The notes under the pieces: model-generated
The model's input: the letters and a program-made list of their open reading frames with translations, nothing else
Told to the model about the DNA's origin: nothing
The model's database searches: none
Position numbers and translations under genes: made by a program
IMG/VR virus record: IMGVR_UViG_3300025849_000025
Span: 16,100 to 80,099 of that record
Origin: a virus
Reading direction: 5' to 3' (one strand)
DNA length: 64,000 nucleotides
Part shown: in pieces, positions 1-64,000 of the stretch
Numbering within the stretch: position 1 is the stretch's first letter
Layout of the letters: each line of letters starts with the position of its first letter

Positions 1-1208
1 ATAACCCCAAGATGTGAGTAAGTGTTCGTTGCACCAATTCTATTGTTATTGGCTTCTGTGATATAGCCATAGAGTAGGATATGGCGACAATGCATTTCAT
101 CAATCATGTTCCATCCATGACCACCCTTTGGAGAAAGAACTGGTCTTAGAATAGCTCTTACGTCAATAGAAATCGGGTCTTCTGGATCAAAGTCAAATGT
201 AGGATCAGTAATCGATGCTGTCACATTTGTGTAACCAGAACCTTGTTCTAGAATCAACAGAGAAGAAATGTTGCCATTTATGACATTAGGAAGCGCCTTC
301 GCACCAGTACCGTCACCTTTTATAACACACGTTGGTACGATAGTAAATGTGGAGCCATTCAACACACCATCAGCGAGAGGTGTTCCCTCAACTCCAATCT
401 TACCGTATTGAACTCCTATTTGAAATTCGTAAGAGGTGATCACGTAAAGGTTTGACGGTCCACCATCTGGGTTAGTCACATATATCGACATGCCAGTGTA
501 GAAGTTTTTGATTTGATTTATACCTGTGGCTCTTACTGTTAATGTACCATCGTTACTAGGAGCCGCCATGAGGAAGCCACTGATAGATGGGTATCCAGCA
601 TTGTCAACAGGATTTTCAACGAAAATATCACTAATTTCTGAGCCATAAACAACATTGTTAGCATCAGCATTTGGGTCTGGATTGACTACTACATCAGCCG
701 CAAGAGGAATAAAACCAACTGCGTTGTATGCTTCGAATTCTGATGGGGTGATTGCATACATAAACTTCCAAACATAATTGTCGGCTGTTCTGTATATTTG
801 CCCTTCAGTGAATGGGTTCCAGTTTGGGGGTGCTGTAGATTTTCCGTCGTTATTATTGAACAAGCATTTGAACACACGATAATCGCCAGTGTCATTGTTT
901 GTAGGTCCGACAACTGAATAGAACTTTTCGTCAGTCATATCCTTCTGGTCGTCGTACTGAACGTAAACTTGATCTTTCTGCCAAGGATGGTACTTGATCA
1001 TGAATTTAGTATCTGAACCAAGAACTTTCTTACCAAAAACTGTATTTTCTAAAAATTGATTTTTACTGCCTTGGGAGTCAGTCGCAGAGATACGATCCGT
1101 ACCTTGAAATACAGAAGATACGAATACATAAAAATCATTATCTAAAATGTCTGCATAGAACATTCTAGTTGTATCACTTTTTAATTTACTTGTCAATACC
1201 TCAGTCAT
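1..1208 (-). CDS. gp8: Baseplate wedge protein, gp8-like (3' end outside window)
   Basis: Open frame from an ATG at 1208 running off the left edge, giving at least 402 residues. The ATG follows an AGGTG-type ribosome site and lies 26 bases after a minus-strand TATAAATA box. The opening part resembles T4 gp8: a short N-terminal helix, a 'KYHPW' segment, and a 'YVWKFMYAI' motif matching the 'YVWEYLFEI' region of T4 gp8. gp8 is a structural subunit of the six baseplate wedges. It is followed downstream by other baseplate and fibre genes on the same strand, which fits. The C-terminus cannot be judged. Another wedge or fibre-connector protein is the alternative. Confidence 0.6.
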   Translation of the reverse strand, partial: MTEVLTSKLKSDTTRMFYADILDNDFYVFVSSVFQGTDRISATDSQGSKNQFLENTVFGKKVLGSDTKFMIKYHPWQKDQVYVQYDDQKDMTDEKFYSVVGPTNNDTGDYRVFKCLFNNNDGKSTAPPNWNPFTEGQIYRTADNYVWKFMYAITPSEFEAYNAVGFIPLAADVVVNPDPNADANNVVYGSEISDIFVENPVDNAGYPSISGFLMAAPSNDGTLTVRATGINQIKNFYTGMSIYVTNPDGGPSNLYVITSYEFQIGVQYGKIGVEGTPLADGVLNGSTFTIVPTCVIKGDGTGAKALPNVINGNISSLLILEQGSGYTNVTASITDPTFDFDPEDPISIDVRAILRPVLSPKGGHGWNMIDEMHCRHILLYGYITEANNNRIGATNTYSHLGV

Positions 1209-1233
1209 ATCACCTGCACCTGTTCTTTTCTAA

Positions 1234-1241
1234 TATTTATA
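1234..1241 (-). promoter_or_regulatory. Late promoter TATAAATA before gp8-like gene
   Basis: Exact T4-type late promoter octamer on the minus strand, 26 bases before the ATG at 1208. gp55, the sigma factor that reads this box, is encoded in the window. Confidence 0.65.
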
Positions 1242-1251
1242 AGCAATTGCA

Positions 1252-3828
1252 TCAACCTCTTCTACGAATACGTGGACGTGGGTGTGTTTTTCCAGAAGTT
1301 GGTCTTTTTCTAAAGTTTTTTTGGGGAAAAGTTGTTCCAGTAATTGCTCTTTGGTTAATCCATCTCAAGTATTTATTCGGAGCGCCTTGAAGACTATCTC
1401 TATCCATTGGATCATCTGCTTCAGTGTCAGCCATTTGATCTGAATTGGCGTTATCTATAAGCCATTGCTGAGCCTCTGCTTGTGTCATATTAGGCCAACT
1501 CTCTGCCAAAATAGCAACAACACCAGCAACCTGAGGTCCTGACATACTCGTTCCTTGATACTTACCAAGATCATAATTGTCATCTCTAGGATCATCGACA
1601 CCACCAGACAACAAACTACTTTGGATGCCTTCACCAGCAGCGAAAATATCTACCTGATTACCACAGTTACTAAAGTTAGCCTTGTCTTCATTGACATCAT
1701 TCGATGTTGCGCCAACGTTAATTACAGGGGCATAACCTGCACCAGAACCAGTACCTCTGTGCAAATTCCAAGTATAATCAAAGCCATTGAAAACCATGTT
1801 ATATGTATTATTATAATCTTGATCAGATGAGTTTACTGTCTTCCAAGAAGCATTACCAGCAGATGCAACAATAATAATGCCATCATCAATAGCATCTTGC
1901 ATATCAGCATTGCGAGAGGTGAAGTAGTTTGGGATGTCCATCTGTAGAGTTGGAGCGTAAAACCCACGATCACGTAATTCTTGCGTTGTCAAAGAACGAC
2001 CTGGGTTAAAGTCAGTCCCACGATAGTTTGCCCTTGTAACTTGACCTGTTGTGTAACTACCATTGTAATTTGTCGTGATAGTAGAGCCATAACTGTTGTT
2101 TGTAACAGTAGGATTTCTACGACCAGTCTCTGGATTAATAGGTTTGCTATTATGCCAAGCACGTATATAATCCCACATAAGCGACGATGAGAGCGAGTTT
2201 GGGTTAGTACCATACGGACTTATATTATAGATGTCTGCGTCTCTAGCCCACCCCTGTGAGTTCCCAGCGACTGTTCCTGCGCAGTGTGTGCCATGGTTGT
2301 TATCACCTGTTCTTTCAGCGTTGCCACTGTCAATGTAAGGTGTATATGTGTAAGTCCCATTACTACCACCAGTCACTGAATTTGTCAATGAGAACCAGTT
2401 GAATTGTTTTACACGAGATGACACAGCATAACCAGAAACGCCTGCATCGTTATCTTGGAATATACTTCTTAATGTAGTGAAGTTTGGCTTTGTCAACACT
2501 GGATCGATGTATGTATTAAACAGAGCATATCCTAATGGGTTGTACGTCTGAATATTACTTGGCGTTCTCATAGTGTCAGCCCATTCTGGTGCGAGACTAC
2601 CCCCATCCCAGAATTCACTCATCTCCCACATATTAAAGTTAAGAAGATATAGATATTCTTTGTAAGCTACTTCTGCTTGTTCAGCATTTGTATTCCAGTT
2701 AGGTGCATAATCTGTAGGATCAAAGTAACTACCATTAATAGCTTCTGACATAGCAAGATGTAAAGCTGTATTAGCAAAACCAGAGTTTTCAGATGCAACC
2801 CAATTCAATGCTACGTCTGAACCATCAACCGCACCTGGCAAACCAAATAAATGGATTGTGTGCATAAGGTGTTCTACGATTTCTTCCACATCAGTATCAC
2901 CAACAGATGGTGACGGACCAGAAACGTTTCTATACCAAACCATATCGTTATGAACGTGTGTATCTAAGAAATTTTGATACCCCACATAAGAGTTAATGTT
3001 TTCATCAAGCAAGAAGTTTGGTTCATACTGTCCACCGCCGCCATAAGCAACACGTTGTGCTGTAGGTAAACCTGCATGCGTAGTGCCTGGCTCTCCTTTT
3101 AGAGTGGATATTAATTTCTTTTGAGCATCTAAGTTGACATTGTTGCCATCTGGATCGATCATTAGATCGACAACCCTTGCTGTCTTTCTAGCCCATTCAT
3201 CTGGTACAGCAATTTGACCACCAGCAGCACCTGCAATAACAATTTTTAACCCATTGACAGTAACTGACCTATCAAATAATGCACTGTTTGTGTTGTCGTT
3301 TACTAAGTTGCCTTTGAAGTGTGCTGTCTCTCTTGGTTTAAATTCTGGATGTGCTGGGTCGATGTGTCCATCAACAATAACAACATCAACATTTTTACCT
3401 GAGGCAGTGACTGTTAGATCATCAATGTAAGTATTAGTTCCGTTAGAACCCCAATTAGCTCTGTTGGCATCTTCGCTGTGTCTCAACAATCCCCAGTTGT
3501 GGTCTGTTGCGTCTGTAAACCAATCCTTTGAGAATTTCTCGTTTACCATTTTCCAACCAGCAGGTCTTGTGGTAAGATCAATCATCTCAGCAAGTTCGAC
3601 GTCCCATACTCTAGGATCGTTCTTCAACTCTTGTGCTTCTTCGTGAGTTAGCATGTAATGCGTGTTACGGCTTATTACTCTTCTGTTTGCAACTTCAACA
3701 GCACGTTTTGGAAAAGAAGGCTCAACGTCATATACATGAGCCGCACTTTCCTGCGCTTCAATGTCACCATAGAATTCTTCGAGATCATCCTTGTTATGCA
3801 AGGTGACGATATACTCATGCAACGGCAT
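1252..3828 (-). CDS. Subtilisin-like (S8) serine protease, virion-associated
   Basis: 858 residues. All catalytic elements of peptidase family S8 are visible: Asp153 in 'VIVDGH', His512 in 'NHGTHCAG', oxyanion Asn659 in 'ASAGN', Ser761 in 'GTSMSGP'. Asp and His are about 360 residues apart, whereas in subtilisin they are about 30 apart, so a large domain is inserted (roughly residues 165-490, with a His-rich stretch near 318-326). There is no signal peptide. A GGAGG ribosome site precedes the ATG. It sits between gp8-like and fibre genes in a late block, so it is probably a tail or baseplate component that cuts a host surface protein or processes virion proteins. The target is unknown. Confidence 0.85.
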   Translation of the reverse strand: MPLHEYIVTLHNKDDLEEFYGDIEAQESAAHVYDVEPSFPKRAVEVANRRVISRNTHYMLTHEEAQELKNDPRVWDVELAEMIDLTTRPAGWKMVNEKFSKDWFTDATDHNWGLLRHSEDANRANWGSNGTNTYIDDLTVTASGKNVDVVIVDGHIDPAHPEFKPRETAHFKGNLVNDNTNSALFDRSVTVNGLKIVIAGAAGGQIAVPDEWARKTARVVDLMIDPDGNNVNLDAQKKLISTLKGEPGTTHAGLPTAQRVAYGGGGQYEPNFLLDENINSYVGYQNFLDTHVHNDMVWYRNVSGPSPSVGDTDVEEIVEHLMHTIHLFGLPGAVDGSDVALNWVASENSGFANTALHLAMSEAINGSYFDPTDYAPNWNTNAEQAEVAYKEYLYLLNFNMWEMSEFWDGGSLAPEWADTMRTPSNIQTYNPLGYALFNTYIDPVLTKPNFTTLRSIFQDNDAGVSGYAVSSRVKQFNWFSLTNSVTGGSNGTYTYTPYIDSGNAERTGDNNHGTHCAGTVAGNSQGWARDADIYNISPYGTNPNSLSSSLMWDYIRAWHNSKPINPETGRRNPTVTNNSYGSTITTNYNGSYTTGQVTRANYRGTDFNPGRSLTTQELRDRGFYAPTLQMDIPNYFTSRNADMQDAIDDGIIIVASAGNASWKTVNSSDQDYNNTYNMVFNGFDYTWNLHRGTGSGAGYAPVINVGATSNDVNEDKANFSNCGNQVDIFAAGEGIQSSLLSGGVDDPRDDNYDLGKYQGTSMSGPQVAGVVAILAESWPNMTQAEAQQWLIDNANSDQMADTEADDPMDRDSLQGAPNKYLRWINQRAITGTTFPQKNFRKRPTSGKTHPRPRIRRRG

Positions 3829-3829
3829 A

Positions 3830-4405
3830 TTATGCCTCCAATTGAAGTACGTTTAATGTGACAACAACCGTTCCCGCCGATCCAGATTTGTTAGTAACTG
3901 CACATGGAATATTAGTTGTTGGAGTTGCTTCCATGTTAAAACCCATTGCAGATGGAGACATCAAAACAGTCTCTGCACCTGTTGTGATTACCTCTGCGAT
4001 AACACCAGCATCTGGTGATGGGTCTGCCGTCTCAAGTCTGGATGCATCGGAAGTTCTGCTTGTACCGTTTGAATAAATTCTCACCCAAGCCGCTTTGTCA
4101 GTTGTGATCGATAGTAGTGCGTATCCTTTAAAGCCTACGATATCAAGATTGTTTGTAGCACCATCAGCCAATGAAGGTGTGGTTCCTACTTTACTTGATC
4201 TTGACTGAAGACTTGAACCTTCACTTCCACCACCGCCACCAGTAAATTCTGAACCGTTGACATAGATTGCGCCTGTAATATTCACCCCAGCGGCAGTCGT
4301 TTCCATTTTATTCACACCGCTGTGTGTCAAGATAACAGAGTTTGCCGTTGCGTTGACAATGATTTTGTCGTTATTATAGTTATTAATGTTCATTGGTTTT
4401 GCCAT
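3830..4405 (-). CDS. Virion structural protein, probable tail fibre or appendage
   Basis: 191 residues, rich in Gly, Ser and Thr, with a poly-Gly linker near residue 57 and beta-type sequence after it. No catalytic motif. It begins 'MAKPMNINNYNND', a short-repeat N-terminus typical of phage fibre proteins that read a gene-specific coordinate label. It is one base from the protease gene and one base from the next fibre gene, so it is translated in the same late operon. A tail fibre or baseplate appendage is inferred from composition and position only. Confidence 0.5.
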   Translation of the reverse strand: MAKPMNINNYNNDKIIVNATANSVILTHSGVNKMETTAAGVNITGAIYVNGSEFTGGGGGSEGSSLQSRSSKVGTTPSLADGATNNLDIVGFKGYALLSITTDKAAWVRIYSNGTSRTSDASRLETADPSPDAGVIAEVITTGAETVLMSPSAMGFNMEATPTTNIPCAVTNKSGSAGTVVVTLNVLQLEA

Positions 4406-4406
4406 C

Positions 4407-5156
4407 TTAGTATCCTGACGCTGTTACGAATATTGGAACACTTGTATAGGTAATTTGACCTACACATCTCACGAAAGTGTTATTAGGTATGCCTGAGTTT
4501 GGAGCCTTGACTGTAACAGTAAATGTTATTACACCATTATTAACTGTCTCTGCAACTTCTACACTATTGAATATATCTTCAGAACCTACACCCATTTCCA
4601 TGACATCATATGTTCCACCTTCTACACGGCTGAACAAAACTTCCATCGTTCTGTATTCATCGTTCCCATTAGTATTAGCTATTAGAGTTAGAAGAATTTT
4701 ACCGCCACTCGTATATCTGTCCAATATTTTGGTATACACAACACCAAGAATTTCACTGTTGGCAACGTTAGATGGTGGGATGACATCCTGTAGTGTCGCA
4801 GAAATTGTATCGTTTATGACAAAGGGGATTACTTGGTCAAGACTGTTTACCTGTCCGTATGTAAACGAACCTGTGACTGTACTATCTTGGATTGAAACCG
4901 CACCAACCTGATCAACGAAAGAGAAATTACCACTTCCGTCAGTAGCCAAAATTTGGTTGTTCGAGCCATCCGTGATACTAAAATCTTCGATGCTCGTTGG
5001 CTTATCAGACAAATCAGTATAACTACCAGAAAATGCCGCCGCATCAGCGTTATACAATTCGGTGAAGTTTGCATTTACCTTTTGGAATGCGTTTCTTAAC
5101 GGATCGCCTGTACCGTCGTTATCGGCAGTACCTGTATTTACAATTTGCTTAGCCAT
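4407..5156 (-). CDS. Tail fibre-like structural protein
   Basis: 249 residues. The N-terminus carries 'DPLRNAFQKVNANFTELY', a motif common at the start of fibre and collar proteins of marine phages. The rest is beta-rich with no enzyme motif. Start is set by an AGGAG ribosome site, and a GATAAATA late-promoter variant lies 25 bases upstream. It is probably the first gene of a small late unit with the two fibre/protease genes that follow. Confidence 0.6.
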   Translation of the reverse strand: MAKQIVNTGTADNDGTGDPLRNAFQKVNANFTELYNADAAAFSGSYTDLSDKPTSIEDFSITDGSNNQILATDGSGNFSFVDQVGAVSIQDSTVTGSFTYGQVNSLDQVIPFVINDTISATLQDVIPPSNVANSEILGVVYTKILDRYTSGGKILLTLIANTNGNDEYRTMEVLFSRVEGGTYDVMEMGVGSEDIFNSVEVAETVNNGVITFTVTVKAPNSGIPNNTFVRCVGQITYTSVPIFVTASGY

Positions 5157-5180
5157 GTTTGCTCCTAAAGTCTTTTTACT

Positions 5181-5188
5181 TATTTATC
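5181..5188 (-). promoter_or_regulatory. Late promoter variant GATAAATA
   Basis: One mismatch from TATAAATA, minus strand, 25 bases before the ATG at 5156. The same variant recurs before three other genes at similar spacing. Confidence 0.45.
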
Positions 5189-5191
5189 TGT

Positions 5192-7429
5192 TTATACTAC
5201 GTCAGCTTTGAGGTTAACTGTATCTACAGAAATAGTAGTTCTATCTGATGAGTATTTAATTGCTACGTCTGGTTGGTTCGGACCCACGATCTCAGGTCCA
5301 CCAATTAGTTGGTCTTCTTTCTTAGAAACATAGAACCTATGTCCCAAACCAACTTCTGCTTTCTTCTTGTAAACGAACCTACCAAAAAGTCTCGTACCAG
5401 CAAGGTGGACGTTCTTTTTAAGAGTTTCTTCGTATACGCTAAGATCAACCGTGGATAAAATTTCATATGAGAATTCTTGGTATAGATTACTGTCGTGTAT
5501 TTTATTGCGAGAGTCGTAATATTTACCGTCTTTGTAACCGTTGATATGACTTGTTTCGCTACCCCAGAAACCTGCTGTAATGCCTTGAGAATCAGCTTTG
5601 AGTGTGCCTCTTGCTTGTTTCTCGCCAGCATCGTTTACAAGGAAAACAGTTTCGCCATCTAGGTAACCAAACCCAGAATTGTTAACCTTAACTGCCGAAA
5701 TTCTTCCTGTGGCAAACTGCGTTTTCGATCTCATATCCGCATTAGCGCCAAATGCTTCTGATGTGTAATCTCTTTCAGATGCCGTGACACTATAGCTAGT
5801 ACCCTTGTGTTGAATAGGAGTTGTTTCAAAACCATAATAAGCATAAGGTCTGACTTTAATAAAAGAACGATCTGTATCGATGCCTGTGATAACACCATTC
5901 ACTCCACTGTCAGATTGTGATATTGCATCACCAACAGAGAACGAAGCACTAAGAACTGGCATGATTAGAATTTGCTCATATCTATCAAATGCAATCATAA
6001 CTGGATCGCGCACTAACGAGAACACGTCGTTTGTATAGTCTTCGCCTGGGTTGACGTTCACAAATGAATCAATAGTACCAATTTCAAATGGCGAGAGGTT
6101 GAATGCTTGATTTAAAGGTGTGCTTAAATTAACTGGATCAGCCGTGCCGCTCATTGTTGCTGTTGCTGGGGGATCGTTATAATTCGTTGCATCAATTGCA
6201 ACTGACAAAAATGGTGACATCAAATCAGTAATTAGATTAACAGTTTCAATATTGGAAAGGCTCTCTACCTTAACATCAGTGTCTAAAGTAGTGTCTGGAT
6301 ACAAATCACCTGGAGAGCTATTGTTCTTTGCAGAAACTGTGTAGATGCCGCTGATAGTCACGTTTGGTGTTCTATCTAATGTAGTAATAGCTCTGCTAAT
6401 ATTAAACTCATCCCCATCATCCATCTTAATACCAACGGCTGATGCGTTCTGACCAATTACTGTACCTATGTTGCCACCAGTGTCAGTAAGTCTTTCCATG
6501 TTTGTAAAGCTAAAGTCTGGGTTGTCCAACACAAGAACTTGATTAGAGACTTCTAGTCTAGTATTCTGTATCGTATAACCAAAGCCCCCATCTGTCAATG
6601 TGTAATCAACGATGCCTGTAAATTCGTCTTCGGTATCAGTTACGATAACTTTACCGCCATTACCATATTCACTTTCAATAGAGAATTGATCACCGATAGC
6701 ATTACCTGTCGTACCACCATAATCCAAGTCGATGTGCATTGCCGAAGCAGAACCATTCAAAACACCAAACGAAATGTCTTGACCATCAATTCTAGCCATG
6801 ATATTATCGTACTTGGCAAACATACCTCTTACGTTAGTAAGATAGAGGATTGGAGTTAGTGTTCCGTTTAATAGAATGAAGTTAATCTTATCTACAGCCG
6901 CCTTAGCATTTGACGTAGAACCTACAATATTCTTAGCTAATAGATCACTGTACTGGTAATAGACATCATCATCTCTTCCATAGAAAACCCCACTATTAGG
7001 AACCATCTGAAGATATGTACCAGTCTGCCATTTAGAGTCGGATGGTTTCAAAACAAATTGTGCTGGATTGTTGATCTCAACATCTTCGTCATAAAAAAGT
7101 CTAAAGAATATAATGATACCACTCTCAGAACCTTTTCTTCTGTAAAGGTCTAAGATGTTCTTAACTACAATTCTTACACTAGAGTCTTCGAGCATTGGAA
7201 GATCGCTCAAGAACTTCTTCTGGAAGAAAATAATCATACTATTAAGAGTAGTCGAAATATCTCTATATTCAAACATACGTCTTGAGTTGTAGATACCCTG
7301 ATTAGGTGTAGTTTCTAAGAACTCATAGTAGTCCTGTACAAGCTGAACCAACTCAGCATTTTCCTCACGATATATCGCAGGAAACTGTTGAGGTATCTTA
7401 AATGCTATTTTCTTTTCGATTTCTGACAT
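5192..7429 (-). CDS. Large virion structural protein, probable baseplate wedge
   Basis: 745 residues. The N-terminal 120 residues are helical ('FPAIYREENAELVQLVQDYY', then a basic helix 'NILDLYRRKGSESG'), followed by a long beta-rich region with repeated 'GFGY' turns. This pattern, and its position directly after gp6 with a TAATG stop/start overlap, match a large protein found next to gp6 in marine T4-like phages and usually treated as a baseplate component. No enzyme motif is visible. It may replace T4 gp7 or gp10. The assignment is positional. Confidence 0.55.
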   Translation of the reverse strand: MSEIEKKIAFKIPQQFPAIYREENAELVQLVQDYYEFLETTPNQGIYNSRRMFEYRDISTTLNSMIIFFQKKFLSDLPMLEDSSVRIVVKNILDLYRRKGSESGIIIFFRLFYDEDVEINNPAQFVLKPSDSKWQTGTYLQMVPNSGVFYGRDDDVYYQYSDLLAKNIVGSTSNAKAAVDKINFILLNGTLTPILYLTNVRGMFAKYDNIMARIDGQDISFGVLNGSASAMHIDLDYGGTTGNAIGDQFSIESEYGNGGKVIVTDTEDEFTGIVDYTLTDGGFGYTIQNTRLEVSNQVLVLDNPDFSFTNMERLTDTGGNIGTVIGQNASAVGIKMDDGDEFNISRAITTLDRTPNVTISGIYTVSAKNNSSPGDLYPDTTLDTDVKVESLSNIETVNLITDLMSPFLSVAIDATNYNDPPATATMSGTADPVNLSTPLNQAFNLSPFEIGTIDSFVNVNPGEDYTNDVFSLVRDPVMIAFDRYEQILIMPVLSASFSVGDAISQSDSGVNGVITGIDTDRSFIKVRPYAYYGFETTPIQHKGTSYSVTASERDYTSEAFGANADMRSKTQFATGRISAVKVNNSGFGYLDGETVFLVNDAGEKQARGTLKADSQGITAGFWGSETSHINGYKDGKYYDSRNKIHDSNLYQEFSYEILSTVDLSVYEETLKKNVHLAGTRLFGRFVYKKKAEVGLGHRFYVSKKEDQLIGGPEIVGPNQPDVAIKYSSDRTTISVDTVNLKADVV

Positions 7430-9219
7430 TATTTCATCTCAATTAGATTGATTGTTACGTCTGTGTCTTTCACAGTAAATATTCTACCATTCGGGGCAGT
7501 AATATCGTTCTTTACTGTACTAGCCATGAATTTAATACCAGAACCAGTATATCCGTCTGTGATGAAGCCCACCAAGTTGACTTCTCCTGTATCGTAGTCT
7601 ACAGTACCAATAGAAGGCTTAACCACTTTAGGGTTAGCAACATCACTCGTAATGATTTGAATTTTGCCAACACCATCATCTTGCAAGTAAACATTTGATC
7701 CGTTATACGAGAATACACCAGTTTTAATTGCTGGTTTGTATGTCTCAAATCCTCTTTCCTCATCAAAAGGATAAGGTTTGATCAACTTAGCAACAAATTT
7801 AAATGTTGGATTTAGAGATACGTTAGTTGCTGGAGAGTATTCGATGTAAGGCATTACAGAAATGTCGTTACTTGTCACAGAAATGTCGATATTGTCTATT
7901 GCCGCTGAAAGGGCAGAAACTCTTAACTGAGTATTGAAGTCATCAAGATACTGTGTGTTATAATCCGCAATGGCATTTCTCGCTAGTGTTTCGATGTCAC
8001 CAGAAGACTTGCGTGTTAGCTTAGGATTGTAATACAAGTCAACAACCGCACAACCATACATGAATTTAGTTGCAACGAATATAGGTTCAATTGCAAGTGG
8101 ACTTCTTTCTCTAAGATATTCAATATATGTATTTGAAAGTGTGTTAGAAAGACTTTCTTGTCCTTGTCCAAGGTATACAGAAATAGCAACCTTACCAAAC
8201 TTTGGTGGGTCAAGGTCTTCACCGCCATAAGCCGCAACTGCTTGGATTTCTGGGAATTGTGTTTTCAAAAGAATTTCGTAATCAGATGTTGTAACCGCAC
8301 GTTCTTGAATTTGCAAACTTTTGGGGGCAAAGTATCTAATGCTTTCGATGCTTTCTCTCTCAGCACCACCAGCAGCATTTTGCGTGGTTGTCACTACGGC
8401 ACTACCGAAGCTAGTAGCCATTGAGAATGACTTAGCACCGTTACCTTCAGTACCAGAAGTAATTCTGTATCTTACTCTAATGTCCTCAAACTCTTCTGGT
8501 TGGAAGCCAAAAACATTGTTTCCGAAATAAATTGTATAACGACCATCGTAATATGGTTCGATGTAGAATACTTTATCTGTTGCCCCAACACCAAAGATGT
8601 CATTCTTACGCAAGAATACGTTTTCGTTTTCTGTAGCTTCAGCGTCAACAAACACTGCAATGGATTCTGTGTCAGAATTTTCATTCGAGAGTACCACACG
8701 TAGGATACCATCTTCGTCAACAAAGAAGCCTTCACGTTCGAAACTCGCCAACATTTGACCTTCAAAGATTTCTACGTTCTCTGCTACGAATGTATTAGGC
8801 GCAGTTTTCTTAGCAACATATGCTTGATTAGTAACAAACTCAAAGTTTTCACCATTGTGTATGGTTGTAAATGGCTGATACTGTGGTATCGTAATAGATT
8901 GTCCTGTCGCTGTCGAATCTGTGAATGTAACTGCCACAACAGCTTTTGCTGATCTTCGGCTTCGTGGAAGGTAGTTCAATTCTTTGGCATGTGAAACAAC
9001 AGAGTTGCGCATCACGGCAGAGTCAAGGAACATCTCGTTAATTGCCATGTTGGTATAGAAGTTGTTTTGGAATGTGTTGTAAGCCAAGACGTCAAGCATC
9101 ACAGACATGTTCGACCCATCGAAGTTATAGTCTTTGAACTGTGTCTGAGTTTGCAGATAATCTTTGAATTGTTCCTTTACTGCTTCAAAGTCTAATTCTG
9201 AAATGTTTAGCTTAACCAT
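7429..9219 (-). CDS. gp6: Baseplate wedge subunit gp6
   Basis: 596 residues, close to T4 gp6 (660). The N-terminus ('LDFEAVKEQFKDYL', 'NMSVMLDVLAYNTFQNNFY', 'LNYLPRS') is the conserved gp6/BppJ-type start found in marine T4-like phages. gp6 forms the ring that ties the six wedges together and rearranges on sheath contraction. It lies directly after gp25, its partner in the wedge core, with the gp25 stop and the gp6 start adjacent (TAAATG). An AGAGG ribosome site overlaps the end of gp25. Confidence 0.88.
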   Translation of the reverse strand: MVKLNISELDFEAVKEQFKDYLQTQTQFKDYNFDGSNMSVMLDVLAYNTFQNNFYTNMAINEMFLDSAVMRNSVVSHAKELNYLPRSRRSAKAVVAVTFTDSTATGQSITIPQYQPFTTIHNGENFEFVTNQAYVAKKTAPNTFVAENVEIFEGQMLASFEREGFFVDEDGILRVVLSNENSDTESIAVFVDAEATENENVFLRKNDIFGVGATDKVFYIEPYYDGRYTIYFGNNVFGFQPEEFEDIRVRYRITSGTEGNGAKSFSMATSFGSAVVTTTQNAAGGAERESIESIRYFAPKSLQIQERAVTTSDYEILLKTQFPEIQAVAAYGGEDLDPPKFGKVAISVYLGQGQESLSNTLSNTYIEYLRERSPLAIEPIFVATKFMYGCAVVDLYYNPKLTRKSSGDIETLARNAIADYNTQYLDDFNTQLRVSALSAAIDNIDISVTSNDISVMPYIEYSPATNVSLNPTFKFVAKLIKPYPFDEERGFETYKPAIKTGVFSYNGSNVYLQDDGVGKIQIITSDVANPKVVKPSIGTVDYDTGEVNLVGFITDGYTGSGIKFMASTVKNDITAPNGRIFTVKDTDVTINLIEMK

Positions 9220-9636
9220 TTATCTGGTCCTCTCTAAAAATACATCAACTGATATAGGTTGTTGATTATTTAAAATATAAAATTGAATTCTAATTCTGAC
9301 TACATTATCGTCTAGGTTTGACGAAACTTCCACATCAATTATCTCTGCCCTTGGTTCGTGCAACTCAAGGGTTGTGCGTACTTGGTCTTCGATTAGAGTC
9401 AAAACTCCTGGAGTGATGTTCTCGAACAACATAGCTCTAAGATTGCCGCCAATTGTTGGTTGCATAAGTCTTTCGCCACGATCAGTGAGAAGAATGTTTC
9501 GTATAGATTCCTTAACACTATCTTCATCTTTGAATACTGTTAAGTCTTGAGACAATGGGCTGATCTCAAGGTCTTTCTTGAAATCAGAATAAATTGAAAT
9601 CTTCTTCTGTCTATTTGATATTAAATTTACTACCAT
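9220..9636 (-). CDS. gp25: Baseplate wedge subunit gp25
   Basis: 138 residues from the ATG at 9636; T4 gp25 has 132. The core 'RNILLTDRGERLMQP' and 'EPRAEIIDVEV' match the GPW/gp25 family, in which the conserved 'EPR' turn contacts gp6 and gp53. The upstream TTG would add four residues, but the ATG is preceded by GGGG at proper spacing. It overlaps the end of the M15-peptidase gene by seven bases and leads into gp6, the usual wedge gene order. Confidence 0.88.
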   Translation of the reverse strand: MVVNLISNRQKKISIYSDFKKDLEISPLSQDLTVFKDEDSVKESIRNILLTDRGERLMQPTIGGNLRAMLFENITPGVLTLIEDQVRTTLELHEPRAEIIDVEVSSNLDDNVVRIRIQFYILNNQQPISVDVFLERTR

Positions 9637-11354
9637 CTTGTTCCCCAAGTTCTCGCATCACTTTGCGCTCTCCAATCTAAGTGGATGAAATTCTTGCTAC
9701 GATAGTATCCGAAACTAGTAAATCCTATTTTCCTACCTTCATTCACCAAGTCGGTTCGCATTTGTCTAGTCCAACTACTAACGCCAATATCTACAGCTTT
9801 GCCCAACAAATGTTGAGAATGTAGCGCAACGCCAGGATATTTTTTTATATCTCTCAAATACCTTTGGTATTTTTCATTTCTATAAAGGCTGTTTATTCTA
9901 AACGAACCAAACCCTGGGTGCAATTCATTCATTCTTTTATTCAGTCTCAAAATATATATCTTTGTCGTCATAGTATGTTCACCACCAGTCCAACCCAAGG
10001 AGCCAAGAATTGGTTCACTTTCGCCTGGCCAAATATTGCGCACCCAACCACCAACTGGATTGAATACAGGATGGTTATTGTTTTTAATCTCATCCCAAGT
10101 TGGTATGTACTCTCTACCATAACCTTCTTGCGAGGCTATCCAGTCTGGCACTTGCATTGGCGGTGGTCGTGTCGCGTCAGTTTCAAGATCGACATCAGGA
10201 AGTGAAGTCGTAACAATATCGTCATTTGGTGCTGTCCACACGTCATATGCTTCTCTTGTTCTTCTAGCTCTTTCTTCATCACTAAACCTAATACCACCAG
10301 CCTCAACTATTCTACTAGTTACTTGACCAGTAGCAGACCTGATTGTGTTGCGCGCAGTTTCGTATTCATCTGCAATGGCATCAAGAGGAGATTTAACTCC
10401 TTTAATAATAGCTTCTACACCAGCAGCAAAACCACAAATACGTGCCATCAAAAACATGATCTCTTCTAAGGATGGGTTATCAAACAAACCAACTGCATAA
10501 TCAATCATACCTTTTAGTTTAGATTGTATTTTATTTAAATTCTCTTCAGAAAAAAATCTACCAATCTGGTCTTTAACTGCTTCAACTTTACCGACAATCT
10601 TGTCTTGAATAAAGCTTTCTACATTACCCATAATGTCAGCCATATTAAAGTTTTGTATGGCGTCCTTGATCTTATTTATAGTACCCATAACCGCATCAGT
10701 TATTTTCTTTTTAATTGCTTCTATGAGAGCCTTTACTTTAATTGCTTCAAACAAAGCTTTGAGTGGGTCTTCGATGTTCCTAATTTTAGAGATGAAACTA
10801 AGAGCATCACCAATAAGACCCTCAACTTGACCAATAATAATAAAGAAACCGCCTATTGCGCCAAATACGTTGGGCATTAATGAACAAAATCCACCCAGAA
10901 CAGAATCTGCATAACTTCCTCTGTAGAAGTCATCAAGCTCTCTTAAAAACTTAGGGGGATTTTGATTTGCAGAGAAGTTAGCTGATATGGGCGAATAGTT
11001 ATATTCTTTAAGAAACTGTGCAAATTCAATTTGAGATATTGGACCATTTAAAATTCTTGTTTGGAGCAATGTATAATTTTGAATATTCGCAGTCACGAAG
11101 GTATTCGTGTTGATGGTATTGTTTATTAGGTTTAGGTTATCCGCAAATGTGTCGCCGTATTTATTAACCGCCAAGACAATAGGATTACTTTCAGAATCAG
11201 CAACTATATTTTTTGCGAACGAATTTTCAAAAACTTCAATTTGGGATAAAGTGAGTTCACCATTAGAATTAGCCAACGCCTGAGGCGAGGCTTTAAACAC
11301 CTTTTCTTCATCTGGACTTAAACACCAATCACGATTGGTTAAGTTCTTTTCCAT
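9630..11354 (-). CDS. Tail/baseplate protein with C-terminal M15 peptidase domain
   Basis: 574 residues. The first 330 residues have no motif I recognise, apart from hydrophobic and amphipathic helices near 155-260. The last about 120 residues form a peptidase M15 (VanY/endolysin-type) domain: 'SQHLLGKAVDIG' gives the SxHxxGxAxD zinc motif and 'IHLDWR' gives the third ligand HxDxR. Such domains cut peptide crosslinks of peptidoglycan. The gene lies between gp5 and gp25 and a GATAAATA box is 29 bases upstream. Since the gp5 here has no lysozyme domain, this is the likely tail-borne cell-wall hydrolase (inference). Confidence 0.8.
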   Translation of the reverse strand: MEKNLTNRDWCLSPDEEKVFKASPQALANSNGELTLSQIEVFENSFAKNIVADSESNPIVLAVNKYGDTFADNLNLINNTINTNTFVTANIQNYTLLQTRILNGPISQIEFAQFLKEYNYSPISANFSANQNPPKFLRELDDFYRGSYADSVLGGFCSLMPNVFGAIGGFFIIIGQVEGLIGDALSFISKIRNIEDPLKALFEAIKVKALIEAIKKKITDAVMGTINKIKDAIQNFNMADIMGNVESFIQDKIVGKVEAVKDQIGRFFSEENLNKIQSKLKGMIDYAVGLFDNPSLEEIMFLMARICGFAAGVEAIIKGVKSPLDAIADEYETARNTIRSATGQVTSRIVEAGGIRFSDEERARRTREAYDVWTAPNDDIVTTSLPDVDLETDATRPPPMQVPDWIASQEGYGREYIPTWDEIKNNNHPVFNPVGGWVRNIWPGESEPILGSLGWTGGEHTMTTKIYILRLNKRMNELHPGFGSFRINSLYRNEKYQRYLRDIKKYPGVALHSQHLLGKAVDIGVSSWTRQMRTDLVNEGRKIGFTSFGYYRSKNFIHLDWRAQSDARTWGTRW

Positions 11355-11382
11355 TACTGCTTTCCCTAGTCTCTGTTACTTA

Positions 11383-11390
11383 TATTTATC
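11383..11390 (-). promoter_or_regulatory. Late promoter variant GATAAATA
   Basis: Minus strand, 29 bases before the ATG at 11354, in the gap between gp5 and the M15-peptidase gene. Confidence 0.4.
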
Positions 11391-11391
11391 A

Positions 11392-12786
11392 TCAAACAAG
11401 CGTCCCACCATCATCAGAACCATCATCTTGTGATGCAATTCCTTCGCCACTAGCAGAAGGAAGGTCTGCGGGGGCTACATCTGTACTTAATGTCACTGGT
11501 TCTGGTGCTTCCACCTTACTTGCACCCTTAGAAGCCTCAGCGGTTGCAATGTCGCCATCAGCATGTGCGGTATCTGCTCCACCCTCAGCCATGCGAACAA
11601 CATCATCCACGTAAACAGTTGTTCCTCTAACAGACAACTTACCGTCCGAACCAAGTGTTAGTACACCACCTCTCATATCAGTAGTGCCTGTACCAATGAT
11701 ATTAAGATCAGCCGACTTGATGTTCATTTCTGTCGTGGCAAACAAATTCATGTTATTGCCCTTGACATTCATATTTTGTGTTGCTTCTGCCCAAACGAAT
11801 GGTGCTTTGGCGTACCAACCAATACCAGCCTCAGTCTGTAGTTCTTTCTCAGCTTTAATCGACATAGTACCCACATTAGCTTCCATCTTAACATCAGCAC
11901 CACGAATTTGTACTTGGTTGCCTGCTTGCAGTGTCGATTGACCACCAACAGAAAGGAGATGATTGCCATGTACTAACTGTTGAAAGTCGCCATTTATCTC
12001 TTCGATTTTATTGCCGTTTACATGTACGTAGCTGTTGCCGTTAATTGTAACTGTACTCATGCCACCAACAACTACGTGTTGGTTCCTATCGTTTACTTCA
12101 TACTTATCACTAACTGATTTATCTGTTTTTGTACCCTGACTATCTACTTGAACATAAGACCCCGACGTGTGCCAGATCATAATTCTCTCAGAACCAGGGG
12201 TGCTATCTATTTCAATCGAGTTTGCACCAGAATGAATAACTCTGTTAAATCCATATGTTGCGTTGTATGCTGTTGGGGGTTCTGACCACGTTCTTGAATC
12301 ACTATCATCTCCACCAACTCTCACATCTCTAGTACGCATAGTTTGCTGTTGCAGAACATAAGTCTCATCAATGTACTCGCCACGAACAAGTCTGTGCTGT
12401 TGAGGTTGACCAAAACTTTCTGGGTCTGAACCTTCTGCACGTAATGCGGCATTATCTCTTGGTAACGCACCCCATCCATCCACCTCAGGGTTCATAACTT
12501 TAGTCATCTGTGATGGTATCACACCAATTATCATTGGCTGTTGTGCGCCACGTCCATCAATGAAGAAACCAAATACCCAAGAGTTTGTCTTTGGCACAAT
12601 ATTAACGTCGTAACCGCCGTGGATACATATAGCCCAAGGTAAGTCCTCTGTAGCAACATCCCTATTAGTTCCATGAATACCAAAGGCTCTTACTTTAACC
12701 CGACCCTCTTTACGTGGATCATCATTATCTTCGATAACCCCAACAAACCATAATGGGTCTTTAATTCCTAATCCATAATCAGACAT
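11392..12786 (-). CDS. gp5: Baseplate central spike gp5, without lysozyme domain
   Basis: 464 residues. The N-terminal OB-fold is clear: 'WFVGVIEDNDDPRKEGRVKVR' region aligns with the T4 gp5 start. The C-terminal half (about 210-380) has the repeating short-strand pattern with 'VHVNG', 'EINGD' and 'LVHGN' expected of the triple beta-helix needle. T4 gp5 carries a lysozyme domain between these parts; here the OB-fold runs into the helix with no lysozyme motif. A Glu/Asp/Ala-rich tail ends the protein. It overlaps gp27-like by eight bases, consistent with the gp5-gp27 hub complex. Confidence 0.85.
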   Translation of the reverse strand: MSDYGLGIKDPLWFVGVIEDNDDPRKEGRVKVRAFGIHGTNRDVATEDLPWAICIHGGYDVNIVPKTNSWVFGFFIDGRGAQQPMIIGVIPSQMTKVMNPEVDGWGALPRDNAALRAEGSDPESFGQPQQHRLVRGEYIDETYVLQQQTMRTRDVRVGGDDSDSRTWSEPPTAYNATYGFNRVIHSGANSIEIDSTPGSERIMIWHTSGSYVQVDSQGTKTDKSVSDKYEVNDRNQHVVVGGMSTVTINGNSYVHVNGNKIEEINGDFQQLVHGNHLLSVGGQSTLQAGNQVQIRGADVKMEANVGTMSIKAEKELQTEAGIGWYAKAPFVWAEATQNMNVKGNNMNLFATTEMNIKSADLNIIGTGTTDMRGGVLTLGSDGKLSVRGTTVYVDDVVRMAEGGADTAHADGDIATAEASKGASKVEAPEPVTLSTDVAPADLPSASGEGIASQDDGSDDGGTLV

Positions 12787-14164
12787 CTACTTCACCTTTA
12801 CTCCAATCAAACTTAACTAATGTAAGCGTTGCATTTAATACATTTTCATCATCACGTATATGTCGAGTTGTCTCTACCATGTATCTACCACTAAGAGTCG
12901 CATTTCTTGATAGATTGCTGATACCATCCAAAGACTTAATGTCTAAATTTACGATCATTCCTGGCATAATGTCTATTCTACCTTTCATGGAACAACTCAC
13001 TATAGTGGCGTGAAGGTGTTCGTGATATGAAAGTCTGTTTGAAATGATTTGTGGCATATACCTATCTGTATGCAAAGAACTAGGTATATCTCCAACTTGT
13101 TGGTAATCTTTGAATACAGTAAAATCTCTTGCGTTTTCTTCAGTAAATGTGTCTTCTCTGAATTGTGCTGTATGTGGGTTATCAGCAAGATTGCGTGGAT
13201 TTCCCGACATGTCGATATAGCTTGCATCTTTAGAATAATCGAATTCATTCATGACTACCTGTCTTCTCACCAGATCAAGTTCCATAACTCTATTTTTGTA
13301 ACCACCTGAGAATATATCAGAAGCAGTATCAATTCCCTTAGAGACAATTCTTATCTCTTCAACCCTATTTGTTTGATCAGTAGGTTTAGTGCCATCAACT
13401 GATGAAGCTGGGGCATAAAATAGATTAACAAGGTCTTTTCTCTGGGCAGTCTTAATGAAGTATTCATCCGACGCAAAATAAAAGTTCTTTAGTGTCTCGA
13501 AAAATTTAAACGAGTTTGAAGGTGTCTCTGGTTGGTATGCTTGCGTATATAGGAAATGCATAGCTTCAGTTGGTATCATATTTGGGATGACACATTTTAC
13601 CATGTTTGCCGTGGGCTGAACAAAGAGACTTCTATCTGGCTCTTCAGAAATAGTATGCCTTGCAGTAGCAAACTCAAGGGTTCTGTTATTATCGTCCAAA
13701 TATCTAGTGTTACCCAAACTTGCAAAATATGTATTGAAAACTTTTTTGCTAATATCACTAATGGAACTTTGGTAAGCTTTAGTAATCTTTCTTTTGGATG
13801 CGTTGTAAGAAATATTAGAAACGAAATTGATGTCATATATCACTTGACCAGAACTCTCACTGGCTTGGATGTTGTCAATTCTGAATATGTGAGTTTTCAT
13901 ATTGACTTCAGTGTTTAAATCATATCCCTTGATTTTAAGATCAAGTGTTTCTTCTGATCTCAATGGAAAGGTTTCGAGTAGACCAATGCTATCTTGCACA
14001 GTAATAGAACCATAATAGCTCATTGAGTTCATAGATTGATTAATCTCGAACTTAGTCACCATCTGTGCTATATCTGTTTTCTTATTTCCAGAATGCGAAG
14101 TTATAACTGCGTTTAAAACTTCACAGACTGATGGAGCAAAATCGCCACTACCAGTTCCTGCCAT
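12779..14164 (-). CDS. gp27: Baseplate hub protein, gp27-like
   Basis: 461 residues. Begins with a beta-rich domain ('FEINQSMNSMSYYGSITVQD', 'LLETFPLRSEETLDLKI') and ends with 'GRYMVETTRHI' and 'LTLVKFDW', a layout seen in gp27/GpD-type hub proteins that form the trimeric ring between tail tube and spike. T4 gp27 has 391 residues. Its neighbours gp5 (overlapping by eight bases) and gp53 support the call. Sequence identity to T4 is too low to be sure by eye. Confidence 0.7.
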   Translation of the reverse strand: MAGTGSGDFAPSVCEVLNAVITSHSGNKKTDIAQMVTKFEINQSMNSMSYYGSITVQDSIGLLETFPLRSEETLDLKIKGYDLNTEVNMKTHIFRIDNIQASESSGQVIYDINFVSNISYNASKRKITKAYQSSISDISKKVFNTYFASLGNTRYLDDNNRTLEFATARHTISEEPDRSLFVQPTANMVKCVIPNMIPTEAMHFLYTQAYQPETPSNSFKFFETLKNFYFASDEYFIKTAQRKDLVNLFYAPASSVDGTKPTDQTNRVEEIRIVSKGIDTASDIFSGGYKNRVMELDLVRRQVVMNEFDYSKDASYIDMSGNPRNLADNPHTAQFREDTFTEENARDFTVFKDYQQVGDIPSSLHTDRYMPQIISNRLSYHEHLHATIVSCSMKGRIDIMPGMIVNLDIKSLDGISNLSRNATLSGRYMVETTRHIRDDENVLNATLTLVKFDWSKGEVDV

Positions 14165-14421
14165 TATCTATTACCCATTTTCTTGATGAAGTTAGCAGAT
14201 ATTTGTGGCAAGAATTGGTTATCAACTAAGAATATCTCTTTCTTATTATTGTTATCCGCGAGTTCTTGGTCGTAGATTTTCCAAGGCTTCCACTCATCTG
14301 GAATAATTCTTTTAATAATAATTTTACGACCTTGCTCAGTACGCAAGATAATACGATCCTCTTTACGAAGATAGATTGTTCTGAAGGATTCTGGGGCTAG
14401 TTTTACAATATCTACTGCCAT
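14164..14421 (-). CDS. Small conserved-type baseplate-cluster protein, unknown
   Basis: 85 residues, basic, with short beta-like segments ('RIILRTEQGRKIIIKRII'). It overlaps the first base of the hub gene and is three bases from gp53, so it is part of the late baseplate operon. I do not recognise the family. A hub or wedge assembly factor would fit the position. Confidence 0.6.
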   Translation of the reverse strand: MAVDIVKLAPESFRTIYLRKEDRIILRTEQGRKIIIKRIIPDEWKPWKIYDQELADNNNKKEIFLVDNQFLPQISANFIKKMGNR

Positions 14422-14424
14422 GTC

Positions 14425-14799
14425 TTAAACCTCTTTATAATAATAAATGATGTTTTCATCATTATCGTCTCTAGTCCAGTCAACAATATCTTCGCCAACC
14501 AAACCTGATTGTTCACCATACTTATCGATCAGATAGTTATTAAAATCTGCTTCTGATTTAGGCCACTCGTGATATGGATCAGTTATGTTATTAGAATGAT
14601 ATACCAACCATGTGTAATCAGTAGACCCATAATAGAACTCAGCAATATCTTCTGGTCTTTGACCTTCTTTAATGGTGTAAGGCAAATGTAGAAGTGGGTT
14701 TGTAGAAACTTCTTTGGTAAAGCTACTTCTACGTGTAATGTCACGTACTAGCCTACCTTCGTAATTTATCAAAGGAAATTGTTCAAAATATTTAGCCAT
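14425..14799 (-). CDS. gp53: Baseplate wedge subunit gp53
   Basis: 124 residues, shorter than T4 gp53 (196). 'GQRPEDIAEFYYGSTDYTWLVYHSNNI' region is the LysM-like gp53 signature ('PEDIA..YYG....W...L.N'). gp53 joins wedge ends to each other and to the hub in the final step of baseplate assembly. It overlaps the gp48-like gene by eight bases. Confidence 0.85.
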   Translation of the reverse strand: MAKYFEQFPLINYEGRLVRDITRRSSFTKEVSTNPLLHLPYTIKEGQRPEDIAEFYYGSTDYTWLVYHSNNITDPYHEWPKSEADFNNYLIDKYGEQSGLVGEDIVDWTRDDNDENIIYYYKEV

Positions 14800-15820
14800 T
14801 TTCGCTACCTCTACCGCCTGTTGATTGTCCCCTCAGAACCGATTGTTGTATTTCGTTAGACCCTACGCCATAATCATGTGCGGTTTCGATTTCTAGTTCT
14901 TGGAATGATAATTGGATTTGAACTCCTGCTGGCTTACCACCCTTCATGATAGCAACGCCACCACCAGAACCATAGTCAACAGTAAATTGAGTTACCATAG
15001 ATGTTTTAAATTTAATGAAATGGTCTTCATTAACACCAAGCAAATACAGATCAACTGTAGATGGGTATTGTAGGAAAGCTTTGGGTATGCCTGCCAAATC
15101 AGTGACTGTAGGCAAAGAATTCTTTTTGATCATACCAACAATGTTGCGGATACGCTCTGAGTCAGTAGCATTATTTGGATACAATTCCCAAGAAAACTGA
15201 TGACTTCTCAAATTGACACCCTCAAAGGCAAGAGTTTCACGTGGGTTCAATGTTTGGTTCGTAGCAATATCAACAGACTTCCCTACTGTACCAGACATCA
15301 ATGGACTATTTCGCAATAGATACTGAGCGCCTGATGCAACATCTTTAATGGAAGTACCCAAAAATTGACTTGCGACGTTACTAAGACCACCACCAACATT
15401 TCCACCAGATAAAGCACTCATCAAACCAGCACCTGTTGATTGTATCAAACCAGGGACATCTCCAACATCACCACCAGCAGAGAAAGATGCTAGTTTACTT
15501 GCAATTGTCTCTGTGAAGGGATCACGTTCAAAACCATTTATTCTCAAATCAGTTCCATCTGTAAGTTGTTTTGGAAACGGCAGTTCGATAGAATTAGAAG
15601 ACCTTAAACCTACGCCAGATGCTCTTCCAGAACGTGTGACGCCAGTTGCTTCTCGCCTGTTAAATCCGTTTTGAAGCTTGGCATAGTCGTATTTTTTAAA
15701 CACCATCAACATGCTATGTGGATGGGGTTGTGCTGGGAATGATTGGTATGAAGTCTTACTTTGACCAGCTTGGCGTCTTTCGAACACTTCTGGTCTATTA
15801 TGTTTTGTGCCGCCGAACAT
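14792..15820 (-). CDS. gp48: Baseplate tail-tube cap, gp48-like
   Basis: 342 residues; T4 gp48 has 364. The C-terminal 150 residues are a tail-tube-type beta domain ('HQFSWELYPNNATDSERIRNIVG', 'YLLGVNEDHFIKFKTSMVTQF', 'IQLSFQELEIET'), matching gp48/gp54 family proteins that sit on top of the baseplate and start tube polymerisation. The N-terminus is basic and glycine-rich. It is the first gene of the minus-strand baseplate operon, with a TATAAATA box 46 bases upstream. Confidence 0.7.
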   Translation of the reverse strand: MFGGTKHNRPEVFERRQAGQSKTSYQSFPAQPHPHSMLMVFKKYDYAKLQNGFNRREATGVTRSGRASGVGLRSSNSIELPFPKQLTDGTDLRINGFERDPFTETIASKLASFSAGGDVGDVPGLIQSTGAGLMSALSGGNVGGGLSNVASQFLGTSIKDVASGAQYLLRNSPLMSGTVGKSVDIATNQTLNPRETLAFEGVNLRSHQFSWELYPNNATDSERIRNIVGMIKKNSLPTVTDLAGIPKAFLQYPSTVDLYLLGVNEDHFIKFKTSMVTQFTVDYGSGGGVAIMKGGKPAGVQIQLSFQELEIETAHDYGVGSNEIQQSVLRGQSTGGRGSENG

Positions 15821-15842
15821 TGAGAATCCCTGCCTATTTTCT

Positions 15843-15850
15843 TATAAATA
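15843..15850 (+). promoter_or_regulatory. Late promoter TATAAATA for gp4 operon
   Basis: Exact late octamer on the plus strand, 53 bases before the gp4 ATG. Start of transcription is expected near 15857. Confidence 0.7.
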
Positions 15851-15865
15851 CTACATGTATAAGTC

Positions 15866-15873
15866 TATTTATA
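15866..15873 (-). promoter_or_regulatory. Late promoter TATAAATA for baseplate operon
   Basis: Exact late octamer on the minus strand, 46 bases before the gp48-like ATG. It faces the plus-strand box at 15843, so each promoter lies inside the other's transcript. Confidence 0.7.
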
Positions 15874-15902
15874 TTAAATCGAGAGGTTAATTTTATTATA
15901 TA

Positions 15903-16361
15903 ATGGCACATAGTGGTAGATTTCGTCCAAAAAACCCCTCTAAGTACAAGGGTGACCCCACAAAGATCATTTATAGGTCTATGTGGGAGTTTAAATTCTT
16001 TAGATATGTGGATATACACCCTGATGTGATATGGTGGCAGTCGGAAGAAGTCGTAGTTCCTTACATGTCTCCTATTGACGGAAGACGCCATAGGTACTAT
16101 CCTGATGTAATTGTCAATAAAAAGATTGGTGATGGTAAGTCTGCAACTGTAATGATTGAAATTAAACCTTATGCACAAACAAGACCACCTGATAGGTCTA
16201 AGAAGAACGCTACCAAGACTGGTAGGATATCAAGGAAGTATTTGAACGAGGTTAAGACTTGGGGTATTAATGACGCTAAATGGAAAGCCGCTAGGAAATT
16301 TTGCGCACAGCGTGGGTGGCAATTTGAAATTATGACGGAAAGAGAACTAGGAATAAAATAA
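15903..16361 (+). CDS. gp4: Head completion nuclease gp4
   Basis: 152 residues; T4 gp4 has 150. Strong match along its length: 'SGRFRPKNPSKYKGD', 'IYRSMWEFKFFRY', 'SEEVVVPY', 'RRHRYYPDV', 'IEIKPYAQTRPP', 'EVKTWGIND', 'RGWQFEI'. The Asp and 'EIK' motif fit a PD-(D/E)xK-type endonuclease fold. gp4 trims or caps the packaged DNA so that tails can attach. First gene of the plus-strand late operon. Confidence 0.93.
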   Translation: MAHSGRFRPKNPSKYKGDPTKIIYRSMWEFKFFRYVDIHPDVIWWQSEEVVVPYMSPIDGRRHRYYPDVIVNKKIGDGKSATVMIEIKPYAQTRPPDRSKKNATKTGRISRKYLNEVKTWGINDAKWKAARKFCAQRGWQFEIMTERELGIK

Positions 16362-16362
16362 A

Positions 16363-16980
16363 ATGGTAGCAAAAGTATTCGACGATATCCTCTTGAAAGG
16401 TATACGATCTGGACAGATGCCAGCACGTACCCAAGAAGCACGTAATTGGTATCGTGACCAAGCCAAGGCAGTTACAATGAAACAAGCTGAGGGAACCAAA
16501 CTCATCAAAGAGATGGGCAGAGATCGTTATGAAAACAGATTTAGGTTAGGTAACATGTATACGTTCATGTACGATCCTAAACACAAAGGCGATAAGTCTA
16601 AATTGCCGTATTATGACAACTATCCTCTCATTTTTCCCATAAATAAAGCAAAGGGTGGTTTCTTGGGAATCAACCTTCACTATTTACCACCTGTGTTAAG
16701 AGCAAAATTAATGGATGCTCTATACGACACAGCAAACAACAAGAATTATACGGAAGCGACTAAACTAAAAATTAATTATGATATACTATCGGGCGCGGCA
16801 AAGTTTAACATGTTTAAGCCCACAGTAAAACACTACTTGATGAGCCAAGTCAGAACAAAGTTTGTGTATATTCAACCCACAGAGTGGGATATCGCATTGT
16901 TCTTACCAAGCCAGAAGTTTGTTGGAGCAACCAAAGCACAAGTCTGGAAAGATTCCAGAGCAATTATAAAGGGCAGATAA
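16363..16980 (+). CDS. Conserved T4-like virion or assembly protein, unknown
   Basis: 205 residues. Contains 'YDNYPLIFPI' and 'GFLGINLHYLPPVLRAKLMDALYD', motifs I associate with a protein conserved in many large myoviruses, but I cannot name its role. There is no nuclease or membrane motif. It lies one base after gp4 and its stop overlaps the next start (TAATG). A head-completion or DNA-end protein (gp2 position in T4) is possible but unproven. Confidence 0.65.
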   Translation: MVAKVFDDILLKGIRSGQMPARTQEARNWYRDQAKAVTMKQAEGTKLIKEMGRDRYENRFRLGNMYTFMYDPKHKGDKSKLPYYDNYPLIFPINKAKGGFLGINLHYLPPVLRAKLMDALYDTANNKNYTEATKLKINYDILSGAAKFNMFKPTVKHYLMSQVRTKFVYIQPTEWDIALFLPSQKFVGATKAQVWKDSRAIIKGR

Positions 16981-17774
16981 TGGCTTTTAGTATATCAGAT
17001 TTTAAAACCCAGATGGATCGCTTTGGCGGTCCTTCAAGAAGTTCTTTATTTGAAGTTACCATCGTAAACTTTCCATACTCCACTTCCTCAGCGGATTCAA
17101 GAGATATGACATTCTTCTGTAAGAACGTGGCAATCCCAGGAATTACGATAGGCATGGCTTCATACGAAGCAGTGGCACAACAAAGAAAGATGATGCCAAC
17201 TAGTTTAAACCCAGAACCAGTACAAGCAATCTTTATGCTAGACTCTGATGCACAGATATTGACATTCTTCCATTCGTGGGCGCAGAGAATTGTAAACTAC
17301 TCTACAGCAGGGGGTGCTTTTGCCCAAGTTGATGGCATGCTTCCATTTGAAATTGGCTACAAAGATGAATACGCTTGTCGTATCATAATTAAACACTATT
17401 CGGCTGACTATCTTGATACTGGTAGATATTACGAAACCATTTTAGATAATGCATTTCCCGGTATGATGGGAGATGTAGACTTGGCGTGGGAAAACACTGA
17501 TAGCTTTGCGGTTCTTCCAGTTAGCTTCCAATATGACAGAATACAATTTAGTGGTGAGAGAGTTGGTTCTCCTTCATCACGTTTCAACCGTGGAAATGGA
17601 CTCATAGACTTAATCGACAACATCGGTGAACTGGGTCAAATGATAGGAGCAAACCTTGTACCACGAGGTGTTCAAGACGCTGTAAACAAATTCACAAAAC
17701 TAAATAATGACTTTAACAATGTATCAAGAAAAGCCAACCAAATCGGTAATCTGGCTCAGCGTACATTTAACTGA
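16980..17774 (+). CDS. Tail tube family protein, gp54/gp19-like
   Basis: 264 residues from the ATG that overlaps the previous stop (TAATG). 'FGGPSRSSLFEVTI', 'FCKNVAIPGITIG' and 'LPVSFQYDRIQF' are the three landmarks of tail-tube-fold proteins. The tube domain (about 185 residues) is followed by a Ser/Arg linker and a helical tail, longer than gp19 (163). With gp48-like nearby, gp54 (tube initiator) is the better guess; a second tube protein is the alternative. Confidence 0.65.
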   Translation: MAFSISDFKTQMDRFGGPSRSSLFEVTIVNFPYSTSSADSRDMTFFCKNVAIPGITIGMASYEAVAQQRKMMPTSLNPEPVQAIFMLDSDAQILTFFHSWAQRIVNYSTAGGAFAQVDGMLPFEIGYKDEYACRIIIKHYSADYLDTGRYYETILDNAFPGMMGDVDLAWENTDSFAVLPVSFQYDRIQFSGERVGSPSSRFNRGNGLIDLIDNIGELGQMIGANLVPRGVQDAVNKFTKLNNDFNNVSRKANQIGNLAQRTFN

Positions 17775-17797
17775 TAACTTAGAAGGATACCTATATC

Positions 17798-18499
17798 ATG
17801 GCACTACCCAAAATTGATCTACCTATGTTTGAGGCAAAATTGCCTTCTACAGGGGAAAAGATTACATACAGACCTTTTACTGTAAAAGAAGAAAAAATTA
17901 TGTTGGTTGCTGGAGAATCTGACGATGCAATGCAACAAGTGTTGGCAATAAAACAAATTGTTAACAACTGCGTACTCAATAAAGATATTTCTGATATCGC
18001 AATGTTTGACTTGGAATATCTTCTTCTACTACTAAGAGCAAGATCAGTAGATAATGAGGTTACCTTTGAGGTTGTTGATCCTGACACATCAGAAGAAGTA
18101 AAGCTTGTTTTAGACATTGACAAGGTGTCAATCGAACTTGATGAATTGCACACTAAAAAAGTTCCAATTAATGAAGAATACACACTACTATTAAAATACC
18201 CTAGTATTGATGAGTTTATTAAGATCACGTCAATCGACACGAACGATCCCCTAGCAAGTTACTTTATTATGATATCATGTTTAGATGCAGTTGTTTCTGA
18301 AGATGAAGTACATAGCTTTAAAGACTACACCGACAAAGAAATTGATGACTTTATGGAAAATGTTAGTGGTGAGGTTGTCAAAGGAATTCAAAAGTTCTTT
18401 GATAGCATGCCGAAACTCAGACACACTATGCCGTACAAAAACAAGAATGGTGATGATAAAACATTTGTTGTGGAGGGCATCAGAAGTTTTTTTATCTAG
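17798..18499 (+). CDS. gp26: Baseplate hub/tail assembly chaperone, gp26-like
   Basis: 233 residues. 'LPMFEAKLPSTGEKITYRPFTVKEEKIMLVAGES' region and 'NNCVLNKDISDIAMFDLEYLLLLLRARS' are the signature of the T4 gp26-type baseplate protein family. It sits just before the tape measure, the position of tail assembly chaperones in many phages. An AGAAGGA ribosome site precedes the ATG. The gene ends in seven T residues followed by ATC TAG; a -1 slip there would extend the protein by 57 residues. Confidence 0.82.
   Translation: MALPKIDLPMFEAKLPSTGEKITYRPFTVKEEKIMLVAGESDDAMQQVLAIKQIVNNCVLNKDISDIAMFDLEYLLLLLRARSVDNEVTFEVVDPDTSEEVKLVLDIDKVSIELDELHTKKVPINEEYTLLLKYPSIDEFIKITSIDTNDPLASYFIMISCLDAVVSEDEVHSFKDYTDKEIDDFMENVSGEVVKGIQKFFDSMPKLRHTMPYKNKNGDDKTFVVEGIRSFFI
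18487..18493 (+). other. Probable -1 ribosomal frameshift site (T TTT TTT)
   Basis: Seven T residues at the end of the gp26-like gene, read as TTT TTT in frame after a T, the X_XXY_YYZ form needed for tandem -1 slippage. The zero-frame stop is only one codon further on. Confidence 0.65.
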
Positions 18500-18666
18500 C
18501 GCTGTGTCACATAACGTTGGGCGATTACTATAAAATGATGTTCTCCATGGCACAACATCATAAATACTCAATAACGGAGCTAGAAAGCATGCTACCTTAT
18601 GAACGCGATTTGTACTTTGGAATGTTAGTAGATTATTTAGAACAACAACAAGAGAAAAATAAGTAG
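18493..18666 (+). CDS. -1 frame extension of the tail chaperone
   Basis: 57 codons open in the -1 frame from the slippery site to the TAG at 18664, encoding a helical segment with 'CHITLGDYYKMM', 'HHKYSITELE' and 'LPYERDLYFGMLVDYLE'. Translation as a separate gene from ATG ATG at 18534 is possible, but no ribosome site precedes either ATG, and the frame is open well before them. The fused product would be 289 residues. The arrangement copies the G/GT tail-chaperone pair of lambda-like phages, placed directly before the tape measure gene. Confidence 0.65.
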   Translation, partial: YLALCHITLGDYYKMMFSMAQHHKYSITELESMLPYERDLYFGMLVDYLEQQQEKNK

Positions 18667-18673
18667 GAAAATC

Positions 18674-20608
18674 ATGGCAAGCACAGCAATATCACCAGAG
18701 ACACAAGCAATTGTTGACAAATTAAAACATGAGGGCGAACTAATTCGCAACCGTGGTGTCAATTCTGTGCGTTCCTTGAACATTAAGTTAGATAAATTTG
18801 ATGGTCTTTTTTCGTCTATTAATAAAAACATGTCTGAACAAACAGCATTACTTGAAAGACAAGCAGGTCTTGCTGATCGTGCTGATGCTAGACTTGCAAA
18901 CCAAGAACAGTTTGATGAACTTGAAAGAAAAGAAGCTCCACCTTCTGTTGATACTAGCGCCAATAAAGGACGTGATGATACCAACATTAATAAGATGGGT
19001 GATGCTATTGGAAAAGCATTTACTATGCAAAGTCTTAAGAATGTTGCAATGTTGGCTGGTGGTGCGTTTATTGGGTATAACTTAATCAAAGGTGCTATTG
19101 ATGAAAAAACTAATGGTGGGTTCTCTGCGTTTGAAAGTAATGTAGGTAATTTTGCGCGTGGAATGGGCGATATCAATTTCACCGAAATGAAAGAGACTTT
19201 CGCTACTCTAACAACATCTATTTCTGGGATAGCGGCAAGCTTAACTTCACTCACAGCTACGCTTGATAAGATTATGAGTATTGATTGGGAAACAATTGTA
19301 ACTGGCGTACTAACAAGTATTGGATTGTTGACTGCGTACAACCTAACAATGAAAGCCGCCATAATGCTAATGGGTGGAAGCGCATTGTTTGGCGGTAAAG
19401 CTAGATTCTTTAAAGCATTACTTGGGGCTGGGGTTGGCGTAGCCACTCTCAACAGCTTAGTAGATACAGATGCGGATAGACAGAGAATAACTGATGCTGA
19501 TGCAAATAAAAGAGGCAATCTTTCTCCAAACCAAAGAGCGGCATTATCTGGCACTGGTGCATATGCATATGAACCTTCACCAAAAGTAGTTACTACTTCA
19601 CCAAGACAACCAAACTTTACTTACGATCCAGATAGTGACGTTTACAGGAGCAATAAGACTGGTGGTGTATTGCATGGCAATGCAAGAACAGCGGCTGAGA
19701 ATGCAAGACTGAGAGCGATGGGACCACCTAGAATACAAATGCCAGACAGAACGCCATCAGGTGCGTTTAAAATACCCGCCGTTGCCGCTCCAACCCCAAA
19801 GATGCTTGCTGACGAATTCTTAAAGGCTAATAAAGCAACAATTGCACGAAAAGCAATCCAAAAAATTCCTGGTGTTGTGGCAAAATCATTCCCAGTTGTG
19901 GGAACACTACTTGGTTTAGGGTTTATGATTTGGAGTCTTTCAAAAGGTGATTGGACATCTGCGGCACTAGAAGGTGGCAGTCTTGCCGCCCCATCTTTGG
20001 CAGGACTTCCGCTAGACATCGCGGCTGCTGGTACTGCAATCTTCCACGAAATTACTGGGGATACTTACTTAAATACAGAAGAACATAGATTGATCGCAAA
20101 GGGTATCATAGAAGTGATGCACGATGCTTACATTGCATACATGGAAGACAAAGATACCCAAAGAAGAAGAGCATTCGACGCATTACCAGAGAGTGAACGT
20201 GCGGCAATTACCGCCGAACAAGAATATATTGCTGGTGGTGGTAGACCTGGTGGAAGAGTTCTTGAAAGAGGAAATACATCAATAGGTAGCATGTCTTTGG
20301 GTAGCTATAGTGGTCCTGATAATGTATTAAATAACAGCCCATACTTCAAAGGTAATTATTTCCAAGGTAGTGATGGTATTTACTTCCAAGCATCACCACA
20401 AAACGGTGGTGGAATGGCTCGAAGAATAGGAACAGTTGGCGAATTGAGCGCATCAAGTGGCGTAACCCTAATTAACGCACAACAGAGCAATCCAGTTACA
20501 GTAAACAACGTACAAGGTGCGCAAACACAAAATAGTCTAGCAGTTGTTGGTGGTGGCGGTAGAGATGCAGAGTTTGCACAAAACTTCCTACCTTACTTCG
20601 CAAAATAA
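18674..20608 (+). CDS. gp29: Probable tape measure protein / baseplate hub (gp29 position)
   Basis: 644 residues; T4 gp29 has 590. The first 80 residues are helical and coiled-coil-like, then hydrophobic glycine-rich segments (near 117-135, 205-260 and 395-460) such as 'VAMLAGGAFIGYNLI' and 'FPVVGTLLGLGFMIWSL', then a Ser/Gly/Asn-rich tail. Tape measures usually have such membrane-like segments. The gene follows the gp26-type chaperone, as expected, and is closed by a terminator. No motif is decisive. Confidence 0.6.
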   Translation: MASTAISPETQAIVDKLKHEGELIRNRGVNSVRSLNIKLDKFDGLFSSINKNMSEQTALLERQAGLADRADARLANQEQFDELERKEAPPSVDTSANKGRDDTNINKMGDAIGKAFTMQSLKNVAMLAGGAFIGYNLIKGAIDEKTNGGFSAFESNVGNFARGMGDINFTEMKETFATLTTSISGIAASLTSLTATLDKIMSIDWETIVTGVLTSIGLLTAYNLTMKAAIMLMGGSALFGGKARFFKALLGAGVGVATLNSLVDTDADRQRITDADANKRGNLSPNQRAALSGTGAYAYEPSPKVVTTSPRQPNFTYDPDSDVYRSNKTGGVLHGNARTAAENARLRAMGPPRIQMPDRTPSGAFKIPAVAAPTPKMLADEFLKANKATIARKAIQKIPGVVAKSFPVVGTLLGLGFMIWSLSKGDWTSAALEGGSLAAPSLAGLPLDIAAAGTAIFHEITGDTYLNTEEHRLIAKGIIEVMHDAYIAYMEDKDTQRRRAFDALPESERAAITAEQEYIAGGGRPGGRVLERGNTSIGSMSLGSYSGPDNVLNNSPYFKGNYFQGSDGIYFQASPQNGGGMARRIGTVGELSASSGVTLINAQQSNPVTVNNVQGAQTQNSLAVVGGGGRDAEFAQNFLPYFAK

Positions 20609-20611
20609 AAA

Positions 20612-20642
20612 AAGGGTTGCAATTTAATAAAGCAACCCTTTT
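20612..20642. terminator. Bidirectional intrinsic terminator
   Basis: Perfect 9-bp stem AAGGGTTGC / GCAACCCTT with an 11-base loop. It is flanked by TTTT on the plus side and by a run of A (T on the minus strand) on the other, and lies between two convergent gene blocks. Confidence 0.85.
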
Positions 20643-20668
20643 AGGACTATCACGTATTTGAGATACGC

Positions 20669-21004
20669 TTAAGTATGAGAATTAATGTGCGCCCTAAGTT
20701 TATCTGCAATCTTGGCAAAGTATTTACCACCCGCATAGATAGTTGGTTCATCATCCCAATGTCCTTCACGGTAATCGATGTCGGCACGGTTGTCGAGATC
20801 AGCACGGAACTCTTTTAGAATATTAATGTCTACCATCGTAGACTTCTTAATGTTACCAGACAGAAATTCGTCAAGGAACTCAACGTAGCTGTCACACAGA
20901 GACTTAGGCTCAATGCCTTCAGCACACTCAATGAAGTTTGACAATTCACTATGCACATAGTCTTTCTGACCACGCATGATAATTCCAAAAGGGATTTTAC
21001 TCAT
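20669..21004 (-). CDS. Hypothetical protein
   Basis: 111 residues, acidic, soluble, no recognised motif. 'YREGHWDDEPTIYAGGKYFAKIADKLRAH' at the C-terminus is the most structured part. Last gene of a minus-strand early unit started by the promoter at 21343; it lies 11 bases after its neighbour. Confidence 0.6.
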   Translation of the reverse strand: MSKIPFGIIMRGQKDYVHSELSNFIECAEGIEPKSLCDSYVEFLDEFLSGNIKKSTMVDINILKEFRADLDNRADIDYREGHWDDEPTIYAGGKYFAKIADKLRAHINSHT

Positions 21005-21015
21005 ATATGTACTCC

Positions 21016-21309
21016 TTACCGTACTTGAATATCGATTTGATTAACAAGGTCTTCAACAAAAATGTCTGATACCTTCTTATCGGTGATTACTTTGTATTCT
21101 CCTTTTACTTTCCGCACCCGAACGAATGCGATGTCATATAGATCAGAACCGTTCAATGTGATTTGCACTTGTCCTTTCCATCCAACCATACCACTAGTTT
21201 TAAACTGAAGACCTTCACTCAAGGCAACTTTGTTCTTAGTACCCCAAGCCCAAAAGGCCATTGGGTCAAGACATTTGATTTGGTCATTGATGATATTTGC
21301 GATTGACAT
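21016..21309 (-). CDS. Hypothetical protein
   Basis: 97 residues, mixed alpha/beta with a basic 'RVRKVKGEYKVITDKK' strand pair. I do not recognise it. First gene after the promoter at 21343. An AGAGAG-type ribosome site lies about ten bases before the ATG. Confidence 0.6.
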   Translation of the reverse strand: MSIANIINDQIKCLDPMAFWAWGTKNKVALSEGLQFKTSGMVGWKGQVQITLNGSDLYDIAFVRVRKVKGEYKVITDKKVSDIFVEDLVNQIDIQVR

Positions 21310-21342
21310 GTTTAGAACTCTCTCTGATTCTGTTTACTTCTT

Positions 21343-21371
21343 AAATTAACAAATTGAGAAGGGGGTGTCAA
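21343..21371 (-). promoter_or_regulatory. Sigma70-type promoter
   Basis: TTGACA (21366-21371), 17-base spacer, TAATTT (21343-21348), driving the genes at 21309 and 21004. The -35 box is the loop of a GGGGG/CCCCC hairpin. Confidence 0.65.
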
Positions 21372-21381
21372 CCCCCTATTT

Positions 21382-21633
21382 TTATGCCGCTTCCAACATT
21401 GAGAAAGGAACAGTGTAACGTGAGCCACGCATAGACACGACAGCTTTCTTAGGGTTCATCTTTTCGATGACGCCTTGAGTACGTTTTGTTTTCTGAACAA
21501 CCCAAACTGAGTCACCAACATTAAAAGTGGCTTGAGCGCTAATCGCTTTGATCTGTTGTGCGATGTTCATGATTTGTGACAACTCTGTTTGTGTCATTGT
21601 CATCATTGCGTTCTTGATATCTGTTACGTTCAT
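21382..21633 (-). CDS. Small hypothetical protein, KOW/SH3-like fold possible
   Basis: 83 residues. The C-terminal half 'FNVGDSVWVVQKTKRTQGVIEKMNPKKAVVSM' reads as a small beta-barrel of the KOW/Tudor type. The longer frame from 21666 would start at or before the expected transcript start of the promoter at 21669, so the ATG at 21633 is preferred. Single-gene early unit. Confidence 0.6.
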   Translation of the reverse strand: MNVTDIKNAMMTMTQTELSQIMNIAQQIKAISAQATFNVGDSVWVVQKTKRTQGVIEKMNPKKAVVSMRGSRYTVPFSMLEAA

Positions 21634-21668
21634 TTTGTTTTCTTTCTGATTAATTAACTTACTCATAT

Positions 21669-21697
21669 GTTATAGAATCAAAAAAGGGTGCTGTCAA
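21669..21697 (-). promoter_or_regulatory. Sigma70-type promoter inside hairpin
   Basis: TTGACA (21692-21697), 17 bases, TATAAC (21669-21674). The -35 box is the loop between GTGC and GCAC, and the spacer begins with a T6 run, so a weak terminator and a promoter overlap. Confidence 0.75.
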
Positions 21698-21732
21698 GCA
21701 CTAAAGTAACTTTATTCTAACTTAATTAAGAT

Positions 21733-21812
21733 TGGTGTCAGTTAAGGAATTGAACCTTAATCATCCATGATATGACGCCTAGATATCCATTGGATTAGTA
21801 AACCTACCTGAC
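21733..21812 (-). tRNA. tRNA-like element, degenerate or unusual
   Basis: Minus strand. There is a perfect T-arm (TAAGG / CCTTA around the 7-base loop TTCAATT), a matching acceptor pair GTCAG / CTGAC, discriminator A and encoded CCA, 80 bases in all. No normal D-arm or 5-bp anticodon stem with a 7-base loop can be drawn; instead the middle folds as one long hairpin (ATCCA/TGGAT plus GATAT/ATATC). A consensus promoter lies just upstream. It may be a decayed tRNA or a tRNA mimic. No isotype is assigned. Confidence 0.4.
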
Positions 21813-21856
21813 ATAAGTTCTTAAATAGAATCATTTATTATCATAAGGGATACCCT

Positions 21857-21885
21857 ATTATACCACAGATAGTGATACTTGTCAA
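21857..21885 (-). promoter_or_regulatory. Consensus sigma70 promoter before tRNA-like element
   Basis: TTGACA (21880-21885), 17-base spacer ending TGTGG, TATAAT (21857-21862): both hexamers perfect, with an extended -10. It points at the tRNA-like element. Confidence 0.85.
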
Positions 21886-21892
21886 GTCTTTT

Positions 21893-22303
21893 TTACTTAT
21901 AATTGATAAATTTATCTGGGCTTCTGAAATTCTTTTTGCGCATAATTGTTTTCATAACAACGTCGAATTCGTCATTACGTCTGTCATATGTAACTGCAAC
22001 TGGAATGTTCAAATCTTTTTGGATGTCTTTAAGAACAGCCTCAGCACCCGCAACATCTTTAATAGACTTGCCTTTCTGTGCATAAACCTTCTTGATGAAA
22101 TCAGCCAATTCTTTAAGGCTAATACAAGGAGTATTACGTTCATCGCCCATACGATCAGCAAAGTGTCGTGTGAAGTTGAAGTCAATATCGTACTTCTTAA
22201 AGAGTTGATCAACAATCTTTTCAAACTGCTTGATCTGTTTCATGCCAATCAAGTCACATGATTTAGCTTCAGCCTCAGCCAAGTGTTGTTTAAAATTTTT
22301 CAT
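21893..22303 (-). CDS. Phage protein with capsid-targeting-like N-terminus, unknown function
   Basis: 136 residues. It starts 'MKNFKQHLAEAEAK', much like the T4 internal-protein leader 'MKTYQEFIAEA', with LAE as a possible prohead-protease cut site. The rest ('FNFTRHFADRMGDERNTPCISLKEL', 'FDVVMKTIMRKKNF') resembles a protein family often seen in T4-like and other large phages, with a fold that may be RelE/barnase-type; that is only an impression. It overlaps the HD-hydrolase gene by four bases, so the two are co-translated. Confidence 0.65.
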   Translation of the reverse strand: MKNFKQHLAEAEAKSCDLIGMKQIKQFEKIVDQLFKKYDIDFNFTRHFADRMGDERNTPCISLKELADFIKKVYAQKGKSIKDVAGAEAVLKDIQKDLNIPVAVTYDRRNDEFDVVMKTIMRKKNFRSPDKFINYK

Positions 22304-22887
22304 TCTTCAAACTCCTTAAGTTTCACACGGATAGCTTTTATCATCTTCCTGTGAGTTCCAGTCAGTGTACGGTTCTTTTCCAATTCATCCATAATCTGAG
22401 TGGTTTGTTTTTTATAATTCGATGCCCATTTTTTAGTCTTTGCTGTGTTCAGATCACTTACGTTGTGAAGACGATCTGCCAACTTAACAACCAAAGCCCA
22501 ACTGCTCATGCTAGACATTTTAGCACTTAGGTAATCTGCTTTACTTGCTTTGAATTCTTTGCTTTGTTCATCAGAAGTCAGTTCTTTAACCATAGAGGCT
22601 ACCAAGCCACCAAACATCTTTGTGATGTCTTCTTGCTCAGTGTCGGTGTCTTCTACTGTATCGTGAAGGTATGCGGCACTGATCAAAGCTTCTATGTTAT
22701 GAGACTTCTTAAACTGCTTTACAATTTTAGCAACTTCTACAGGGTGGGTAATGTAAGACTTGCCATCAGTACGAGTCTGCTTCCTATGAGCATTAGCCGC
22801 AAACCTAATGGCTTTCTGTGATTGCGTCAAGCTTGCACCCTTAGCCTCTGCTAATTGCTCCGTGACGTAATCTTTGAACCTTTTCAT
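22300..22887 (-). CDS. RelA/SpoT-type HD hydrolase (small alarmone hydrolase, MESH1-like)
   Basis: 195 residues. The HD hydrolase motifs of SpoT/MESH1 are all present: 'SYITHPVEVAKI' (first His), 'AAYLHDTVEDTD' (His-Asp plus the Glu-Asp pair), and 'VVKLADRLHNV' (last Asp). These bind manganese and remove the 3' pyrophosphate of (p)ppGpp in the family. There is no synthetase domain, and the size is that of a single-domain hydrolase. The N-terminus 'MKRFKDYVTEQLAEAKG' looks like a capsid-targeting leader with an LAE cut site. It lies in one operon with an unknown packaged-type protein. Other nucleotide substrates are possible. Confidence 0.8.
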   Translation of the reverse strand: MKRFKDYVTEQLAEAKGASLTQSQKAIRFAANAHRKQTRTDGKSYITHPVEVAKIVKQFKKSHNIEALISAAYLHDTVEDTDTEQEDITKMFGGLVASMVKELTSDEQSKEFKASKADYLSAKMSSMSSWALVVKLADRLHNVSDLNTAKTKKWASNYKKQTTQIMDELEKNRTLTGTHRKMIKAIRVKLKEFEE

Positions 22888-22890
22888 TTC

Positions 22891-23223
22891 TTATTCCTTG
22901 TAAAGATAGAAGCATTTATCAGCACGTTGAAAGCTGTACCCCTTAATTTGTTTTCCTGCACGTTCATACAGATTAGCACGTTTTTCATCAGTCACATCAA
23001 ACATATACCACTTTGCACGATCAGCCTTAACAAGTTCTACAAAAGCTTTTGTCAGCTTACGATACAGTCCAACAGGGTTAGGTGTATCCCCTTCAATGGT
23101 ATACACCTTGATATGTTCAATGTCACCCATCCATTCGTCTATGTCATTTTTATACATGACGATCTTGTTATCTACTGCTTCAACGCAGTATACAAAACCC
23201 TCATGATCTACTTCTATTTCCAT
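22891..23223 (-). CDS. Hypothetical protein, possibly acetyltransferase-like
   Basis: 110 residues. The C-terminus 'DVTDEKRANLYERAGKQIKGYSFQRADKCFYLYKE' has the helix-strand order of the end of GNAT acetyltransferases, but no acetyl-CoA loop is evident, so this is a weak idea. First gene of the unit started by the promoter at 23249 and three bases from the HD-hydrolase gene. Confidence 0.55.
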   Translation of the reverse strand: MEIEVDHEGFVYCVEAVDNKIVMYKNDIDEWMGDIEHIKVYTIEGDTPNPVGLYRKLTKAFVELVKADRAKWYMFDVTDEKRANLYERAGKQIKGYSFQRADKCFYLYKE

Positions 23224-23248
23224 AACAAATTCTTTCTCTTACTGTAGA

Positions 23249-23277
23249 AAGATACTCAATGCAACCTTGGGTGTCAA
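23249..23277 (-). promoter_or_regulatory. Sigma70-type promoter
   Basis: TTGACA (23272-23277), 17 bases, TATCTT (23249-23254). It starts the 23223-22887-22303 operon. The -35 box lies within a CCTTG/CAAGG hairpin. Confidence 0.7.
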
Positions 23278-23285
23278 GGTCTTTT

Positions 23286-24146
23286 TTACTTACCCTTCAA
23301 CTTTCTTCGTGTCTGACGATCCATTTGCGACAATCCAGAAGTCTTTATATACTTTGATTTCTGCTTATCAACATTGATTCCTGCACCACCACCTCTGGCG
23401 TTGCCTTTGTCAAATGCTCTCTTGCCGTGACGCAATAGTTTTTGAGTTTCTTTAGAACCTTTGATTTCGTCTGATGCTGATCTGAAGTCATCATACTGAC
23501 CACCCGCAATTTTCTTTGCAGAATAAAGCTTCTTAGTCATCAATTGAATTTCTGTGTTCACACCATCAACGTCAACTGAAAAGTGTACAGAACCGTAATA
23601 GCCAAACTGTTTGTCGCCACCACGTTCTTTTGGGTCAAACTCTGATACTGATTTAAATGCTTTGAAAATGTTTTTTGAAACAACACCGATATCTTTTTCG
23701 TCGTTTACTAGGATTGAACCACGCAACCAATCATTCATCTTTGATGGGTCTTTACCACGGTCAACAGTCTTGTTTACGAATGCCCTAAGCTTCTTAACAT
23801 CAACCATAATCTTCGCGTTCTGAACACCCTTGAGCGCAGTCTTCAAACCAGATTCGTATTTCTTGAGGCGGTCTTTAATGATAGGCTCATACTTTTGGTA
23901 GAGCGCAACGACTTTTTCTTTGTCGTTCTTACCAGTAAAATCTTTGATTTTTTCATCAGCCCAAAATGTCTTTTTGGCGGGCTTCAATTTTTTGCTAAGT
24001 CTTTTAATTAAGGAGTCGTCTAGGTTTTCAATCAAACCATTTTCTGCAAGAAGCTCTAAACAGATGCTTTCTAGGATTGCATCAATGTTTTCAATGTCGC
24101 CCCATTCGGCTGAATTCTCGTTAATAAAGCTTTTAAAGTTTAGCAT
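23286..24146 (-). CDS. RelA/SpoT synthetase-like nucleotidyltransferase with capsid-targeting-like N-terminus
   Basis: 286 residues from the ATG at 24146, which has a GAGG ribosome site and a TATAAATA late promoter 33 bases upstream; the longer frame to 24272 lacks both. Residues about 110-240 resemble the RelA/SpoT synthetase domain: 'MNDWLRGSILV' (catalytic Asp and Arg), 'GYYGSVH' (substrate-stacking Tyr and His) and 'TEIQLMTKKL' (catalytic Glu of EIQxRT). The C-terminus is basic. The N-terminus 'MLNFKSFINEN' resembles a T4 capsid-targeting leader. Known relatives make (p)ppGpp or (p)ppApp, or modify tRNA as toxSAS toxins; which applies here is open. Confidence 0.68.
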   Translation of the reverse strand: MLNFKSFINENSAEWGDIENIDAILESICLELLAENGLIENLDDSLIKRLSKKLKPAKKTFWADEKIKDFTGKNDKEKVVALYQKYEPIIKDRLKKYESGLKTALKGVQNAKIMVDVKKLRAFVNKTVDRGKDPSKMNDWLRGSILVNDEKDIGVVSKNIFKAFKSVSEFDPKERGGDKQFGYYGSVHFSVDVDGVNTEIQLMTKKLYSAKKIAGGQYDDFRSASDEIKGSKETQKLLRHGKRAFDKGNARGGGAGINVDKQKSKYIKTSGLSQMDRQTRRKLKGK

Positions 24147-24178
24147 ATCGTCCTCATGTGTTCTACTTAGTATAGTGT

Positions 24179-24186
24179 TATTTATA
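24179..24186 (-). promoter_or_regulatory. Late promoter TATAAATA before RelA/SpoT-like gene
   Basis: Exact late octamer, minus strand, 33 bases before the ATG at 24146. It is unusual in this block, where the surrounding genes have sigma70-type promoters. Confidence 0.65.
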
Positions 24187-24213
24187 CAAATAGAACACGT
24201 CGAGGGAGAACTT

Positions 24214-24648
24214 TTAAGCCGCCATGGCTTCTTGTTGAGTGCAAACGTAAGGCTTATTCCACTTGCCAACATTGATATCTACATAAAAATCAACATGGTG
24301 ATAATCTGACATTAGATCAGACTCGTCAAACCATTCGTCACCCTTCATGGCTTCTACAAGCTCATTGAAGAAATTCTTTGCCTCATCATCCCAATGAGAG
24401 TCGATGTGATATGTGTTGACTTGAATATACTTATTGGTGTTTTCGTAGTAAGGCATGCCACGACGATCAGCAATCTCTTTGTTTTTTGCGTTCTGCATAC
24501 CAACGAAATCGAAATGCGAAGCAGAGATGTTAACAACAAGTGACATATGGTGTTTGATACCAATAGTACCTTTAACGCCATACTTTTTAAGAACTGCTTT
24601 GATATTAGGAGCTAGTTGCTTTTTACGTTCTTGTGAAATATAAGCCAT
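24214..24648 (-). CDS. Hypothetical protein of a widespread phage family
   Basis: 144 residues. Starts 'MAYISQERKKQLAPNIKAVLKKYGVKGTI', a motif I recall from proteins of many unrelated phages and plasmids (large polyvalent protein-associated type domain), function unknown. Aromatic and acidic C-terminal half. Own promoter at 24681. Confidence 0.65.
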   Translation of the reverse strand: MAYISQERKKQLAPNIKAVLKKYGVKGTIGIKHHMSLVVNISASHFDFVGMQNAKNKEIADRRGMPYYENTNKYIQVNTYHIDSHWDDEAKNFFNELVEAMKGDEWFDESDLMSDYHHVDFYVDINVGKWNKPYVCTQQEAMAA

Positions 24649-24680
24649 GATTTTTTCTCTTTCGTTTTGATTACATATTA

Positions 24681-24709
24681 GTTATAGAATCAAGTTAACC
24701 TATTGTCAA
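24681..24709 (-). promoter_or_regulatory. Sigma70-type promoter
   Basis: TTGACA (24704-24709), 17 bases, TATAAC (24681-24686), before the gene at 24648. Shares the GATTCTATAA core and leader with other promoters in this block. Confidence 0.8.
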
Positions 24710-24718
24710 CCCTTTATT

Positions 24719-25030
24719 TTAAAGATTGGCAACTTTTTCTACCGCACGGTTAAGATCACGCACATTCCAATCAGCACCAACAATAAATTCGTGACCAACA
24801 AACTCTTCTTCTGCATCACGCAATTCTATCATAGCGGCAACCAAATCATCAGTGTTAGTGATGTCATAGTCAGCAACATTACTCCACGCACGAGACGCCC
24901 AACGAGGGTCAGCTAACATTGACACAGTACGGATCATTGCAATCTTCTTGTCTGTGATTGCTTTACGCTCAGGGTTAAATGTCATTTCAATCGACTTGAG
25001 TGCTTTTTCCATCGCGGGAGAATTTGTCAT
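24719..25030 (-). CDS. Hypothetical protein
   Basis: 103 residues, helical, acidic C-terminal half ('MIELRDAEEEFVGHEF'). No recognised motif. Single-gene unit between two promoters (25064 upstream, 24681 downstream). Confidence 0.6.
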   Translation of the reverse strand: MTNSPAMEKALKSIEMTFNPERKAITDKKIAMIRTVSMLADPRWASRAWSNVADYDITNTDDLVAAMIELRDAEEEFVGHEFIVGADWNVRDLNRAVEKVANL

Positions 25031-25063
25031 CTGATCTGTCTCTTTCGTTTTGATTACATATAA

Positions 25064-25092
25064 CTTATAGAATCAACGGTGGTTGCTGTCAA
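25064..25092 (-). promoter_or_regulatory. Sigma70-type promoter
   Basis: TTGACA (25087-25092), 17 bases, TATAAG (25064-25069). The -10 box and following leader are nearly identical to those at 26454. Confidence 0.8.
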
Positions 25093-25095
25093 GAA

Positions 25096-25449
25096 CTATT
25101 TCTTCCAAACAGCAACAAAACCAAACATTTTTCTTTTGTCTTTTTTTCTAGGATCGGTATCGACAACAGTGTTACCGTCTCTATCAATCACTAATACATG
25201 ACCATCAACTCTTGCAACAAACGCAATGATGTCTTTATCTTTAGAGGCGATTTTTCTGATCTTTGGTCTAGCGGCTCCAACAGTGGTTGCGCTACCTAAA
25301 GCAGACAAACGACTACGAACAGCAAAGCCATTACGACGTAAGGTATTGTCCCAAACGTTCTTACCTGTTCTATCGTTCCATGTAGTGCCTGTCACACCGA
25401 AGAAGTTCAAAGTAGCACTGGCACATGGGGTTTTTACTAAAACAGTCAT
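25096..25449 (-). CDS. Hypothetical protein
   Basis: 117 residues, strongly basic (Arg/Lys-rich middle 'GAARPKIRKIASKDK'), with a beta-like C-terminus 'DGHVLVIDRDGNTVVDTD'. Basic charge would suit nucleic-acid binding, but no motif supports it. Own promoter at 25480. Confidence 0.6.
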   Translation of the reverse strand: MTVLVKTPCASATLNFFGVTGTTWNDRTGKNVWDNTLRRNGFAVRSRLSALGSATTVGAARPKIRKIASKDKDIIAFVARVDGHVLVIDRDGNTVVDTDPRKKDKRKMFGFVAVWKK

Positions 25450-25479
25450 TGATTCGTCTCTTTCTCTTGATTACACTTA

Positions 25480-25512
25480 TTATTACCAAAAGAAGAAAGC
25501 CCAGTCAAGGGC
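25480..25512 (-). promoter_or_regulatory. Sigma70-type promoter overlapping a terminator-like hairpin
   Basis: TTGACT (25503-25508), 17 bases, TAATAA (25480-25485). The -35 box is the loop of GCCC/GGGC (25499-25512), followed on the minus strand by a T-rich tract; the stop of the upstream gene is 11 bases away. Confidence 0.65.
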
Positions 25513-25522
25513 TTTTTTGTTT

Positions 25523-25813
25523 TTAAACCAAGTTTTTCATAATAGCTTCGATCTCGCTATCTTCAATCAAACGTTCGAGATAACCAACAACTTTGATCAA
25601 CTGATCCTTTGCGCTATCAAGATCGTGTGTGGCGTCTGCAAGAGCATCTTGGAGATGATTGATCTTTTGTTCATCTTCATCTTCCATACCGTCGTACAGA
25701 TCGATATTATCATTGCTACGCTGTGACTCACGCTTTGCGGCGTCGAGGTTTGAAATTACAGTATCAACATCAGAAGTGATATTTTCAAGTTCAGTTTTCA
25801 TTTCGTCATTCAT
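25523..25813 (-). CDS. Small acidic coiled-coil protein
   Basis: 96 residues, about one quarter Asp/Glu, with heptad-like Leu/Ile spacing over most of its length, so a coiled coil is likely. Function unknown. Own promoter at 25841. Confidence 0.6.
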   Translation of the reverse strand: MNDEMKTELENITSDVDTVISNLDAAKRESQRSNDNIDLYDGMEDEDEQKINHLQDALADATHDLDSAKDQLIKVVGYLERLIEDSEIEAIMKNLV

Positions 25814-25840
25814 AGCTTATCCTTTCAAGGTTACTCTTAC

Positions 25841-25869
25841 TGTTTAGCGAATCGTGGTGGGGTTGTCAA
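25841..25869 (-). promoter_or_regulatory. Sigma70-type promoter
   Basis: TTGACA (25864-25869), 17 bases, TAAACA (25841-25846). Overlaps the stop of the upstream small gene. Confidence 0.6.
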
Positions 25870-26054
25870 CTCTTTTTTTGGTAATCACCACAATCATTTG
25901 AAAAGTCTGACAGGGCAATTGGTGCATAATCAAGCCCAAATGACTCTGCCCAAGCGTCTGCTTCTGCACTTACTTGTGGTGAAAAGTTTCTATGACATTG
26001 TGTGTTTGTGCAATCGCTGTTGCAAAATGTTTTATCTTTATAACAAAAAGCCAT
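25866..26054 (-). CDS. Small cysteine-containing protein
   Basis: 62 residues from the ATG at 26054, with Cys at 4, 11, 15, 20 and 55 ('FCYKDKTFCNSDCTNTQCHRNF'). The Cys/His spacing suggests a metal-binding knuckle. The longer frame to 26132 lies inside the upstream gene and lacks a ribosome site. Translated with the gene ending at 26056. Confidence 0.55.
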   Translation of the reverse strand: MAFCYKDKTFCNSDCTNTQCHRNFSPQVSAEADAWAESFGLDYAPIALSDFSNDCGDYQKKS

Positions 26055-26055
26055 A

Positions 26056-26421
26056 TTATGATCCTGTTGTGAGTTTAAGTGAACCGTCTTCTTGCATCTC
26101 AAAGTTTTCAATGTAAGCGTGATGCGTACCACTTAGTTTGATGCAAGTTTCAGCGGCTTTCCACAATGCTTTGATTGTACCGTCTACTGCCCAAGCAGTA
26201 ACTTCGATGGTAGTGCGCTTACCACGATCTTTGATGTCTGCCATCAAGTCTTCTTGCGAAGCATTAGGATCGACAGTTTCGTAAACAACCTTACGTGCTT
26301 TGTTGGTAAGAATTGCGTGATCTGAATCTTTAAGACCGACTTCGTAGATACTCCAAACAGTAGACATGTTCAGTTCATCTTTCATTGCGAAGAAGTGGTT
26401 CATTGTGGTTTCAAAAGACAT
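26056..26421 (-). CDS. Hypothetical protein
   Basis: 121 residues, mixed alpha/beta, no recognised motif. First gene of a two-gene unit after the promoter at 26454; the small Cys protein follows one base later. Confidence 0.6.
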   Translation of the reverse strand: MSFETTMNHFFAMKDELNMSTVWSIYEVGLKDSDHAILTNKARKVVYETVDPNASQEDLMADIKDRGKRTTIEVTAWAVDGTIKALWKAAETCIKLSGTHHAYIENFEMQEDGSLKLTTGS

Positions 26422-26453
26422 TCTATTCTCACTTTCGTTTTGATTACATATAA

Positions 26454-26482
26454 CTTATAGAATCAACTTAACTGGTTGTCAA
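26454..26482 (-). promoter_or_regulatory. Sigma70-type promoter
   Basis: TTGACA (26477-26482), 17 bases, TATAAG (26454-26459), followed by the conserved leader also present at 25064. Overlaps the end of the upstream gene. Confidence 0.8.
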
Positions 26483-26691
26483 CAACTTTCTTCAAGAATG
26501 GTGACTTGATGACCATATGCCCAATGACCATTATCAAGATCAAAGATACAGTTGTCTTTGATTGTATTTGGAACTTTCGGGACATCCACACCATACTTAC
26601 TGCCACTGCAAATATCTTCAACAATTTCAATCGCAGTTACGTTAGCGTATCCGTGACGCATACTCCAAACCATATCACCTACATTAATCAT
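26479..26691 (-). CDS. Hypothetical protein
   Basis: 70 residues from the ATG at 26691, which has a GAGAAAG ribosome site; the in-frame ATG at 26733 lies inside the upstream gene. 'INVGDMVWSMRHGYANVTAIEIVED' resembles a small SH3-like barrel ('VGDxVW'), like the protein at 21382. Function unknown. Confidence 0.55.
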   Translation of the reverse strand: MINVGDMVWSMRHGYANVTAIEIVEDICSGSKYGVDVPKVPNTIKDNCIFDLDNGHWAYGHQVTILEESC

Positions 26692-26716
26692 AATTTCAAC
26701 TTTCTCTTTGTTGCCT

Positions 26717-26974
26717 TTATTGTGGGTAAGCAACTGTTAATTCGCTGAGAACCATACTTTCCATCATTGAATTAAAAACTTGGTTAAATTCTGCAACAGT
26801 AAGTTTTCTGCCCTCATGCTCTTGGATGATGTCGATTTTCCCTAAGATAATCGCCCCCGCCCAATCGGTAGCCTCATCTTGAGTATCAAAGATGCGAACT
26901 TCTGGCTCAGACGTATCGGCTATTTTTAAAGAAACTTTATATTTTTTCATTTTAGAAACTTTATATTTTTTCAT
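26717..26974 (-). CDS. Hypothetical protein, paralogue of the next gene, with duplicated start
   Basis: 85 residues. The first eight codons (MKKYKVSK) are repeated as the next seven (MKKYKVS) by a 24-base tandem duplication, so the protein has two possible starts; only the first ATG has a ribosome site (AAAGGA). The body 'SEPEVRIFDTQDEATDW' matches 'AEPEVRTFDTHDEATDW' of the gene at 27030, so the two are tandem paralogues. Function unknown. Confidence 0.6.
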   Translation of the reverse strand: MKKYKVSKMKKYKVSLKIADTSEPEVRIFDTQDEATDWAGAIILGKIDIIQEHEGRKLTVAEFNQVFNSMMESMVLSELTVAYPQ

Positions 26975-27004
26975 TTTATCTATCCTTTTGTTTGTTACCT
27001 TTAG

Positions 27005-27033
27005 TGTATACCATATTGATTCGATGTTGTCAA
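27005..27033 (-). promoter_or_regulatory. Sigma70-type promoter
   Basis: TTGACA (27028-27033), 17 bases, TATACA (27005-27010), for the gene at 26974. The -35 overlaps the last codons of the upstream paralogue. Confidence 0.7.
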
Positions 27034-27257
27034 GGGAAAACTTCTTCGAAACGCATTAAAGACATTACGTCATCACGAACTTCACAAATTTCTCGAACGG
27101 TAAGGTTTCCATTCGCATCATCTTGAGCAAAATCAATCTGCTCTTGGATGCACTCATCAATCCAATCGGTAGCCTCATCATGAGTATCAAAGGTGCGAAC
27201 TTCTGGCTCAGCCAAAGCGGCTATAGCATAAGAAACTTTATATCGAACATCACGCAT
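27030..27257 (-). CDS. Hypothetical protein, paralogue of the previous gene
   Basis: 75 residues, acidic. Shares 'YKVS', 'EPEVR.FDT.DEATDW', 'IDF/I.Q' and 'LTV.E' blocks with the protein at 26717. Follows the 45-residue gene by four bases, with an AAAGG ribosome site inside that gene's end. Confidence 0.6.
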   Translation of the reverse strand: MRDVRYKVSYAIAALAEPEVRTFDTHDEATDWIDECIQEQIDFAQDDANGNLTVREICEVRDDVMSLMRFEEVFP

Positions 27258-27261
27258 ATTA

Positions 27262-27399
27262 TTAACCTTTCAATCCGTCAGTAAGACCCATCATTTCACA
27301 ATACTCAGGAAACTTTGCCCACAACTCTTTAATAACCACAGACTTATCTGCGCCTTCAGTCATATAAGCTTTTTTAAGAAGTGTTTCGAATTCTTGCAT
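27262..27399 (-). CDS. Small hypothetical protein (45 aa)
   Basis: ATG at 27399 with GAGG eight bases upstream, 45 residues, helical ('MQEFETLLKKAYMTEGADKS', then 'KELWAKFPEYCEMMGL'). It is the first gene after the promoter at 27429 and leads into the paralogue at 27257. No known family. Confidence 0.6.
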   Translation of the reverse strand: MQEFETLLKKAYMTEGADKSVVIKELWAKFPEYCEMMGLTDGLKG

Positions 27400-27428
27400 A
27401 ATGTACCTCATCATTTGATTACTAATAT

Positions 27429-27465
27429 GTTATAGAATCAAAAAAGGGGGCTGTCAACCCCCTTT
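27429..27465 (-). promoter_or_regulatory. Composite terminator-promoter
   Basis: TTGACA (27452-27457), 17 bases, TATAAC (27429-27434). The -35 box forms the loop of an 8-bp stem AAAGGGGG/CCCCCTTT (27443-27450 with 27458-27465); the T6 run after the stem forms the start of the promoter spacer. So a complete intrinsic terminator for the upstream gene and the promoter for the next one share the same bases. Confidence 0.8.
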
Positions 27466-27514
27466 ATGCCCTTGGTAGGGTCTTAATGCGGATACTTTCG
27501 TAGAGCCGCCACAA

Positions 27515-27736
27515 TTAATCTTTCTTTGATACGAAAGAGTACATCTCTTTGGCTTTATCCATGAGTTCATCCATAGAATACATCTTGTAGGTTTCTTTGG
27601 CTTCTTCCATGGTTTGTTTGCCTTGCTGTACCATGTTCTCCGCGAACTGGACATTCATATGGTATTGTTGATCCATATAATCTTTAGCAAGTTGTAGCAT
27701 TTCTGCACGAATTTCAAATGGGTTTTTATTAGACAT
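27515..27736 (-). CDS. Small conserved-type phage protein
   Basis: 73 residues, helical, Met- and Gln-rich ('EMLQLAKDYMDQQYHMNVQF', 'MDKAKEMYSFVSKKD'). I recall similar small proteins in marine T4-like phages, function unknown. GGAG ribosome site; a GATAAATA late-type box lies 48 bases upstream. Confidence 0.65.
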   Translation of the reverse strand: MSNKNPFEIRAEMLQLAKDYMDQQYHMNVQFAENMVQQGKQTMEEAKETYKMYSMDELMDKAKEMYSFVSKKD

Positions 27737-27783
27737 AATAGTCTCCTTTGTGTGTATGTGTGATGTTACTTAATGTAACGGTT

Positions 27784-27791
27784 TATTTATC
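27784..27791 (-). promoter_or_regulatory. Late promoter variant GATAAATA
   Basis: Minus strand, 48 bases before the gene at 27736; overlaps the stop of the upstream gene. Confidence 0.4.
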
Positions 27792-28002
27792 CTCCTGGGA
27801 CAAATTCTTTTGGTGTAAACCAAACTTTCTGGTCATGTATTCTGCCAAGAAGTTGTTGTATCTCTCGCATTTCGTCTACGATCTGTTGAGATGTATGTCC
27901 TGTAGCAATTGCCAAGCCTCTACGACCAGCCTTGTTTCTTAAAGCAGATTCAATAACTTCAATGTCTCTTATGCTGAGTTCGAATTTTGTATTAGGTTTC
28001 AT
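27787..28002 (-). CDS. Small phage protein, unknown
   Basis: 71 residues, helical with a basic middle ('ALRNKAGRRGLA'), reminiscent of small proteins of marine T4-like phages. Its start overlaps the stop of the upstream gene by four bases. No function can be given. Confidence 0.6.
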   Translation of the reverse strand: MKPNTKFELSIRDIEVIESALRNKAGRRGLAIATGHTSQQIVDEMREIQQLLGRIHDQKVWFTPKEFVPGG

Positions 28003-28373
28003 GCTGGATTGAAAACGTCATTTGGAATACTTGACATCTTCTTTGTCTTGAAGAAACCGATGTACTCTGGATACTTGATCATAAACAGACGTGCAAACAA
28101 TGCTACGTAATTGTTAGAAATCTTGTATTTGTCGCCAGTAGTAACAACATCAGTTTCCCAACGTACACGGTTAATAATCAACCAACCACTGAGTTGTGTG
28201 TGACCTGCTCTGATGGCTTCTTTGGTGAACTGTTCAAATAGTTCGAAGAACGCTGGGTTCTCTCTATGCCAAATTAGCCACTTTCTGCCAAGTGTATTTG
28301 CCATCATTTGATCACAATAATCTTGTTCAGTAATCTCTGAGAGCGTGTCGATATAACTTGCTTGTTCGTTCAT
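27999..28373 (-). CDS. Hypothetical protein
   Basis: 124 residues from the ATG at 28373, which has a GGAG ribosome site; an upstream in-frame start at 28418 would lie in the neighbouring gene. 'RVRWETDVVTTGDKYKISNNYVALFARLFMIKYPEY' resembles a family found in phages and prophages, unknown function, possibly DNA-related. Part of the operon started at 29413. Confidence 0.6.
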   Translation of the reverse strand: MNEQASYIDTLSEITEQDYCDQMMANTLGRKWLIWHRENPAFFELFEQFTKEAIRAGHTQLSGWLIINRVRWETDVVTTGDKYKISNNYVALFARLFMIKYPEYIGFFKTKKMSSIPNDVFNPA

Positions 28374-28387
28374 AATATAAATCTCCG

Positions 28388-28609
28388 TTAGGTTTTTTTG
28401 GCTTTGTTCGATTTCCAAAGGTAATTGATATCTTCCTCAGCGGTTCTTGCTGAATCTTCATAGACTTTAATTACATTACCTTTTTTTTCTAGCCACTGTT
28501 GAATTAGAAGTTGATCGGCATCATCAGACGCACGATCTTCCATTCGTTCGATTTCTGCGCTCGACATAGGAGCCGAACGCAGATTAGTTTTGGTTTCACT
28601 TTTTACCAT
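28388..28609 (-). CDS. Small hypothetical protein
   Basis: 73 residues, charged, helical. The start overlaps the metallophosphoesterase stop by 14 bases; an internal ATG (residue 15) is an alternative start. No motif. Confidence 0.5.
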   Translation of the reverse strand: MVKSETKTNLRSAPMSSAEIERMEDRASDDADQLLIQQWLEKKGNVIKVYEDSARTAEEDINYLWKSNKAKKT

Positions 28610-29375
28610 AAGTTGTTTTTAGCCTTTCTTGTGAAACAAATTCTGGCTCATACATGCCATTCTCGATTTCACGTTTGATAACAACGCCAGACCACCATTC
28701 TTTATTCATCTGTCCAGCCCAACCTTCTGGTGCGCCTTTATAACAACCTGCAACTAAGCCGATTGCGCCATAAGGATGCACATCATCTCGAATTTTCATA
28801 TCACGCTTATGACTGTGACCACAAGTTGCGCTACCAAAGCGCTTAGCTAGAATACCCGCAGCATGGTTTACACCAGACATTGGACGATAACCATTAGTAA
28901 AGAAATGAGCATAACTAACACCATCATAATCATAGATAGCAGGTGCGTCATGTTCATACTCGTGGTATTCGTCGAACCAAGTGTCTGTACCAAGATGCTT
29001 GAAAGAAATACCGTACTTCTCACCTTCGATGCGAGGGTCCATTGCGATAGCTCTTCTAATCCTAGTCTCGTGATTGCCTTCAAATCCGTAATATGCAGGA
29101 CGTTTGCGTTTATTAGCTTTAAACTTAATACGCATACGATCCATTGCTTCGTTGTAGCATTCAATGTCTGCTTCATAGCTTTGGCTTACGAAATTCTTCG
29201 GAGCCTTGGCTGAATCAAAACTGTTCAGTGACCGCATATCTGCACCGTCACCTAAATCTACAACGTAGTCAGGTTTTACGTCCCAGATTAATTCGCCCAA
29301 CCAATCAAATCGCTCGTTGCTAACTTGAGGGTCACTATGGGCGCATGAAAACACAACTGCTGTTTTACCTGCCAT
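28596..29375 (-). CDS. Calcineurin-like metallophosphoesterase
   Basis: 259 residues. Metal-binding motifs in order: 'SCAHSD' (the first Asp of the usual DxH appears to be Cys), 'DLGDGAD', 'GNHE' near residue 117, and 'CGHSHKRD' near residue 195. This family cleaves phosphoesters, often in nucleic acids or nucleotides; substrate here unknown. First gene of an operon with a perfect consensus promoter and an AAGGAG ribosome site. The altered first motif could reduce or change metal use. Confidence 0.8.
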   Translation of the reverse strand: MAGKTAVVFSCAHSDPQVSNERFDWLGELIWDVKPDYVVDLGDGADMRSLNSFDSAKAPKNFVSQSYEADIECYNEAMDRMRIKFKANKRKRPAYYGFEGNHETRIRRAIAMDPRIEGEKYGISFKHLGTDTWFDEYHEYEHDAPAIYDYDGVSYAHFFTNGYRPMSGVNHAAGILAKRFGSATCGHSHKRDMKIRDDVHPYGAIGLVAGCYKGAPEGWAGQMNKEWWSGVVIKREIENGMYEPEFVSQERLKTTYGKK

Positions 29376-29412
29376 TAGTGTTAATCTCCTTACATAATTT
29401 AAATGTACCTAT

Positions 29413-29441
29413 ATTATATCATAATGACTATAATCTGTCAA
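29413..29441 (-). promoter_or_regulatory. Consensus sigma70 promoter
   Basis: TTGACA (29436-29441), 17 bases, TATAAT (29413-29418), both hexamers perfect, for the metallophosphoesterase operon. Confidence 0.88.
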
Positions 29442-29467
29442 GTAAATATGGTATTAGCACATATTAT

Positions 29468-29495
29468 AAAAAAATGGGAAGGCGGTTGCCTTCCC
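29468..29495 (-). terminator. Intrinsic terminator after Hsp20 gene
   Basis: 8-bp stem GGGAAGGC / GCCTTCCC with a 4-base loop (29476-29495), followed on the minus strand by a T7 run. It lies 16 bases after the Hsp20 stop. Confidence 0.88.
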
Positions 29496-29511
29496 ACTGA
29501 TGCTTAGGACA

Positions 29512-29955
29512 TCACCCCTTTAGAAGCTGAGGTTCCGCACGATTGATTTCAATTTTACGAGGTTTCTTTGCTTCTGGTATTACGTTTTCCAACTTGACGG
29601 TTAAAATACCATCAATAAGGTCAGCGCCCATCACAACAACTGTATCAGCTAATGTGAAAACTCTTGAGAAGGAACGTCCAGAAATTCCACGATGGATGTA
29701 ATGCTTCTCATCTGTGGCTTCCTGTTTACCTTCGATTGTTAGTACCCCTTCTTTGATCTGAATATCAAGATCGTCATAGGTGAACCCAGCAATTGCTAAC
29801 TGCAATTCATATTGGTCATCGTCTACCTTGACGATGTTGTAGGGTGGGTAAGCCTGTTGATTTGGGGTTGTGTCTCTCATTCTTTCAATCATTCGGTCAA
29901 AGCCGATTAAGAATGGATCATTTAAAAAATCAGTTGTAATTCTACGTGTATTCAT
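29512..29955 (-). CDS. Small heat-shock protein, Hsp20/alpha-crystallin family
   Basis: 147 residues from the ATG at 29955 (AAAGGAGA ribosome site); a longer in-frame start at 30009 lies at or upstream of the expected late transcript start. 'YPPYNIVKVDDDQYELQLAIAGF' and 'GVLTIEG', with 'GILTVKLENVIPE' at the end, are typical of IbpA-type chaperones. Hsp20 holds unfolding proteins in soluble form. Marine T4-like phages often carry one, and it may aid virion assembly. Transcribed alone from a late promoter and closed by a terminator. Confidence 0.92.
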   Translation of the reverse strand: MNTRRITTDFLNDPFLIGFDRMIERMRDTTPNQQAYPPYNIVKVDDDQYELQLAIAGFTYDDLDIQIKEGVLTIEGKQEATDEKHYIHRGISGRSFSRVFTLADTVVVMGADLIDGILTVKLENVIPEAKKPRKIEINRAEPQLLKG

Positions 29956-30014
29956 TTTGCTATCTCCTTTATTAAGCAAGATTAATGTGCGTGACCCATT
30001 AGGCATCACGCAAT

Positions 30015-30022
30015 TATTTATA
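30015..30022 (-). promoter_or_regulatory. Late promoter TATAAATA before hsp20
   Basis: Exact late octamer, minus strand, 60 bases before the ATG at 29955. A 6-bp inverted repeat GCGTGA/TCACGC (29989-30011) lies at the expected 5' end of the transcript. Confidence 0.65.
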
Positions 30023-30046
30023 AAACATTTTCACCAGAATACCAAA

Positions 30047-30364
30047 TTAATTGGTATATGGCACAAAATCACTACCGTTAGCTACCATGCATGCCCAACC
30101 ATTTTGATACAACGCAACTAAAGTCCAAGTGCCTGTATCTTGATTGGTAGTGAAAATCATTTCAGAATTCACGAATTGACCACTTGCGTGTTGTTGTAAC
30201 ATCTTACCATTAAACAATATTGTTTCGCCGTATTTTGATGTTTGTTCTGCCACGTTGGCAAACGTTGCGCAAGATTGTACTGCTTGGAAAGGTGGCACTT
30301 CTTGTTCTTGAGCCACAACTACTGTTGCAGAAAGTAGGGTAATCGGTAGTAAGTATTTAAGCAT
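30047..30364 (-). CDS. Secreted/periplasmic small protein
   Basis: 105 residues with a clear signal peptide (about 'MLKYLLPITLLSATVVVA', cut before QEQ). Two Cys in the mature part could form a disulfide. 'TGTWTLVALYQNGWACMVANGSDF' resembles a family seen in marine phages, function unknown. Three bases after dUTPase. Confidence 0.7.
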   Translation of the reverse strand: MLKYLLPITLLSATVVVAQEQEVPPFQAVQSCATFANVAEQTSKYGETILFNGKMLQQHASGQFVNSEMIFTTNQDTGTWTLVALYQNGWACMVANGSDFVPYTN

Positions 30365-30367
30365 AGC

Positions 30368-30874
30368 TTATTCTCCTGTTGAACCGAAACCCCCATCGCG
30401 TTCTGTCAACTCCATTGGTTTTGTTGTTTCTGTAAATTTTTGTTGGATAACTTTTTCAACTAAACCTTGAGCTACACGATCACCATTAGTGATCTTGACA
30501 AGACTATCGGTATTGTTTTGTAACATAACAAACGTTTCTAGTGTGTAGTCTGAATCAATAATACCTGTGCCATTTGCTAATGACAAACCTTTCTTGAAGG
30601 CTGAACCAGAGCGAATGTATAGTTTCATAACATGTTTCTCTGGTACGTCGAAAATCAATCCTGTGGGTATTAGAACCCGAATTCCTGGTGGCAACTGAAA
30701 AGCATCTTTGTCGGTGGACACGCCCTTGACTGCAACATTTTGGGACTTATTCCAAGAGTTGTAACCCTTTAGCATATCACCATTCTTAAAACATGCTTTA
30801 ATATCAAAACAAGCTGAGCCTTTAGTAGCATACTCAGGTAGCTCTGCATTTTCATTCATTCTATAAATATTCAT
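30368..30874 (-). CDS. dut: dUTP diphosphatase (trimeric dUTPase)
   Basis: 168 residues. All five dUTPase motifs are present in order: 'GSACFDIKA', 'RSGSAFKKG', 'NGTGIIDSDY' (motif III with the catalytic Asp), 'GDRVAQGLVEKV', and 'RDGGFGSTG' (phosphate-closing arm). It hydrolyses dUTP to dUMP, keeping uracil out of phage DNA and feeding dTMP synthesis. An insertion of about 20 residues follows motif I. It is one base from regA. Confidence 0.95.
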   Translation of the reverse strand: MNIYRMNENAELPEYATKGSACFDIKACFKNGDMLKGYNSWNKSQNVAVKGVSTDKDAFQLPPGIRVLIPTGLIFDVPEKHVMKLYIRSGSAFKKGLSLANGTGIIDSDYTLETFVMLQNNTDSLVKITNGDRVAQGLVEKVIQQKFTETTKPMELTERDGGFGSTGE

Positions 30875-30875
30875 T

Positions 30876-31280
30876 TCACTTCTTTCCGATGTTATACTTG
30901 GGCTGTAAAGTCCAATTACCTTTCTCTTTATGAGATAAGATTTTGATTTGATTTAGCTGAGCTACAGGGTCTTGGGCTTTCTCTGTTTCAACAACAGCAA
31001 CCAATCCCCACTCCTCTAAAAGATTAACAATAGTATTTCTTCTTGATGCGTCTTCGTCGATAAAGGTATCTGTCTTACCATCTAGTATGAAGAGTTCCTT
31101 AAAGTGTAGTATAGCATATCTACCTTGTTTATGCAAGATATGACAAGTTTGGTACAGTGTTTTTTCTTTTCTTGACGAAATGCCAATTCGTGTGAGAGTT
31201 TCTTTTACCTTAAGGAAACTATCTGGCGTGGGGAGAGTAATCTCAATACCTACGCCTTTAAATATATCTTCTGAGTTCAT
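30876..31280 (-). CDS. regA: Translational repressor RegA
   Basis: 134 residues from the ATG at 31280. Aligns with T4 RegA: 'IEITLPTPDSFLKVKETLTRIGI', 'LYQTCHILHKQGRYAILHFKE', 'EEWGLVAVV', 'LQPKYNIG'. RegA binds the start regions of early mRNAs and blocks their translation. It lies next to gp62/44/45 as in T4, and has an added N-terminal seven residues. An AAGGTG ribosome site supports the chosen ATG; a GTG 12 bases upstream is the alternative start. Confidence 0.93.
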   Translation of the reverse strand: MNSEDIFKGVGIEITLPTPDSFLKVKETLTRIGISSRKEKTLYQTCHILHKQGRYAILHFKELFILDGKTDTFIDEDASRRNTIVNLLEEWGLVAVVETEKAQDPVAQLNQIKILSHKEKGNWTLQPKYNIGKK

Positions 31281-31347
31281 AATCCAAAGCACCTTTTTTT
31301 ATTATTATTATGTTATGCTGATCATCAAATTTTTCGACCATCGGATA

Positions 31348-31355
31348 TATTTATC
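31348..31355 (-). promoter_or_regulatory. Late promoter variant GATAAATA before regA
   Basis: Minus strand, 68 bases before regA, in the 90-base gap after gp62. Spacing is longer than for the other late boxes, so this is tentative. Confidence 0.3.
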
Positions 31356-31370
31356 TAAATTAGCTTTTCT

Positions 31371-31766
31371 CTACCCCCCTGTTTCTAACTTTGCACGGAC
31401 TTGTTCAATCTGTTGAACATTAAGCGCCTTCTTGTACATTTTAGCGACAGTGCGGTTACAACCATACACTTCTTGGAGTGCATCTAGGTCTTTATCCACA
31501 TCTGGTTTGTTCCACTTAGAGAAACGTTTACGTTTACGCAAAGCCCCACGATAGTAGTCGAACTGAGCGCCATTAAACAACTCAGGGCGCATGTTCATCT
31601 CATTTGCATGTAGAATTGTATCTTCGAAGTTCGAGAAGCCACGGTTGACAATATAAGGTATGTACAGCTTTTCAGCTTGCTCTGGGATATCATGATCATT
31701 AATGAGATCGTCCTTAGAGAACGAAGCCGCATTCATGAAATCAAAAGGTGTTATTTCTTTCGGCAA
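31371..31766 (-). CDS. gp62: Clamp loader small subunit gp62
   Basis: 131 residues; T4 gp62 has 187. 'TPFDFMNAASFSKDDLI' and 'YIPYIVNRGFSNFEDTILHANEMN' are the gp62 signature. With four gp44 subunits it loads the gp45 clamp onto primed DNA. Starts within the end of the small zinc-type gene, 26 bases overlap. Confidence 0.88.
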   Translation of the reverse strand: MPKEITPFDFMNAASFSKDDLINDHDIPEQAEKLYIPYIVNRGFSNFEDTILHANEMNMRPELFNGAQFDYYRGALRKRKRFSKWNKPDVDKDLDALQEVYGCNRTVAKMYKKALNVQQIEQVRAKLETGG

Positions 31767-31950
31767 TTGTATTCTCCAAATCTTTCAACATATCATTAAA
31801 CGGTATAGCACAGGATGCGCAAAGTTTCAAGCTTAATTGTCCATCCTGTGTATCGACATTAACTGTGTTAATATCTTTTTTTGGTATTTTCTCTTTGCAC
31901 TCCCAACAGACAACTTTGCTGTCTGTTGGGAGTTTATTCCACCAACCCAT
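31741..31950 (-). CDS. Small CxxC zinc-ribbon-like protein
   Basis: 69 residues with two CxxC pairs ('CWEC' and 'CASC') about 27 residues apart, a zinc-ribbon layout. It lies between gp44 and gp62 and overlaps both, so it is co-translated with the clamp loader. No known T4 counterpart at this position comes to mind. Confidence 0.65.
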   Translation of the reverse strand: MGWWNKLPTDSKVVCWECKEKIPKKDINTVNVDTQDGQLSLKLCASCAIPFNDMLKDLENTIAERNNTF

Positions 31951-32903
31951 TACTTGTACTCAGCTTCCATCATAACTTCAGACATAAACGCAACCATATT
32001 GATTTCTAGGTCAGCGCAACGTGTAGCCTTATCCATGTAATCAGCAATAGTCACCACAAACCCTGGGAGACTACGCAACTCGACCTTATCTTGTGCCATA
32101 TCATAGATACGACGGAACATCTCATTCATGTCTTGGTCAGAGTTCTTTGCAACCCATTTACGTAGATTAGTCCAGTCTTTTACCTTCAACATACGGAATG
32201 CTTCTTCAAGAGACTCTTGCTTGAGATTAACAAAGATACCTTCATCAATTTTGCCAGCAGCCGCATATGATTGCAGTTCAGTCAGAACACGACGGAAATC
32301 AGGGAAGTGTTGTTCCACAACCTTGGCAACAACCTTGTTGTCGTAGTCTACCTGTTCGTTGTTTAAGATTTCTAGTACACGTTTGTAGAACGAAGCCGCT
32401 AGTTTTGGCTTATCACTATTCTGAATGGTAAAGTCTACTTCAGACAAACGACTACGAAGTGGCGCAATCATACGGTTCTTAAAATTACAAGTGAAGATAA
32501 ACCCACAGTTTGAAGAGTATTCTTCGATAAAGTTGCGTAGTGCTGGTTGGATTTTAGAAGCACTTAGATAGTCTGCTTCATCAAGGATCACATACTTACG
32601 ACCACCTGCAAGAGATACAGCGGATGCATATGCAGAGATATCATAACGTAGGGTGTCGATGCTCATATCCAAAGAGCCGTTCTTGATAATGTAATCACAA
32701 CCCATTTCATCAAGCATAGCTTTTGCGACAGTTGTTTTACCAACACCTGGGCCACCAGAGAGTAAAAGGTTTGGTACACTATCGTCTTCGATAAACTTCT
32801 TAAAAGTTGTCTTCAGCTTTGGGCTGAGGATCGTATCATCTACTCGCTGTGGTCTGTACTTCTCGACCCACAATACTTCATTCGTCTTTGCATCTATAGC
32901 CAT
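31950..32903 (-). CDS. gp44: Clamp loader large subunit gp44 (AAA+)
   Basis: 317 residues from the ATG at 32903 (GGTG ribosome site); T4 gp44 has 319. 'LWVEKYRPQRVDDTIL', Walker A 'GGPGVGKTT' near residue 50, Walker B 'ILDEADYL' and the 'PLRSRLSEV' Arg-finger region (SRC-like) are present. ATP-driven loading of the sliding clamp. An earlier in-frame ATG at 32921 lacks a ribosome site. Confidence 0.95.
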   Translation of the reverse strand: MAIDAKTNEVLWVEKYRPQRVDDTILSPKLKTTFKKFIEDDSVPNLLLSGGPGVGKTTVAKAMLDEMGCDYIIKNGSLDMSIDTLRYDISAYASAVSLAGGRKYVILDEADYLSASKIQPALRNFIEEYSSNCGFIFTCNFKNRMIAPLRSRLSEVDFTIQNSDKPKLAASFYKRVLEILNNEQVDYDNKVVAKVVEQHFPDFRRVLTELQSYAAAGKIDEGIFVNLKQESLEEAFRMLKVKDWTNLRKWVAKNSDQDMNEMFRRIYDMAQDKVELRSLPGFVVTIADYMDKATRCADLEINMVAFMSEVMMEAEYK

Positions 32904-32970
32904 GTCATCACCATTCATCATAATATAAAATAAGTTGTAGGTTTATAGCGAGAGCCTACATCGCTTATTC

Positions 32971-33231
32971 TTAACTGACTACTTTGTCAGCCATTGGCGC
33001 ATCTGCTGGGACGTCTGCTGGTGCATCTGGCATGTTACCCTCAGGTGCTTCACCTTGCGGTGCGTTTTGCTGTAGGAACATCTCTAGCTTATTGCGTAGC
33101 ATACCTACACCTGCTAGTTCACGGCCTTCGATGCCACCACGACGACTCACGATGTCGATCAATTGTACCACAGTTGCAATATCTTGCAATGAAATTTGTA
33201 CAGGTTCTTGTTGTTGCTCTTGTTCACTCAT
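32971..33231 (-). CDS. Small acidic replication-cluster protein
   Basis: 86 residues: a helical N-terminal part ('QISLQDIATVVQLIDIVSRRGGIEG') and a Pro/Ala/Asp-rich disordered tail. I recall similar small proteins between gp45 and gp44 in marine T4-like phages, function unknown. The stop of gp45 is five bases upstream. Confidence 0.65.
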   Translation of the reverse strand: MSEQEQQQEPVQISLQDIATVVQLIDIVSRRGGIEGRELAGVGMLRNKLEMFLQQNAPQGEAPEGNMPDAPADVPADAPMADKVVS

Positions 33232-33236
33232 ATTAT

Positions 33237-33899
33237 CTATCCTTTATTATAAGTTGATTTGGTATCGATTGCCACATAATATGTAGCATCTGGGCTTTTA
33301 AACTCAGAAATGCCTTTTGCGCATAGAGTTACGCTATAGTCTTGAGGCAATAGCTTAAGGTTTTCTGTCTTGATGATAACCTTAAAGGTATCATTGGTTT
33401 CACCAATTTCAATACCATAATCATCAGCCCCTGTATCGGTACTGCTGATTGCCTTGAGGTAAATCTTACCTTCCTCTCCGACAAATGCCACTTCTTGGAA
33501 TTGAAGTACACCCGCCGCTTTGATTACCGATTGAAGGTCATTCCATGTAACATTCACTTCAACATCTTTAGTCGGCAATTCAATCTCCTTGGTAGGAGCC
33601 GCATGAATCATAGAGATGTCTGCGAATACATATTTAGTACGCTGTTTGCCTTGAGTAATCACGAAGTATTTATCATGGAATTCTACATCAGGATCATTAT
33701 AAAGACCCAAAATAGATAGAAATCGTGATAAATCGTAGATACACGCTTGGGACGGAATGCTATCAGCAATAGTCGCCTTTGCGATCAAGGTTTTTTCTGG
33801 CGTAATAGTCTTAAGCGTATTCCCTTGCTCCATCAAGATAGACTTGTTGATAGTGGAAAAACTCTTAAGTATCGTCAGAGTTCGTTCAGAAAATTTCAT
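33237..33899 (-). CDS. gp45: Sliding clamp gp45
   Basis: 220 residues; T4 gp45 has 228. 'MKFSERTLTILKSFSTINKSILM', 'DLSRFLSILGLY', 'WNDLQSVIKAAGVLQF' and 'YVAIDTKS' match gp45. The trimer tethers the polymerase and, in T4, also activates late transcription with gp55 and gp33. Own promoter at 33931 and GGAG ribosome site. Confidence 0.95.
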   Translation of the reverse strand: MKFSERTLTILKSFSTINKSILMEQGNTLKTITPEKTLIAKATIADSIPSQACIYDLSRFLSILGLYNDPDVEFHDKYFVITQGKQRTKYVFADISMIHAAPTKEIELPTKDVEVNVTWNDLQSVIKAAGVLQFQEVAFVGEEGKIYLKAISSTDTGADDYGIEIGETNDTFKVIIKTENLKLLPQDYSVTLCAKGISEFKSPDATYYVAIDTKSTYNKG

Positions 33900-33930
33900 T
33901 ATATAGTCTCCAAGTTTTGTTTATTTAACA

Positions 33931-33959
33931 AGATTAACACACATCATTAATCTTGTCAA
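33931..33959 (-). promoter_or_regulatory. Sigma70-type promoter before gp45
   Basis: TTGACA (33954-33959), 17 bases, TAATCT (33931-33936). It overlaps the stop of the glycosyltransferase gene. Confidence 0.65.
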
Positions 33960-34810
33960 TCTTTTTTATAAGATTTCTTACTAGCTGACTTATCAGCCGT
34001 AGCTGATACACCTAGTGAACCAATAGCCGCCATGTTGCCCTTAAAGATGTAAGAGCCGATATGATTGATCTGCATCCATGGACACATCCATACTTGCATA
34101 CCAATTTCACGCGACTTTTGGCAGAAGAAATAGTCTTCGCTCAGATAGCGTTTTGTTTTAGGATCGATAATACAGTCAAAGAATGCTGTGATCTCACGTG
34201 TGCCATCGAAGTTGTCAGTTCTAATATGATCTGGCTTATAAGACAAGTATGGATATGCTTCTTTGTATTTCTCTAGTGTATCACGTGGAATACACATAAA
34301 TCCTGTCCCTGCCTCACCAACTTCCAAAGGCTCAGCAAGATTAAAACTGGCAAGTTTGTTAATTGGATTAAAAACATAATCCGCTGTATACTGATCTAGT
34401 GCAAATGGTGTATCATCTGCTTTGCCAATTTCAACTGCTTTCTTTACCTTCTCCCATGCAATAGTTTTCTTGGGATAAGGACCTGTCACAATGTTGAACT
34501 TAGGATCAGATACTTGAATTGCAATCAAACCTAGTACGTCACGAGGGTCAAATGCGATATCGGAATCAATAAAGACAAGATGTGTACAGTCAGAGCGTAA
34601 GAACTCATCAACAACGTAGTTTCTTGCTCTTTGGATTAGACTCTCATTGAACAAGTAGTAGAAGCGAACGTCGATACCATTAGCACCTGCCATCAAAGCT
34701 AGGTCAGTGCATGCCTTTGTGTACGAACCACTACAGTTGCCGCCATACATTGGTGTTCCAATAAAGATTTTGTGTTTTCGAAGTTCTTCGATGGATATTT
34801 GTAGTTTCAT
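33956..34810 (-). CDS. Glycosyltransferase, GT-A fold
   Basis: 284 residues. 'IFIGTPMYGGNCSGSY', 'NYVVDEFLRSDCTHLVFIDSDIAF' (DxD near residue 83) and 'SEDYFFCQKSREIG' give the sugar-nucleotide and metal-binding layout of GT-A enzymes, the type common in marine T4-like phages. Substrate unknown; DNA, virion or host surface glycans are possible. Overlaps the DexA-like gene by four bases. Confidence 0.8.
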   Translation of the reverse strand: MKLQISIEELRKHKIFIGTPMYGGNCSGSYTKACTDLALMAGANGIDVRFYYLFNESLIQRARNYVVDEFLRSDCTHLVFIDSDIAFDPRDVLGLIAIQVSDPKFNIVTGPYPKKTIAWEKVKKAVEIGKADDTPFALDQYTADYVFNPINKLASFNLAEPLEVGEAGTGFMCIPRDTLEKYKEAYPYLSYKPDHIRTDNFDGTREITAFFDCIIDPKTKRYLSEDYFFCQKSREIGMQVWMCPWMQINHIGSYIFKGNMAAIGSLGVSATADKSASKKSYKKD

Positions 34811-35445
34811 ATTTCCGTTTGCTCCAAATCATGTTCTGCCCTAGTAATTGATTGCAACCGTAGAATATCAGCCGCCACATCATGCTTACTGTCATGAGCG
34901 TTAAAATTGTATTCCCACTTCGCTACGTCCTTAACAGGCACAAACCCATTAGGATCGATATCGAAGTTGAATTTTGCATCGATGAATGTACGAGTGTCAC
35001 GTACAGCATAATGCTTTAAGTATTGACTAAGCAAACGTTGCTTGCCTGCGTCCTCTGCAATACGATCCAAAATTATGGGATCGAATGTGTTGCCTCTTGA
35101 CCACCAACATTCGATCTTGTCACTCTTTCGTAAGTAATCTACTAGCGTTTCGATAAATCGATCTGCTTTCATGTTATCAGGCGATGGCTTCAAGTTCTTC
35201 CTCAGCGCTGCTGGTTGATCCAACCACCACTGCAAGTCACTAGCACTATATACACATCCATGGTTCTCAACTTGATCTTTAATATCAAATGTATTTTGTT
35301 CCATGCCAAGAACCAATTCTTTAAATGTGTATGGGTTCTCGGTGAACCTTCCCCATTCGAATGTGGTATAGGAAACATCAATAGCAGGGATTTTACGAGA
35401 GTTAGTACCAATAGTTTCAAAATCAAATATAAAATGCGTTGCCAT
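34807..35445 (-). CDS. dexA: 3'-5' exonuclease, DexA-like
   Basis: 212 residues from the ATG at 35445, chosen because the AAGGAG ribosome site is eight bases away (an ATG two codons earlier is too close). DEDD motifs: 'FIFDFETIG', 'WWSRGNTFDPIIL', 'HDSKHDVAADIL'. 'WWLDQPAALRKNLKPS' and 'VRDTRTFIDA' match T4 exonuclease A. It degrades DNA, probably host DNA or recombination ends. Confidence 0.88.
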   Translation of the reverse strand: MATHFIFDFETIGTNSRKIPAIDVSYTTFEWGRFTENPYTFKELVLGMEQNTFDIKDQVENHGCVYSASDLQWWLDQPAALRKNLKPSPDNMKADRFIETLVDYLRKSDKIECWWSRGNTFDPIILDRIAEDAGKQRLLSQYLKHYAVRDTRTFIDAKFNFDIDPNGFVPVKDVAKWEYNFNAHDSKHDVAADILRLQSITRAEHDLEQTEI

Positions 35446-35475
35446 TAACATATCTCCTTGTGGTTATTATCATTA

Positions 35476-35504
35476 ATTATACCACATGATTAAGATTTTT
35501 GCAA
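35476..35504 (-). promoter_or_regulatory. Extended -10 sigma70 promoter
   Basis: TTGCAA (35499-35504), 17-base spacer ending TGTGG, TATAAT (35476-35481), before the dexA-like gene. The TGTGGTATAAT core is shared with the promoters at 21857, 42282 and 44425. Confidence 0.75.
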
Positions 35505-35681
35505 GCTGATTCGTTCTTGAATCATAGAAATCTCATCTTTTAATTTCAGTTTGTCAACTTTAAATTTTTTGATGTACTTATCAGGTGCTTTTTCAGCTTC
35601 TAATGCTTCAATCACAGAGTGAAGGTTCTTGTGTCGATCCTCCAATAACCCCAGTCGATGAGTGTAATCTTCTTCTTTCAT
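35490..35681 (-). CDS. Small DUF465/YdcH-like protein
   Basis: 63 residues, helical. 'HRLGLLEDRHKNLHSVIEALE' and 'KLKLKDEISMIQERI' match the DUF465 (YdcH/SlyX-like) pattern of a two-helix coiled coil. Function unknown in bacteria and phages. Sits nine bases after the DNA polymerase gene. Confidence 0.7.
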   Translation of the reverse strand: MKEEDYTHRLGLLEDRHKNLHSVIEALEAEKAPDKYIKKFKVDKLKLKDEISMIQERISLQKS

Positions 35682-35690
35682 ATTGACCCC

Positions 35691-38237
35691 CTATACAAAG
35701 AAATTATCTAGTGTGTTTATCTTAACTGCCGACCAACCAATCGCCTCTAGGATAGACTCTAGTGGGCTTAGGAAGACCTTTTCGAATTGCTTCTCATAGT
35801 CTATATAGTTCGCCAACTCAAACTCTGGTGGCAAACGTTGTCCTGGGAACGAGATAATATTCTCTCGAATTGGGTTTGGTGTCTTGAGATAGACAAACTT
35901 AATCTTGTCCCCACCTGCAATAGGCTCATACGTTTTGCTCAAACCTCTTTTCTTCACTTCGTGATTGTATAGAATACAGCCCCGAACGTGCATTGGACAA
36001 CCTTTGCGATAGAGTGACGTAGAATCCATATACTTGCCGATTTCTTGTGTGCCACTATTACGACCAATATCTTCTGGTGGTAACTCAAAGAACTTTTTAC
36101 GGAATTCTTCGATAAACTCTTGTACAGTCTCTTCGTTACCATTCATGATAACTGAGAAAGACTCTTTAAGCTTATCACGACACACCTCAGGTGTTGACGA
36201 ACGTACAGACTCAAGACCAGTCACGGAAACCTTTGGCTTATCGTAATGTACACCCTCAGAGTTCAAGGTGTTCATGATATAACGCTTCTTAGCAATAAAG
36301 ATGGACTTGTCTGTAATCTTCTCACGCTTCATGAACATCGCTTGGCGATACGCACCCATTTCCTTGGCAAGCTTTTCATAACCAGCATCAATAACAGGTT
36401 CGATCTTCATCTGGCAGACCTTATCAAGAAAATCTTCGCCCTTCTTACGATCAACATCCACCGTACCAAATGCGTTCTCAACAATTGGAGCCATGTCAAC
36501 ATAGATAGAGTCAGTATCAATATACACAATGTAATCCTTATCGGTTTTAAGGATACGGTTTAGGTAATCATTCACTGACTTCTGTGCGTATCGAATAGAC
36601 AACTGACCAGATGTCGTAATTGCTTCAGCCATGTCGTTAATATAGTATAGGAAGTACACGTTAGCAGTCGCACCATAAAGGCTGTTCATAGCAATTTTAA
36701 TAGCCATCTGAGAGTTGTGTAGCTGTGTAGCTTCACGCTTAAGACGTGTCTTCTCAGCCCCATCAGTCGCATCTTCTAGTTGTTGTTCTACCTTAAGCAT
36801 GTTCTGCTTGATGACTTTACGGTTGTTGTAGTATTCATCAATGATGCTAGGAATAACACCTTTAAACTTGTTACTAAAACAAGCGCCATTAGCACCAACA
36901 GACATAGTTGGATCATCATTTTGGAAACGTCCTTCCAAAACCATATCCTGTGACACTTGCTTGCGCTCATCTTCTAGGTACGTCTCTGGTGACATATTGT
37001 ATTGCAACATGAGGTGTGGATACAGAGAGTTAAGGTCAAACGACACGATCCATGGATGCATGCCAACCTTTGGGTCTTTCACAAAGCCACCAACAAGTTC
37101 ACCAGCACGTTGACCTGGTTCACCCTTAACTGGTGGAACCTTGCCATCTTTCATAAGGCGTCGATATAGAGTTGTCTCCCAAATACCCACAGTACCAAAT
37201 GCATCTTGATAGTTCACACCGCCGCCATAAGCAACAGTCATGACAAGAGACAACAATCCTGTTTCGTCTTCAAAACGTTGGATCAGTTCTGTATCTTTAA
37301 GGTTATAGTCGAGATATAGCTGCGGGTTTTGTTCGTACAATGCGTTTAGGTTGCCATACTCAGAATAGTCGAGTTTCTTCTCACCAAGAACAGTATATGC
37401 GATATGATCAAGCTTATAGCTTTCTTGTGTGCCATACTTGTATCCAAACTTCTTGAACGCATCCATATAGTCAACAACAGTCATCCCACCGATCTGATAC
37501 GTACCTTGCATCTTACCGAACATCTCACGCTCTTTATGACGGACATTGCGCCATGGGCTTAAGTCCTTCACCCATTCTTCACCGAATAAATGTTTCATGC
37601 GAGTAATAATGTACTGCACGTCAAAGTATTCTACGTTCCATCCAGTGATGATATCGGGATAACGGTTAACCCATAGCTCCTTGAAACGCTTCAATAGAGC
37701 CTCTTCACTGTCGAACTTCATAAAGTGAATGTTATCGGGGTGTAGATCAAGCAAAGTCTTGTTCTTGTCATAGTCCTTAAGACCAAGCAAGTGGTAATCA
37801 GAAGACTTGGATGACTTGTAAGCAATAGATGTAATTGCTTTGTCAGCCGTATTAACATCAGGATAGCCATCAGCAATGTCAACCTCAATATCAAAAGATA
37901 CGATGTTGATCAGGCTTGAATCAAACTTAATTTCATTAGGATACTTCTCTTGGATAAACTGGGACACATAGTTTGTGTTACCAGCAATCTCAAGACCATG
38001 AACATCTTTATAGCGCTCTACAAAGTCTTTGGCTTCTTTCATACTATCAAGTTGATGTGGCACGAGTGGCTTGTCAGTCGTAAGACTTCTAAACTTTGAT
38101 TCAGTAACGTCTTTCTTGCCATTCGTGAAAAGTGTTGGTTGGAATTTAACCTTGCGAGAGAACTGTTTGCCGTTCTCATAACCACGCCACAGAATGTTAT
38201 TACCGAAGCGCTCTACCGATGTATAAAAGTTAGTCAT
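35691..38237 (-). CDS. gp43: DNA polymerase gp43, family B
   Basis: 848 residues; T4 gp43 has 898. Exonuclease Exo I 'SFDIEVD' (Asp116, Glu118), polymerase motif A '[10 protein letters not shown]' near 400, motif B '[11 protein letters not shown]' near 520, motif C 'YIDTDSIY' near 572. No intein or split is seen. The C-terminal 'LDNFF' resembles the clamp-binding tail of T4 gp43. It replicates phage DNA with gp45/44/62. Confidence 0.97.
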
Positions 38238-38263
38238 GACAATCCTTAATTTGTGTTCCTACT

Positions 38264-38292
38264 ATGATAACACAGTTATTCGTCTTCGTCAA
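38264..38292 (-). promoter_or_regulatory. Sigma70-type promoter before gp43
   Basis: TTGACG (38287-38292), 17 bases, TATCAT (38264-38269). Overlaps the end of the upstream gene. Confidence 0.5.
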
Positions 38293-38725
38293 CTACTTCT
38301 TCAACTTCTACACCGTTACTGATGTATGTTTCGATGTAGTCTGACTGATACCCAACCTCTTCTAAAAATTCAAGCCTGTCAAAGAAGTCATCTGATTGAG
38401 CTTCCCAGTCTTCTTCAAGTTTCTCTTTTTCTTCTTCTGTCCACCCAGAATGGAATACAAAGTAACTATGACCAGAAGTTGTTGTCTGGATATCACACTC
38501 TTCGAAGTCACTATGGCAAAGTTCTACTGCATCATCGACGATTTCTTGTAGCATGTTTGCTTCTTCTTCGTTTTTGACTGTGACGTATAGTTCACCAGAC
38601 TTCCATTCAGTTTGAATGTTCACACCCTTTAGGCCATCATTCAGTGGGGTAAACACTTCCACATCCACATAGTCCCAACGATTTTTGTTTATCAATGAAT
38701 AGGTTTTTCCAACTTCAATTTTCAT
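38276..38725 (-). CDS. Hypothetical acidic protein
   Basis: 149 residues, about 30 percent Asp/Glu. 'NEEEANMLQEIVDDAVELCHSDFEEC' and 'SGHSYFVFHSGWTEEEKEKLEEDWE' are the notable parts. No known family. Its style resembles the acidic protein at 55085. It overlaps the next small gene by four bases. Confidence 0.65.
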   Translation of the reverse strand: MKIEVGKTYSLINKNRWDYVDVEVFTPLNDGLKGVNIQTEWKSGELYVTVKNEEEANMLQEIVDDAVELCHSDFEECDIQTTTSGHSYFVFHSGWTEEEKEKLEEDWEAQSDDFFDRLEFLEEVGYQSDYIETYISNGVEVEEVVDEDE

Positions 38726-38943
38726 TTCTTGTACTCCATCTCAGTAATTACATCAATCCCTTCTTTATCATTAGCGATACCAAGTGCCAGTGCTTGAATA
38801 TCATCAATTAGGTTTTGACAAGCCTTTTTATCATATTCTTTGTAAGAAATCTCAGCAAATTCATTACGGACACGGTGTAACAGAATAGCCTTGTCGTGCA
38901 TTGCATTTATTCTTCTGATTAAGTCTTCGATTGAATGTTGCAT
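38722..38943 (-). CDS. Small hypothetical protein
   Basis: 73 residues from the ATG at 38943 (GAGGAG ribosome site); a longer frame reaching 39021 lies in gp46. Helical. No motif. Confidence 0.6.
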   Translation of the reverse strand: MQHSIEDLIRRINAMHDKAILLHRVRNEFAEISYKEYDKKACQNLIDDIQALALGIANDKEGIDVITEMEYKK

Positions 38944-38956
38944 TACGTTCTCCTCA

Positions 38957-40666
38957 TTAAACAATTTCGCTAAAGTTTTTAACCTTCTGAAAGGTAATGT
39001 TAGAATCAAACTTATCGCCAAACTGCAAGCCCCTGTGGCTGATTACGAATATGTTATCATCTGCGTTCAAGTTGTGTAGTTGGTCGATCAAGTTCTCAAT
39101 ACCTACTGCGTCTAAAGCGCCATCTAGCGTTTCGTCCAACAATAGCAAGTTTGTTGACACGCTGTTGCGTAGTTTGGCAACAGAACGCCATGCCAACATG
39201 ATTGACAATGTAATGCGTAACTTCTCACCCTCAGAGAATGACGCATATGAAAAAGCATCACGGAACCTTGACTTGATAACCTCATTGAAGTTCTCATCTA
39301 ATTGGAAGTCAACAAACAAGTCAAAAGCACCTAGATATGTATTAATCAATTTGTTCATCACTGGGATGTACTGTTTGATGATACGTGTTTTGATGCCACC
39401 GTCCTTTAGGATGGCTTGCACTACAGAAAGAGTTTCTTTGTCTTTATGTAGGACTTCTTGATCAGACTTTGTGGTGCGAAGTGTTTCGTTTAGGCTATTC
39501 AACTTTGTTGTATCGATAGCTTCGACGTCTTTCTCTGCCCTGTCTAATTCGTTTTTATAAGACATTAGAGCGCTTTTAGCCATCTTGATGGTGGCTCTGT
39601 GATCACCGATCTTTAAGTTTCCATCACGAATTTGATCTTCAAGTACAGATATAGCTTCAAGACGATCCGTATAGACCTTATTCTTAATTGCTAATTGCTT
39701 CAACCCTTCTTCCAACTCAACAATCTTTTTGTCTTTATCTGCGATGATACTGGTTTTGAATTCATGCTCAATGCCTTGCTTACACGTAGGACAATCATCG
39801 TGATCGTGGTAGAATGACAATTCTTTCTTATGGTTCGCCATAGTAATTTCTATATTGCGACGAAGTTCATCTGCCTTGTAGTTCTTAGCTTTCATGTCAG
39901 CTTTGTCAGAAATATCATCTACAATCACTTGTATTGTATCTTGAGTAGCTTCGATTTTAGTCTGTGCCTCACTAATACTGTCAAGGTGACCTTTCATCTT
40001 CTCTTTGATCTTATCAACTTCTTCTGTTTTGATAGCACGAATAGATGCGTTGTGTTCCTTCGCTGACTGTAGCTGTGTTTCAACTAAGTCTATCTTGTAA
40101 GTGTTCTCGTTAATCTCAGTCTTGTTATCCGACACACGAGTTTTCAGTAGAGTGTTCATAGTGGAGAAAACTTGAATATCTAATAGGTCTTCAATAATCT
40201 CACGACGTGCCTGTGCTGTAAGTTCCATAAATGGGACATAGGTGGCAGAGCCAAGCACAACGATTTGGTTAAATGACTTGTAGTTAAGATTAAGAATAGT
40301 TTGCTCAAGATATGCTTGATAGTCTTTACTAGCCGCTTCTTGGTCAACAAGTTCACCGTTCTTCCAAATCTCGAATACGTTAGGTTTAATCCCACGGACG
40401 ATCTTGTAATAGTTTTGTGCAATCTTAAAGACCACCTCAACCATAGTCTCACGACCATTAATACTGTTTACCAGTTGTGCTTTGTTAATCTTACGAAATG
40501 CCTTGCCGTAAAGAGCAAACACAATAGCATCCAACAGCGTAGACTTACCACTGCCGTTAGTACCACTGATAAGAGTGGTTCTACTTTTGTCTAGTTGTAT
40601 CTCTGTCCAAGCATTGCCAGATGACAATAGATTTTTGTATCTCACGCTCTGGAATTGAATTTTCAT
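38957..40666 (-). CDS. gp46: Recombination endonuclease subunit gp46 (Rad50/SbcC-like)
   Basis: 569 residues; T4 gp46 has 560. Walker A 'GTNGSGKSTLLD' near residue 36, a zinc-hook 'CPTCKQG' near 297 between coiled-coil arms, ABC signature 'SEGEKLR' and Walker B 'LLLDETLDGALD'. With gp47 it resects DNA ends for recombination-dependent replication and helps degrade host DNA. Overlaps gp47 by four bases. Confidence 0.96.
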   Translation of the reverse strand: MKIQFQSVRYKNLLSSGNAWTEIQLDKSRTTLISGTNGSGKSTLLDAIVFALYGKAFRKINKAQLVNSINGRETMVEVVFKIAQNYYKIVRGIKPNVFEIWKNGELVDQEAASKDYQAYLEQTILNLNYKSFNQIVVLGSATYVPFMELTAQARREIIEDLLDIQVFSTMNTLLKTRVSDNKTEINENTYKIDLVETQLQSAKEHNASIRAIKTEEVDKIKEKMKGHLDSISEAQTKIEATQDTIQVIVDDISDKADMKAKNYKADELRRNIEITMANHKKELSFYHDHDDCPTCKQGIEHEFKTSIIADKDKKIVELEEGLKQLAIKNKVYTDRLEAISVLEDQIRDGNLKIGDHRATIKMAKSALMSYKNELDRAEKDVEAIDTTKLNSLNETLRTTKSDQEVLHKDKETLSVVQAILKDGGIKTRIIKQYIPVMNKLINTYLGAFDLFVDFQLDENFNEVIKSRFRDAFSYASFSEGEKLRITLSIMLAWRSVAKLRNSVSTNLLLLDETLDGALDAVGIENLIDQLHNLNADDNIFVISHRGLQFGDKFDSNITFQKVKNFSEIV

Positions 40667-41724
40667 AGACTTAATGCCTCATTATATAGTTCATCAACGA
40701 TCTGTTTAATCGCTTGTTTGTTAGCCGATGTGTCAAGAGTTTCGATATATCCATGTAAGATATCCTTAGTATCAGCACTCTCATCAAGAATTTCCTCAAC
40801 ACCACTGTCTTCTAGGTTCAACGAATCTTCGATAGACTTAACATCTGATGCACCACTATCGGATAGTTTGTCAAGGAATAAATCATACACATACGGATTA
40901 GTTCTATTCTTGACGATGACTTTAATGAAAGCATTGTTGATGTTAGAGATATCAAGAGCCTCAACATCCTCAACTGTCATGTCAGCATCATCGTATTCTA
41001 TCTTGTGGTATATAGGTGTGGGGTTAAGTACCCATTCTAAATTGCGTGTCTCAGTATCAAGAACTCTAAAACCACGCTTCCCACCATGATCACTCCACGT
41101 CATCTCATAGGGCGCACCAAGGTAATTGATGTTACCATACTCAGAAGGATGGTGGAAGTGACCAGAGTAAACAGACTCAAAGTGTGAAAATGTTTCTTTG
41201 TTTAAACCATGAGAACACAAGGTTCCCTTCAACATCTCAAAACCTACGATATCAAAGTGACCCATGCAAATGTTTGCAGTAGATGTTTTCAAAATATCTA
41301 ATGACTGTTGGCTATTGGTCTTCGTCAACCATGGAACCATAATTATATCAGTAGAGCCGAAGGTAAGTTCCTTTGGTGTATCCTGATATACATGAAAGTT
41401 GTCATACTCATTCAACAACAAGTCCATTGAGTTGATCTCATTGGTGTTCGAATAGTAGACAGAGTGGTTGCCAACAATAGCATGATATTCAATATTACGA
41501 TTCTGCATCTGATCAAAGAACATCTTCTTTGCTCTGGATAGAGTAACGTAATTAACATATTTACGACGATCAAAGGTATCACCAAGATCAAGAACAATTT
41601 TGATATCATGTTCATCAATATAAGGAAAGAATACCTCAGAGAAAAACTTTTCTTGATGATCCAAGAATACCTTAGTGTCTCCACGTACACCAAGGTGCAT
41701 ATCAGTGATAATTGCTATCTTCAT
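40663..41724 (-). CDS. gp47: Recombination endonuclease subunit gp47 (Mre11/SbcD-like)
   Basis: 353 residues; T4 gp47 has 339. Metal motifs 'ITDMHLG', 'DLGDTFDRRKY', 'GNH', 'GHFD' and 'SGHFHHP' are in Mre11 order. Nuclease partner of gp46. Five bases after gp55. Confidence 0.95.
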   Translation of the reverse strand: MKIAIITDMHLGVRGDTKVFLDHQEKFFSEVFFPYIDEHDIKIVLDLGDTFDRRKYVNYVTLSRAKKMFFDQMQNRNIEYHAIVGNHSVYYSNTNEINSMDLLLNEYDNFHVYQDTPKELTFGSTDIIMVPWLTKTNSQQSLDILKTSTANICMGHFDIVGFEMLKGTLCSHGLNKETFSHFESVYSGHFHHPSEYGNINYLGAPYEMTWSDHGGKRGFRVLDTETRNLEWVLNPTPIYHKIEYDDADMTVEDVEALDISNINNAFIKVIVKNRTNPYVYDLFLDKLSDSGASDVKSIEDSLNLEDSGVEEILDESADTKDILHGYIETLDTSANKQAIKQIVDELYNEALSL

Positions 41725-41729
41725 GAAGA

Positions 41730-42257
41730 TTAATCCTTTTTCTTGACGTCTTCTTTTTTCTTAGCTTTATCACGTTCAATCTTGTCTTCAAAGTCTTGAA
41801 CAAATGTATTCATATAATCAGCATTGGTATATAGGTTCAGAACTTCTTCCCCACCCTCATATGTGCCACCTGTTGAAATCATTTGCTGACTTGACTTAAA
41901 CCTAATATACATCTGCTTCTTCTCTTTGGCAATACGACGGAGAAACGCATACCAAATGATCTGTGTAAAGTACGCAAATGGATTAGATGATTTCTCAGAG
42001 TTGAAGTTGCCAATATACAATAGACAATTCTCAATCCCATCAGAGATCATATCATCTTTATACGTGTAGCCACTGAAGTTTGGTTTGGTTGATAGTCGTG
42101 TTGCAATCTGGAAGATACAAGTTCCAATGTAATCTGGGACACGAGGCTTCAAGTCTTCACCCGCCTCTTCAGCTTCTTTACAATCGGCTTGATACTTGAT
42201 CAAGGCTTCCAATAAATCTCTGTTGTTTACATAATTCTTTTTAGCTCGACGTGCCAT
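41730..42257 (-). CDS. gp55: Late transcription sigma factor gp55
   Basis: 175 residues; T4 gp55 has 185. 'DYIGTCIFQIATRLSTKPNF', 'DMISDGIENCLLYI' and 'SNPFAYFTQIIWYAFLRRIAKEKKQMY' are the gp55 core, the part that binds RNA polymerase and the TATAAATA box. The lysine-rich tail would contact gp45. First gene of the gp55-gp47-gp46 operon with its own consensus promoter. Confidence 0.95.
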   Translation of the reverse strand: MARRAKKNYVNNRDLLEALIKYQADCKEAEEAGEDLKPRVPDYIGTCIFQIATRLSTKPNFSGYTYKDDMISDGIENCLLYIGNFNSEKSSNPFAYFTQIIWYAFLRRIAKEKKQMYIRFKSSQQMISTGGTYEGGEEVLNLYTNADYMNTFVQDFEDKIERDKAKKKEDVKKKD

Positions 42258-42281
42258 AAATGCCTCCTCATAATTTTATTA

Positions 42282-42310
42282 ATTATACCACAGATATCTT
42301 AATTTGTCAA
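42282..42310 (-). promoter_or_regulatory. Consensus sigma70 promoter before gp55
   Basis: TTGACA (42305-42310), 17-base spacer ending TGTGG, TATAAT (42282-42287). It makes gp55 an early/middle product, as required for a late switch. Confidence 0.88.
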
Positions 42311-42325
42311 CTATGCATTTTTTAC

Positions 42326-42353
42326 TTGACAAGCTTTTCAAGTCGTGTATAAT
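42326..42353 (+). promoter_or_regulatory. Orphan plus-strand sigma70 promoter
   Basis: TTGACA (42326-42331), 16 bases, TATAAT (42348-42353), both hexamers perfect. It points into the 3' end of uvsW on the opposite strand. No credible gene follows on the plus strand, so the product would be a short or antisense RNA. Confidence 0.6.
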
Positions 42354-42411
42354 AGGCGTATGCCTTATAAGAACAATAATGATTCTTTAATGCTATTAAG
42401 GATAATTAAGA

Positions 42412-43905
42412 TTATATTTCTACAGTAAAGATTTTAGTCTTAAACTGTTGCTCTCCATACATGTCGATCCTTTTACGAAAATGATCAAGAGTATAGTTGT
42501 TATAAGAACCAGAAGATAGATCATCACTAACATCATAAAGAACAGCTTTATCTGAACCATTACCTTTTCTTAGTGAACGACCAACAGACTGGAATACTTT
42601 AATCTCAGATTTACCACCAAAAGCAAAGATAACATTATCCAATCTCTTAAGGTTAACACCAGTAGAATAAGTGCCAAAGGAAGCAAGGATATTATGTTTC
42701 TTCTCAGGATCATTCTCAACAAGATGTCTAATCCTTTCACGTTCTTCACCTTTAACCCCACCATGAATAAAATGCAGTTCTCTCCCCTCTTTTTGAAAGA
42801 GGGGTTCTAAAACCTTACCATGTTTCTCAACCAAATCAAATAAGACTAAGTTGTTTTGACCTTCTAAAGACCACAATAGATTTCTTAGGAATATGTTTCT
42901 TCTTTCACAATTAACCAAGAACTCTCGCTCAGCACTAAACTTTCTACTGGCGTCAAGTTTATTGATAGCTTTCTTGAAGCCCTTTCTTATCTCTTGACTA
43001 TGTGAAAGAACAATCGCTTTAACTTCGAAGTCAGCAACAGTACCATCATCAATAAGGTTCTTGGTTGTTACATGCTGTCTAACAGAACCAAAACACCCTT
43101 CAAGAACAAGTCGGTGTGTCTTACTCTCTTCTGTTTTCAATGTACCAGTAAACCCATGTCTATAATAACAATCAGGCAACATACCCATAATCGTCTGAAG
43201 TGACTTAGCTTGGAATTGATGTGCTTCGTCACCAAGAACTACTTTAAATTGAGCAAACCATTCTTTAGGTAACTTAACCAATGACTGCCATGTAGATACA
43301 ACAACAGGCTTATCTGTATTTTTCTCAGCACCACCTTTAATCTTGTGGATTGCCTCAGGATCACAGCCATAATCAATGAAGTCACCTTCCATCTGGTGGA
43401 CAAGTGAGATTGTAGGGACAATGATAAGTGTTCTGTGGTTAAACTTTTTATAATAATGCTGCTGGATTAGATAAATGATCAGAGACTTACCAGATGATGT
43501 TGGCGACAAAGATAACGATCTACTATCACGCAAAGCATCTACAATGTATTGGTTTTGGTAATCTCTAGGAATAAACTTACAGTTCACTTCCTTAGCTAAC
43601 TGGATACCATAATCATCAGGGATATCATCTTCGCCATGGATCAAATGGTCAGGAGCATCGATGTCATAACCACGGTCTTCACAGAAAATAATCAACTTCT
43701 TCATCAGACCAACCATCAAGGTAGGACGCATTGGGGAGTAGAGTCTGATAAAACCGTCCCAGATTTTATTCTTGTAAGAAGGTGTGAACATGTAATTTGC
43801 AGGTCTAAACGAAAAGAATTCTTGTATCTCTTGTCGTATGCCTGGATCGGCAGTTACTTTTAGATTGATAGCATCCAGTTGTTCTACAGTAATTACGTCT
43901 GCCAT
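42412..43905 (-). CDS. uvsW: RNA-DNA and DNA helicase UvsW
   Basis: 497 residues; T4 UvsW has 502. Superfamily 2 motifs: 'SPTSSGKSL' (Walker A) near 134, 'LGDEAHQ' (II), 'GFTGTL' (III), 'QSVGRSLRKG' (VI). UvsW branch-migrates recombination intermediates and removes R-loops, shifting T4 from origin-based to recombination-based replication late in infection. A late promoter 33 bases upstream matches the late expression of uvsW in T4. Confidence 0.95.
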   Translation of the reverse strand: MADVITVEQLDAINLKVTADPGIRQEIQEFFSFRPANYMFTPSYKNKIWDGFIRLYSPMRPTLMVGLMKKLIIFCEDRGYDIDAPDHLIHGEDDIPDDYGIQLAKEVNCKFIPRDYQNQYIVDALRDSRSLSLSPTSSGKSLIIYLIQQHYYKKFNHRTLIIVPTISLVHQMEGDFIDYGCDPEAIHKIKGGAEKNTDKPVVVSTWQSLVKLPKEWFAQFKVVLGDEAHQFQAKSLQTIMGMLPDCYYRHGFTGTLKTEESKTHRLVLEGCFGSVRQHVTTKNLIDDGTVADFEVKAIVLSHSQEIRKGFKKAINKLDASRKFSAEREFLVNCERRNIFLRNLLWSLEGQNNLVLFDLVEKHGKVLEPLFQKEGRELHFIHGGVKGEERERIRHLVENDPEKKHNILASFGTYSTGVNLKRLDNVIFAFGGKSEIKVFQSVGRSLRKGNGSDKAVLYDVSDDLSSGSYNNYTLDHFRKRIDMYGEQQFKTKIFTVEI

Positions 43906-43937
43906 GATAACCTCACATTGTTCATAGTATATGCTAC

Positions 43938-43945
43938 TATTTATA
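43938..43945 (-). promoter_or_regulatory. Late promoter TATAAATA before uvsW
   Basis: Exact late octamer, minus strand, 33 bases before the uvsW ATG. Confidence 0.7.
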
Positions 43946-43960
43946 CAATGTGGCTAAGGC

Positions 43961-44395
43961 TTAATATTCGCCTGCTTGGAACTTAATCACGTCTACCATA
44001 GACTTAATAATGAAGTTTCGGCTGTGGATAGTCTTGATAATGCTCTCAAGATAGTTAGCATTCTCTGAGTGGTAATCAATTTTAAGACTTAGATTAATAA
44101 TATCTCTATCTGCTTGGATGTGTTTATCCAAGTCAGCACGTATAATCTTTCTTTGGCATGGCTTCCAACCACGAATACGCAAGTCTTCTTCAGCCATTTC
44201 ACCACCGTAGTAGTCACGCTTATCCATCTCAAGTTCTTTATAGTCGCCCTTGAGCTTCTTAACACGCAAAGCTTCTGTGTAATACATGTTGTAATACTTA
44301 CTGTGCAACGAAGGAATGTTTCGAAGTTCGTTCATCAAGTCGTTTTCGTTGATTTTAGAATCTTTACTCCAAATCTCACTGATTTTATTTTCCAA
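43961..44395 (-). CDS. uvsY: Recombination mediator UvsY
   Basis: 144 residues; T4 UvsY has 137. 'KRDYYGG' and the C-terminal 'IHSRNFIIKSMVDVIKFQAGEY' match T4 'LDYYSGR' and 'IKSRGFAIKHIQDMRAFEAGK'. UvsY loads the UvsX recombinase onto gp32-coated DNA. It is next to uvsW as in T4. Own consensus promoter. Confidence 0.85.
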   Translation of the reverse strand: MENKISEIWSKDSKINENDLMNELRNIPSLHSKYYNMYYTEALRVKKLKGDYKELEMDKRDYYGGEMAEEDLRIRGWKPCQRKIIRADLDKHIQADRDIINLSLKIDYHSENANYLESIIKTIHSRNFIIKSMVDVIKFQAGEY

Positions 44396-44424
44396 AACAT
44401 AATCCTCTCTATATTAATGAAAGG

Positions 44425-44453
44425 ATTATACCACAAATATTAGAGAGTGTCAA
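44425..44453 (-). promoter_or_regulatory. Consensus sigma70 promoter before uvsY
   Basis: TTGACA (44448-44453), 17-base spacer ending TGTGG, TATAAT (44425-44430). Overlaps the stop of the tail-tube-like gene. Confidence 0.85.
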
Positions 44454-44938
44454 CCAACTTTTTCGAAGGTATATCTGTCATATCGGAAAGACATGTTAAC
44501 TTCTGGGTAGAATACGTCAGTTCCAGTTATGTCAAGATTTACAGCACTTAGAGATACTGGTGTACAGTTTAGGAAGTTGAACTTCACGTTTAGATTCTTG
44601 TTGCTGTTCAAGATCAGAATGCTGATATCACTGTCAAGACCTTCGACCCCATCTTTCAATGGTTTGTAATCATCAAACTTTTCTGGGCTTGCAAGAGCTT
44701 TCATCCAATTGTAACATTCCATATAGTTGTTCATGTTTTCGTCTACAAGGAAACTGAAGTCTAAATCTTGGTACGCCAATCTGTCGCCAGCAACAAACAA
44801 GTTTCCCATAGGGTTCACTAGCTGTGGAGCTTCTAATGTGACACCTGGGATAAACGCTTTCTGTGTGAAGAACTCTACGTTAGGTAAACGTGATACAGAC
44901 ACGGTAAAACCAATAGGTGATAAGTAATTAGTGTTCAT
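44450..44938 (-). CDS. Tail tube-fold structural protein (gp19-like)
   Basis: 162 residues from the ATG at 44938, the size of T4 gp19 (163). 'LSPIGFTVSVSRLPNVEFFTQKAFIPGV' and 'VNMSFRYDRYTF' mark the tail-tube fold. It is isolated from other structural genes, inside the replication region, and has its own late promoter. A second tail-tube or tail-completion protein is likely; the main tube gene may be elsewhere. Confidence 0.65.
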   Translation of the reverse strand: MNTNYLSPIGFTVSVSRLPNVEFFTQKAFIPGVTLEAPQLVNPMGNLFVAGDRLAYQDLDFSFLVDENMNNYMECYNWMKALASPEKFDDYKPLKDGVEGLDSDISILILNSNKNLNVKFNFLNCTPVSLSAVNLDITGTDVFYPEVNMSFRYDRYTFEKVG

Positions 44939-44955
44939 TTTCAAAACTTTCCTGT

Positions 44956-44984
44956 TTGACAATCATTGTTTTCTATGTTATTAT
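44956..44984 (+). promoter_or_regulatory. Sigma70-type promoter for topoisomerase operon
   Basis: TTGACA (44956-44961), 17 bases, TATTAT (44979-44984). The -10 box overlaps the minus-strand late box at 44982. Confidence 0.75.
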
Positions 44985-44989
44985 TTATA
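44982..44989 (-). promoter_or_regulatory. Late promoter TATAAATA before tail tube-like gene
   Basis: Exact late octamer, minus strand, 44 bases before the ATG at 44938. Confidence 0.7.
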
Positions 44990-44990
44990 A

Positions 44991-45095
44991 ATGTTACTAA
45001 ATAAGGATTACACAAGTTTGGACAAACAAGACGATCCATGTGATGACGTTACACATTGGTGTGGCTATTTGAAAGGTAAAAGACAGAATGGCTGA
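44991..45095 (+). CDS. Possible leaderless small ORF before topoisomerase (34 aa)
   Basis: ATG at 44991 falls at the expected transcript start of the promoter at 44956, with no room for a ribosome site. 34 codons, with 'CDDVTHWCGYLKG', overlapping the topoisomerase start by eight bases. It may be a leaderless gene or a translated leader; coding is uncertain. Confidence 0.3.
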   Translation: MLLNKDYTSLDKQDDPCDDVTHWCGYLKGKRQNG

Positions 45096-46923
45096 AGATT
45101 TTAAAATTTTAACTGCACGTCAACACGTTAGAGAACGTATTGGTATGTATATGGGGTCAAGTTCTCTTGAGGAAGTTGAGCGATTCGTCATGGGTGAATG
45201 GAAAACTGCAAAGTACGTTCCTGCACTATCCAAAATGGTTGATGAAATTCTCGACAACTCAATTGACGAAGCGATTCGTACAAACTTTAAACATGCCAAC
45301 AAGATCGATGTTTCGGTCAAGATGGATAACTCCATCACTATTACTGATAATGGTCGTGGCATTCCACATGAAGACGTCTTCGATGCAACCACCAAGAAAA
45401 CTATAGCAAGAGCTACAGCGGCTTGGACACGTGTTAATGCAGGCACATCATTCGATGATGAGCGTGTGACTATTGGCACTAACGGTGTTGGTTCGTCTGC
45501 TACCAACTTCCTGTCAACTAAGTTCGTTGGTAAAACGTGGTCTAATGGAACTATCCTTCAAGTATCTTGTACTAATGGTGCGGAAAAGATACGTGAGACA
45601 AAGAAAGAGAAAACTGGTAATGGTACTGAGGTGTCATTCGTACCAGACTTTGATTTGTTTGAGGTAAACAATCTTAACGATCTTGACACACTTGCTCTGA
45701 TTGAAGATCGTTTGATTTCATTACAAATGGCTTTCCCTGAGATTACATTCTCTTTCAACAAGAAACGTATCAAGGTGAACAACCTAAAGAAATATTCTGA
45801 TATGTTTATTCAAGAAGGCGAAGCTTCTATTATCGAAAAGAGCGATAACCTTTCTTTCTTCATTGCGTCATCTGAGGATGGATTTAGATCAAACTCATAT
45901 ATTAACGGTGTGAACACACGCCAAGGCGGCACATACGTTGACTTCGTGATGAATGGTATTGTCGATGAACTTGTTGTTAAGATTAAACGCAAGCATAAGA
46001 TCGAAATGGCTAAGATCACAATTAAGAGTGGGCTATCGTTCGTGATGTTCAGCCGTAACTTTGTCAATCCAAAGTTTGATTCACAAACAAAAGAGCGTCT
46101 GACGAATCCAATGGGTAACGTTAAAGCACATTACCTTGAGTCTGGTGTTAAAGACTTTGTGTTCTATGCACAAAAGATCATGAATACACCTTCGATCATT
46201 GATCCAATCATTGAGGCTCAGTTAGCTAAGAAGTTGGCGCAAGACAAACGTGCCGCTACCCTAGCTCAAAAGAACCTTCGTAAGGTAAAGGTAGCAAAGC
46301 ACATTGCCGCTAACAAGCCCTCAGCGACCCTTAAGATCGTCGAAGGAGATTCTGCAATGGGGTTCCTACTGAAAGTTCGTAACGCTGATAAGGTGGGCGC
46401 TATGCCGCTCAGAGGCGTTATTATGAATACATGGGATATGAAGCCAGCAGATGTGCTAAAGAATAAAGAGTTGTCTGAGTTGGTTGCTGTTCTTGGATTG
46501 AACATCAATGATCCTGATAGTGTGGACAATATGCAGTATGAGAACATCGCAACTCTTACAGATGCTGACCACGATGGCATCGGACACATTAGTCCATTGC
46601 TGATTGCTTTCTTCTACAAGTTTTGGCCTAGACTATTAAAAGAACGTAAAGTTAAGATCACTCGAACCCCAATTATGATTTCTTCTAAAGATAAGAAGGT
46701 GAAGTGGTTCTACGGATACGAAGAAGCATCGAAGTTCAAAGCAGAAAATCCTTCTGGTTGGAAGCATCGTTACATTAAGGGTTTGGGATCACTTACCGAA
46801 GATGAGTATGATGTGATCATCAACAAACCTGTTTACGACACTGTTACGGTTGACGATGCGTCTATGTTCCAGATGATGTTTGGAAAAGATTCGGCATTAC
46901 GTAAACAGTTCATGTTTTCATAG
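45088..46923 (+). CDS. gp39: DNA topoisomerase II large subunit (gp39-gp60 in one protein)
   Basis: 611 residues. GyrB-type ATPase motifs 'DEILDNSIDEA', 'DNGRGIPHEDV', 'GTNGVGSS'; TOPRIM motifs 'EGDSAMG' near 415 and 'DADHDG' near 490. In T4 the ATPase (gp39) and the TOPRIM part (gp60) are separate genes; here they are one continuous protein. It relaxes supercoils and unlinks replicating DNA with gp52. Confidence 0.94.
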   Translation: MAEDFKILTARQHVRERIGMYMGSSSLEEVERFVMGEWKTAKYVPALSKMVDEILDNSIDEAIRTNFKHANKIDVSVKMDNSITITDNGRGIPHEDVFDATTKKTIARATAAWTRVNAGTSFDDERVTIGTNGVGSSATNFLSTKFVGKTWSNGTILQVSCTNGAEKIRETKKEKTGNGTEVSFVPDFDLFEVNNLNDLDTLALIEDRLISLQMAFPEITFSFNKKRIKVNNLKKYSDMFIQEGEASIIEKSDNLSFFIASSEDGFRSNSYINGVNTRQGGTYVDFVMNGIVDELVVKIKRKHKIEMAKITIKSGLSFVMFSRNFVNPKFDSQTKERLTNPMGNVKAHYLESGVKDFVFYAQKIMNTPSIIDPIIEAQLAKKLAQDKRAATLAQKNLRKVKVAKHIAANKPSATLKIVEGDSAMGFLLKVRNADKVGAMPLRGVIMNTWDMKPADVLKNKELSELVAVLGLNINDPDSVDNMQYENIATLTDADHDGIGHISPLLIAFFYKFWPRLLKERKVKITRTPIMISSKDKKVKWFYGYEEASKFKAENPSGWKHRYIKGLGSLTEDEYDVIINKPVYDTVTVDDASMFQMMFGKDSALRKQFMFS

Positions 46924-46926
46924 GGG

Positions 46927-46955
46927 TTGACACCAATTGGAAAGACTGGTAAGAT
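46927..46955 (+). promoter_or_regulatory. Sigma70-type promoter before gp52 unit
   Basis: TTGACA (46927-46932), 17 bases, TAAGAT (46950-46955). A second possible extended -10 (TGTGGTATAAG, 46962-46972) lies just downstream. Confidence 0.55.
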
Positions 46956-47070
46956 TCAGATTGTGGTATAAGAAGCTAAGAGCGCAACCATTTGGTTATA
47001 AGTGGTACAACTGCATACAGTGGGCAATGCACAACAGTAAGTATTATAATATAGATGGGAAAAATCTGAA

Positions 47071-47190
47071 ATGAGTAAAATTGGAAACTACGTGGTAGAA
47101 CTTCAAGAGCAAATGACCGAAGAAGAAGCACAAGCCCAATACGAAGATGAGCATGAGCCTTATTGGGAATCAGATGAGGATGGAAGATGA
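47071..47190 (+). CDS. Small acidic protein (39 aa) before gp52
   Basis: ATG at 47071, 39 residues, very Glu-rich ('MTEEEAQAQYEDEHEPYWE'). Its TGA overlaps the gp52 ATG (ATGA), and the GGATGGAAG at its end supplies the gp52 ribosome site, so translational coupling is likely. Function unknown. Confidence 0.5.
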   Translation: MSKIGNYVVELQEQMTEEEAQAQYEDEHEPYWESDEDGR

Positions 47191-48533
47191 GTTTACTAGA
47201 ATTCACAAAAGACGATAAGTCCACTACGGACTATCCTATTAGTAAAGTCGCTAAGAACGAATGGTTAGACTTTGCTATGTATACAGTTGAGTCTCGTGCT
47301 ATCCCTAATATGATCGATGGGCTAAAACCAGTTCAGAGGTTCTATCTATATTCATCACTGCTAAACTCAAAGCGTGACTTTAAGAAGGTATCGGCTGTTG
47401 CGGGTATTATCTCAGATTATGGCTACAATCATGGCGAAACATCAGCCGCAGGTGCAGGCCAACTTATGGCGGCATCTTGGAATAACAATGTCTGCCTTGT
47501 AGAAGGTAGGGGTTCGTTCGGTACTAGGCTTGTGCAACAAGCGGGTGCGGCACGTTATGTATATACACGTGTGCATAAAAACTTTGAGACATATATCAAA
47601 GATATCCAACTCTCTCCTGTACATGATGATCCAGAGCATGAGCCACCATCATTTTACTTGCCTGTACTACCTTTAGTATTGGCTAATGGTGCTAAGGGTA
47701 TTGCTACTGGCTTTGCTACTAGTATCTTGCCAAGAAGCACGAAGCATCTTGCCAAGGCTGTAAAAGAATATCTTGCGAAAGGTTCGATTGCACGAAAGCT
47801 TCCCATCACCTTCCCAGACTTTAGTGGATCGGTTGTATACAACAAGGAAGAAGACAAATACCAAGTCATTGGTACTTTTGAGCGTAAGAGTAAAACAGTA
47901 ATGATTATTACTGAAGTTCCTTATGGATATGATCGTGAAGGTTACATCAAGGTACTAGACGCATTGGAAGACAACAACGATATTGTGTCCTACGAAGATC
48001 AATGTGACAAGACTGGGTTTCGTTTTGAAATCAAATTGAAGTTGGCTTCTGCCAATGCTTGGACTGACGAACGTATCATTCGTAAGTTTAAATTGAGCAA
48101 ACCTCTGACTGAGAACCTTACTGTGATCGATCAGAATGGTAAGTTACGTGAATATAAAGATGAGCGTGACTTAATTAAAGATTTTACAGATTACCGATTG
48201 ACAGTCTTACAAGAAAGAATTAACCTTCGAAAGAAAGAAGAAGTTGAAGAATCACGTTGGCTTAAGGTTAAGATGCAGTTCATCAAAGCCGTGCTAGACG
48301 GATCAGTTCAATTCAAAAATAAAAAGAAAGATGTTGTTGCGGCTCAGATACTAAAAGTTACAGATGCATTAGAATTAGATGTTGACAAACTTCTCAGAAT
48401 CAATATGCTATCACTGACGGACGAAATGGTTAAAGACCTTCAAAAGCAAATTGCTGAATGTAAGGAGCGCCTAACGTTCTGGTCAAAAACAACGCCTAGA
48501 GAACAATTCGAAAGCGACTTATCGGAGATTTAA
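47187..48533 (+). CDS. gp52: DNA topoisomerase II medium subunit gp52 (GyrA-like)
   Basis: 448 residues; T4 gp52 has 442. 'AMYTVESRAIPNMIDGLKPVQRF', 'YNHGETSAAGA' and 'AGAARYVYTR', where the Tyr before TR is the catalytic residue (near 124). The DNA-cutting subunit that pairs with the gp39/60-like protein. The C-terminus is helical as in T4 and lacks the GyrA beta-pinwheel. Confidence 0.95.
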   Translation: MSLLEFTKDDKSTTDYPISKVAKNEWLDFAMYTVESRAIPNMIDGLKPVQRFYLYSSLLNSKRDFKKVSAVAGIISDYGYNHGETSAAGAGQLMAASWNNNVCLVEGRGSFGTRLVQQAGAARYVYTRVHKNFETYIKDIQLSPVHDDPEHEPPSFYLPVLPLVLANGAKGIATGFATSILPRSTKHLAKAVKEYLAKGSIARKLPITFPDFSGSVVYNKEEDKYQVIGTFERKSKTVMIITEVPYGYDREGYIKVLDALEDNNDIVSYEDQCDKTGFRFEIKLKLASANAWTDERIIRKFKLSKPLTENLTVIDQNGKLREYKDERDLIKDFTDYRLTVLQERINLRKKEEVEESRWLKVKMQFIKAVLDGSVQFKNKKKDVVAAQILKVTDALELDVDKLLRINMLSLTDEMVKDLQKQIAECKERLTFWSKTTPREQFESDLSEI

Positions 48534-48929
48534 ATGTACTACACTGCCTATGCCAAACCAAAGAAGTTATCAAGCAAGTTAATGGACAAAGTTGTTGTCT
48601 TTGCTTGTGACTTCCTTGAACTTGATGTTGACCTAGAGATAGAGTTCGATGAGGTAGAGAACGGTGGATACGTGGACTATGAAGAAGGTGAGGACATCGT
48701 TGTTGCTGTTAATCCAAAGCAAACTAAGAACGAATTGATCCGTACCATCTTCCATGAAATGGTTCACGTTAAGCAGTATGTTGAAGGTGATTTATCTCAC
48801 CAAGACTCAAACAACCTTTGGAAAGGTGCAGTCGTTGATGTTCCTTATATGGATCGTCCATGGGAAAAGGAAGCTTATGAGCAAGAAGAAGCTATGTGGC
48901 ACATCTTTTCAAAAGAGGTTGGGGTATGA
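48534..48929 (+). CDS. HExxH metalloprotease-like protein 1
   Basis: 131 residues. 'IFHEMVHVKQYVEG' gives the HExxH zinc motif; two Glu after 'WEKEAYEQEEAMW' could supply the third ligand (gluzincin or SprT-like). Starts directly after the gp52 stop. It is a paralogue of the next gene, with which it shares HEM-hydrophobic-HVKQY and a 'WE.EA' motif. Substrate unknown. Confidence 0.7.
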   Translation: MYYTAYAKPKKLSSKLMDKVVVFACDFLELDVDLEIEFDEVENGGYVDYEEGEDIVVAVNPKQTKNELIRTIFHEMVHVKQYVEGDLSHQDSNNLWKGAVVDVPYMDRPWEKEAYEQEEAMWHIFSKEVGV

Positions 48930-49309
48930 TAATCGACATTGCAGTTATGGAAGACTATGATGCTTTGATTGATGACTTTGTTTATTATATCTGCAAGCAT
49001 TTTGGAATTCTCCCACGTAGGATTTCTATCGAAAGTGCTGAACTTGTTGGCAACAGGGGTATGTGCTTTGACGATGATGTGGGTGAGTTTACAATCTTGG
49101 TAAATCGAACTGATGACGTTGGAGCAATTTTTGCAACTGTTGCGCATGAGATGATTCATGTTAAGCAGTACATGACACAAAACCTTGGTCAGATACTTGA
49201 TGAAAGTACGGAACTGCCTTATGATTCTCGTTGGTGGGAAGAAGAAGCTTTTAATGGTGCAGTCCCTCTTGTAGAAGCTTTTGCAAATAAGATTAAAAAT
49301 ATTGGTTGA
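48926..49309 (+). CDS. HExxH metalloprotease-like protein 2
   Basis: 127 residues from the ATG at 48926, which overlaps the previous stop (ATGA). 'VAHEMIHVKQYMTQ' is the zinc motif and 'RWWEEEAFNG' the likely third-ligand region. Tandem paralogue of the preceding gene, somewhat diverged at the N-terminus. Confidence 0.7.
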   Translation: MIIDIAVMEDYDALIDDFVYYICKHFGILPRRISIESAELVGNRGMCFDDDVGEFTILVNRTDDVGAIFATVAHEMIHVKQYMTQNLGQILDESTELPYDSRWWEEEAFNGAVPLVEAFANKIKNIG

Positions 49310-49334
49310 CATTAACTATTAACTGGTGTATTAT
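49306..49334 (+). promoter_or_regulatory. Sigma70-type promoter
   Basis: TTGACA (49306-49311), 17 bases, TATTAT (49329-49334), before the gene at 49359. It begins at the stop of the second HExxH gene. Confidence 0.75.
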
Positions 49335-49358
49335 ACACTTAACGAATAAGGAAACAAC

Positions 49359-49589
49359 ATGAGTATCGATTTAACATTCTTTGAGATCAACACGTCTGAT
49401 AAAGCAGACGCATCATTTGGTCGCAAGATGATGGCTTTCTCAGAAGACCATCGCAGTGGAATTGTTCCACTAGAAATTCTTAATGCGATGTCTCGTGTTG
49501 GTGAAAATCTAGCTGAGACGCCAATCGAAAAGCTGAAGCTTAGTAAGGTTGACAACATGGTAATTAAATATGCGAGGAGAGTGTTATGA
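49359..49589 (+). CDS. Hypothetical protein
   Basis: 76 residues, basic C-terminus ('VIKYARRVL'). No motif. AAGGAAA ribosome site. Its stop overlaps the next start. Confidence 0.6.
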   Translation: MSIDLTFFEINTSDKADASFGRKMMAFSEDHRSGIVPLEILNAMSRVGENLAETPIEKLKLSKVDNMVIKYARRVL

Positions 49590-49837
49590 GTAATCTTAAT
49601 TTTGAAACTTCATATGAAGATGAAGTGACAGTTGAAATTATGGATTGGGCTTTGGATACAATGCCAGATGAAGTAAAAGGCATGACACTAGAAGAAGTTG
49701 CAGATAAATATTGGGAAGTACACTTGAGTAGTACGCCAGATGAAGATGCCTTTTCTGTATTACCCGACTTCGATGATGATGATGCTCTAACAGACTTAAC
49801 AAAAACATATGGGAAACAACCAGATGCAAAATTTTAA
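49586..49837 (+). CDS. Small acidic hypothetical protein
   Basis: 83 residues, strongly acidic ('LPDFDDDDALTDL'). Overlaps the previous and next genes, so one translated unit. No family recognised. Confidence 0.6.
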   Translation: MSNLNFETSYEDEVTVEIMDWALDTMPDEVKGMTLEEVADKYWEVHLSSTPDEDAFSVLPDFDDDDALTDLTKTYGKQPDAKF

Positions 49838-50300
49838 GAAATTAGTATTGGTAGCCGCTCTGGCTACTGCAACACAGGCTACGGCAAACGAGAATGTAAC
49901 AAACATTACAGTCTTTGATCATACTAAGACCGTAGTTACCAACAACCCCATTCAAGTTCGTGAATGTCGTGACGTAGAAGTCCCAGTTTACGAAAACTAC
50001 CAAAGTGAAGGAGATGCCGCAGGTGGCGCATTTCTAGGAATGATCATTGGTGGCTTACTTGGAAAAGGTGTTACTGGTGATGATGGTGGTGCGGCGGCTG
50101 GAGCGGTGATCGGTGGATTAGTTGGTGCTGATAAAGGCGCACAAGGTTCCAATGGTCAACGTATTGTAGGCTATTCTTACGAAGAGCGTTGTAATATCGT
50201 GACTGAGAATCGTAGAGAAGAGCGAGAAGTATATAGCCACTCTACCATTCGTTTCCATCTTGGTGGTGAGCGTCACGTTCTAAAGTTTCAACGCCGATGA
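49824..50300 (+). CDS. Exported glycine-zipper protein
   Basis: 158 residues from the ATG at 49824. A signal peptide ('MQNFKKLVLVAALATATQA', cut before NEN) is followed by a glycine-zipper segment near 70-105 ('GMIIGGLLGKGVTG', 'GAVIGGLVGADKGAQG') as in 17-kDa-antigen/SlyB-type envelope proteins. The five bases of overlap and frame suggest that an in-frame start at 49809 is not used. It would sit in the periplasm or outer membrane of the infected cell. Role unknown. Confidence 0.75.
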   Translation: MQNFKKLVLVAALATATQATANENVTNITVFDHTKTVVTNNPIQVRECRDVEVPVYENYQSEGDAAGGAFLGMIIGGLLGKGVTGDDGGAAAGAVIGGLVGADKGAQGSNGQRIVGYSYEERCNIVTENRREEREVYSHSTIRFHLGGERHVLKFQRR

Positions 50301-50398
50301 TAGATATTATCGTAGCTAACCTAATCTTTTGGAGTTTGTATATTTTCATAGGTACAATTCCTTATCGTGTAATGCAGAAAGCAATTGACAATTCATGA
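50297..50398 (+). CDS. Small membrane protein (33 aa)
   Basis: ATG overlaps the previous stop (ATGA). 33 residues with one membrane segment ('IIVANLIFWSLYIFIGTI'), then a short basic tail. Its own stop overlaps the next start (ATGA), so it is in a coupled chain. A small inner-membrane peptide. Confidence 0.55.
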   Translation: MIDIIVANLIFWSLYIFIGTIPYRVMQKAIDNS

Positions 50399-50580
50399 GA
50401 TACACTTTAGAAAGAAACGGTAAAGTGGTACAACACATTGTAATGGTTGGTGCTGAGAAAAGTAACTTCAAGACCCCTACTGTGTTTGACCTTAAATTTG
50501 AAACATACGAAGCGGCTAATGAAGTAGCCGAAGTGTTAAAAGCCAAAGTTGTAGACAATAAGGCTACATTAGCGGCGTAA
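50395..50580 (+). CDS. Small hypothetical protein
   Basis: 61 residues, beta-hairpin then helix ('TYEAANEVAEVLKAKVV'). Ends six bases before the tRNA array. No known function. Confidence 0.6.
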   Translation: MRYTLERNGKVVQHIVMVGAEKSNFKTPTVFDLKFETYEAANEVAEVLKAKVVDNKATLAA

Positions 50581-50586
50581 GAATTA

Positions 50587-50663
50587 GCTTCCGTAGCATA
50601 ACTGGATAATGCAACCGCCTTCTAAGCGGTAGAGTATAGGTTCGAGTCCTATCGGGAGCGCCA
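50587..50663 (+). tRNA. tRNA-Arg (anticodon TCT)
   Basis: Full cloverleaf: acceptor GCTTCCG/CGGGAGC, anticodon stem ACCGC/GCGGT around loop CTTCTAA, T-arm with GGTTCGAGTCC, encoded CCA. It reads AGA/AGG, codons common in this genome's genes. Confidence 0.93.
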
Positions 50664-50672
50664 AAATAGAGT

Positions 50673-50749
50673 ATGGGCGTGATGGAATTGGTATACATAC
50701 AACACTTAAAATGTTGGTTTTGTGGGTTCGAGTCCCACCGCCCATACCA
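50673..50749 (+). tRNA. tRNA-Leu (anticodon TAA), short variable arm
   Basis: Acceptor ATGGGCG/CGCCCAT, anticodon stem CAACA/TGTTG around CTTAAAA, T-arm GTGGG/CCCAC, encoded CCA. The D-arm is Leu-like, but the long class II variable arm expected of tRNA-Leu is reduced to about five bases. Confidence 0.85.
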
Positions 50750-50759
50750 AGAACAGTGT

Positions 50760-50834
50760 GCGAGAGTAGCTTAGTGGTAGAGCAAGACGCTCATAACGTC
50801 CAGGTCGTAGGTTCGATCCCTACCTCTCGCACCA
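50760..50834 (+). tRNA. tRNA with anticodon CAT (Met or Ile2)
   Basis: Acceptor GCGAGAG/CTCTCGC, anticodon loop CTCATAA, T-arm GTAGG/CCTAC, encoded CCA. A CAT anticodon can be elongator Met or, if lysidine-modified, Ile (AUA). First acceptor pair G-C rules out a typical initiator. Confidence 0.9.
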
Positions 50835-50841
50835 AGAACGT

Positions 50842-51106
50842 GTTGGGTAGCACCAACTAGTATGGGTCAGCAAATCCCATATGATGAGAAGTGACGTAGC
50901 AGTCACAACAAAAGGCTTGATGGAAGTATCTCGGCAAGTGCATGTCGTGAGTCTGGTAGGGGCGGAGCCGTTGACCACTGAGATTAAACAGTGGAAGGCA
51001 TTGAAACTCCCCAGACGCACAAATTTGAATAGGTCGGCATACCTGTTGCACGTACTCTCTATACCATCGCGTGTTAATTAAAACTGCTAAGTCCTAGTCA
51101 AGACTT
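50842..51106 (+). ncRNA. Structured RNA-like segment after the tRNA array, family not recognised
   Basis: The gap of about 290 bases between the third tRNA and the next gene has no credible ORF but dense pairing. Hairpins: GTTGG/CCAAC (50842-50857), TATGGG/CCCATA (50861-50881), GTGAC/GTCAC (50891-50906), a long arm GTG-A-GTCTGG / CCAGAC-G-CAC (50947-50956 with 51011-51020) enclosing CCACTG/CAGTGG (50975-50994), AGGT/ACCT (51031-51044), AAGTC/GACTT (51089-51106). The first and third loops are both GTAGCA. It does not show the marks of tmRNA, RNase P RNA or group I introns. Probably a stable RNA processed with the tRNAs. Confidence 0.6.
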
Positions 51107-51142
51107 GAAACTGACCGTTAAGAATTTATGATTGGAAGCTTG

Positions 51143-51280
51143 ATGAATATTCACGAGAAAAAAGACCTGACAATAAAAGAACTTACAAAACTATTTTCTG
51201 ATAATGGTATCGATTATTTCATCAAATCAGTAGATGGATGCGTTGCCGCAATACATTTTATCGTGAAGCCTGATGATTAG
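51143..51280 (+). CDS. Small hypothetical protein (45 aa)
   Basis: ATG at 51143 with GGAAG upstream; an ATG at 51128 is in frame but lacks a ribosome site. 45 residues ('IKELTKLFSDNGIDYFIKSVDGC'). Overlaps the epimerase start by eight bases. Confidence 0.55.
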   Translation: MNIHEKKDLTIKELTKLFSDNGIDYFIKSVDGCVAAIHFIVKPDD

Positions 51281-52139
51281 GGTTCTTGTAACAGGAGCTA
51301 CTGGATATGTAGGTAGCCACTTAGTTAAGCGTCTTGCTGAATATGGGCATGAGGTTCATGGTATTGACATTAACTTCCACGGTGAACACAACAATGTTGA
51401 AAAGTATTGTAGCTTTAAGCTACAGGATATTCTATTAAATATGAAGTATCGCTCAGAATATGATGCTGTTGTTCATCTTGCTGGTAGAAGTGTTGTCCCA
51501 CAAAGTTTGATTGAGCCATCTGAATACTATAGAGTAAACACGATGGGAACAAACAATCTATTCAATTACATCGACACCCCTCACTTGATTTTTGCGAGTA
51601 CGAGTTCTGCATTTGAAATGGCATCTCCATATGCACGATCTAAAGTAGCGGCTGAGGATATCATAAAGGAGAAGTCCAATGGGCATACTATTTTCCGCTT
51701 TTTTAATGTCTCTGGTTCTGATGGTATTCATAGGCAACTTGGCTCTGCCTCTCATCTTATTCGTCGTTGTGCTATGGTTGCTGCTGGAAAGCTTTCCCAC
51801 ATTGATATATTTGGCGTGGATTATCCTACTCGTGACGGTACTTGTATACGTGATTACATACATGTCAGTGATCTTTGTTCTGCTATAGTAAAAACAATTG
51901 ACACTGGCGCACTAAATACTGATTATGAGTGTTTAGGTGGTAATGTGGGTTACAGTGTTCTTGAGGTTGTGGATGCAATGAGACGTGTGACTGGCAAGAA
52001 AATCGAGACTGTAATTCAAGGTAGAAGACAAGGTGATGCAGTATCATCAGTTGTTGACAATCTGAGTAAATGTGTTACACTTACAAAGAGTTTAGAAGAT
52101 ATGTGTTTAGACCAATATAAGTTGGAACTGACACTTTAG
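51273..52139 (+). CDS. NAD-dependent sugar epimerase (extended SDR, GalE-like)
   Basis: 288 residues. NAD-binding 'GATGYVGS' at the N-terminus, 'VVHLAGRS', 'FASTSSAFE' (catalytic Ser), 'YARSK' (catalytic YxxxK), and 'RDYIHVSDL', the pattern of UDP-glucose 4-epimerase and related enzymes. It is about 40 residues shorter than GalE. Probably changes a nucleotide-sugar for glycosylation of DNA, virion or cell surface. A tRNA gene starts directly at its stop codon. Confidence 0.85.
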   Translation: MIRVLVTGATGYVGSHLVKRLAEYGHEVHGIDINFHGEHNNVEKYCSFKLQDILLNMKYRSEYDAVVHLAGRSVVPQSLIEPSEYYRVNTMGTNNLFNYIDTPHLIFASTSSAFEMASPYARSKVAAEDIIKEKSNGHTIFRFFNVSGSDGIHRQLGSASHLIRRCAMVAAGKLSHIDIFGVDYPTRDGTCIRDYIHVSDLCSAIVKTIDTGALNTDYECLGGNVGYSVLEVVDAMRRVTGKKIETVIQGRRQGDAVSSVVDNLSKCVTLTKSLEDMCLDQYKLELTL

Positions 52140-52214
52140 TGGGAAGTAGCTCAATGGTAGAGCATCTGTTTTTGGTACAGAAGGTTGTAGGTTCGAGTCC
52201 TACCTTCCCAGCCA
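52140..52214 (+). tRNA. tRNA-Gln (anticodon TTG)
   Basis: Acceptor TGGGAAG/CTTCCCA, anticodon stem TCTGT/ACAGA around loop TTTTGGT, T-arm with GGTTCGAGTCC, encoded CCA. The first base follows the epimerase stop codon directly. Confidence 0.92.
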
Positions 52215-52233
52215 AATTATAAGAGGAACTTGA

Positions 52234-52749
52234 GTGGCTGATGTTTTAATGTTAAATGCTGATGGTCAACCAGTCAGTTATCTACCGCTTAGTACCATTA
52301 AATGGAAAGAAGCAATCATGTACATGTGGCACGATAAGTGTACTGTATTAGATTGGTACGACGATTGGGTTGTACGATCACCATCATGGGAAACCAAAGT
52401 TCCATCTGTTATCATATTAAAAGATTATGTTCGTAAGAAAACCCAAGTACGGTTCTCTAAGAATAATGTTTATCTAAGAGACTTGTATACTTGTCTGTAC
52501 TGCGAACAACACGTCAGTCGTTCTGTAGCAACACTTGATCATGTAATACCACTTAGCTTGGGTGGTAAAACTACATGGGAAAACATTGCTACTGCGTGTA
52601 ATAAATGTAATGGTATCAAAGCAAACAAGACAAACATGAAACCAGTATATGCGCCCTATCGTCCTGGGTATTATGAGTTAGTTCGTAAGAAGAAACAGTT
52701 TGAGATTGAAGCCACACATCCTTCTTGGGAAAAGTGGTTGACAACATAA
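52234..52749 (+). CDS. HNH endonuclease
   Basis: 171 residues with a GTG start at 52234 and GAGGAAC ribosome site. The C-terminal half has two CxxC pairs ('CLYC' and 'CNKC') and 'LDHVIPLSLGGKTTWENIATACNKCN', the HNH nuclease core. The N-terminal part ('GQPVSYLPLSTIKWKEAIMYM') is that of a common bacterial and phage stand-alone HNH family. It may be a homing or defence-type nuclease. Confidence 0.9.
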   Translation: MADVLMLNADGQPVSYLPLSTIKWKEAIMYMWHDKCTVLDWYDDWVVRSPSWETKVPSVIILKDYVRKKTQVRFSKNNVYLRDLYTCLYCEQHVSRSVATLDHVIPLSLGGKTTWENIATACNKCNGIKANKTNMKPVYAPYRPGYYELVRKKKQFEIEATHPSWEKWLTT

Positions 52750-52766
52750 ACGAATCGTAGTAGTTA
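52738..52766 (+). promoter_or_regulatory. Sigma70-type promoter
   Basis: TTGACA (52738-52743) in the last codons of the HNH gene, 17 bases, TAGTTA (52761-52766), before the gene at 52795. The -10 box is weak. Confidence 0.4.
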
Positions 52767-52794
52767 TTATTCATCAATAGCGAAAGAGAAAAAA

Positions 52795-53193
52795 ATGTTC
52801 GATTATTCAGACGATTGTATTTCAGACTTCCACAAAGAAGTTTATGGACACCGCCCCTCTTCTACTTACATGCAAGAGTGGAATGCATCTTCACCTTCAC
52901 AGAAACAAAAAGTCTGGGATGAATATGCTCGTATCAACGAAATTCAGATGAAAGAAGCCAAAGAACAAGAAGCGGTTGACATCGAAAAGTTTGAAGCACG
53001 TATCCAAGATGTTATTAATATTGGTGCGGGAAATCGTAGAACTGCTTTGAAATGGATTGCTGAAGGTGAAACTTTCTATCACAGCCAAGACGTTGAGCAT
53101 TTTGTTTGGCAACAAGGCGTATTATTTACTCCCTATGGTAGAGAACTAATCAAAGAACTTGAGATGGTTGTAAAATATGAGGATTTGGTGTGA
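52795..53193 (+). CDS. Hypothetical phage protein
   Basis: 132 residues. 'YGHRPSSTYMQEWNASSPSQKQKVWDEYARI' resembles a small helical phage family of unknown role; the C-terminal part 'NRRTALKWIAEGE' and 'DVEHFVWQQGVLFTPYGREL' is more compact. Its stop overlaps the next start. Confidence 0.65.
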   Translation: MFDYSDDCISDFHKEVYGHRPSSTYMQEWNASSPSQKQKVWDEYARINEIQMKEAKEQEAVDIEKFEARIQDVINIGAGNRRTALKWIAEGETFYHSQDVEHFVWQQGVLFTPYGRELIKELEMVVKYEDLV

Positions 53194-53663
53194 TGAAGAC
53201 GTTACGAGAAGCCAAAAAAGAATGGATAGAAATCATAAAAGGTGAGGGTGGTAATTGCCCATGCTGTGAAAGGTGGGGTAAGATTTACTCTCGTTCCATA
53301 AACAACAATATGATCAAGTCCCTTATATGGCTCAATTCTGTACACACTGAGTGGGTTGATGTGCCTAACAAAGCGCCTAAATGGTTGCTAAGATCAAATC
53401 AACTGCCGACATTGCGTTGGTGGGGTCTTGTTGAAAGGGCTACAAAAACTGATATGTCAAAGAACCACTCTGGTAATTGGAAGGTTACGGAAAAGGGAAC
53501 CGCATTTTTAGATTTTGGTCTTAGAGTACCCAAACTTGCATTTACCTACAATGGAGAAGTCGTAGGTTTTAGCGAAGAGAAGGTAGTAGCTACAGACTGT
53601 ATGAAAGACGGTTTTGACTATACACAAGTTATGAACACAGATTATGTAGGAGAAGAAGCGTGA
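53193..53663 (+). CDS. Hypothetical protein with CxxC and possible winged helix
   Basis: 156 residues from the ATG overlapping the previous stop (TGATG). 'NCPCCERWGKIYSR' is a half zinc site, followed by 'LPTLRWWGLVERATK' and 'GNWKVTEKGTAFL', which read like the recognition and wing region of a DNA-binding winged helix. A regulator is possible. Overlaps the next gene. Confidence 0.6.
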   Translation: MKTLREAKKEWIEIIKGEGGNCPCCERWGKIYSRSINNNMIKSLIWLNSVHTEWVDVPNKAPKWLLRSNQLPTLRWWGLVERATKTDMSKNHSGNWKVTEKGTAFLDFGLRVPKLAFTYNGEVVGFSEEKVVATDCMKDGFDYTQVMNTDYVGEEA

Positions 53664-53863
53664 TGGAAATTAAAGTATATAATCATAAGATCGATCTAAA
53701 CACAGTCAATGTCTTTGGCTCTTACGGATGCAACCTGTACACACCAGAAGGTGAGTTCGTAGAGGCTCGTATATTTAATAATATATCTGGTCAGATGTTT
53801 CATAATGAAATTCGTGAGATCGCTCAGTTTGAAAAGTTACGAGTGGAGTCTCTAGCATACTAA
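53663..53863 (+). CDS. Small hypothetical protein
   Basis: 66 residues, ATG overlaps the previous stop (TGATG). Beta-rich, no known motif. Last gene of this short operon. Confidence 0.55.
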   Translation: MEIKVYNHKIDLNTVNVFGSYGCNLYTPEGEFVEARIFNNISGQMFHNEIREIAQFEKLRVESLAY

Positions 53864-53866
53864 AAC

Positions 53867-53895
53867 TTGACAAATAACAATTTTTATGGTACTAT
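53867..53895 (+). promoter_or_regulatory. Sigma70-type promoter
   Basis: TTGACA (53867-53872), 17 bases, TACTAT (53890-53895), before the small ORF and ABC-ATPase/acetyltransferase gene. Confidence 0.65.
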
Positions 53896-53925
53896 AAATT
53901 AATACTTACTAGTAATGGAATAGAT

Positions 53926-54006
53926 ATGGATAAGAATAAGACTATAGGAGACTTGTTTATAGAGTATTTGAGATATATCTCTACTGTAGATAAGGTTAAA
54001 GAATGA
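53926..54006 (+). CDS. Small ORF (26 aa) coupled to ABC-acetyltransferase gene
   Basis: ATG at 53926, 26 codons ('MDKNKTIGDLFIEYLRY'), TGA overlapping the next ATG (ATGA). May be a leader peptide for translational coupling rather than a functional protein. Confidence 0.35.
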   Translation: MDKNKTIGDLFIEYLRYISTVDKVKE

Positions 54007-55088
54007 AAGTTACTGTTGATAATGATCAGATAACTTCTGAAGTTAGTCGCATTATGGACTATGAGTTTGATGGTACTACTACGTTCTATCCTCATGAGTT
54101 TAGTCCTATTGATCGTGAGACAACTCTTAAGGAGTTTGGTATTGGTTTGATTGTAGGTCCTTCTGGTTCTGGTAAGACTACTCTTCTTAAAGAGTTCGGT
54201 TCTGAAGTAGAACCAGAGTGGGATTCTAATAAGGCCATTGCTTCTCATTTCAAAGACATTGATGATGTTCAAGATCGTTTGGGTGCTGTTGGTTTTAATA
54301 GTATTCCTTCTTGGTTACGTCCTTATCATGTTTTGTCTAATGGAGAACAGTTTCGTGCTAGATTAGCTCGACAGTTAGATAGTAATATTGTTGTTGATGA
54401 GTTTACATCTGTTATTGATAGAGATGTTGCTAAGAGTTGTTCTAATGCAATCAGTCGTTACGTTAAAAGAAACAACTTAAAGAACATTGTCTTCTCATCC
54501 TGTCATTATGACATCATTGAGTGGTTGCAACCTGATTGGGTGTTTGATACTCATACAGGTAGGCTAACCACAAGGGGGTATCAAAGGCCAGACATTGTTT
54601 TGGAAATCTTACCTTGTACCAGAGACATCTGGACGCTCTTCAGCGACCACCACTATCTCGACGGAAACATTCACTCAGGTGCATCATGTTGGATTGCAGT
54701 CTGGAACGACAGACTTGTCGGATTTCTTTCTAGCTTAAGCATGCCTTCTGGCAGTTTGAAGAATGCTTGGCGAGGTCATCGTACCGTCGTTTTGCCAGAG
54801 TTTCAAGGTTTGGGGATTGGTGCTAGAATGACAGAAGCTATGGGAGAATTACACTTAATAGAAGGTAAAAGATATTTTACAAAAACGGCTCACCCTAGAT
54901 TGGGAGAGTTTCGGAATAATTCTGATAAATGGCGTGGTACATCTAAGAATGGTATATCCAGACAGGATTATAAGACAGGATCAATGGCAAACCCAGATAA
55001 ACCTAGTTATGGTGGATTTGCTGATAGTCATTTCAAACACGCAGATAGAGTGTGTTACTCACACGAATATATAGGAGATGAAAAATGA
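54003..55088 (+). CDS. ABC-type ATPase fused to GNAT acetyltransferase
   Basis: 361 residues. N-terminal ABC ATPase: Walker A 'GPSGSGKTT' near 52, signature 'LSNGEQFRAR' near 112, Walker B 'NIVVDEF' near 131, H-loop 'SSCHYD'. From about 200 a GNAT domain: 'WIAVWNDRLVGFLS' and the acetyl-CoA loop 'FQGLGIGARM' near 268. No membrane partner is encoded nearby, so it is not a transporter. The layout matches the orphan class of ABC ATPases fused to acetyltransferases (COG2401-like). Acyl transfer to DNA, RNA or protein driven by ATP is possible. The ATPase half favours codons ending in T far more than the other half. Confidence 0.78.
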   Translation: MKVTVDNDQITSEVSRIMDYEFDGTTTFYPHEFSPIDRETTLKEFGIGLIVGPSGSGKTTLLKEFGSEVEPEWDSNKAIASHFKDIDDVQDRLGAVGFNSIPSWLRPYHVLSNGEQFRARLARQLDSNIVVDEFTSVIDRDVAKSCSNAISRYVKRNNLKNIVFSSCHYDIIEWLQPDWVFDTHTGRLTTRGYQRPDIVLEILPCTRDIWTLFSDHHYLDGNIHSGASCWIAVWNDRLVGFLSSLSMPSGSLKNAWRGHRTVVLPEFQGLGIGARMTEAMGELHLIEGKRYFTKTAHPRLGEFRNNSDKWRGTSKNGISRQDYKTGSMANPDKPSYGGFADSHFKHADRVCYSHEYIGDEK

Positions 55089-55606
55089 AGTTTTACAAGA
55101 TTGAGCCAGTTCGAAAGAAAGCTGTTGTAGAGTTTGAATATTGGCGTAGGGGTAGTCAAGAAGAAGGGTTTCAATTTGCAACCAAAGAACTTGGTTGGCG
55201 TTGGGGCGAATTCACGATTCGTGTCCCAGAAACCTCTGAAGAGATTGATGCATGGATCGCAAACCGCCCCGAAGGTTGGGGAACTCGTGAAGAAGTCGAT
55301 GACATGCTTTCGCAAGGTCTTAGTGTTTTCCTACCTGATAAAGACGATGACTATATTGAGTTGGATTCATACGATTACGAAATGGACAGCACTTGGGATG
55401 GTTGTTGGGAAGAATGGGAAGTTAATGGTAAGGTTGAAGATGAACACGCTTTGATCGAAGAAATCGAAGAAGGTTACGCCGAAGAATACGAAGAGTATAT
55501 GGTTGAAAATGGTTGGGATAATTATGATTATACCATTGAAATTCATTGTGAAGTCACAATGGTTGAGATCGACGATCCATACGCAGTTGACGTAGAGACT
55601 GAATGA
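55085..55606 (+). CDS. Hypothetical acidic protein
   Basis: 173 residues with a C-terminal half over 30 percent Asp/Glu ('IEEIEEGYAEEYEEYMVENGWD'). The first part has a basic-aromatic character ('GWRWGEFTIRVPETSEEI'). A DNA mimic is one idea for such acidity, without direct support. Overlaps the previous gene by four bases. A GTAGAGGG/CCCTCTAC hairpin follows the stop. Confidence 0.6.
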   Translation: MKFYKIEPVRKKAVVEFEYWRRGSQEEGFQFATKELGWRWGEFTIRVPETSEEIDAWIANRPEGWGTREEVDDMLSQGLSVFLPDKDDDYIELDSYDYEMDSTWDGCWEEWEVNGKVEDEHALIEEIEEGYAEEYEEYMVENGWDNYDYTIEIHCEVTMVEIDDPYAVDVETE

Positions 55607-55613
55607 GCTAGTG

Positions 55614-55639
55614 TAGAGGGGCTTGACCGTCCCTCTACT
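55614..55639 (+). terminator. Possible terminator hairpin before hem cassette
   Basis: 8-bp stem GTAGAGGG / CCCTCTAC with a 10-base loop, just after the acidic-protein gene. No clean T run follows, so it may be an mRNA stabiliser or a factor-dependent site instead. Confidence 0.4.
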
Positions 55640-55650
55640 TGCTTCAAAAG

Positions 55651-55658
55651 CATAAATA
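55651..55658 (+). promoter_or_regulatory. Late promoter-like CATAAATA before hemE
   Basis: One mismatch from TATAAATA, plus strand, 41 bases before the hemE ATG. The spacing matches the other late boxes in the window. Confidence 0.35.
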
Positions 55659-55691
55659 ATCGACCAAAGAAAAAGTTTTGGAGCAAAACTA

Positions 55692-56675
55692 ATGAATACT
55701 AAATTTACAAACGCTATAAACCGCATCGAACAGTCGTGTCCACCTATTTGGATGATGCGTCAAGCTGGTAGATACCAGAGTTCTTATATGGAACTCAAAG
55801 AAAAATATAACTTCATGCAAATGTGTAAACTACCGCAAATAGCGGCTAGGGTTGCCATGATGCCTATCGATGAATTTGATTTTGATGTCGCTATCTTGTT
55901 CAGTGACATTCTTTGGCATGTTGAAGGTTTGGGTCTGCCATTGACCTTTGATCCTAGTCCAAAGTTTGAATTCCATTTATCTGAGGAAAATTACAAAAAT
56001 CACATGTGCATTGAGACAGCTATGGAACATATTAGCTTTCAAAAGACTGCATTAGAAGTTACAAGAGATAAGTTGCCCATCAGCAAAAGTTTGATTGGAT
56101 TTGTTGGCGGTCCTTGGAGCGTACTCAATTATGCGTTGGGTGAAAATAAAGCATCAGCCGAATTCAAGACAATGTATCTTAATGAAGTCGTTATCCCTCT
56201 TATGGCTAGAAGCATCAGAGCGCAGAAGTTAGCGGGTGCTGAAATAGTTATGATCTTTGACAGTGGTTTGCATAATATGACTAAAGTGTATTACGATAAC
56301 TATTACCTTCCAATGATGGAGCAATTAGCATCAATCGGAAAGGTTGGTTATTACGCACGTGATTTGCCTAATGGTTCTTTACCTAAAGTTAAGAAAATGG
56401 AATGGGCTGGTATTGGTATTGACTCTACCCAAGATTTGCCAAAGACCTTAGAAACATATACTAATGGGTTTGTTCAAGGCAACTTCGATGAGAAATACAT
56501 GTTGTTAGAGACCAAACTATTTAAGTATGAATTGGATAAATGGCTTGATACCTTGGATGGTGTTGACACCACTGGTTGGGTATGTGGATTGGGTCATGGT
56601 ATCCATAAAACCACTCCAACAGATCATGTAGAACATTTTATTAGTAGTGTGAGAAATAAATTTGATGGCATTTGA
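55692..56675 (+). CDS. hemE: Uroporphyrinogen decarboxylase HemE
   Basis: 327 residues; bacterial HemE has about 350. 'PPIWMMRQAGRYQSSY' is the family signature with the substrate-binding Arg pair, 'DVAILFSDIL' holds the essential Asp, 'FVGGPWS' the second signature, and 'GLGHGIHKTTP' the C-terminal motif. It removes four carboxyls from uroporphyrinogen III to give coproporphyrinogen III. First gene of a three-gene heme-pathway operon; overlaps hemF by 11 bases. The key residues are intact, so it is probably active. Confidence 0.92.
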   Translation: MNTKFTNAINRIEQSCPPIWMMRQAGRYQSSYMELKEKYNFMQMCKLPQIAARVAMMPIDEFDFDVAILFSDILWHVEGLGLPLTFDPSPKFEFHLSEENYKNHMCIETAMEHISFQKTALEVTRDKLPISKSLIGFVGGPWSVLNYALGENKASAEFKTMYLNEVVIPLMARSIRAQKLAGAEIVMIFDSGLHNMTKVYYDNYYLPMMEQLASIGKVGYYARDLPNGSLPKVKKMEWAGIGIDSTQDLPKTLETYTNGFVQGNFDEKYMLLETKLFKYELDKWLDTLDGVDTTGWVCGLGHGIHKTTPTDHVEHFISSVRNKFDGI

Positions 56676-57468
56676 TGATTATGCGGCTTGGTTTAAAACC
56701 TTACAAAATGACATCTGTGATACCATTGAGGATATAGAATTTCCTTATGCAATAGGAATGGAAAGTCATTCGGGTTCAACTAAAGAAGGTTGGACTCAAA
56801 TGCACAGAACAATTCATAATGGTGGCATCGTTGAAAAGGGTACTGTTAATTTCAGTAAGATCGTGTCTGAGTTTGACCCCAATTTTGCCAAGGAAATTCC
56901 TGGTACTGAGGAACACAATAGATATAGTGCAACTGGTATAAGCGTTGTGCTACACTTCAAAAACCCACACGTTCCAGCAATGCATTTCAACACACGATAT
57001 TTACAGACAAGCACAAAAGAGTGGTTTGGTGGTGGCATGGATATTACGCCGTGTTTAGCATTCGACACACCGTCTTACCATAAACAACTGGAAGATGTGT
57101 GTAATAAGCATGACCCAGAATACTTTCCTAAGTTCAAAAAAGCATGTGATGAATACTTCTTTATACCACATCGTAACGAGATGCGTGGCGTTGGTGGAAT
57201 ATTTTTCGAGTATCACGATCCCAAGGATATGAGTTTTGCCTTTGTTAAAGATGTTGGTCAAACCTTCAATTCCTTAATCAAGAGTATCACTAATGATCTG
57301 TCTGACCTTTCTTATACTGAGGAAGACAGGGAAACATTAGAAGTCAAGCGTGGACGCTATGTAGAGTTCAATCTTTTGTATGATAGAGGAACGCGGTTTG
57401 GTTTCAAAACAGGTGGTAATATGGATGCAATCTTAATGACCCTACCCCCAACAGTGAGGTGGAAATGA
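56665..57468 (+). CDS. hemF: Oxygen-dependent coproporphyrinogen III oxidase HemF
   Basis: 267 residues; bacterial HemF has about 300. 'NPHVPAMHFNTRY', 'WFGGGMDITP', 'RNEMRGVGGIFFEY' and 'GRYVEFNLLYDRGTRFGFKTGG' are the family signatures, with the catalytic His and Asp. It converts coproporphyrinogen III to protoporphyrinogen IX using oxygen, so the host must be aerobic. The ATG lies inside the end of hemE, and its stop overlaps the hemC start (TGATG). N-terminus is slightly short but the core is complete. Confidence 0.93.
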   Translation: MAFDDYAAWFKTLQNDICDTIEDIEFPYAIGMESHSGSTKEGWTQMHRTIHNGGIVEKGTVNFSKIVSEFDPNFAKEIPGTEEHNRYSATGISVVLHFKNPHVPAMHFNTRYLQTSTKEWFGGGMDITPCLAFDTPSYHKQLEDVCNKHDPEYFPKFKKACDEYFFIPHRNEMRGVGGIFFEYHDPKDMSFAFVKDVGQTFNSLIKSITNDLSDLSYTEEDRETLEVKRGRYVEFNLLYDRGTRFGFKTGGNMDAILMTLPPTVRWK

Positions 57469-58205
57469 TGAGAGTTGGCGTAAGAGGTAGTGACCTTGCT
57501 TTGGCATATGCAAATAGAGCGTGTGATGAATTGTCCTGTGAAACTGAGATAGTTGTTATTAAAACAATGGGTGATCTTAACCCTAATGTGCCAATACATG
57601 AAATGGGCGGCAAGGGTGTTTTTTGTAGCGCAATAGAAACTGCATTAATCAACAACGAGATTGATGTAGCAGTACATAGCTTAAAAGACATGCCTGGTGA
57701 TATTCAACACCCTGATCTTGTTATTGCATCTTATCTAAAGCGCAATGATCCACATGACGTATTGATAGGTAGTGTGTTTGAAGGTTGTACAATAGGTACG
57801 AGTAGTCCAAGACGCAGAGAACAAATTCAAGAATTATATGGTCATTTGAATGTCGAGATAAAGCATATTCGAGGAAACATAGACACACGTTTACAGAAAC
57901 TCGACGATAAAGAGTACGATGCAATTATTTTAGCAAAAGCTGGATTAGATGCGCTTGATATATCTAGGATATGCAAACCATTAGATATCATACCAGCAGT
58001 TGGTCAAGGAACTACTGTATTGCAATGCAGAAAAGATGATGTCGAAACCATAGAACTTGTTTCCAAAACAAATGATGATTTGACAATGAGACAATCTTTC
58101 TTAGAGAGATCGTTGCTCAAAGGTATGATGGGTGATTGTAGTACATCAGTTGCCGCCTATGCACATGGAGATTCGCCAATTAGAATGGACGTTGTTTATT
58201 ATTGA
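57465..58205 (+). CDS. hemC: Hydroxymethylbilane synthase HemC (porphobilinogen deaminase), short C-terminus
   Basis: 246 residues; bacterial HemC has about 310. 'RGSDLALAYA', 'KGVFCSAIETALI', 'DVAVHSLKDMP' (catalytic Asp), 'TSSPRRREQI', 'IRGNIDTRLQKL' and 'PAVGQGTTVLQ' are present, as is the cofactor Cys in 'GDCSTSVAAYA'. It links four porphobilinogens into hydroxymethylbilane. The protein ends about 20 residues after the Cys, so domain 3 is largely missing. It lies out of pathway order at the end of the operon; hemD is not present. Confidence 0.9.
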   Translation: MMRVGVRGSDLALAYANRACDELSCETEIVVIKTMGDLNPNVPIHEMGGKGVFCSAIETALINNEIDVAVHSLKDMPGDIQHPDLVIASYLKRNDPHDVLIGSVFEGCTIGTSSPRRREQIQELYGHLNVEIKHIRGNIDTRLQKLDDKEYDAIILAKAGLDALDISRICKPLDIIPAVGQGTTVLQCRKDDVETIELVSKTNDDLTMRQSFLERSLLKGMMGDCSTSVAAYAHGDSPIRMDVVYY

Positions 58206-58230
58206 CAACTTGATATATCTGTGATATGAT
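58202..58230 (+). promoter_or_regulatory. Sigma70-type promoter before Mom-like gene
   Basis: TTGACA (58202-58207), starting in the hemC stop, 17 bases, TATGAT (58225-58230), with a TG before the -10. Two dyads (ATGAT/ATCAT at 58227-58242 and TATGA/TCATA at 58252-58269) follow. Confidence 0.7.
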
Positions 58231-58281
58231 ATGTAAATCATAAACGTAATATATGATTTGTAAGTCATAAGGAAGATTGTC

Positions 58282-58929
58282 ATGAGCGTTACGGATTACA
58301 CCGTATCACCAATAACTATACAAGAAGCTACACCGTTTGTTGTTGATTGGCATTACTCCAAGAATACGAATGGCTTGGCTACTCGTTTCTGTTTCGGTCT
58401 TTTCGATGGAACTGAAATGATTGGTGTTATGATATATGCGTATCTAGGCATGGCAAGTGTTTGGAAGAAGTATGGGGAAGTTGAAACAGACGTTGTTGAA
58501 CTAAGACGATTGTGCTGTATTGATGACACCCCTAAGAACACGGAGAGTTACTTCATAGCTCAGACTATTAATTGGTTGAGGCAGAATACAGATTGTAAAG
58601 TTGTTGTCAGTTATGCTGACAGTATGCAAGGGCATGTAGGCACTATATACTATGCATCAAACTTTTACTATTTGGGTATGACTGCTAAAGGTAGATCAAT
58701 AAAGATTAAGGGTAGTGATCGTCTGTATCACGAAAAGACAATACGGACTTATTACACACCTAAGAATGGAGAGAGGCGTCTCAAACCATACGCACAAAAA
58801 ATTAAGGAACAGCTAGAGAACGGTGAAGCAGAATACGTTCATAGTAAAGGCAAACACATATTCGTATATCCTCTCAATAAGAAGGAAAGACGGAAGTATA
58901 AAATGAAAGCAACGAATGTCAAATCTTGA
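58282..58929 (+). CDS. Mom-like acyltransferase (putative DNA adenine modification)
   Basis: 215 residues. Resembles phage Mu Mom: 'WHYSKN', 'FCFGLFDGTEMIGVMIY', 'VVELRRLCCIDDTPKNTESYFIAQ', 'VVVSYADSMQGHVGTIYYASNFYYLG'. In Mu, Mom is a GNAT-fold enzyme that converts adenine in DNA to a carbamoylmethyl form that restriction enzymes cannot cut. The basic C-terminus would suit DNA binding. Its gene overlaps an NPPY methyltransferase gene. DNA modification of this phage is inferred, not shown. Confidence 0.78.
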   Translation: MSVTDYTVSPITIQEATPFVVDWHYSKNTNGLATRFCFGLFDGTEMIGVMIYAYLGMASVWKKYGEVETDVVELRRLCCIDDTPKNTESYFIAQTINWLRQNTDCKVVVSYADSMQGHVGTIYYASNFYYLGMTAKGRSIKIKGSDRLYHEKTIRTYYTPKNGERRLKPYAQKIKEQLENGEAEYVHSKGKHIFVYPLNKKERRKYKMKATNVKS

Positions 58930-59434
58930 AATGATTAAGCGAACTAGTCGTAATGCTGAGAGTGATGAGTGCTACACACCGTCTGATCAAATCATTCCTT
59001 TGTTGGACTATCTCGACAAAGATAGAACCTATTACGAAGCAACAAGCGGTATTTCTTCAAACATCTTAGAAGGAATGCATAAACATGGCTACAAGATGAT
59101 TGGCAGTGAGGGCAGAGACTTCTTTGATTGTACTGCCGATGATGTTTATGATGGTGTTATAACTAATCCACCATACAGTCTTAAAGACAAGTTCATCGAA
59201 CACTGCTATTCTCTAAAGAAGCCATTTGCTTTGTTTTTGCCTGTCGCATCGTTTCAAGGTGGTAAACGTGGACAGATGTTCATGGACTATGGGATGTCTA
59301 CACTAGTGTATAATAACAGAGTAGACTTCACAGGTGGTGGCGCACCACACTTTGGCAATGCTTGGTTTATGTGGGGCATCCTACCACCTAACACAATTTA
59401 TTGGGCTAATAACCCAAAGATGAACAGAAAGTAG
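58916..59434 (+). CDS. NPPY-type adenine methyltransferase-like protein
   Basis: 172 residues. 'YTPSDQIIPLLDYL' at the start, 'YYEATSG' in place of motif I, and 'VITNPPYSLKDKFIEHC' with the catalytic NPPY. This is the layout of small N6-adenine methyltransferases of phages. No separate target-recognition domain is visible. Overlaps the Mom-like gene by 14 bases. It may make N6-methyladenine or have lost part of the SAM site. Confidence 0.75.
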   Translation: MSNLEMIKRTSRNAESDECYTPSDQIIPLLDYLDKDRTYYEATSGISSNILEGMHKHGYKMIGSEGRDFFDCTADDVYDGVITNPPYSLKDKFIEHCYSLKKPFALFLPVASFQGGKRGQMFMDYGMSTLVYNNRVDFTGGGAPHFGNAWFMWGILPPNTIYWANNPKMNRK

Positions 59435-59441
59435 TTATCAA

Positions 59442-59687
59442 ATGAGCTATAGGATCGAATCTGCCAGTAAGGAAGAATGGGCTGAACGAGCAATCAACGT
59501 CGAGAAGAAGTTAGCTGTCTTAGAAAATAGTATTAAAGAACTGTTTAGTCTGCTTGACGCTACTGAAGAAACTGACGAAGGTCGTGAGTTTCATCCAGTA
59601 AGAATCGTCTGTTGTCGTAATGATATGATTGAAAAACTTGAGAACGTCTTGGCTACATTAAAAAGCAATCGCAGAGATGATGTTTAG
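59442..59687 (+). CDS. Small coiled-coil protein
   Basis: 81 residues, with heptad-like 'AINVEKKLAVLENSIKELFSLL' and a second helix 'NDMIEKLENVLATLKSN'. Similar small proteins occur in marine T4-like phages. Its stop overlaps the convergent Fe-S carrier gene by four bases. Confidence 0.6.
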   Translation: MSYRIESASKEEWAERAINVEKKLAVLENSIKELFSLLDATEETDEGREFHPVRIVCCRNDMIEKLENVLATLKSNRRDDV

Positions 59688-59968
59688 ATAGCAAAACTTT
59701 CACCGCAACCACATGAAGCTGTTGCGTTGGGATTGACTACCTTGAGGTAACTTCCTCCCAGTTCTTCAACGTAGTCAATCGTACATCCAAAGATGAACAT
59801 CTCTGCCATGGGATCAAGCCACAGATTTTCAACAGTGGGTTCCTTATCGGTAACACCCCACTCATACTGAAAACCAGAACAACCCCCACCCTTTACATTG
59901 AGTGATACGTTTGGTTTACCTGCTTTTGCTAAGTATGCTTTTGCACTATCTGTGACTTGAATATTCAT
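59684..59968 (-). CDS. A-type iron-sulfur carrier (IscA/ErpA/HesB family)
   Basis: 94 residues. The three conserved Cys are present: 'GGGCSGFQYEW' and 'CGCGESF' at the C-terminus. Such proteins hand Fe-S clusters to apo-enzymes. Members are known from marine T4-like phages. Lies at the start of the right-hand minus-strand block. Could help keep host Fe-S enzymes active during infection. Confidence 0.88.
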   Translation of the reverse strand: MNIQVTDSAKAYLAKAGKPNVSLNVKGGGCSGFQYEWGVTDKEPTVENLWLDPMAEMFIFGCTIDYVEELGGSYLKVVNPNATASCGCGESFAI

Positions 59969-60121
59969 TTATTCAGACTTCCAAATTGTCCATGCACCGT
60001 AAGCAATCATGCCATACGCTACTAAGTTAAGTGGTGCGATAATCATTGCTACGCCTGAGGCAACAAGAATAATACCATCCCAAGATGTTCTTTCTGATAG
60101 TCTTTTCATTAACCAGTTCAT
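59969..60121 (-). CDS. Small membrane protein (50 aa)
   Basis: ATG at 60121 with GGAG upstream; 50 residues with a basic start and two hydrophobic segments ('GIILVASGVAMIIA', 'LVAYGMIAYGAWTIW'). Stop is directly before the Fe-S carrier ATG. Likely inner membrane; role unknown. Confidence 0.65.
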   Translation of the reverse strand: MNWLMKRLSERTSWDGIILVASGVAMIIAPLNLVAYGMIAYGAWTIWKSE

Positions 60122-60131
60122 TTATTTCTCC

Positions 60132-60479
60132 TTAATAAGCAGTTATCGTTGGTGCGCCCACCGTTGGCTTGTGTAGTATTGCTACTTTGCTCTGGTGTAT
60201 TGGCTCTTCTGTAGATTTATTTACGAACTGACTGTATTTATATGGATTGTATGTAATTGCAGTTCCGTTTTCTAATCCAAATATCTCTTCGCATAATTCA
60301 CCGCGAATGAATGCGTGAACATTCTTCCTTCCTTCTGCCAATACTTTCGCACGACCAGAAGGACGAACAACATAAGTTGGATTCATGATATTCACATCGT
60401 ATGTGTGTGCAATCACTTTGCCCTTATGTCTTACACTAAACAAGTTCTTGTGTAGATTATAGTAAACCTCGACTCGCAT
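60132..60479 (-). CDS. Conserved-type marine phage protein
   Basis: 115 residues. 'VYYNLHKNLFSVRHKGKVIAHT', 'VVRPSGRAKVLAEGRKNVHAFIRGE' and 'ITYNPYKYSQFV' resemble a protein widespread in marine T4-like phages, function unknown. Own promoter at 60508. Confidence 0.7.
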   Translation of the reverse strand: MRVEVYYNLHKNLFSVRHKGKVIAHTYDVNIMNPTYVVRPSGRAKVLAEGRKNVHAFIRGELCEEIFGLENGTAITYNPYKYSQFVNKSTEEPIHQSKVAILHKPTVGAPTITAY

Positions 60480-60507
60480 TAACTCATCCTTTATTTGTTA
60501 TGAAAAC

Positions 60508-60536
60508 ACTTTAATAAGATATCGAACTAATGTCAA
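60508..60536 (-). promoter_or_regulatory. Sigma70-type promoter
   Basis: TTGACA (60531-60536), 17 bases, TAAAGT (60508-60513), for the genes from 60479 down. Its -35 box abuts a long inverted repeat. Confidence 0.5.
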
Positions 60537-60595
60537 GACACCAAAAACAGCCATCCTCCATTATATAACCTAGGGAGCGGTTGTTTTTGGTGTCT
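60536..60595. repeat. 14-bp perfect inverted repeat
   Basis: AGACACCAAAAACA (60536-60549) and its reverse complement (60582-60595), 32 bases apart, with weaker inner pairing (CTCC/GGGAG). It spans the end of the gene at 60594 and touches the next promoter. May be a termination or mRNA-end structure. Confidence 0.7.
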
Positions 60596-60899
60596 ACTTC
60601 TTTTTGCCACCAAGCTTCTTTGGCTCTACCGCCTCTAGTCGTTTTTCTAGTTCGTCTATCTTCTTTGTGATCTTTGGATACTTCTTACGCCAAGCATCTT
60701 CTGGTTGTTCCAACCAAGTCCAACCCCAACGTTCTACAAGAAAGTCGATTGCGTTATCTACCTTTGCGTAACCCCAAAGACCTATACGTGTTGTGCTTAT
60801 GTACGCAACAAAGATCGCGCCCAAGACTGACCCACCTAAAGCCGTGTATATCCATAGACGATCACTCGCCATTTGTTGTATCATATCAATCATCATCAT
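60594..60899 (-). CDS. Membrane-anchored marine phage protein
   Basis: 101 residues. One membrane segment ('IYTALGGSVLGAIFVAYI'), then 'AIDFLVERWGWTWLEQPEDAWRKKYP' and a Lys-rich end, a pattern I recall as conserved in marine T4-like phages. Starts inside the end of the lipase gene with an AAGGAG ribosome site. Function unknown. Confidence 0.7.
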   Translation of the reverse strand: MMMIDMIQQMASDRLWIYTALGGSVLGAIFVAYISTTRIGLWGYAKVDNAIDFLVERWGWTWLEQPEDAWRKKYPKITKKIDELEKRLEAVEPKKLGGKKK

Positions 60900-61623
60900 T
60901 CTCCTTGGTGTACTTGCAATAATGGTTCATGCCATGATCATATGCACCGTCAAATGGCATTCCTTTTTTCAAGGCTCTCCATCTGCCACGCCACTTATCT
61001 TTTACTCGTTGCCACTTTGTGCAGGCTCTAATATTTCCGTAGTAATTGATGTATCGTGGGGTGGAGTTGTGTCTGTACCCCAACAAAGCAAATGGTACAC
61101 AAGTAACCATATCGTTATTATTGACATGACGATAATGAGGCGTTGTAATAGAGTTGACAAATTTCCTAGTCCCTGTTCTTGGTGATCCATACGTAAAGAG
61201 GGCATCTACTTTGCCCTGTAGTCTGCTACATGCGATTGTCGCCATAGCACCACCCAACGAGTGACCACAGATGAATAATTTTTTATCTTCAATCTTAGAG
61301 GAATTTGTGAAAGCAGAAACTTGATCCCACACCTTATTTACTTCCTCTTGAAACCCATTATGTACAAGTCCAGAACCGTTTTGCGCTTTGTCTGGTAAAG
61401 CGTTTAGGTCTGCTTTAATATCAGAGAACTCACCTGGTTCTGTCCCCCTAAAGCACAAAACATTTTCTTCTTTATTGCCTATGATGTGCAACTGAGCGCC
61501 ATCATGTTCAATAAACTTATGTCTAGTATAACCTAGTTTCTTATATTGCTTTTTAGCTTCTGCACCATCAAGGTATGCTATCTGGGCGCATTGAGCCATA
61601 ACTGCACATTTATTTATATACAT
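60886..61623 (-). CDS. Class 3 lipase / alpha-beta hydrolase
   Basis: 245 residues. 'CFRGTEPGEF' (oxyanion), 'CGHSLGGAMA' (nucleophile Ser), 'NNDMVTCVP' (Asp) and 'HGMNHYC' (His) give a complete lipase_3 triad. It would cleave ester lipids. No signal peptide, so it acts in the cytoplasm or at the membrane, or is part of the virion. A TATAAATA box at 61611-61618 lies in its first codons; if that promoter is used, translation would start at the Met at 61599. It is 12 bases after the cyclase gene. Confidence 0.85.
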   Translation of the reverse strand: MYINKCAVMAQCAQIAYLDGAEAKKQYKKLGYTRHKFIEHDGAQLHIIGNKEENVLCFRGTEPGEFSDIKADLNALPDKAQNGSGLVHNGFQEEVNKVWDQVSAFTNSSKIEDKKLFICGHSLGGAMATIACSRLQGKVDALFTYGSPRTGTRKFVNSITTPHYRHVNNNDMVTCVPFALLGYRHNSTPRYINYYGNIRACTKWQRVKDKWRGRWRALKKGMPFDGAYDHGMNHYCKYTKENDDD

Positions 61624-61635
61624 TTCTTATTATCC

Positions 61636-63687
61636 CTATTTAGTTGTTGCTCTAAAAATACCGTCCCAATCAGATGGTAATTTTTGCGTTGACATATAAT
61701 TACAGCGTTCGATCCAGATGTCATAGTAATCATCCATCTTGCCGTTAAAGCATCCTTTTAGATTTTCGCATATAGTAATAGCTTCTCCAAAATTTTGTTC
61801 TCTGTAGCACTTATGCATGAAATGGTGGCTTAGTTGGTTTGAACTATTATGAGCTTTATCTGCGCCACTAAGATCAAGTGCTGTGTATATATCTAACCCC
61901 ACATTCTTACCCTTCACAGCAAGATCGTCTAGTTTTAGATAAAAGAAATCATTTTTAGTTGCTTGATATGTCGAAGGACCTACGATCAGAACAACACCAT
62001 AACTCTTACAAGCACTCTCCAATCTAGCGGCTGTGCTGACTGCATCCCCTAGAATATCATAGCTGTGTCTTGCGGTTGATCCCATCTCACCAATATACCC
62101 AAGCCCTGTGTTGATCCCTGCGCCCATAGCAACAGGCGGTTTGCCAGCAGCAACAAGCTTAGCGCTAAACTCATCAACCGCTCTAAGCATACGAAGACAT
62201 GTTTTCATACCATTTTTAGGATGCTCTGGATCATTGATAGGTGCGTTGTGGATGTGCATAGAAGCATCACCAATATACTTAATGATCATTCCGTTCGCAT
62301 CTAAAACTGGCTTAGTAATCGCATCCATGTATCCGTTCATTACATCAGTAAGACCTTTTACGTCATCACCAAAGCTTTCGCCTAATGGTGTAAAGCCACG
62401 TAGATCACTGAATACGATAGATACTTCTTTCTTCATACCTTCTTTGACAAGAGAAGGATTTTCTTGTAACAGGCGTACTACTTCTGGGGAAGCGTAGCCT
62501 GCGAATTGTTTTTTGATTGCTTGCTTCTGTAGAAACTCATCTACAAACCTGAGTACATACTGTACAAGACCAACGAGCAAGAGCATAGCAGAAATGGTAA
62601 TACCATCAATAAGAACATTCGAAGTAGTAAAGACATAAATGGAACCCCCTATAAGTCCAGTGATTGTCATGACAAAAACACCAAGACCTATAAAAGTCCA
62701 ATATGATAATAATATTATGATAAGACCACTCACAACTAATGCGGCTAACTCGCCCCATGCTTTCGCATCTGCATTTCGTGTGATGTTACTCTCATTAAAA
62801 ACTGTGCCTAGCATTGAGGCTTGTATTTCGTGTGGGAATATAGAACCCATAGCTGTGGCGACTGGTTGTGTAATACCTGATGCAGTAGTTCCTACGAATA
62901 CAACAGCACCACCAAAGTCTTCTGGCATATCCATTAGACTTACTGAGTTGTATCCTTGTGACCAGTCTATCCAAACTTCGCCAGATTCGTTGGTTGGTAT
63001 TATGCCGAATTGTGGTATTCTTAGCTTATCTACTCCTAATGGAGATAACTTGATTTGAAAACTTGGATCACCAGAAAGAACTCTTAAAACTTCCATCGTA
63101 ACGTTTGGGTATAAATTACCACCATTCTCAAAAACTAATGGTGCGCGTCTAGTAACACCATCTATTTCTGGGAAGGTGTTGATGATTCCTGACCCCACTG
63201 CATTAAACTCAATGACATCGACGTTAGCTGTAATGCCAGGTACGCTTGGAATAACATACATATAATCGCTATTAATAATAGCGGCTCCCGGATTAATTGG
63301 TTCATTTTTGTTCTCCTCAGTTCCTAGCATATTTACTATGACAGGGTAGTTTTGCAAGGTTGTTGCAAGTAGTTCATCTTCCCCTGATCTATCTTCTTCG
63401 CTCATAAGAACATTAAACACCACAAGCCCAGCGCCTCTGTTGTATAAGTCCTCTATTATATTTGCGTAATTGCCACGTGGAAAAGGCCACTGACCATATT
63501 CAGTCAAGGCTTCTTCGTCTATGTTGACAGTGTATATGTTGTTTGGGACGGTTTCTTGATTAACGATCAACTGATCAAAGTAGCGTAATCTAAGACTTTC
63601 TATGATGGATGGGTTGATGGTGTGTAGCCAAACGAACACCCCCAATAACGTGATAGCCCATATAGGAGAAAATAAAATCTTTCTCAT
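61636..63687 (-). CDS. CHASE2-domain class III nucleotidyl cyclase
   Basis: 683 residues. One N-terminal membrane helix, a CHASE2-type extracytoplasmic sensor region (about 30-300), three membrane helices (about 310-380), then a cyclase domain. Cyclase features: 'FSDLRGFT' near 425 (first metal Asp), 'KYIGDASM' near 470 (Lys and second Asp), 'SYDILGDAVSTAARLE' near 545. The Asp in 'YDILG' suggests ATP as substrate. The usual VN in 'GDAVNxAARL' is VS, so the transition-state Asn is replaced by Ser while the Arg is kept. It could make cAMP and alter host signalling, or be a weak enzyme. Confidence 0.85.
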   Translation of the reverse strand: MRKILFSPIWAITLLGVFVWLHTINPSIIESLRLRYFDQLIVNQETVPNNIYTVNIDEEALTEYGQWPFPRGNYANIIEDLYNRGAGLVVFNVLMSEEDRSGEDELLATTLQNYPVIVNMLGTEENKNEPINPGAAIINSDYMYVIPSVPGITANVDVIEFNAVGSGIINTFPEIDGVTRRAPLVFENGGNLYPNVTMEVLRVLSGDPSFQIKLSPLGVDKLRIPQFGIIPTNESGEVWIDWSQGYNSVSLMDMPEDFGGAVVFVGTTASGITQPVATAMGSIFPHEIQASMLGTVFNESNITRNADAKAWGELAALVVSGLIIILLSYWTFIGLGVFVMTITGLIGGSIYVFTTSNVLIDGITISAMLLLVGLVQYVLRFVDEFLQKQAIKKQFAGYASPEVVRLLQENPSLVKEGMKKEVSIVFSDLRGFTPLGESFGDDVKGLTDVMNGYMDAITKPVLDANGMIIKYIGDASMHIHNAPINDPEHPKNGMKTCLRMLRAVDEFSAKLVAAGKPPVAMGAGINTGLGYIGEMGSTARHSYDILGDAVSTAARLESACKSYGVVLIVGPSTYQATKNDFFYLKLDDLAVKGKNVGLDIYTALDLSGADKAHNSSNQLSHHFMHKCYREQNFGEAITICENLKGCFNGKMDDYYDIWIERCNYMSTQKLPSDWDGIFRATTK

Positions 63688-63848
63688 TGTGAAACCTCTG
63701 AAGAATGTGTATCGGGATTAAGGGTTTGGTTTACGTGAGGTCCTACTTTTTTCCAATACAATCTACTAGCATAAGTGACATTCAAGTACCAAGTACCAAA
63801 TGCAAATACAAAAAAGCTTAACAGAGTTATTTTAAGTAATCGTCCCAT
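63684..63848 (-). CDS. Small membrane protein (54 aa)
   Basis: ATG at 63848, 54 residues with one membrane helix ('LKITLLSFFVFAFGTWYLNV'), then a short soluble tail. Overlaps the cyclase start (ATGA) and the previous gene by 22 bases. Possibly a partner of the cyclase. Confidence 0.6.
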   Translation of the reverse strand: MGRLLKITLLSFFVFAFGTWYLNVTYASRLYWKKVGPHVNQTLNPDTHSSEVSQ

Positions 63849-63988
63849 GATCTAGCATCCGTTTCTGTTGAACTATTCTCTTTGCAATCACACACAGTAC
63901 ACACATCATTAACACAATCACCGCAGTCTGGTCTGTAACAATGACATTTATGACCACATTTTTTACAGGTTCTTGGTGTTCCTTGCAT
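63827..63988 (-). CDS. Small Cys-rich metal-binding protein (53 aa)
   Basis: ATG at 63988, 53 residues with nine Cys in the first 35 ('CKKCGHKCHC', 'CGDCVNDVCTVCDC'), suggesting two zinc knuckles. I recall similar small proteins in marine T4-like phages, function unknown. First gene of the cyclase-lipase unit within the window. Confidence 0.6.
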   Translation of the reverse strand: MQGTPRTCKKCGHKCHCYRPDCGDCVNDVCTVCDCKENSSTETDARSWDDYLK

Positions 63989-64000
63989 GTATTAACTCCA

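Follow-up and report, generated by a model that had tools for sequence, protein, structure and literature searches.

The locus described here raises the question of why a phage would encode three enzymes of mid-pathway heme synthesis, and where the tetrapyrroles that they yield would go. The window, which is the whole stretch of DNA that was analysed (64,000 nucleotides), comprises bases 16100-80099 of an 80,099-base IMG/VR virus record. The record encodes a T4-type DNA polymerase, clamp loader and topoisomerase II as well as baseplate and tail genes, and the virus is an uncultured, T4-like and probably marine phage of bacteria. For its DNA polymerase, the best matches in the phage collection reach about 43% identity at most, so that collection has no known near isolate. 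The cassette and the signals in front of it are as follows (window positions).

55613..55638, + strand: 10-bp hairpin of -17.9 kcal/mol (folding energy), between the upstream gene and CATAAATA
55651..55658, + strand: CATAAATA, a T4-type late-promoter-like motif, 33 nt 5' of hemE, kept in four sister phages
55692..56675, + strand: hemE, uroporphyrinogen decarboxylase, 327 aa, of a divergent viral clade (Pfam, NCBIfam, motifs, tree)
56665..57468, + strand: hemF, oxygen-dependent coproporphyrinogen III oxidase, 267 aa from the ATG (Pfam, NCBIfam)
57465..58205, + strand: hemC, hydroxymethylbilane synthase, 246 aa from the ATG (Pfam, NCBIfam, alignment, model)

The open reading frames occupy 55692-58205 exactly as the sequence-only reading had placed them, and its view that they form one operon agrees with their head-to-tail overlaps, which measure 11 nt between hemE and hemF and 4 nt (ATGA) between hemF and hemC. 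An alternative hemF start is possible at a TTG (56662), and the hemC frame opens at a GTG (57459) ahead of the ATG at 57465. The motif before hemE, with its ATAAATA, resembles the T4 late promoter. It lies 33 nt before hemE in the window and 34-41 nt before it in four sister contigs, which otherwise have different upstream sequences. ATAAATA precedes 8 of the 66 window genes of at least 100 aa, and rearrangements of the same letters all do so less often (mean 1.7); across the whole window it is not enriched (22 observed, 18 expected). A sigma-70 promoter scan of the cassette region stayed at chance level (21 hits, 20 expected). Late expression of the cassette is thus likely, as judged from the motif. 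The hairpin, which possibly marks the end of the upstream transcript, is absent from the relatives' sequences upstream of hemE.

The first reading credited all three genes with intact signatures. This stands for the family matches, which are full length and for HemC and HemF exceed the family cut-offs, but not for the third domain of HemC, about half of which is lacking. HemF matches nearly the whole Pfam model Coprogen_oxidas (PF01218, 278 bits) and passes the NCBIfam equivalog cut-off (NF003727, 309.2 against 297). HemE matches positions 3-345 of the 346 in Pfam URO-D (196 bits). It also matches NCBIfam TIGR01464 over its full length (2e-57, 194.6 bits, under the equivalog cut-off of 302.95), and no competing NCBIfam family appears among the matches listed. 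The HemE motifs MRQAGRY, AILFSDIL, GGPWSVLNY and GLGHGI are present; MRQAGRY, the catalytic Asp (AILFSDIL), the Tyr (GPW..Y) and the His (GHGI) align with structures 3cyv and 6w2o. Judged from these matches, the window HemE is a divergent member of its family. In PHROGs, no family was found for hemE, hemF or hemC. A C-terminal shortening of HemF relative to E. coli HemF was considered as a viral trait and rejected, as bacterial relatives, SAR11 included, are also short.

HemC matches nearly the whole of Pfam Porphobil_deam (PF01379, 204 bits) and scores above the TIGR00212 equivalog cut-off. The catalytic Asp (Asp75), the cofactor Cys (Cys225) and the conserved Arg positions are kept in 23 of 23 aligned viral HemC proteins. 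Cys225 aligns with the dipyrromethane-cofactor Cys of 4mlq, and the catalytic Asp is fixed by the Bacillus megaterium D82 mutants among the matched structures. A complete domain 3 is usual in cellular HemC. In the window protein, PF03900 matches only positions 5-36 of 74, and about 40 C-terminal residues of the domain, roughly half of it, are missing. The tail after the cofactor Cys measures 22-28 residues in 67 unique viral HemC sequences and 50 in 12, against 56-73 (mode 64) in cellular HemC. An AlphaFold model (pLDDT 86, falling to 55-68 towards the C-terminus) resembles solved hydroxymethylbilane synthases with TM scores of 0.76-0.86 (1pda: E 1e-22, TM 0.83). Since TIGR00212 still assigns the protein, it is filed as a short variant, and its shortness, which is fixed across the viral clade, is not damage. 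Because widely differing sequences keep the stop, this short HemC probably works, and its conservation offers a natural experiment on the parts of domain 3 that a hydroxymethylbilane synthase needs.

Three bacterial-type genes in a metagenomic contig could be an assembly chimera with host DNA, as the first reading itself had cautioned, or decaying host genes caught by chance. Viral contigs carrying hemE, hemF or hemC were collected through three single-protein scans and one alignment scan, with loci on the same contig merged. One or more of the three genes occur in at least 110 viral contigs, and all three in at least 36, from several phage backgrounds; hemC is the sole cassette gene in at least 56 of the at least 110, contigs being fragments. 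The hemE-hemF-hemC order of the window, for which a search of viral metagenomes had been proposed, recurs in four contigs (G001, G002, L013 and L014), two of which (G001 and G002) are also syntenic with the window on both flanks of the cassette. For each of the three genes, pairwise dN/dS comes to about 0.05-0.19 in pairs with unsaturated synonymous sites, and the cassette is under purifying selection. Beyond the bacterial ancestry of the genes, nothing was found that speaks for a chimera or for decay. Against both stand the recurrence of the trio and its phage neighbours in contigs assembled independently, the 99-100 support for the viral clades, dN/dS well under 1, and the fact that the 60% match to a SAR116 genome is itself a phage contig. 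The data refute this explanation, to which we give a negligible probability, and the trio is phage cargo. The "SAR116" HemC was accordingly rejected as a bacterial sequence: the contig L062, a phage contig with hemC, has been binned into the SAR116 genome MED880, and genome-based searches report it as bacterial.

The first reading also doubted that the trio is standard T4-like cargo, and rightly so, as no cultured phage in the phage collection carries it. The matches listed from that collection for hemC, hemE and hemF all resemble pieces of bacterial chromosome deposited as phage.

Trees, named earlier as a way to find the donor clade, give part of the answer. Viral HemC forms one clade (support 99) next to SAR11 (97), and viral HemF likewise (100, next to SAR11 at 92); viral HemE also forms one clade, on a long branch. 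The trees support SAR11 as the putative donor of HemC and HemF, but long branches and shared AT-richness weaken this assignment, and the donor is not firm.

Two contigs, L028 and L030, depart from this pattern. They share topoisomerase, gp46/47-type genes and, in L030, the DNA polymerase (80%) with the window phage. Their hemE is full length, scores 404 bits against the hemE model cut-off of 303, and is about 70-75% identical to copies from Rhodobacterales. These phages thus appear to have swapped the viral hemE for a Rhodobacterales gene and to have kept the viral hemF and hemC. As hemE was replaced by a bacterial copy, it seems that HemE activity is what is kept, and the swap appears to amount to a natural complementation. 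It also hints that these phages infect Rhodobacterales.

The nearest cellular sequence sampled to this hemE in the tree is that of Sulfitobacter guttiformis, where the gene sits in a photosynthesis gene cluster with ALA synthase and hemC. A phototrophic host could therefore be considered, that is, an aerobic anoxygenic phototroph such as a member of the Rhodobacterales, in which the cassette would feed protoporphyrin to bacteriochlorophyll as well as heme. The identity to Rhodobacterales copies, the Sulfitobacter cluster and the closeness of L030 to the window phage all fit such a host. The plasmid library, however, over-represents photosynthesis plasmids, so the link to photosynthesis is only a lead; viral HemC and HemF branch next to SAR11, a group without a bacteriochlorophyll cluster to our knowledge; and no bch or puf genes were noticed in the contigs read. 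We regard a phototrophic host as improbable.

The genomic placement differs from lineage to lineage. In the window lineage, the cassette is located in a tRNA/Mom region, and in L028/L030 hemE precedes a helicase gene, with hemF-hemC after it. The 110-kb contig G003, which has little else in common with the window phage, carries hemE-hemC after a gp46-type gene. In L027/L147, the gene immediately after an apparent nrdB, upstream of hemE-hemF-hemC, encodes ALA synthase. The G029-G037 group has the order hemF-hemC-hemE-hemB, and in G037 ALA synthase lies about 8 kb away. The cassette is modular.

Several other genes of these phages were recorded. Two genes 5' of hemE (54003-55088, + strand), a single protein joins an ABC-type ATPase part to a GNAT acetyltransferase part. 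Directly 3' of hemC lies a Mom-family DNA modification protein (58282-58929, + strand; Pfam Mom, 145 bits), followed by a gene that reads as a DNA methyltransferase and has no Pfam match (58916-59434). An IscA/ErpA-type iron-sulphur carrier is encoded near the cassette (59684-59968, - strand; Fe-S_biosyn, 45 bits). At 61636-63687 (- strand), adjoining a lipase-like gene (60886-61623), a fusion protein combines a transmembrane CHASE2 sensor with a class III adenylate/guanylate cyclase (Pfam matches of 131 and 58 bits). It is kept at 84-91% in G001, G002 and L014 and at 49% in the distant phage G037, and a membrane nucleotide cyclase encoded by a phage seems unusual. In two otherwise different heme-gene phages, G037 and G003 (L323, L324 and L329), long gene runs carry radical-SAM-like CxxxCxxC motifs. 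A membrane protein of 319 aa, weakly similar to PHO4, is found near heme genes (L344, 5272-6231; L327, 10258-11217) and is 81-99% identical between contigs of otherwise different phages.

Further genes of the pathway have been identified in the related contigs. 5-aminolevulinate synthase is encoded in at least 14 (TIGR01821, 579 bits against a cut-off of 339) and HemB (porphobilinogen synthase) in at least 12. HemJ is found in at least two, G001 and G002, which are the nearest relatives of the window phage (PF03653, 166 bits; TIGR00701, 124 bits, just below the cut-off of 138). The heme oxygenase HemO (PF01126) occurs in at least eight and bilin reductase (PF05996) in at least seven. In G002, hemJ, hemO and bilin reductase cluster within 5 kb, at a distance of about 35 kb past the cassette; G001 has hemJ and hemO and ends inside the latter, and G008 has HemO and bilin reductase. 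Wherever hemO is complete, a bilin reductase gene adjoins it or is near, in every such record. The window record contains neither HemJ, HemO nor bilin reductase, and as it stops about 6 kb beyond the cassette, this absence is uninformative. Together, the viral contigs cover eight of the ten steps from glycine to bilin. The fullest contig, G037, has seven of the eight pathway genes, and all eight occur in no single contig seen. The viral HemB (L052, 1501-2352; L047, 12670-13518) starts at position 31 of the family model and is without most of the N-terminal arm, which in cellular HemB serves oligomer assembly.

According to the first reading, hemB and hemD are absent and must come from the host. 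Neither was found in the window record, which is a fragment, and for hemD host supply still holds, but hemB is carried by one subgroup of the related phages. HemD and ferrochelatase gave no match in 38 records, HemD being a divergent family that could be missed, which suggests that the host must supply both.

These findings bear on the role of the cassette. The reading that we favour, and consider probable, is that it is a viral auxiliary metabolic module feeding heme, at least partly to bilin. A T4-type late promoter would drive the hemE-hemF-hemC unit, and during infection the phage copies of HemC, HemE and HemF would be added to the tetrapyrrole pathway of the host. Phage HemC would convert porphobilinogen to hydroxymethylbilane, host HemD would act next, and phage HemE would turn uroporphyrinogen III into coproporphyrinogen III, which phage HemF would convert to protoporphyrinogen IX. 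The extra heme would pass, probably in part, to phage heme oxygenase and a ferredoxin-dependent bilin reductase, yielding bilin, so that the virus would take over host pigment chemistry while multiplying. HemE and HemF act after the branch point to siroheme and B12, so the predicted flux would be committed to protoheme. HemF accepts isomer III only, and host HemD would therefore be needed between phage HemC and HemE. Of this reading, gene identity, conservation, selection, co-occurrence and the hemE replacement are observed; enzyme activity, late timing, flux direction and the end product are predicted.

A different end product, an intermediate rather than heme, could be coproporphyrin III as a metal carrier or type I porphyrins. 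It would suit the absence of HemD and ferrochelatase from the 38 records, as hydroxymethylbilane gives the type I isomer on ring closure when HemD is lacking. On that isomer, however, HemF would be useless, the HemJ, heme oxygenase and bilin reductase of relatives point onward to heme, and host HemD and HemH are expected wherever the host makes heme. This possibility is very improbable.

The first reading proposed a boost of protoporphyrinogen for host respiration or to limit toxic intermediates. The enzymes do look real, but that account is incomplete, as the relatives show a pathway distributed over contigs that leads to bilin. The main rival to the module reading keeps its respiratory half: the cassette would only top up heme for respiratory cytochromes and heme enzymes of the host, and bilin would be unrelated. 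Such a role has been proposed for viral 5-aminolevulinate synthase (PMC11480375). Many contigs with hemC, hemE or hemF lack hemO, as does the window record, but records without hemO are mostly short fragments. Moreover, every record with a complete hemO has bilin reductase adjoining or near, and both modules are present in the contigs most closely related to the window. A purely respiratory role thus appears rather unlikely. Because the pathway of the relatives runs from 5-aminolevulinate synthase to heme oxygenase and bilin reductase, supplying bilin is no less likely as a purpose; the many contigs with hemC alone indicate that the link to bilin is not universal.

A bolder form of the bilin module can be put forward tentatively. 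These uncultured phages may encode nearly the whole of a route of their own that leads from glycine and succinyl-CoA to bilin, with shortened enzymes (ALA synthase, HemB, HemC, HemE, HemF, HemJ, heme oxygenase and bilin reductase), leaving HemD and ferrochelatase to the host. If true, the phages would encode a pathway of unusual length with a pigment as its end product, assembled differently in each lineage by module exchange.

Parts of this pathway have been described before. Viral 5-aminolevulinate synthase, heme oxygenase and PcyA/X were reported by Wegner et al. 2024 (PMC11480375), also from aquatic phages, and the same alaS, hemO and bilin reductase families occur here on contigs with hemC, hemE and hemF. 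The main text of that study does not mention hemB, hemC, hemF, hemJ, coproporphyrinogen or protoporphyrinogen, and has uroporphyrinogen only in one place, a pathway legend. It leaves the middle steps undescribed, whereas the window and its relatives encode such steps. For a 'Deep ecotype' pelagimyophage, Zaragoza-Solas et al. 2020 (PMC7029224) name coproporphyrinogen oxidase and porphobilinogen deaminase in one sentence, along with GMP reductase and formate dehydrogenase. Several contigs here resemble it in having GMP-reductase-like and curli-type genes near hemO (judged by eye), but the main text of that paper reports neither uroporphyrinogen decarboxylase nor a cassette, and neither a truncated HemC nor a connection with alaS and hemO. 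Pelagibacter phage Mosig EXVC030M (MT647606), an isolated T4-like pelagiphage in which bilin reductase adjoins heme oxygenase, provides the best cultured-phage match to the bilin reductase (34%), but it is not among the matches listed for hemC, hemE, hemF, hemB or alaS. Cyanophages with pcyA and heme oxygenase likewise make bilin from heme, and their pcyA matches the bilin reductase; they depend on host heme, with no hemC, hemE or hemF match among those listed from the collection. Pelagiphage ferrochelatases (PMC9599517) represent another heme-pathway step in marine phages, but these are podoviruses, and ferrochelatase was not found in the 38 records.

In the open-access literature searched, no paper was found that joins phage uroporphyrinogen decarboxylase with auxiliary metabolic genes, and an earlier report elsewhere is possible. 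What appears to be new is the hemE-hemF-hemC cassette, its distribution across phage lineages and its connection with either end of the pathway, together with HemB and HemJ in viruses, the short HemC and the replacement of hemE.

Heme oxygenase and bilin reductase in phages of non-phototrophic hosts have been called enigmatic (PMC11480375). The presence of upstream heme-synthesis enzymes in the same phages suggests that the substrate for bilin is made to order, and with defined genes the question of what phage heme oxygenase and bilin reductase are for becomes testable.
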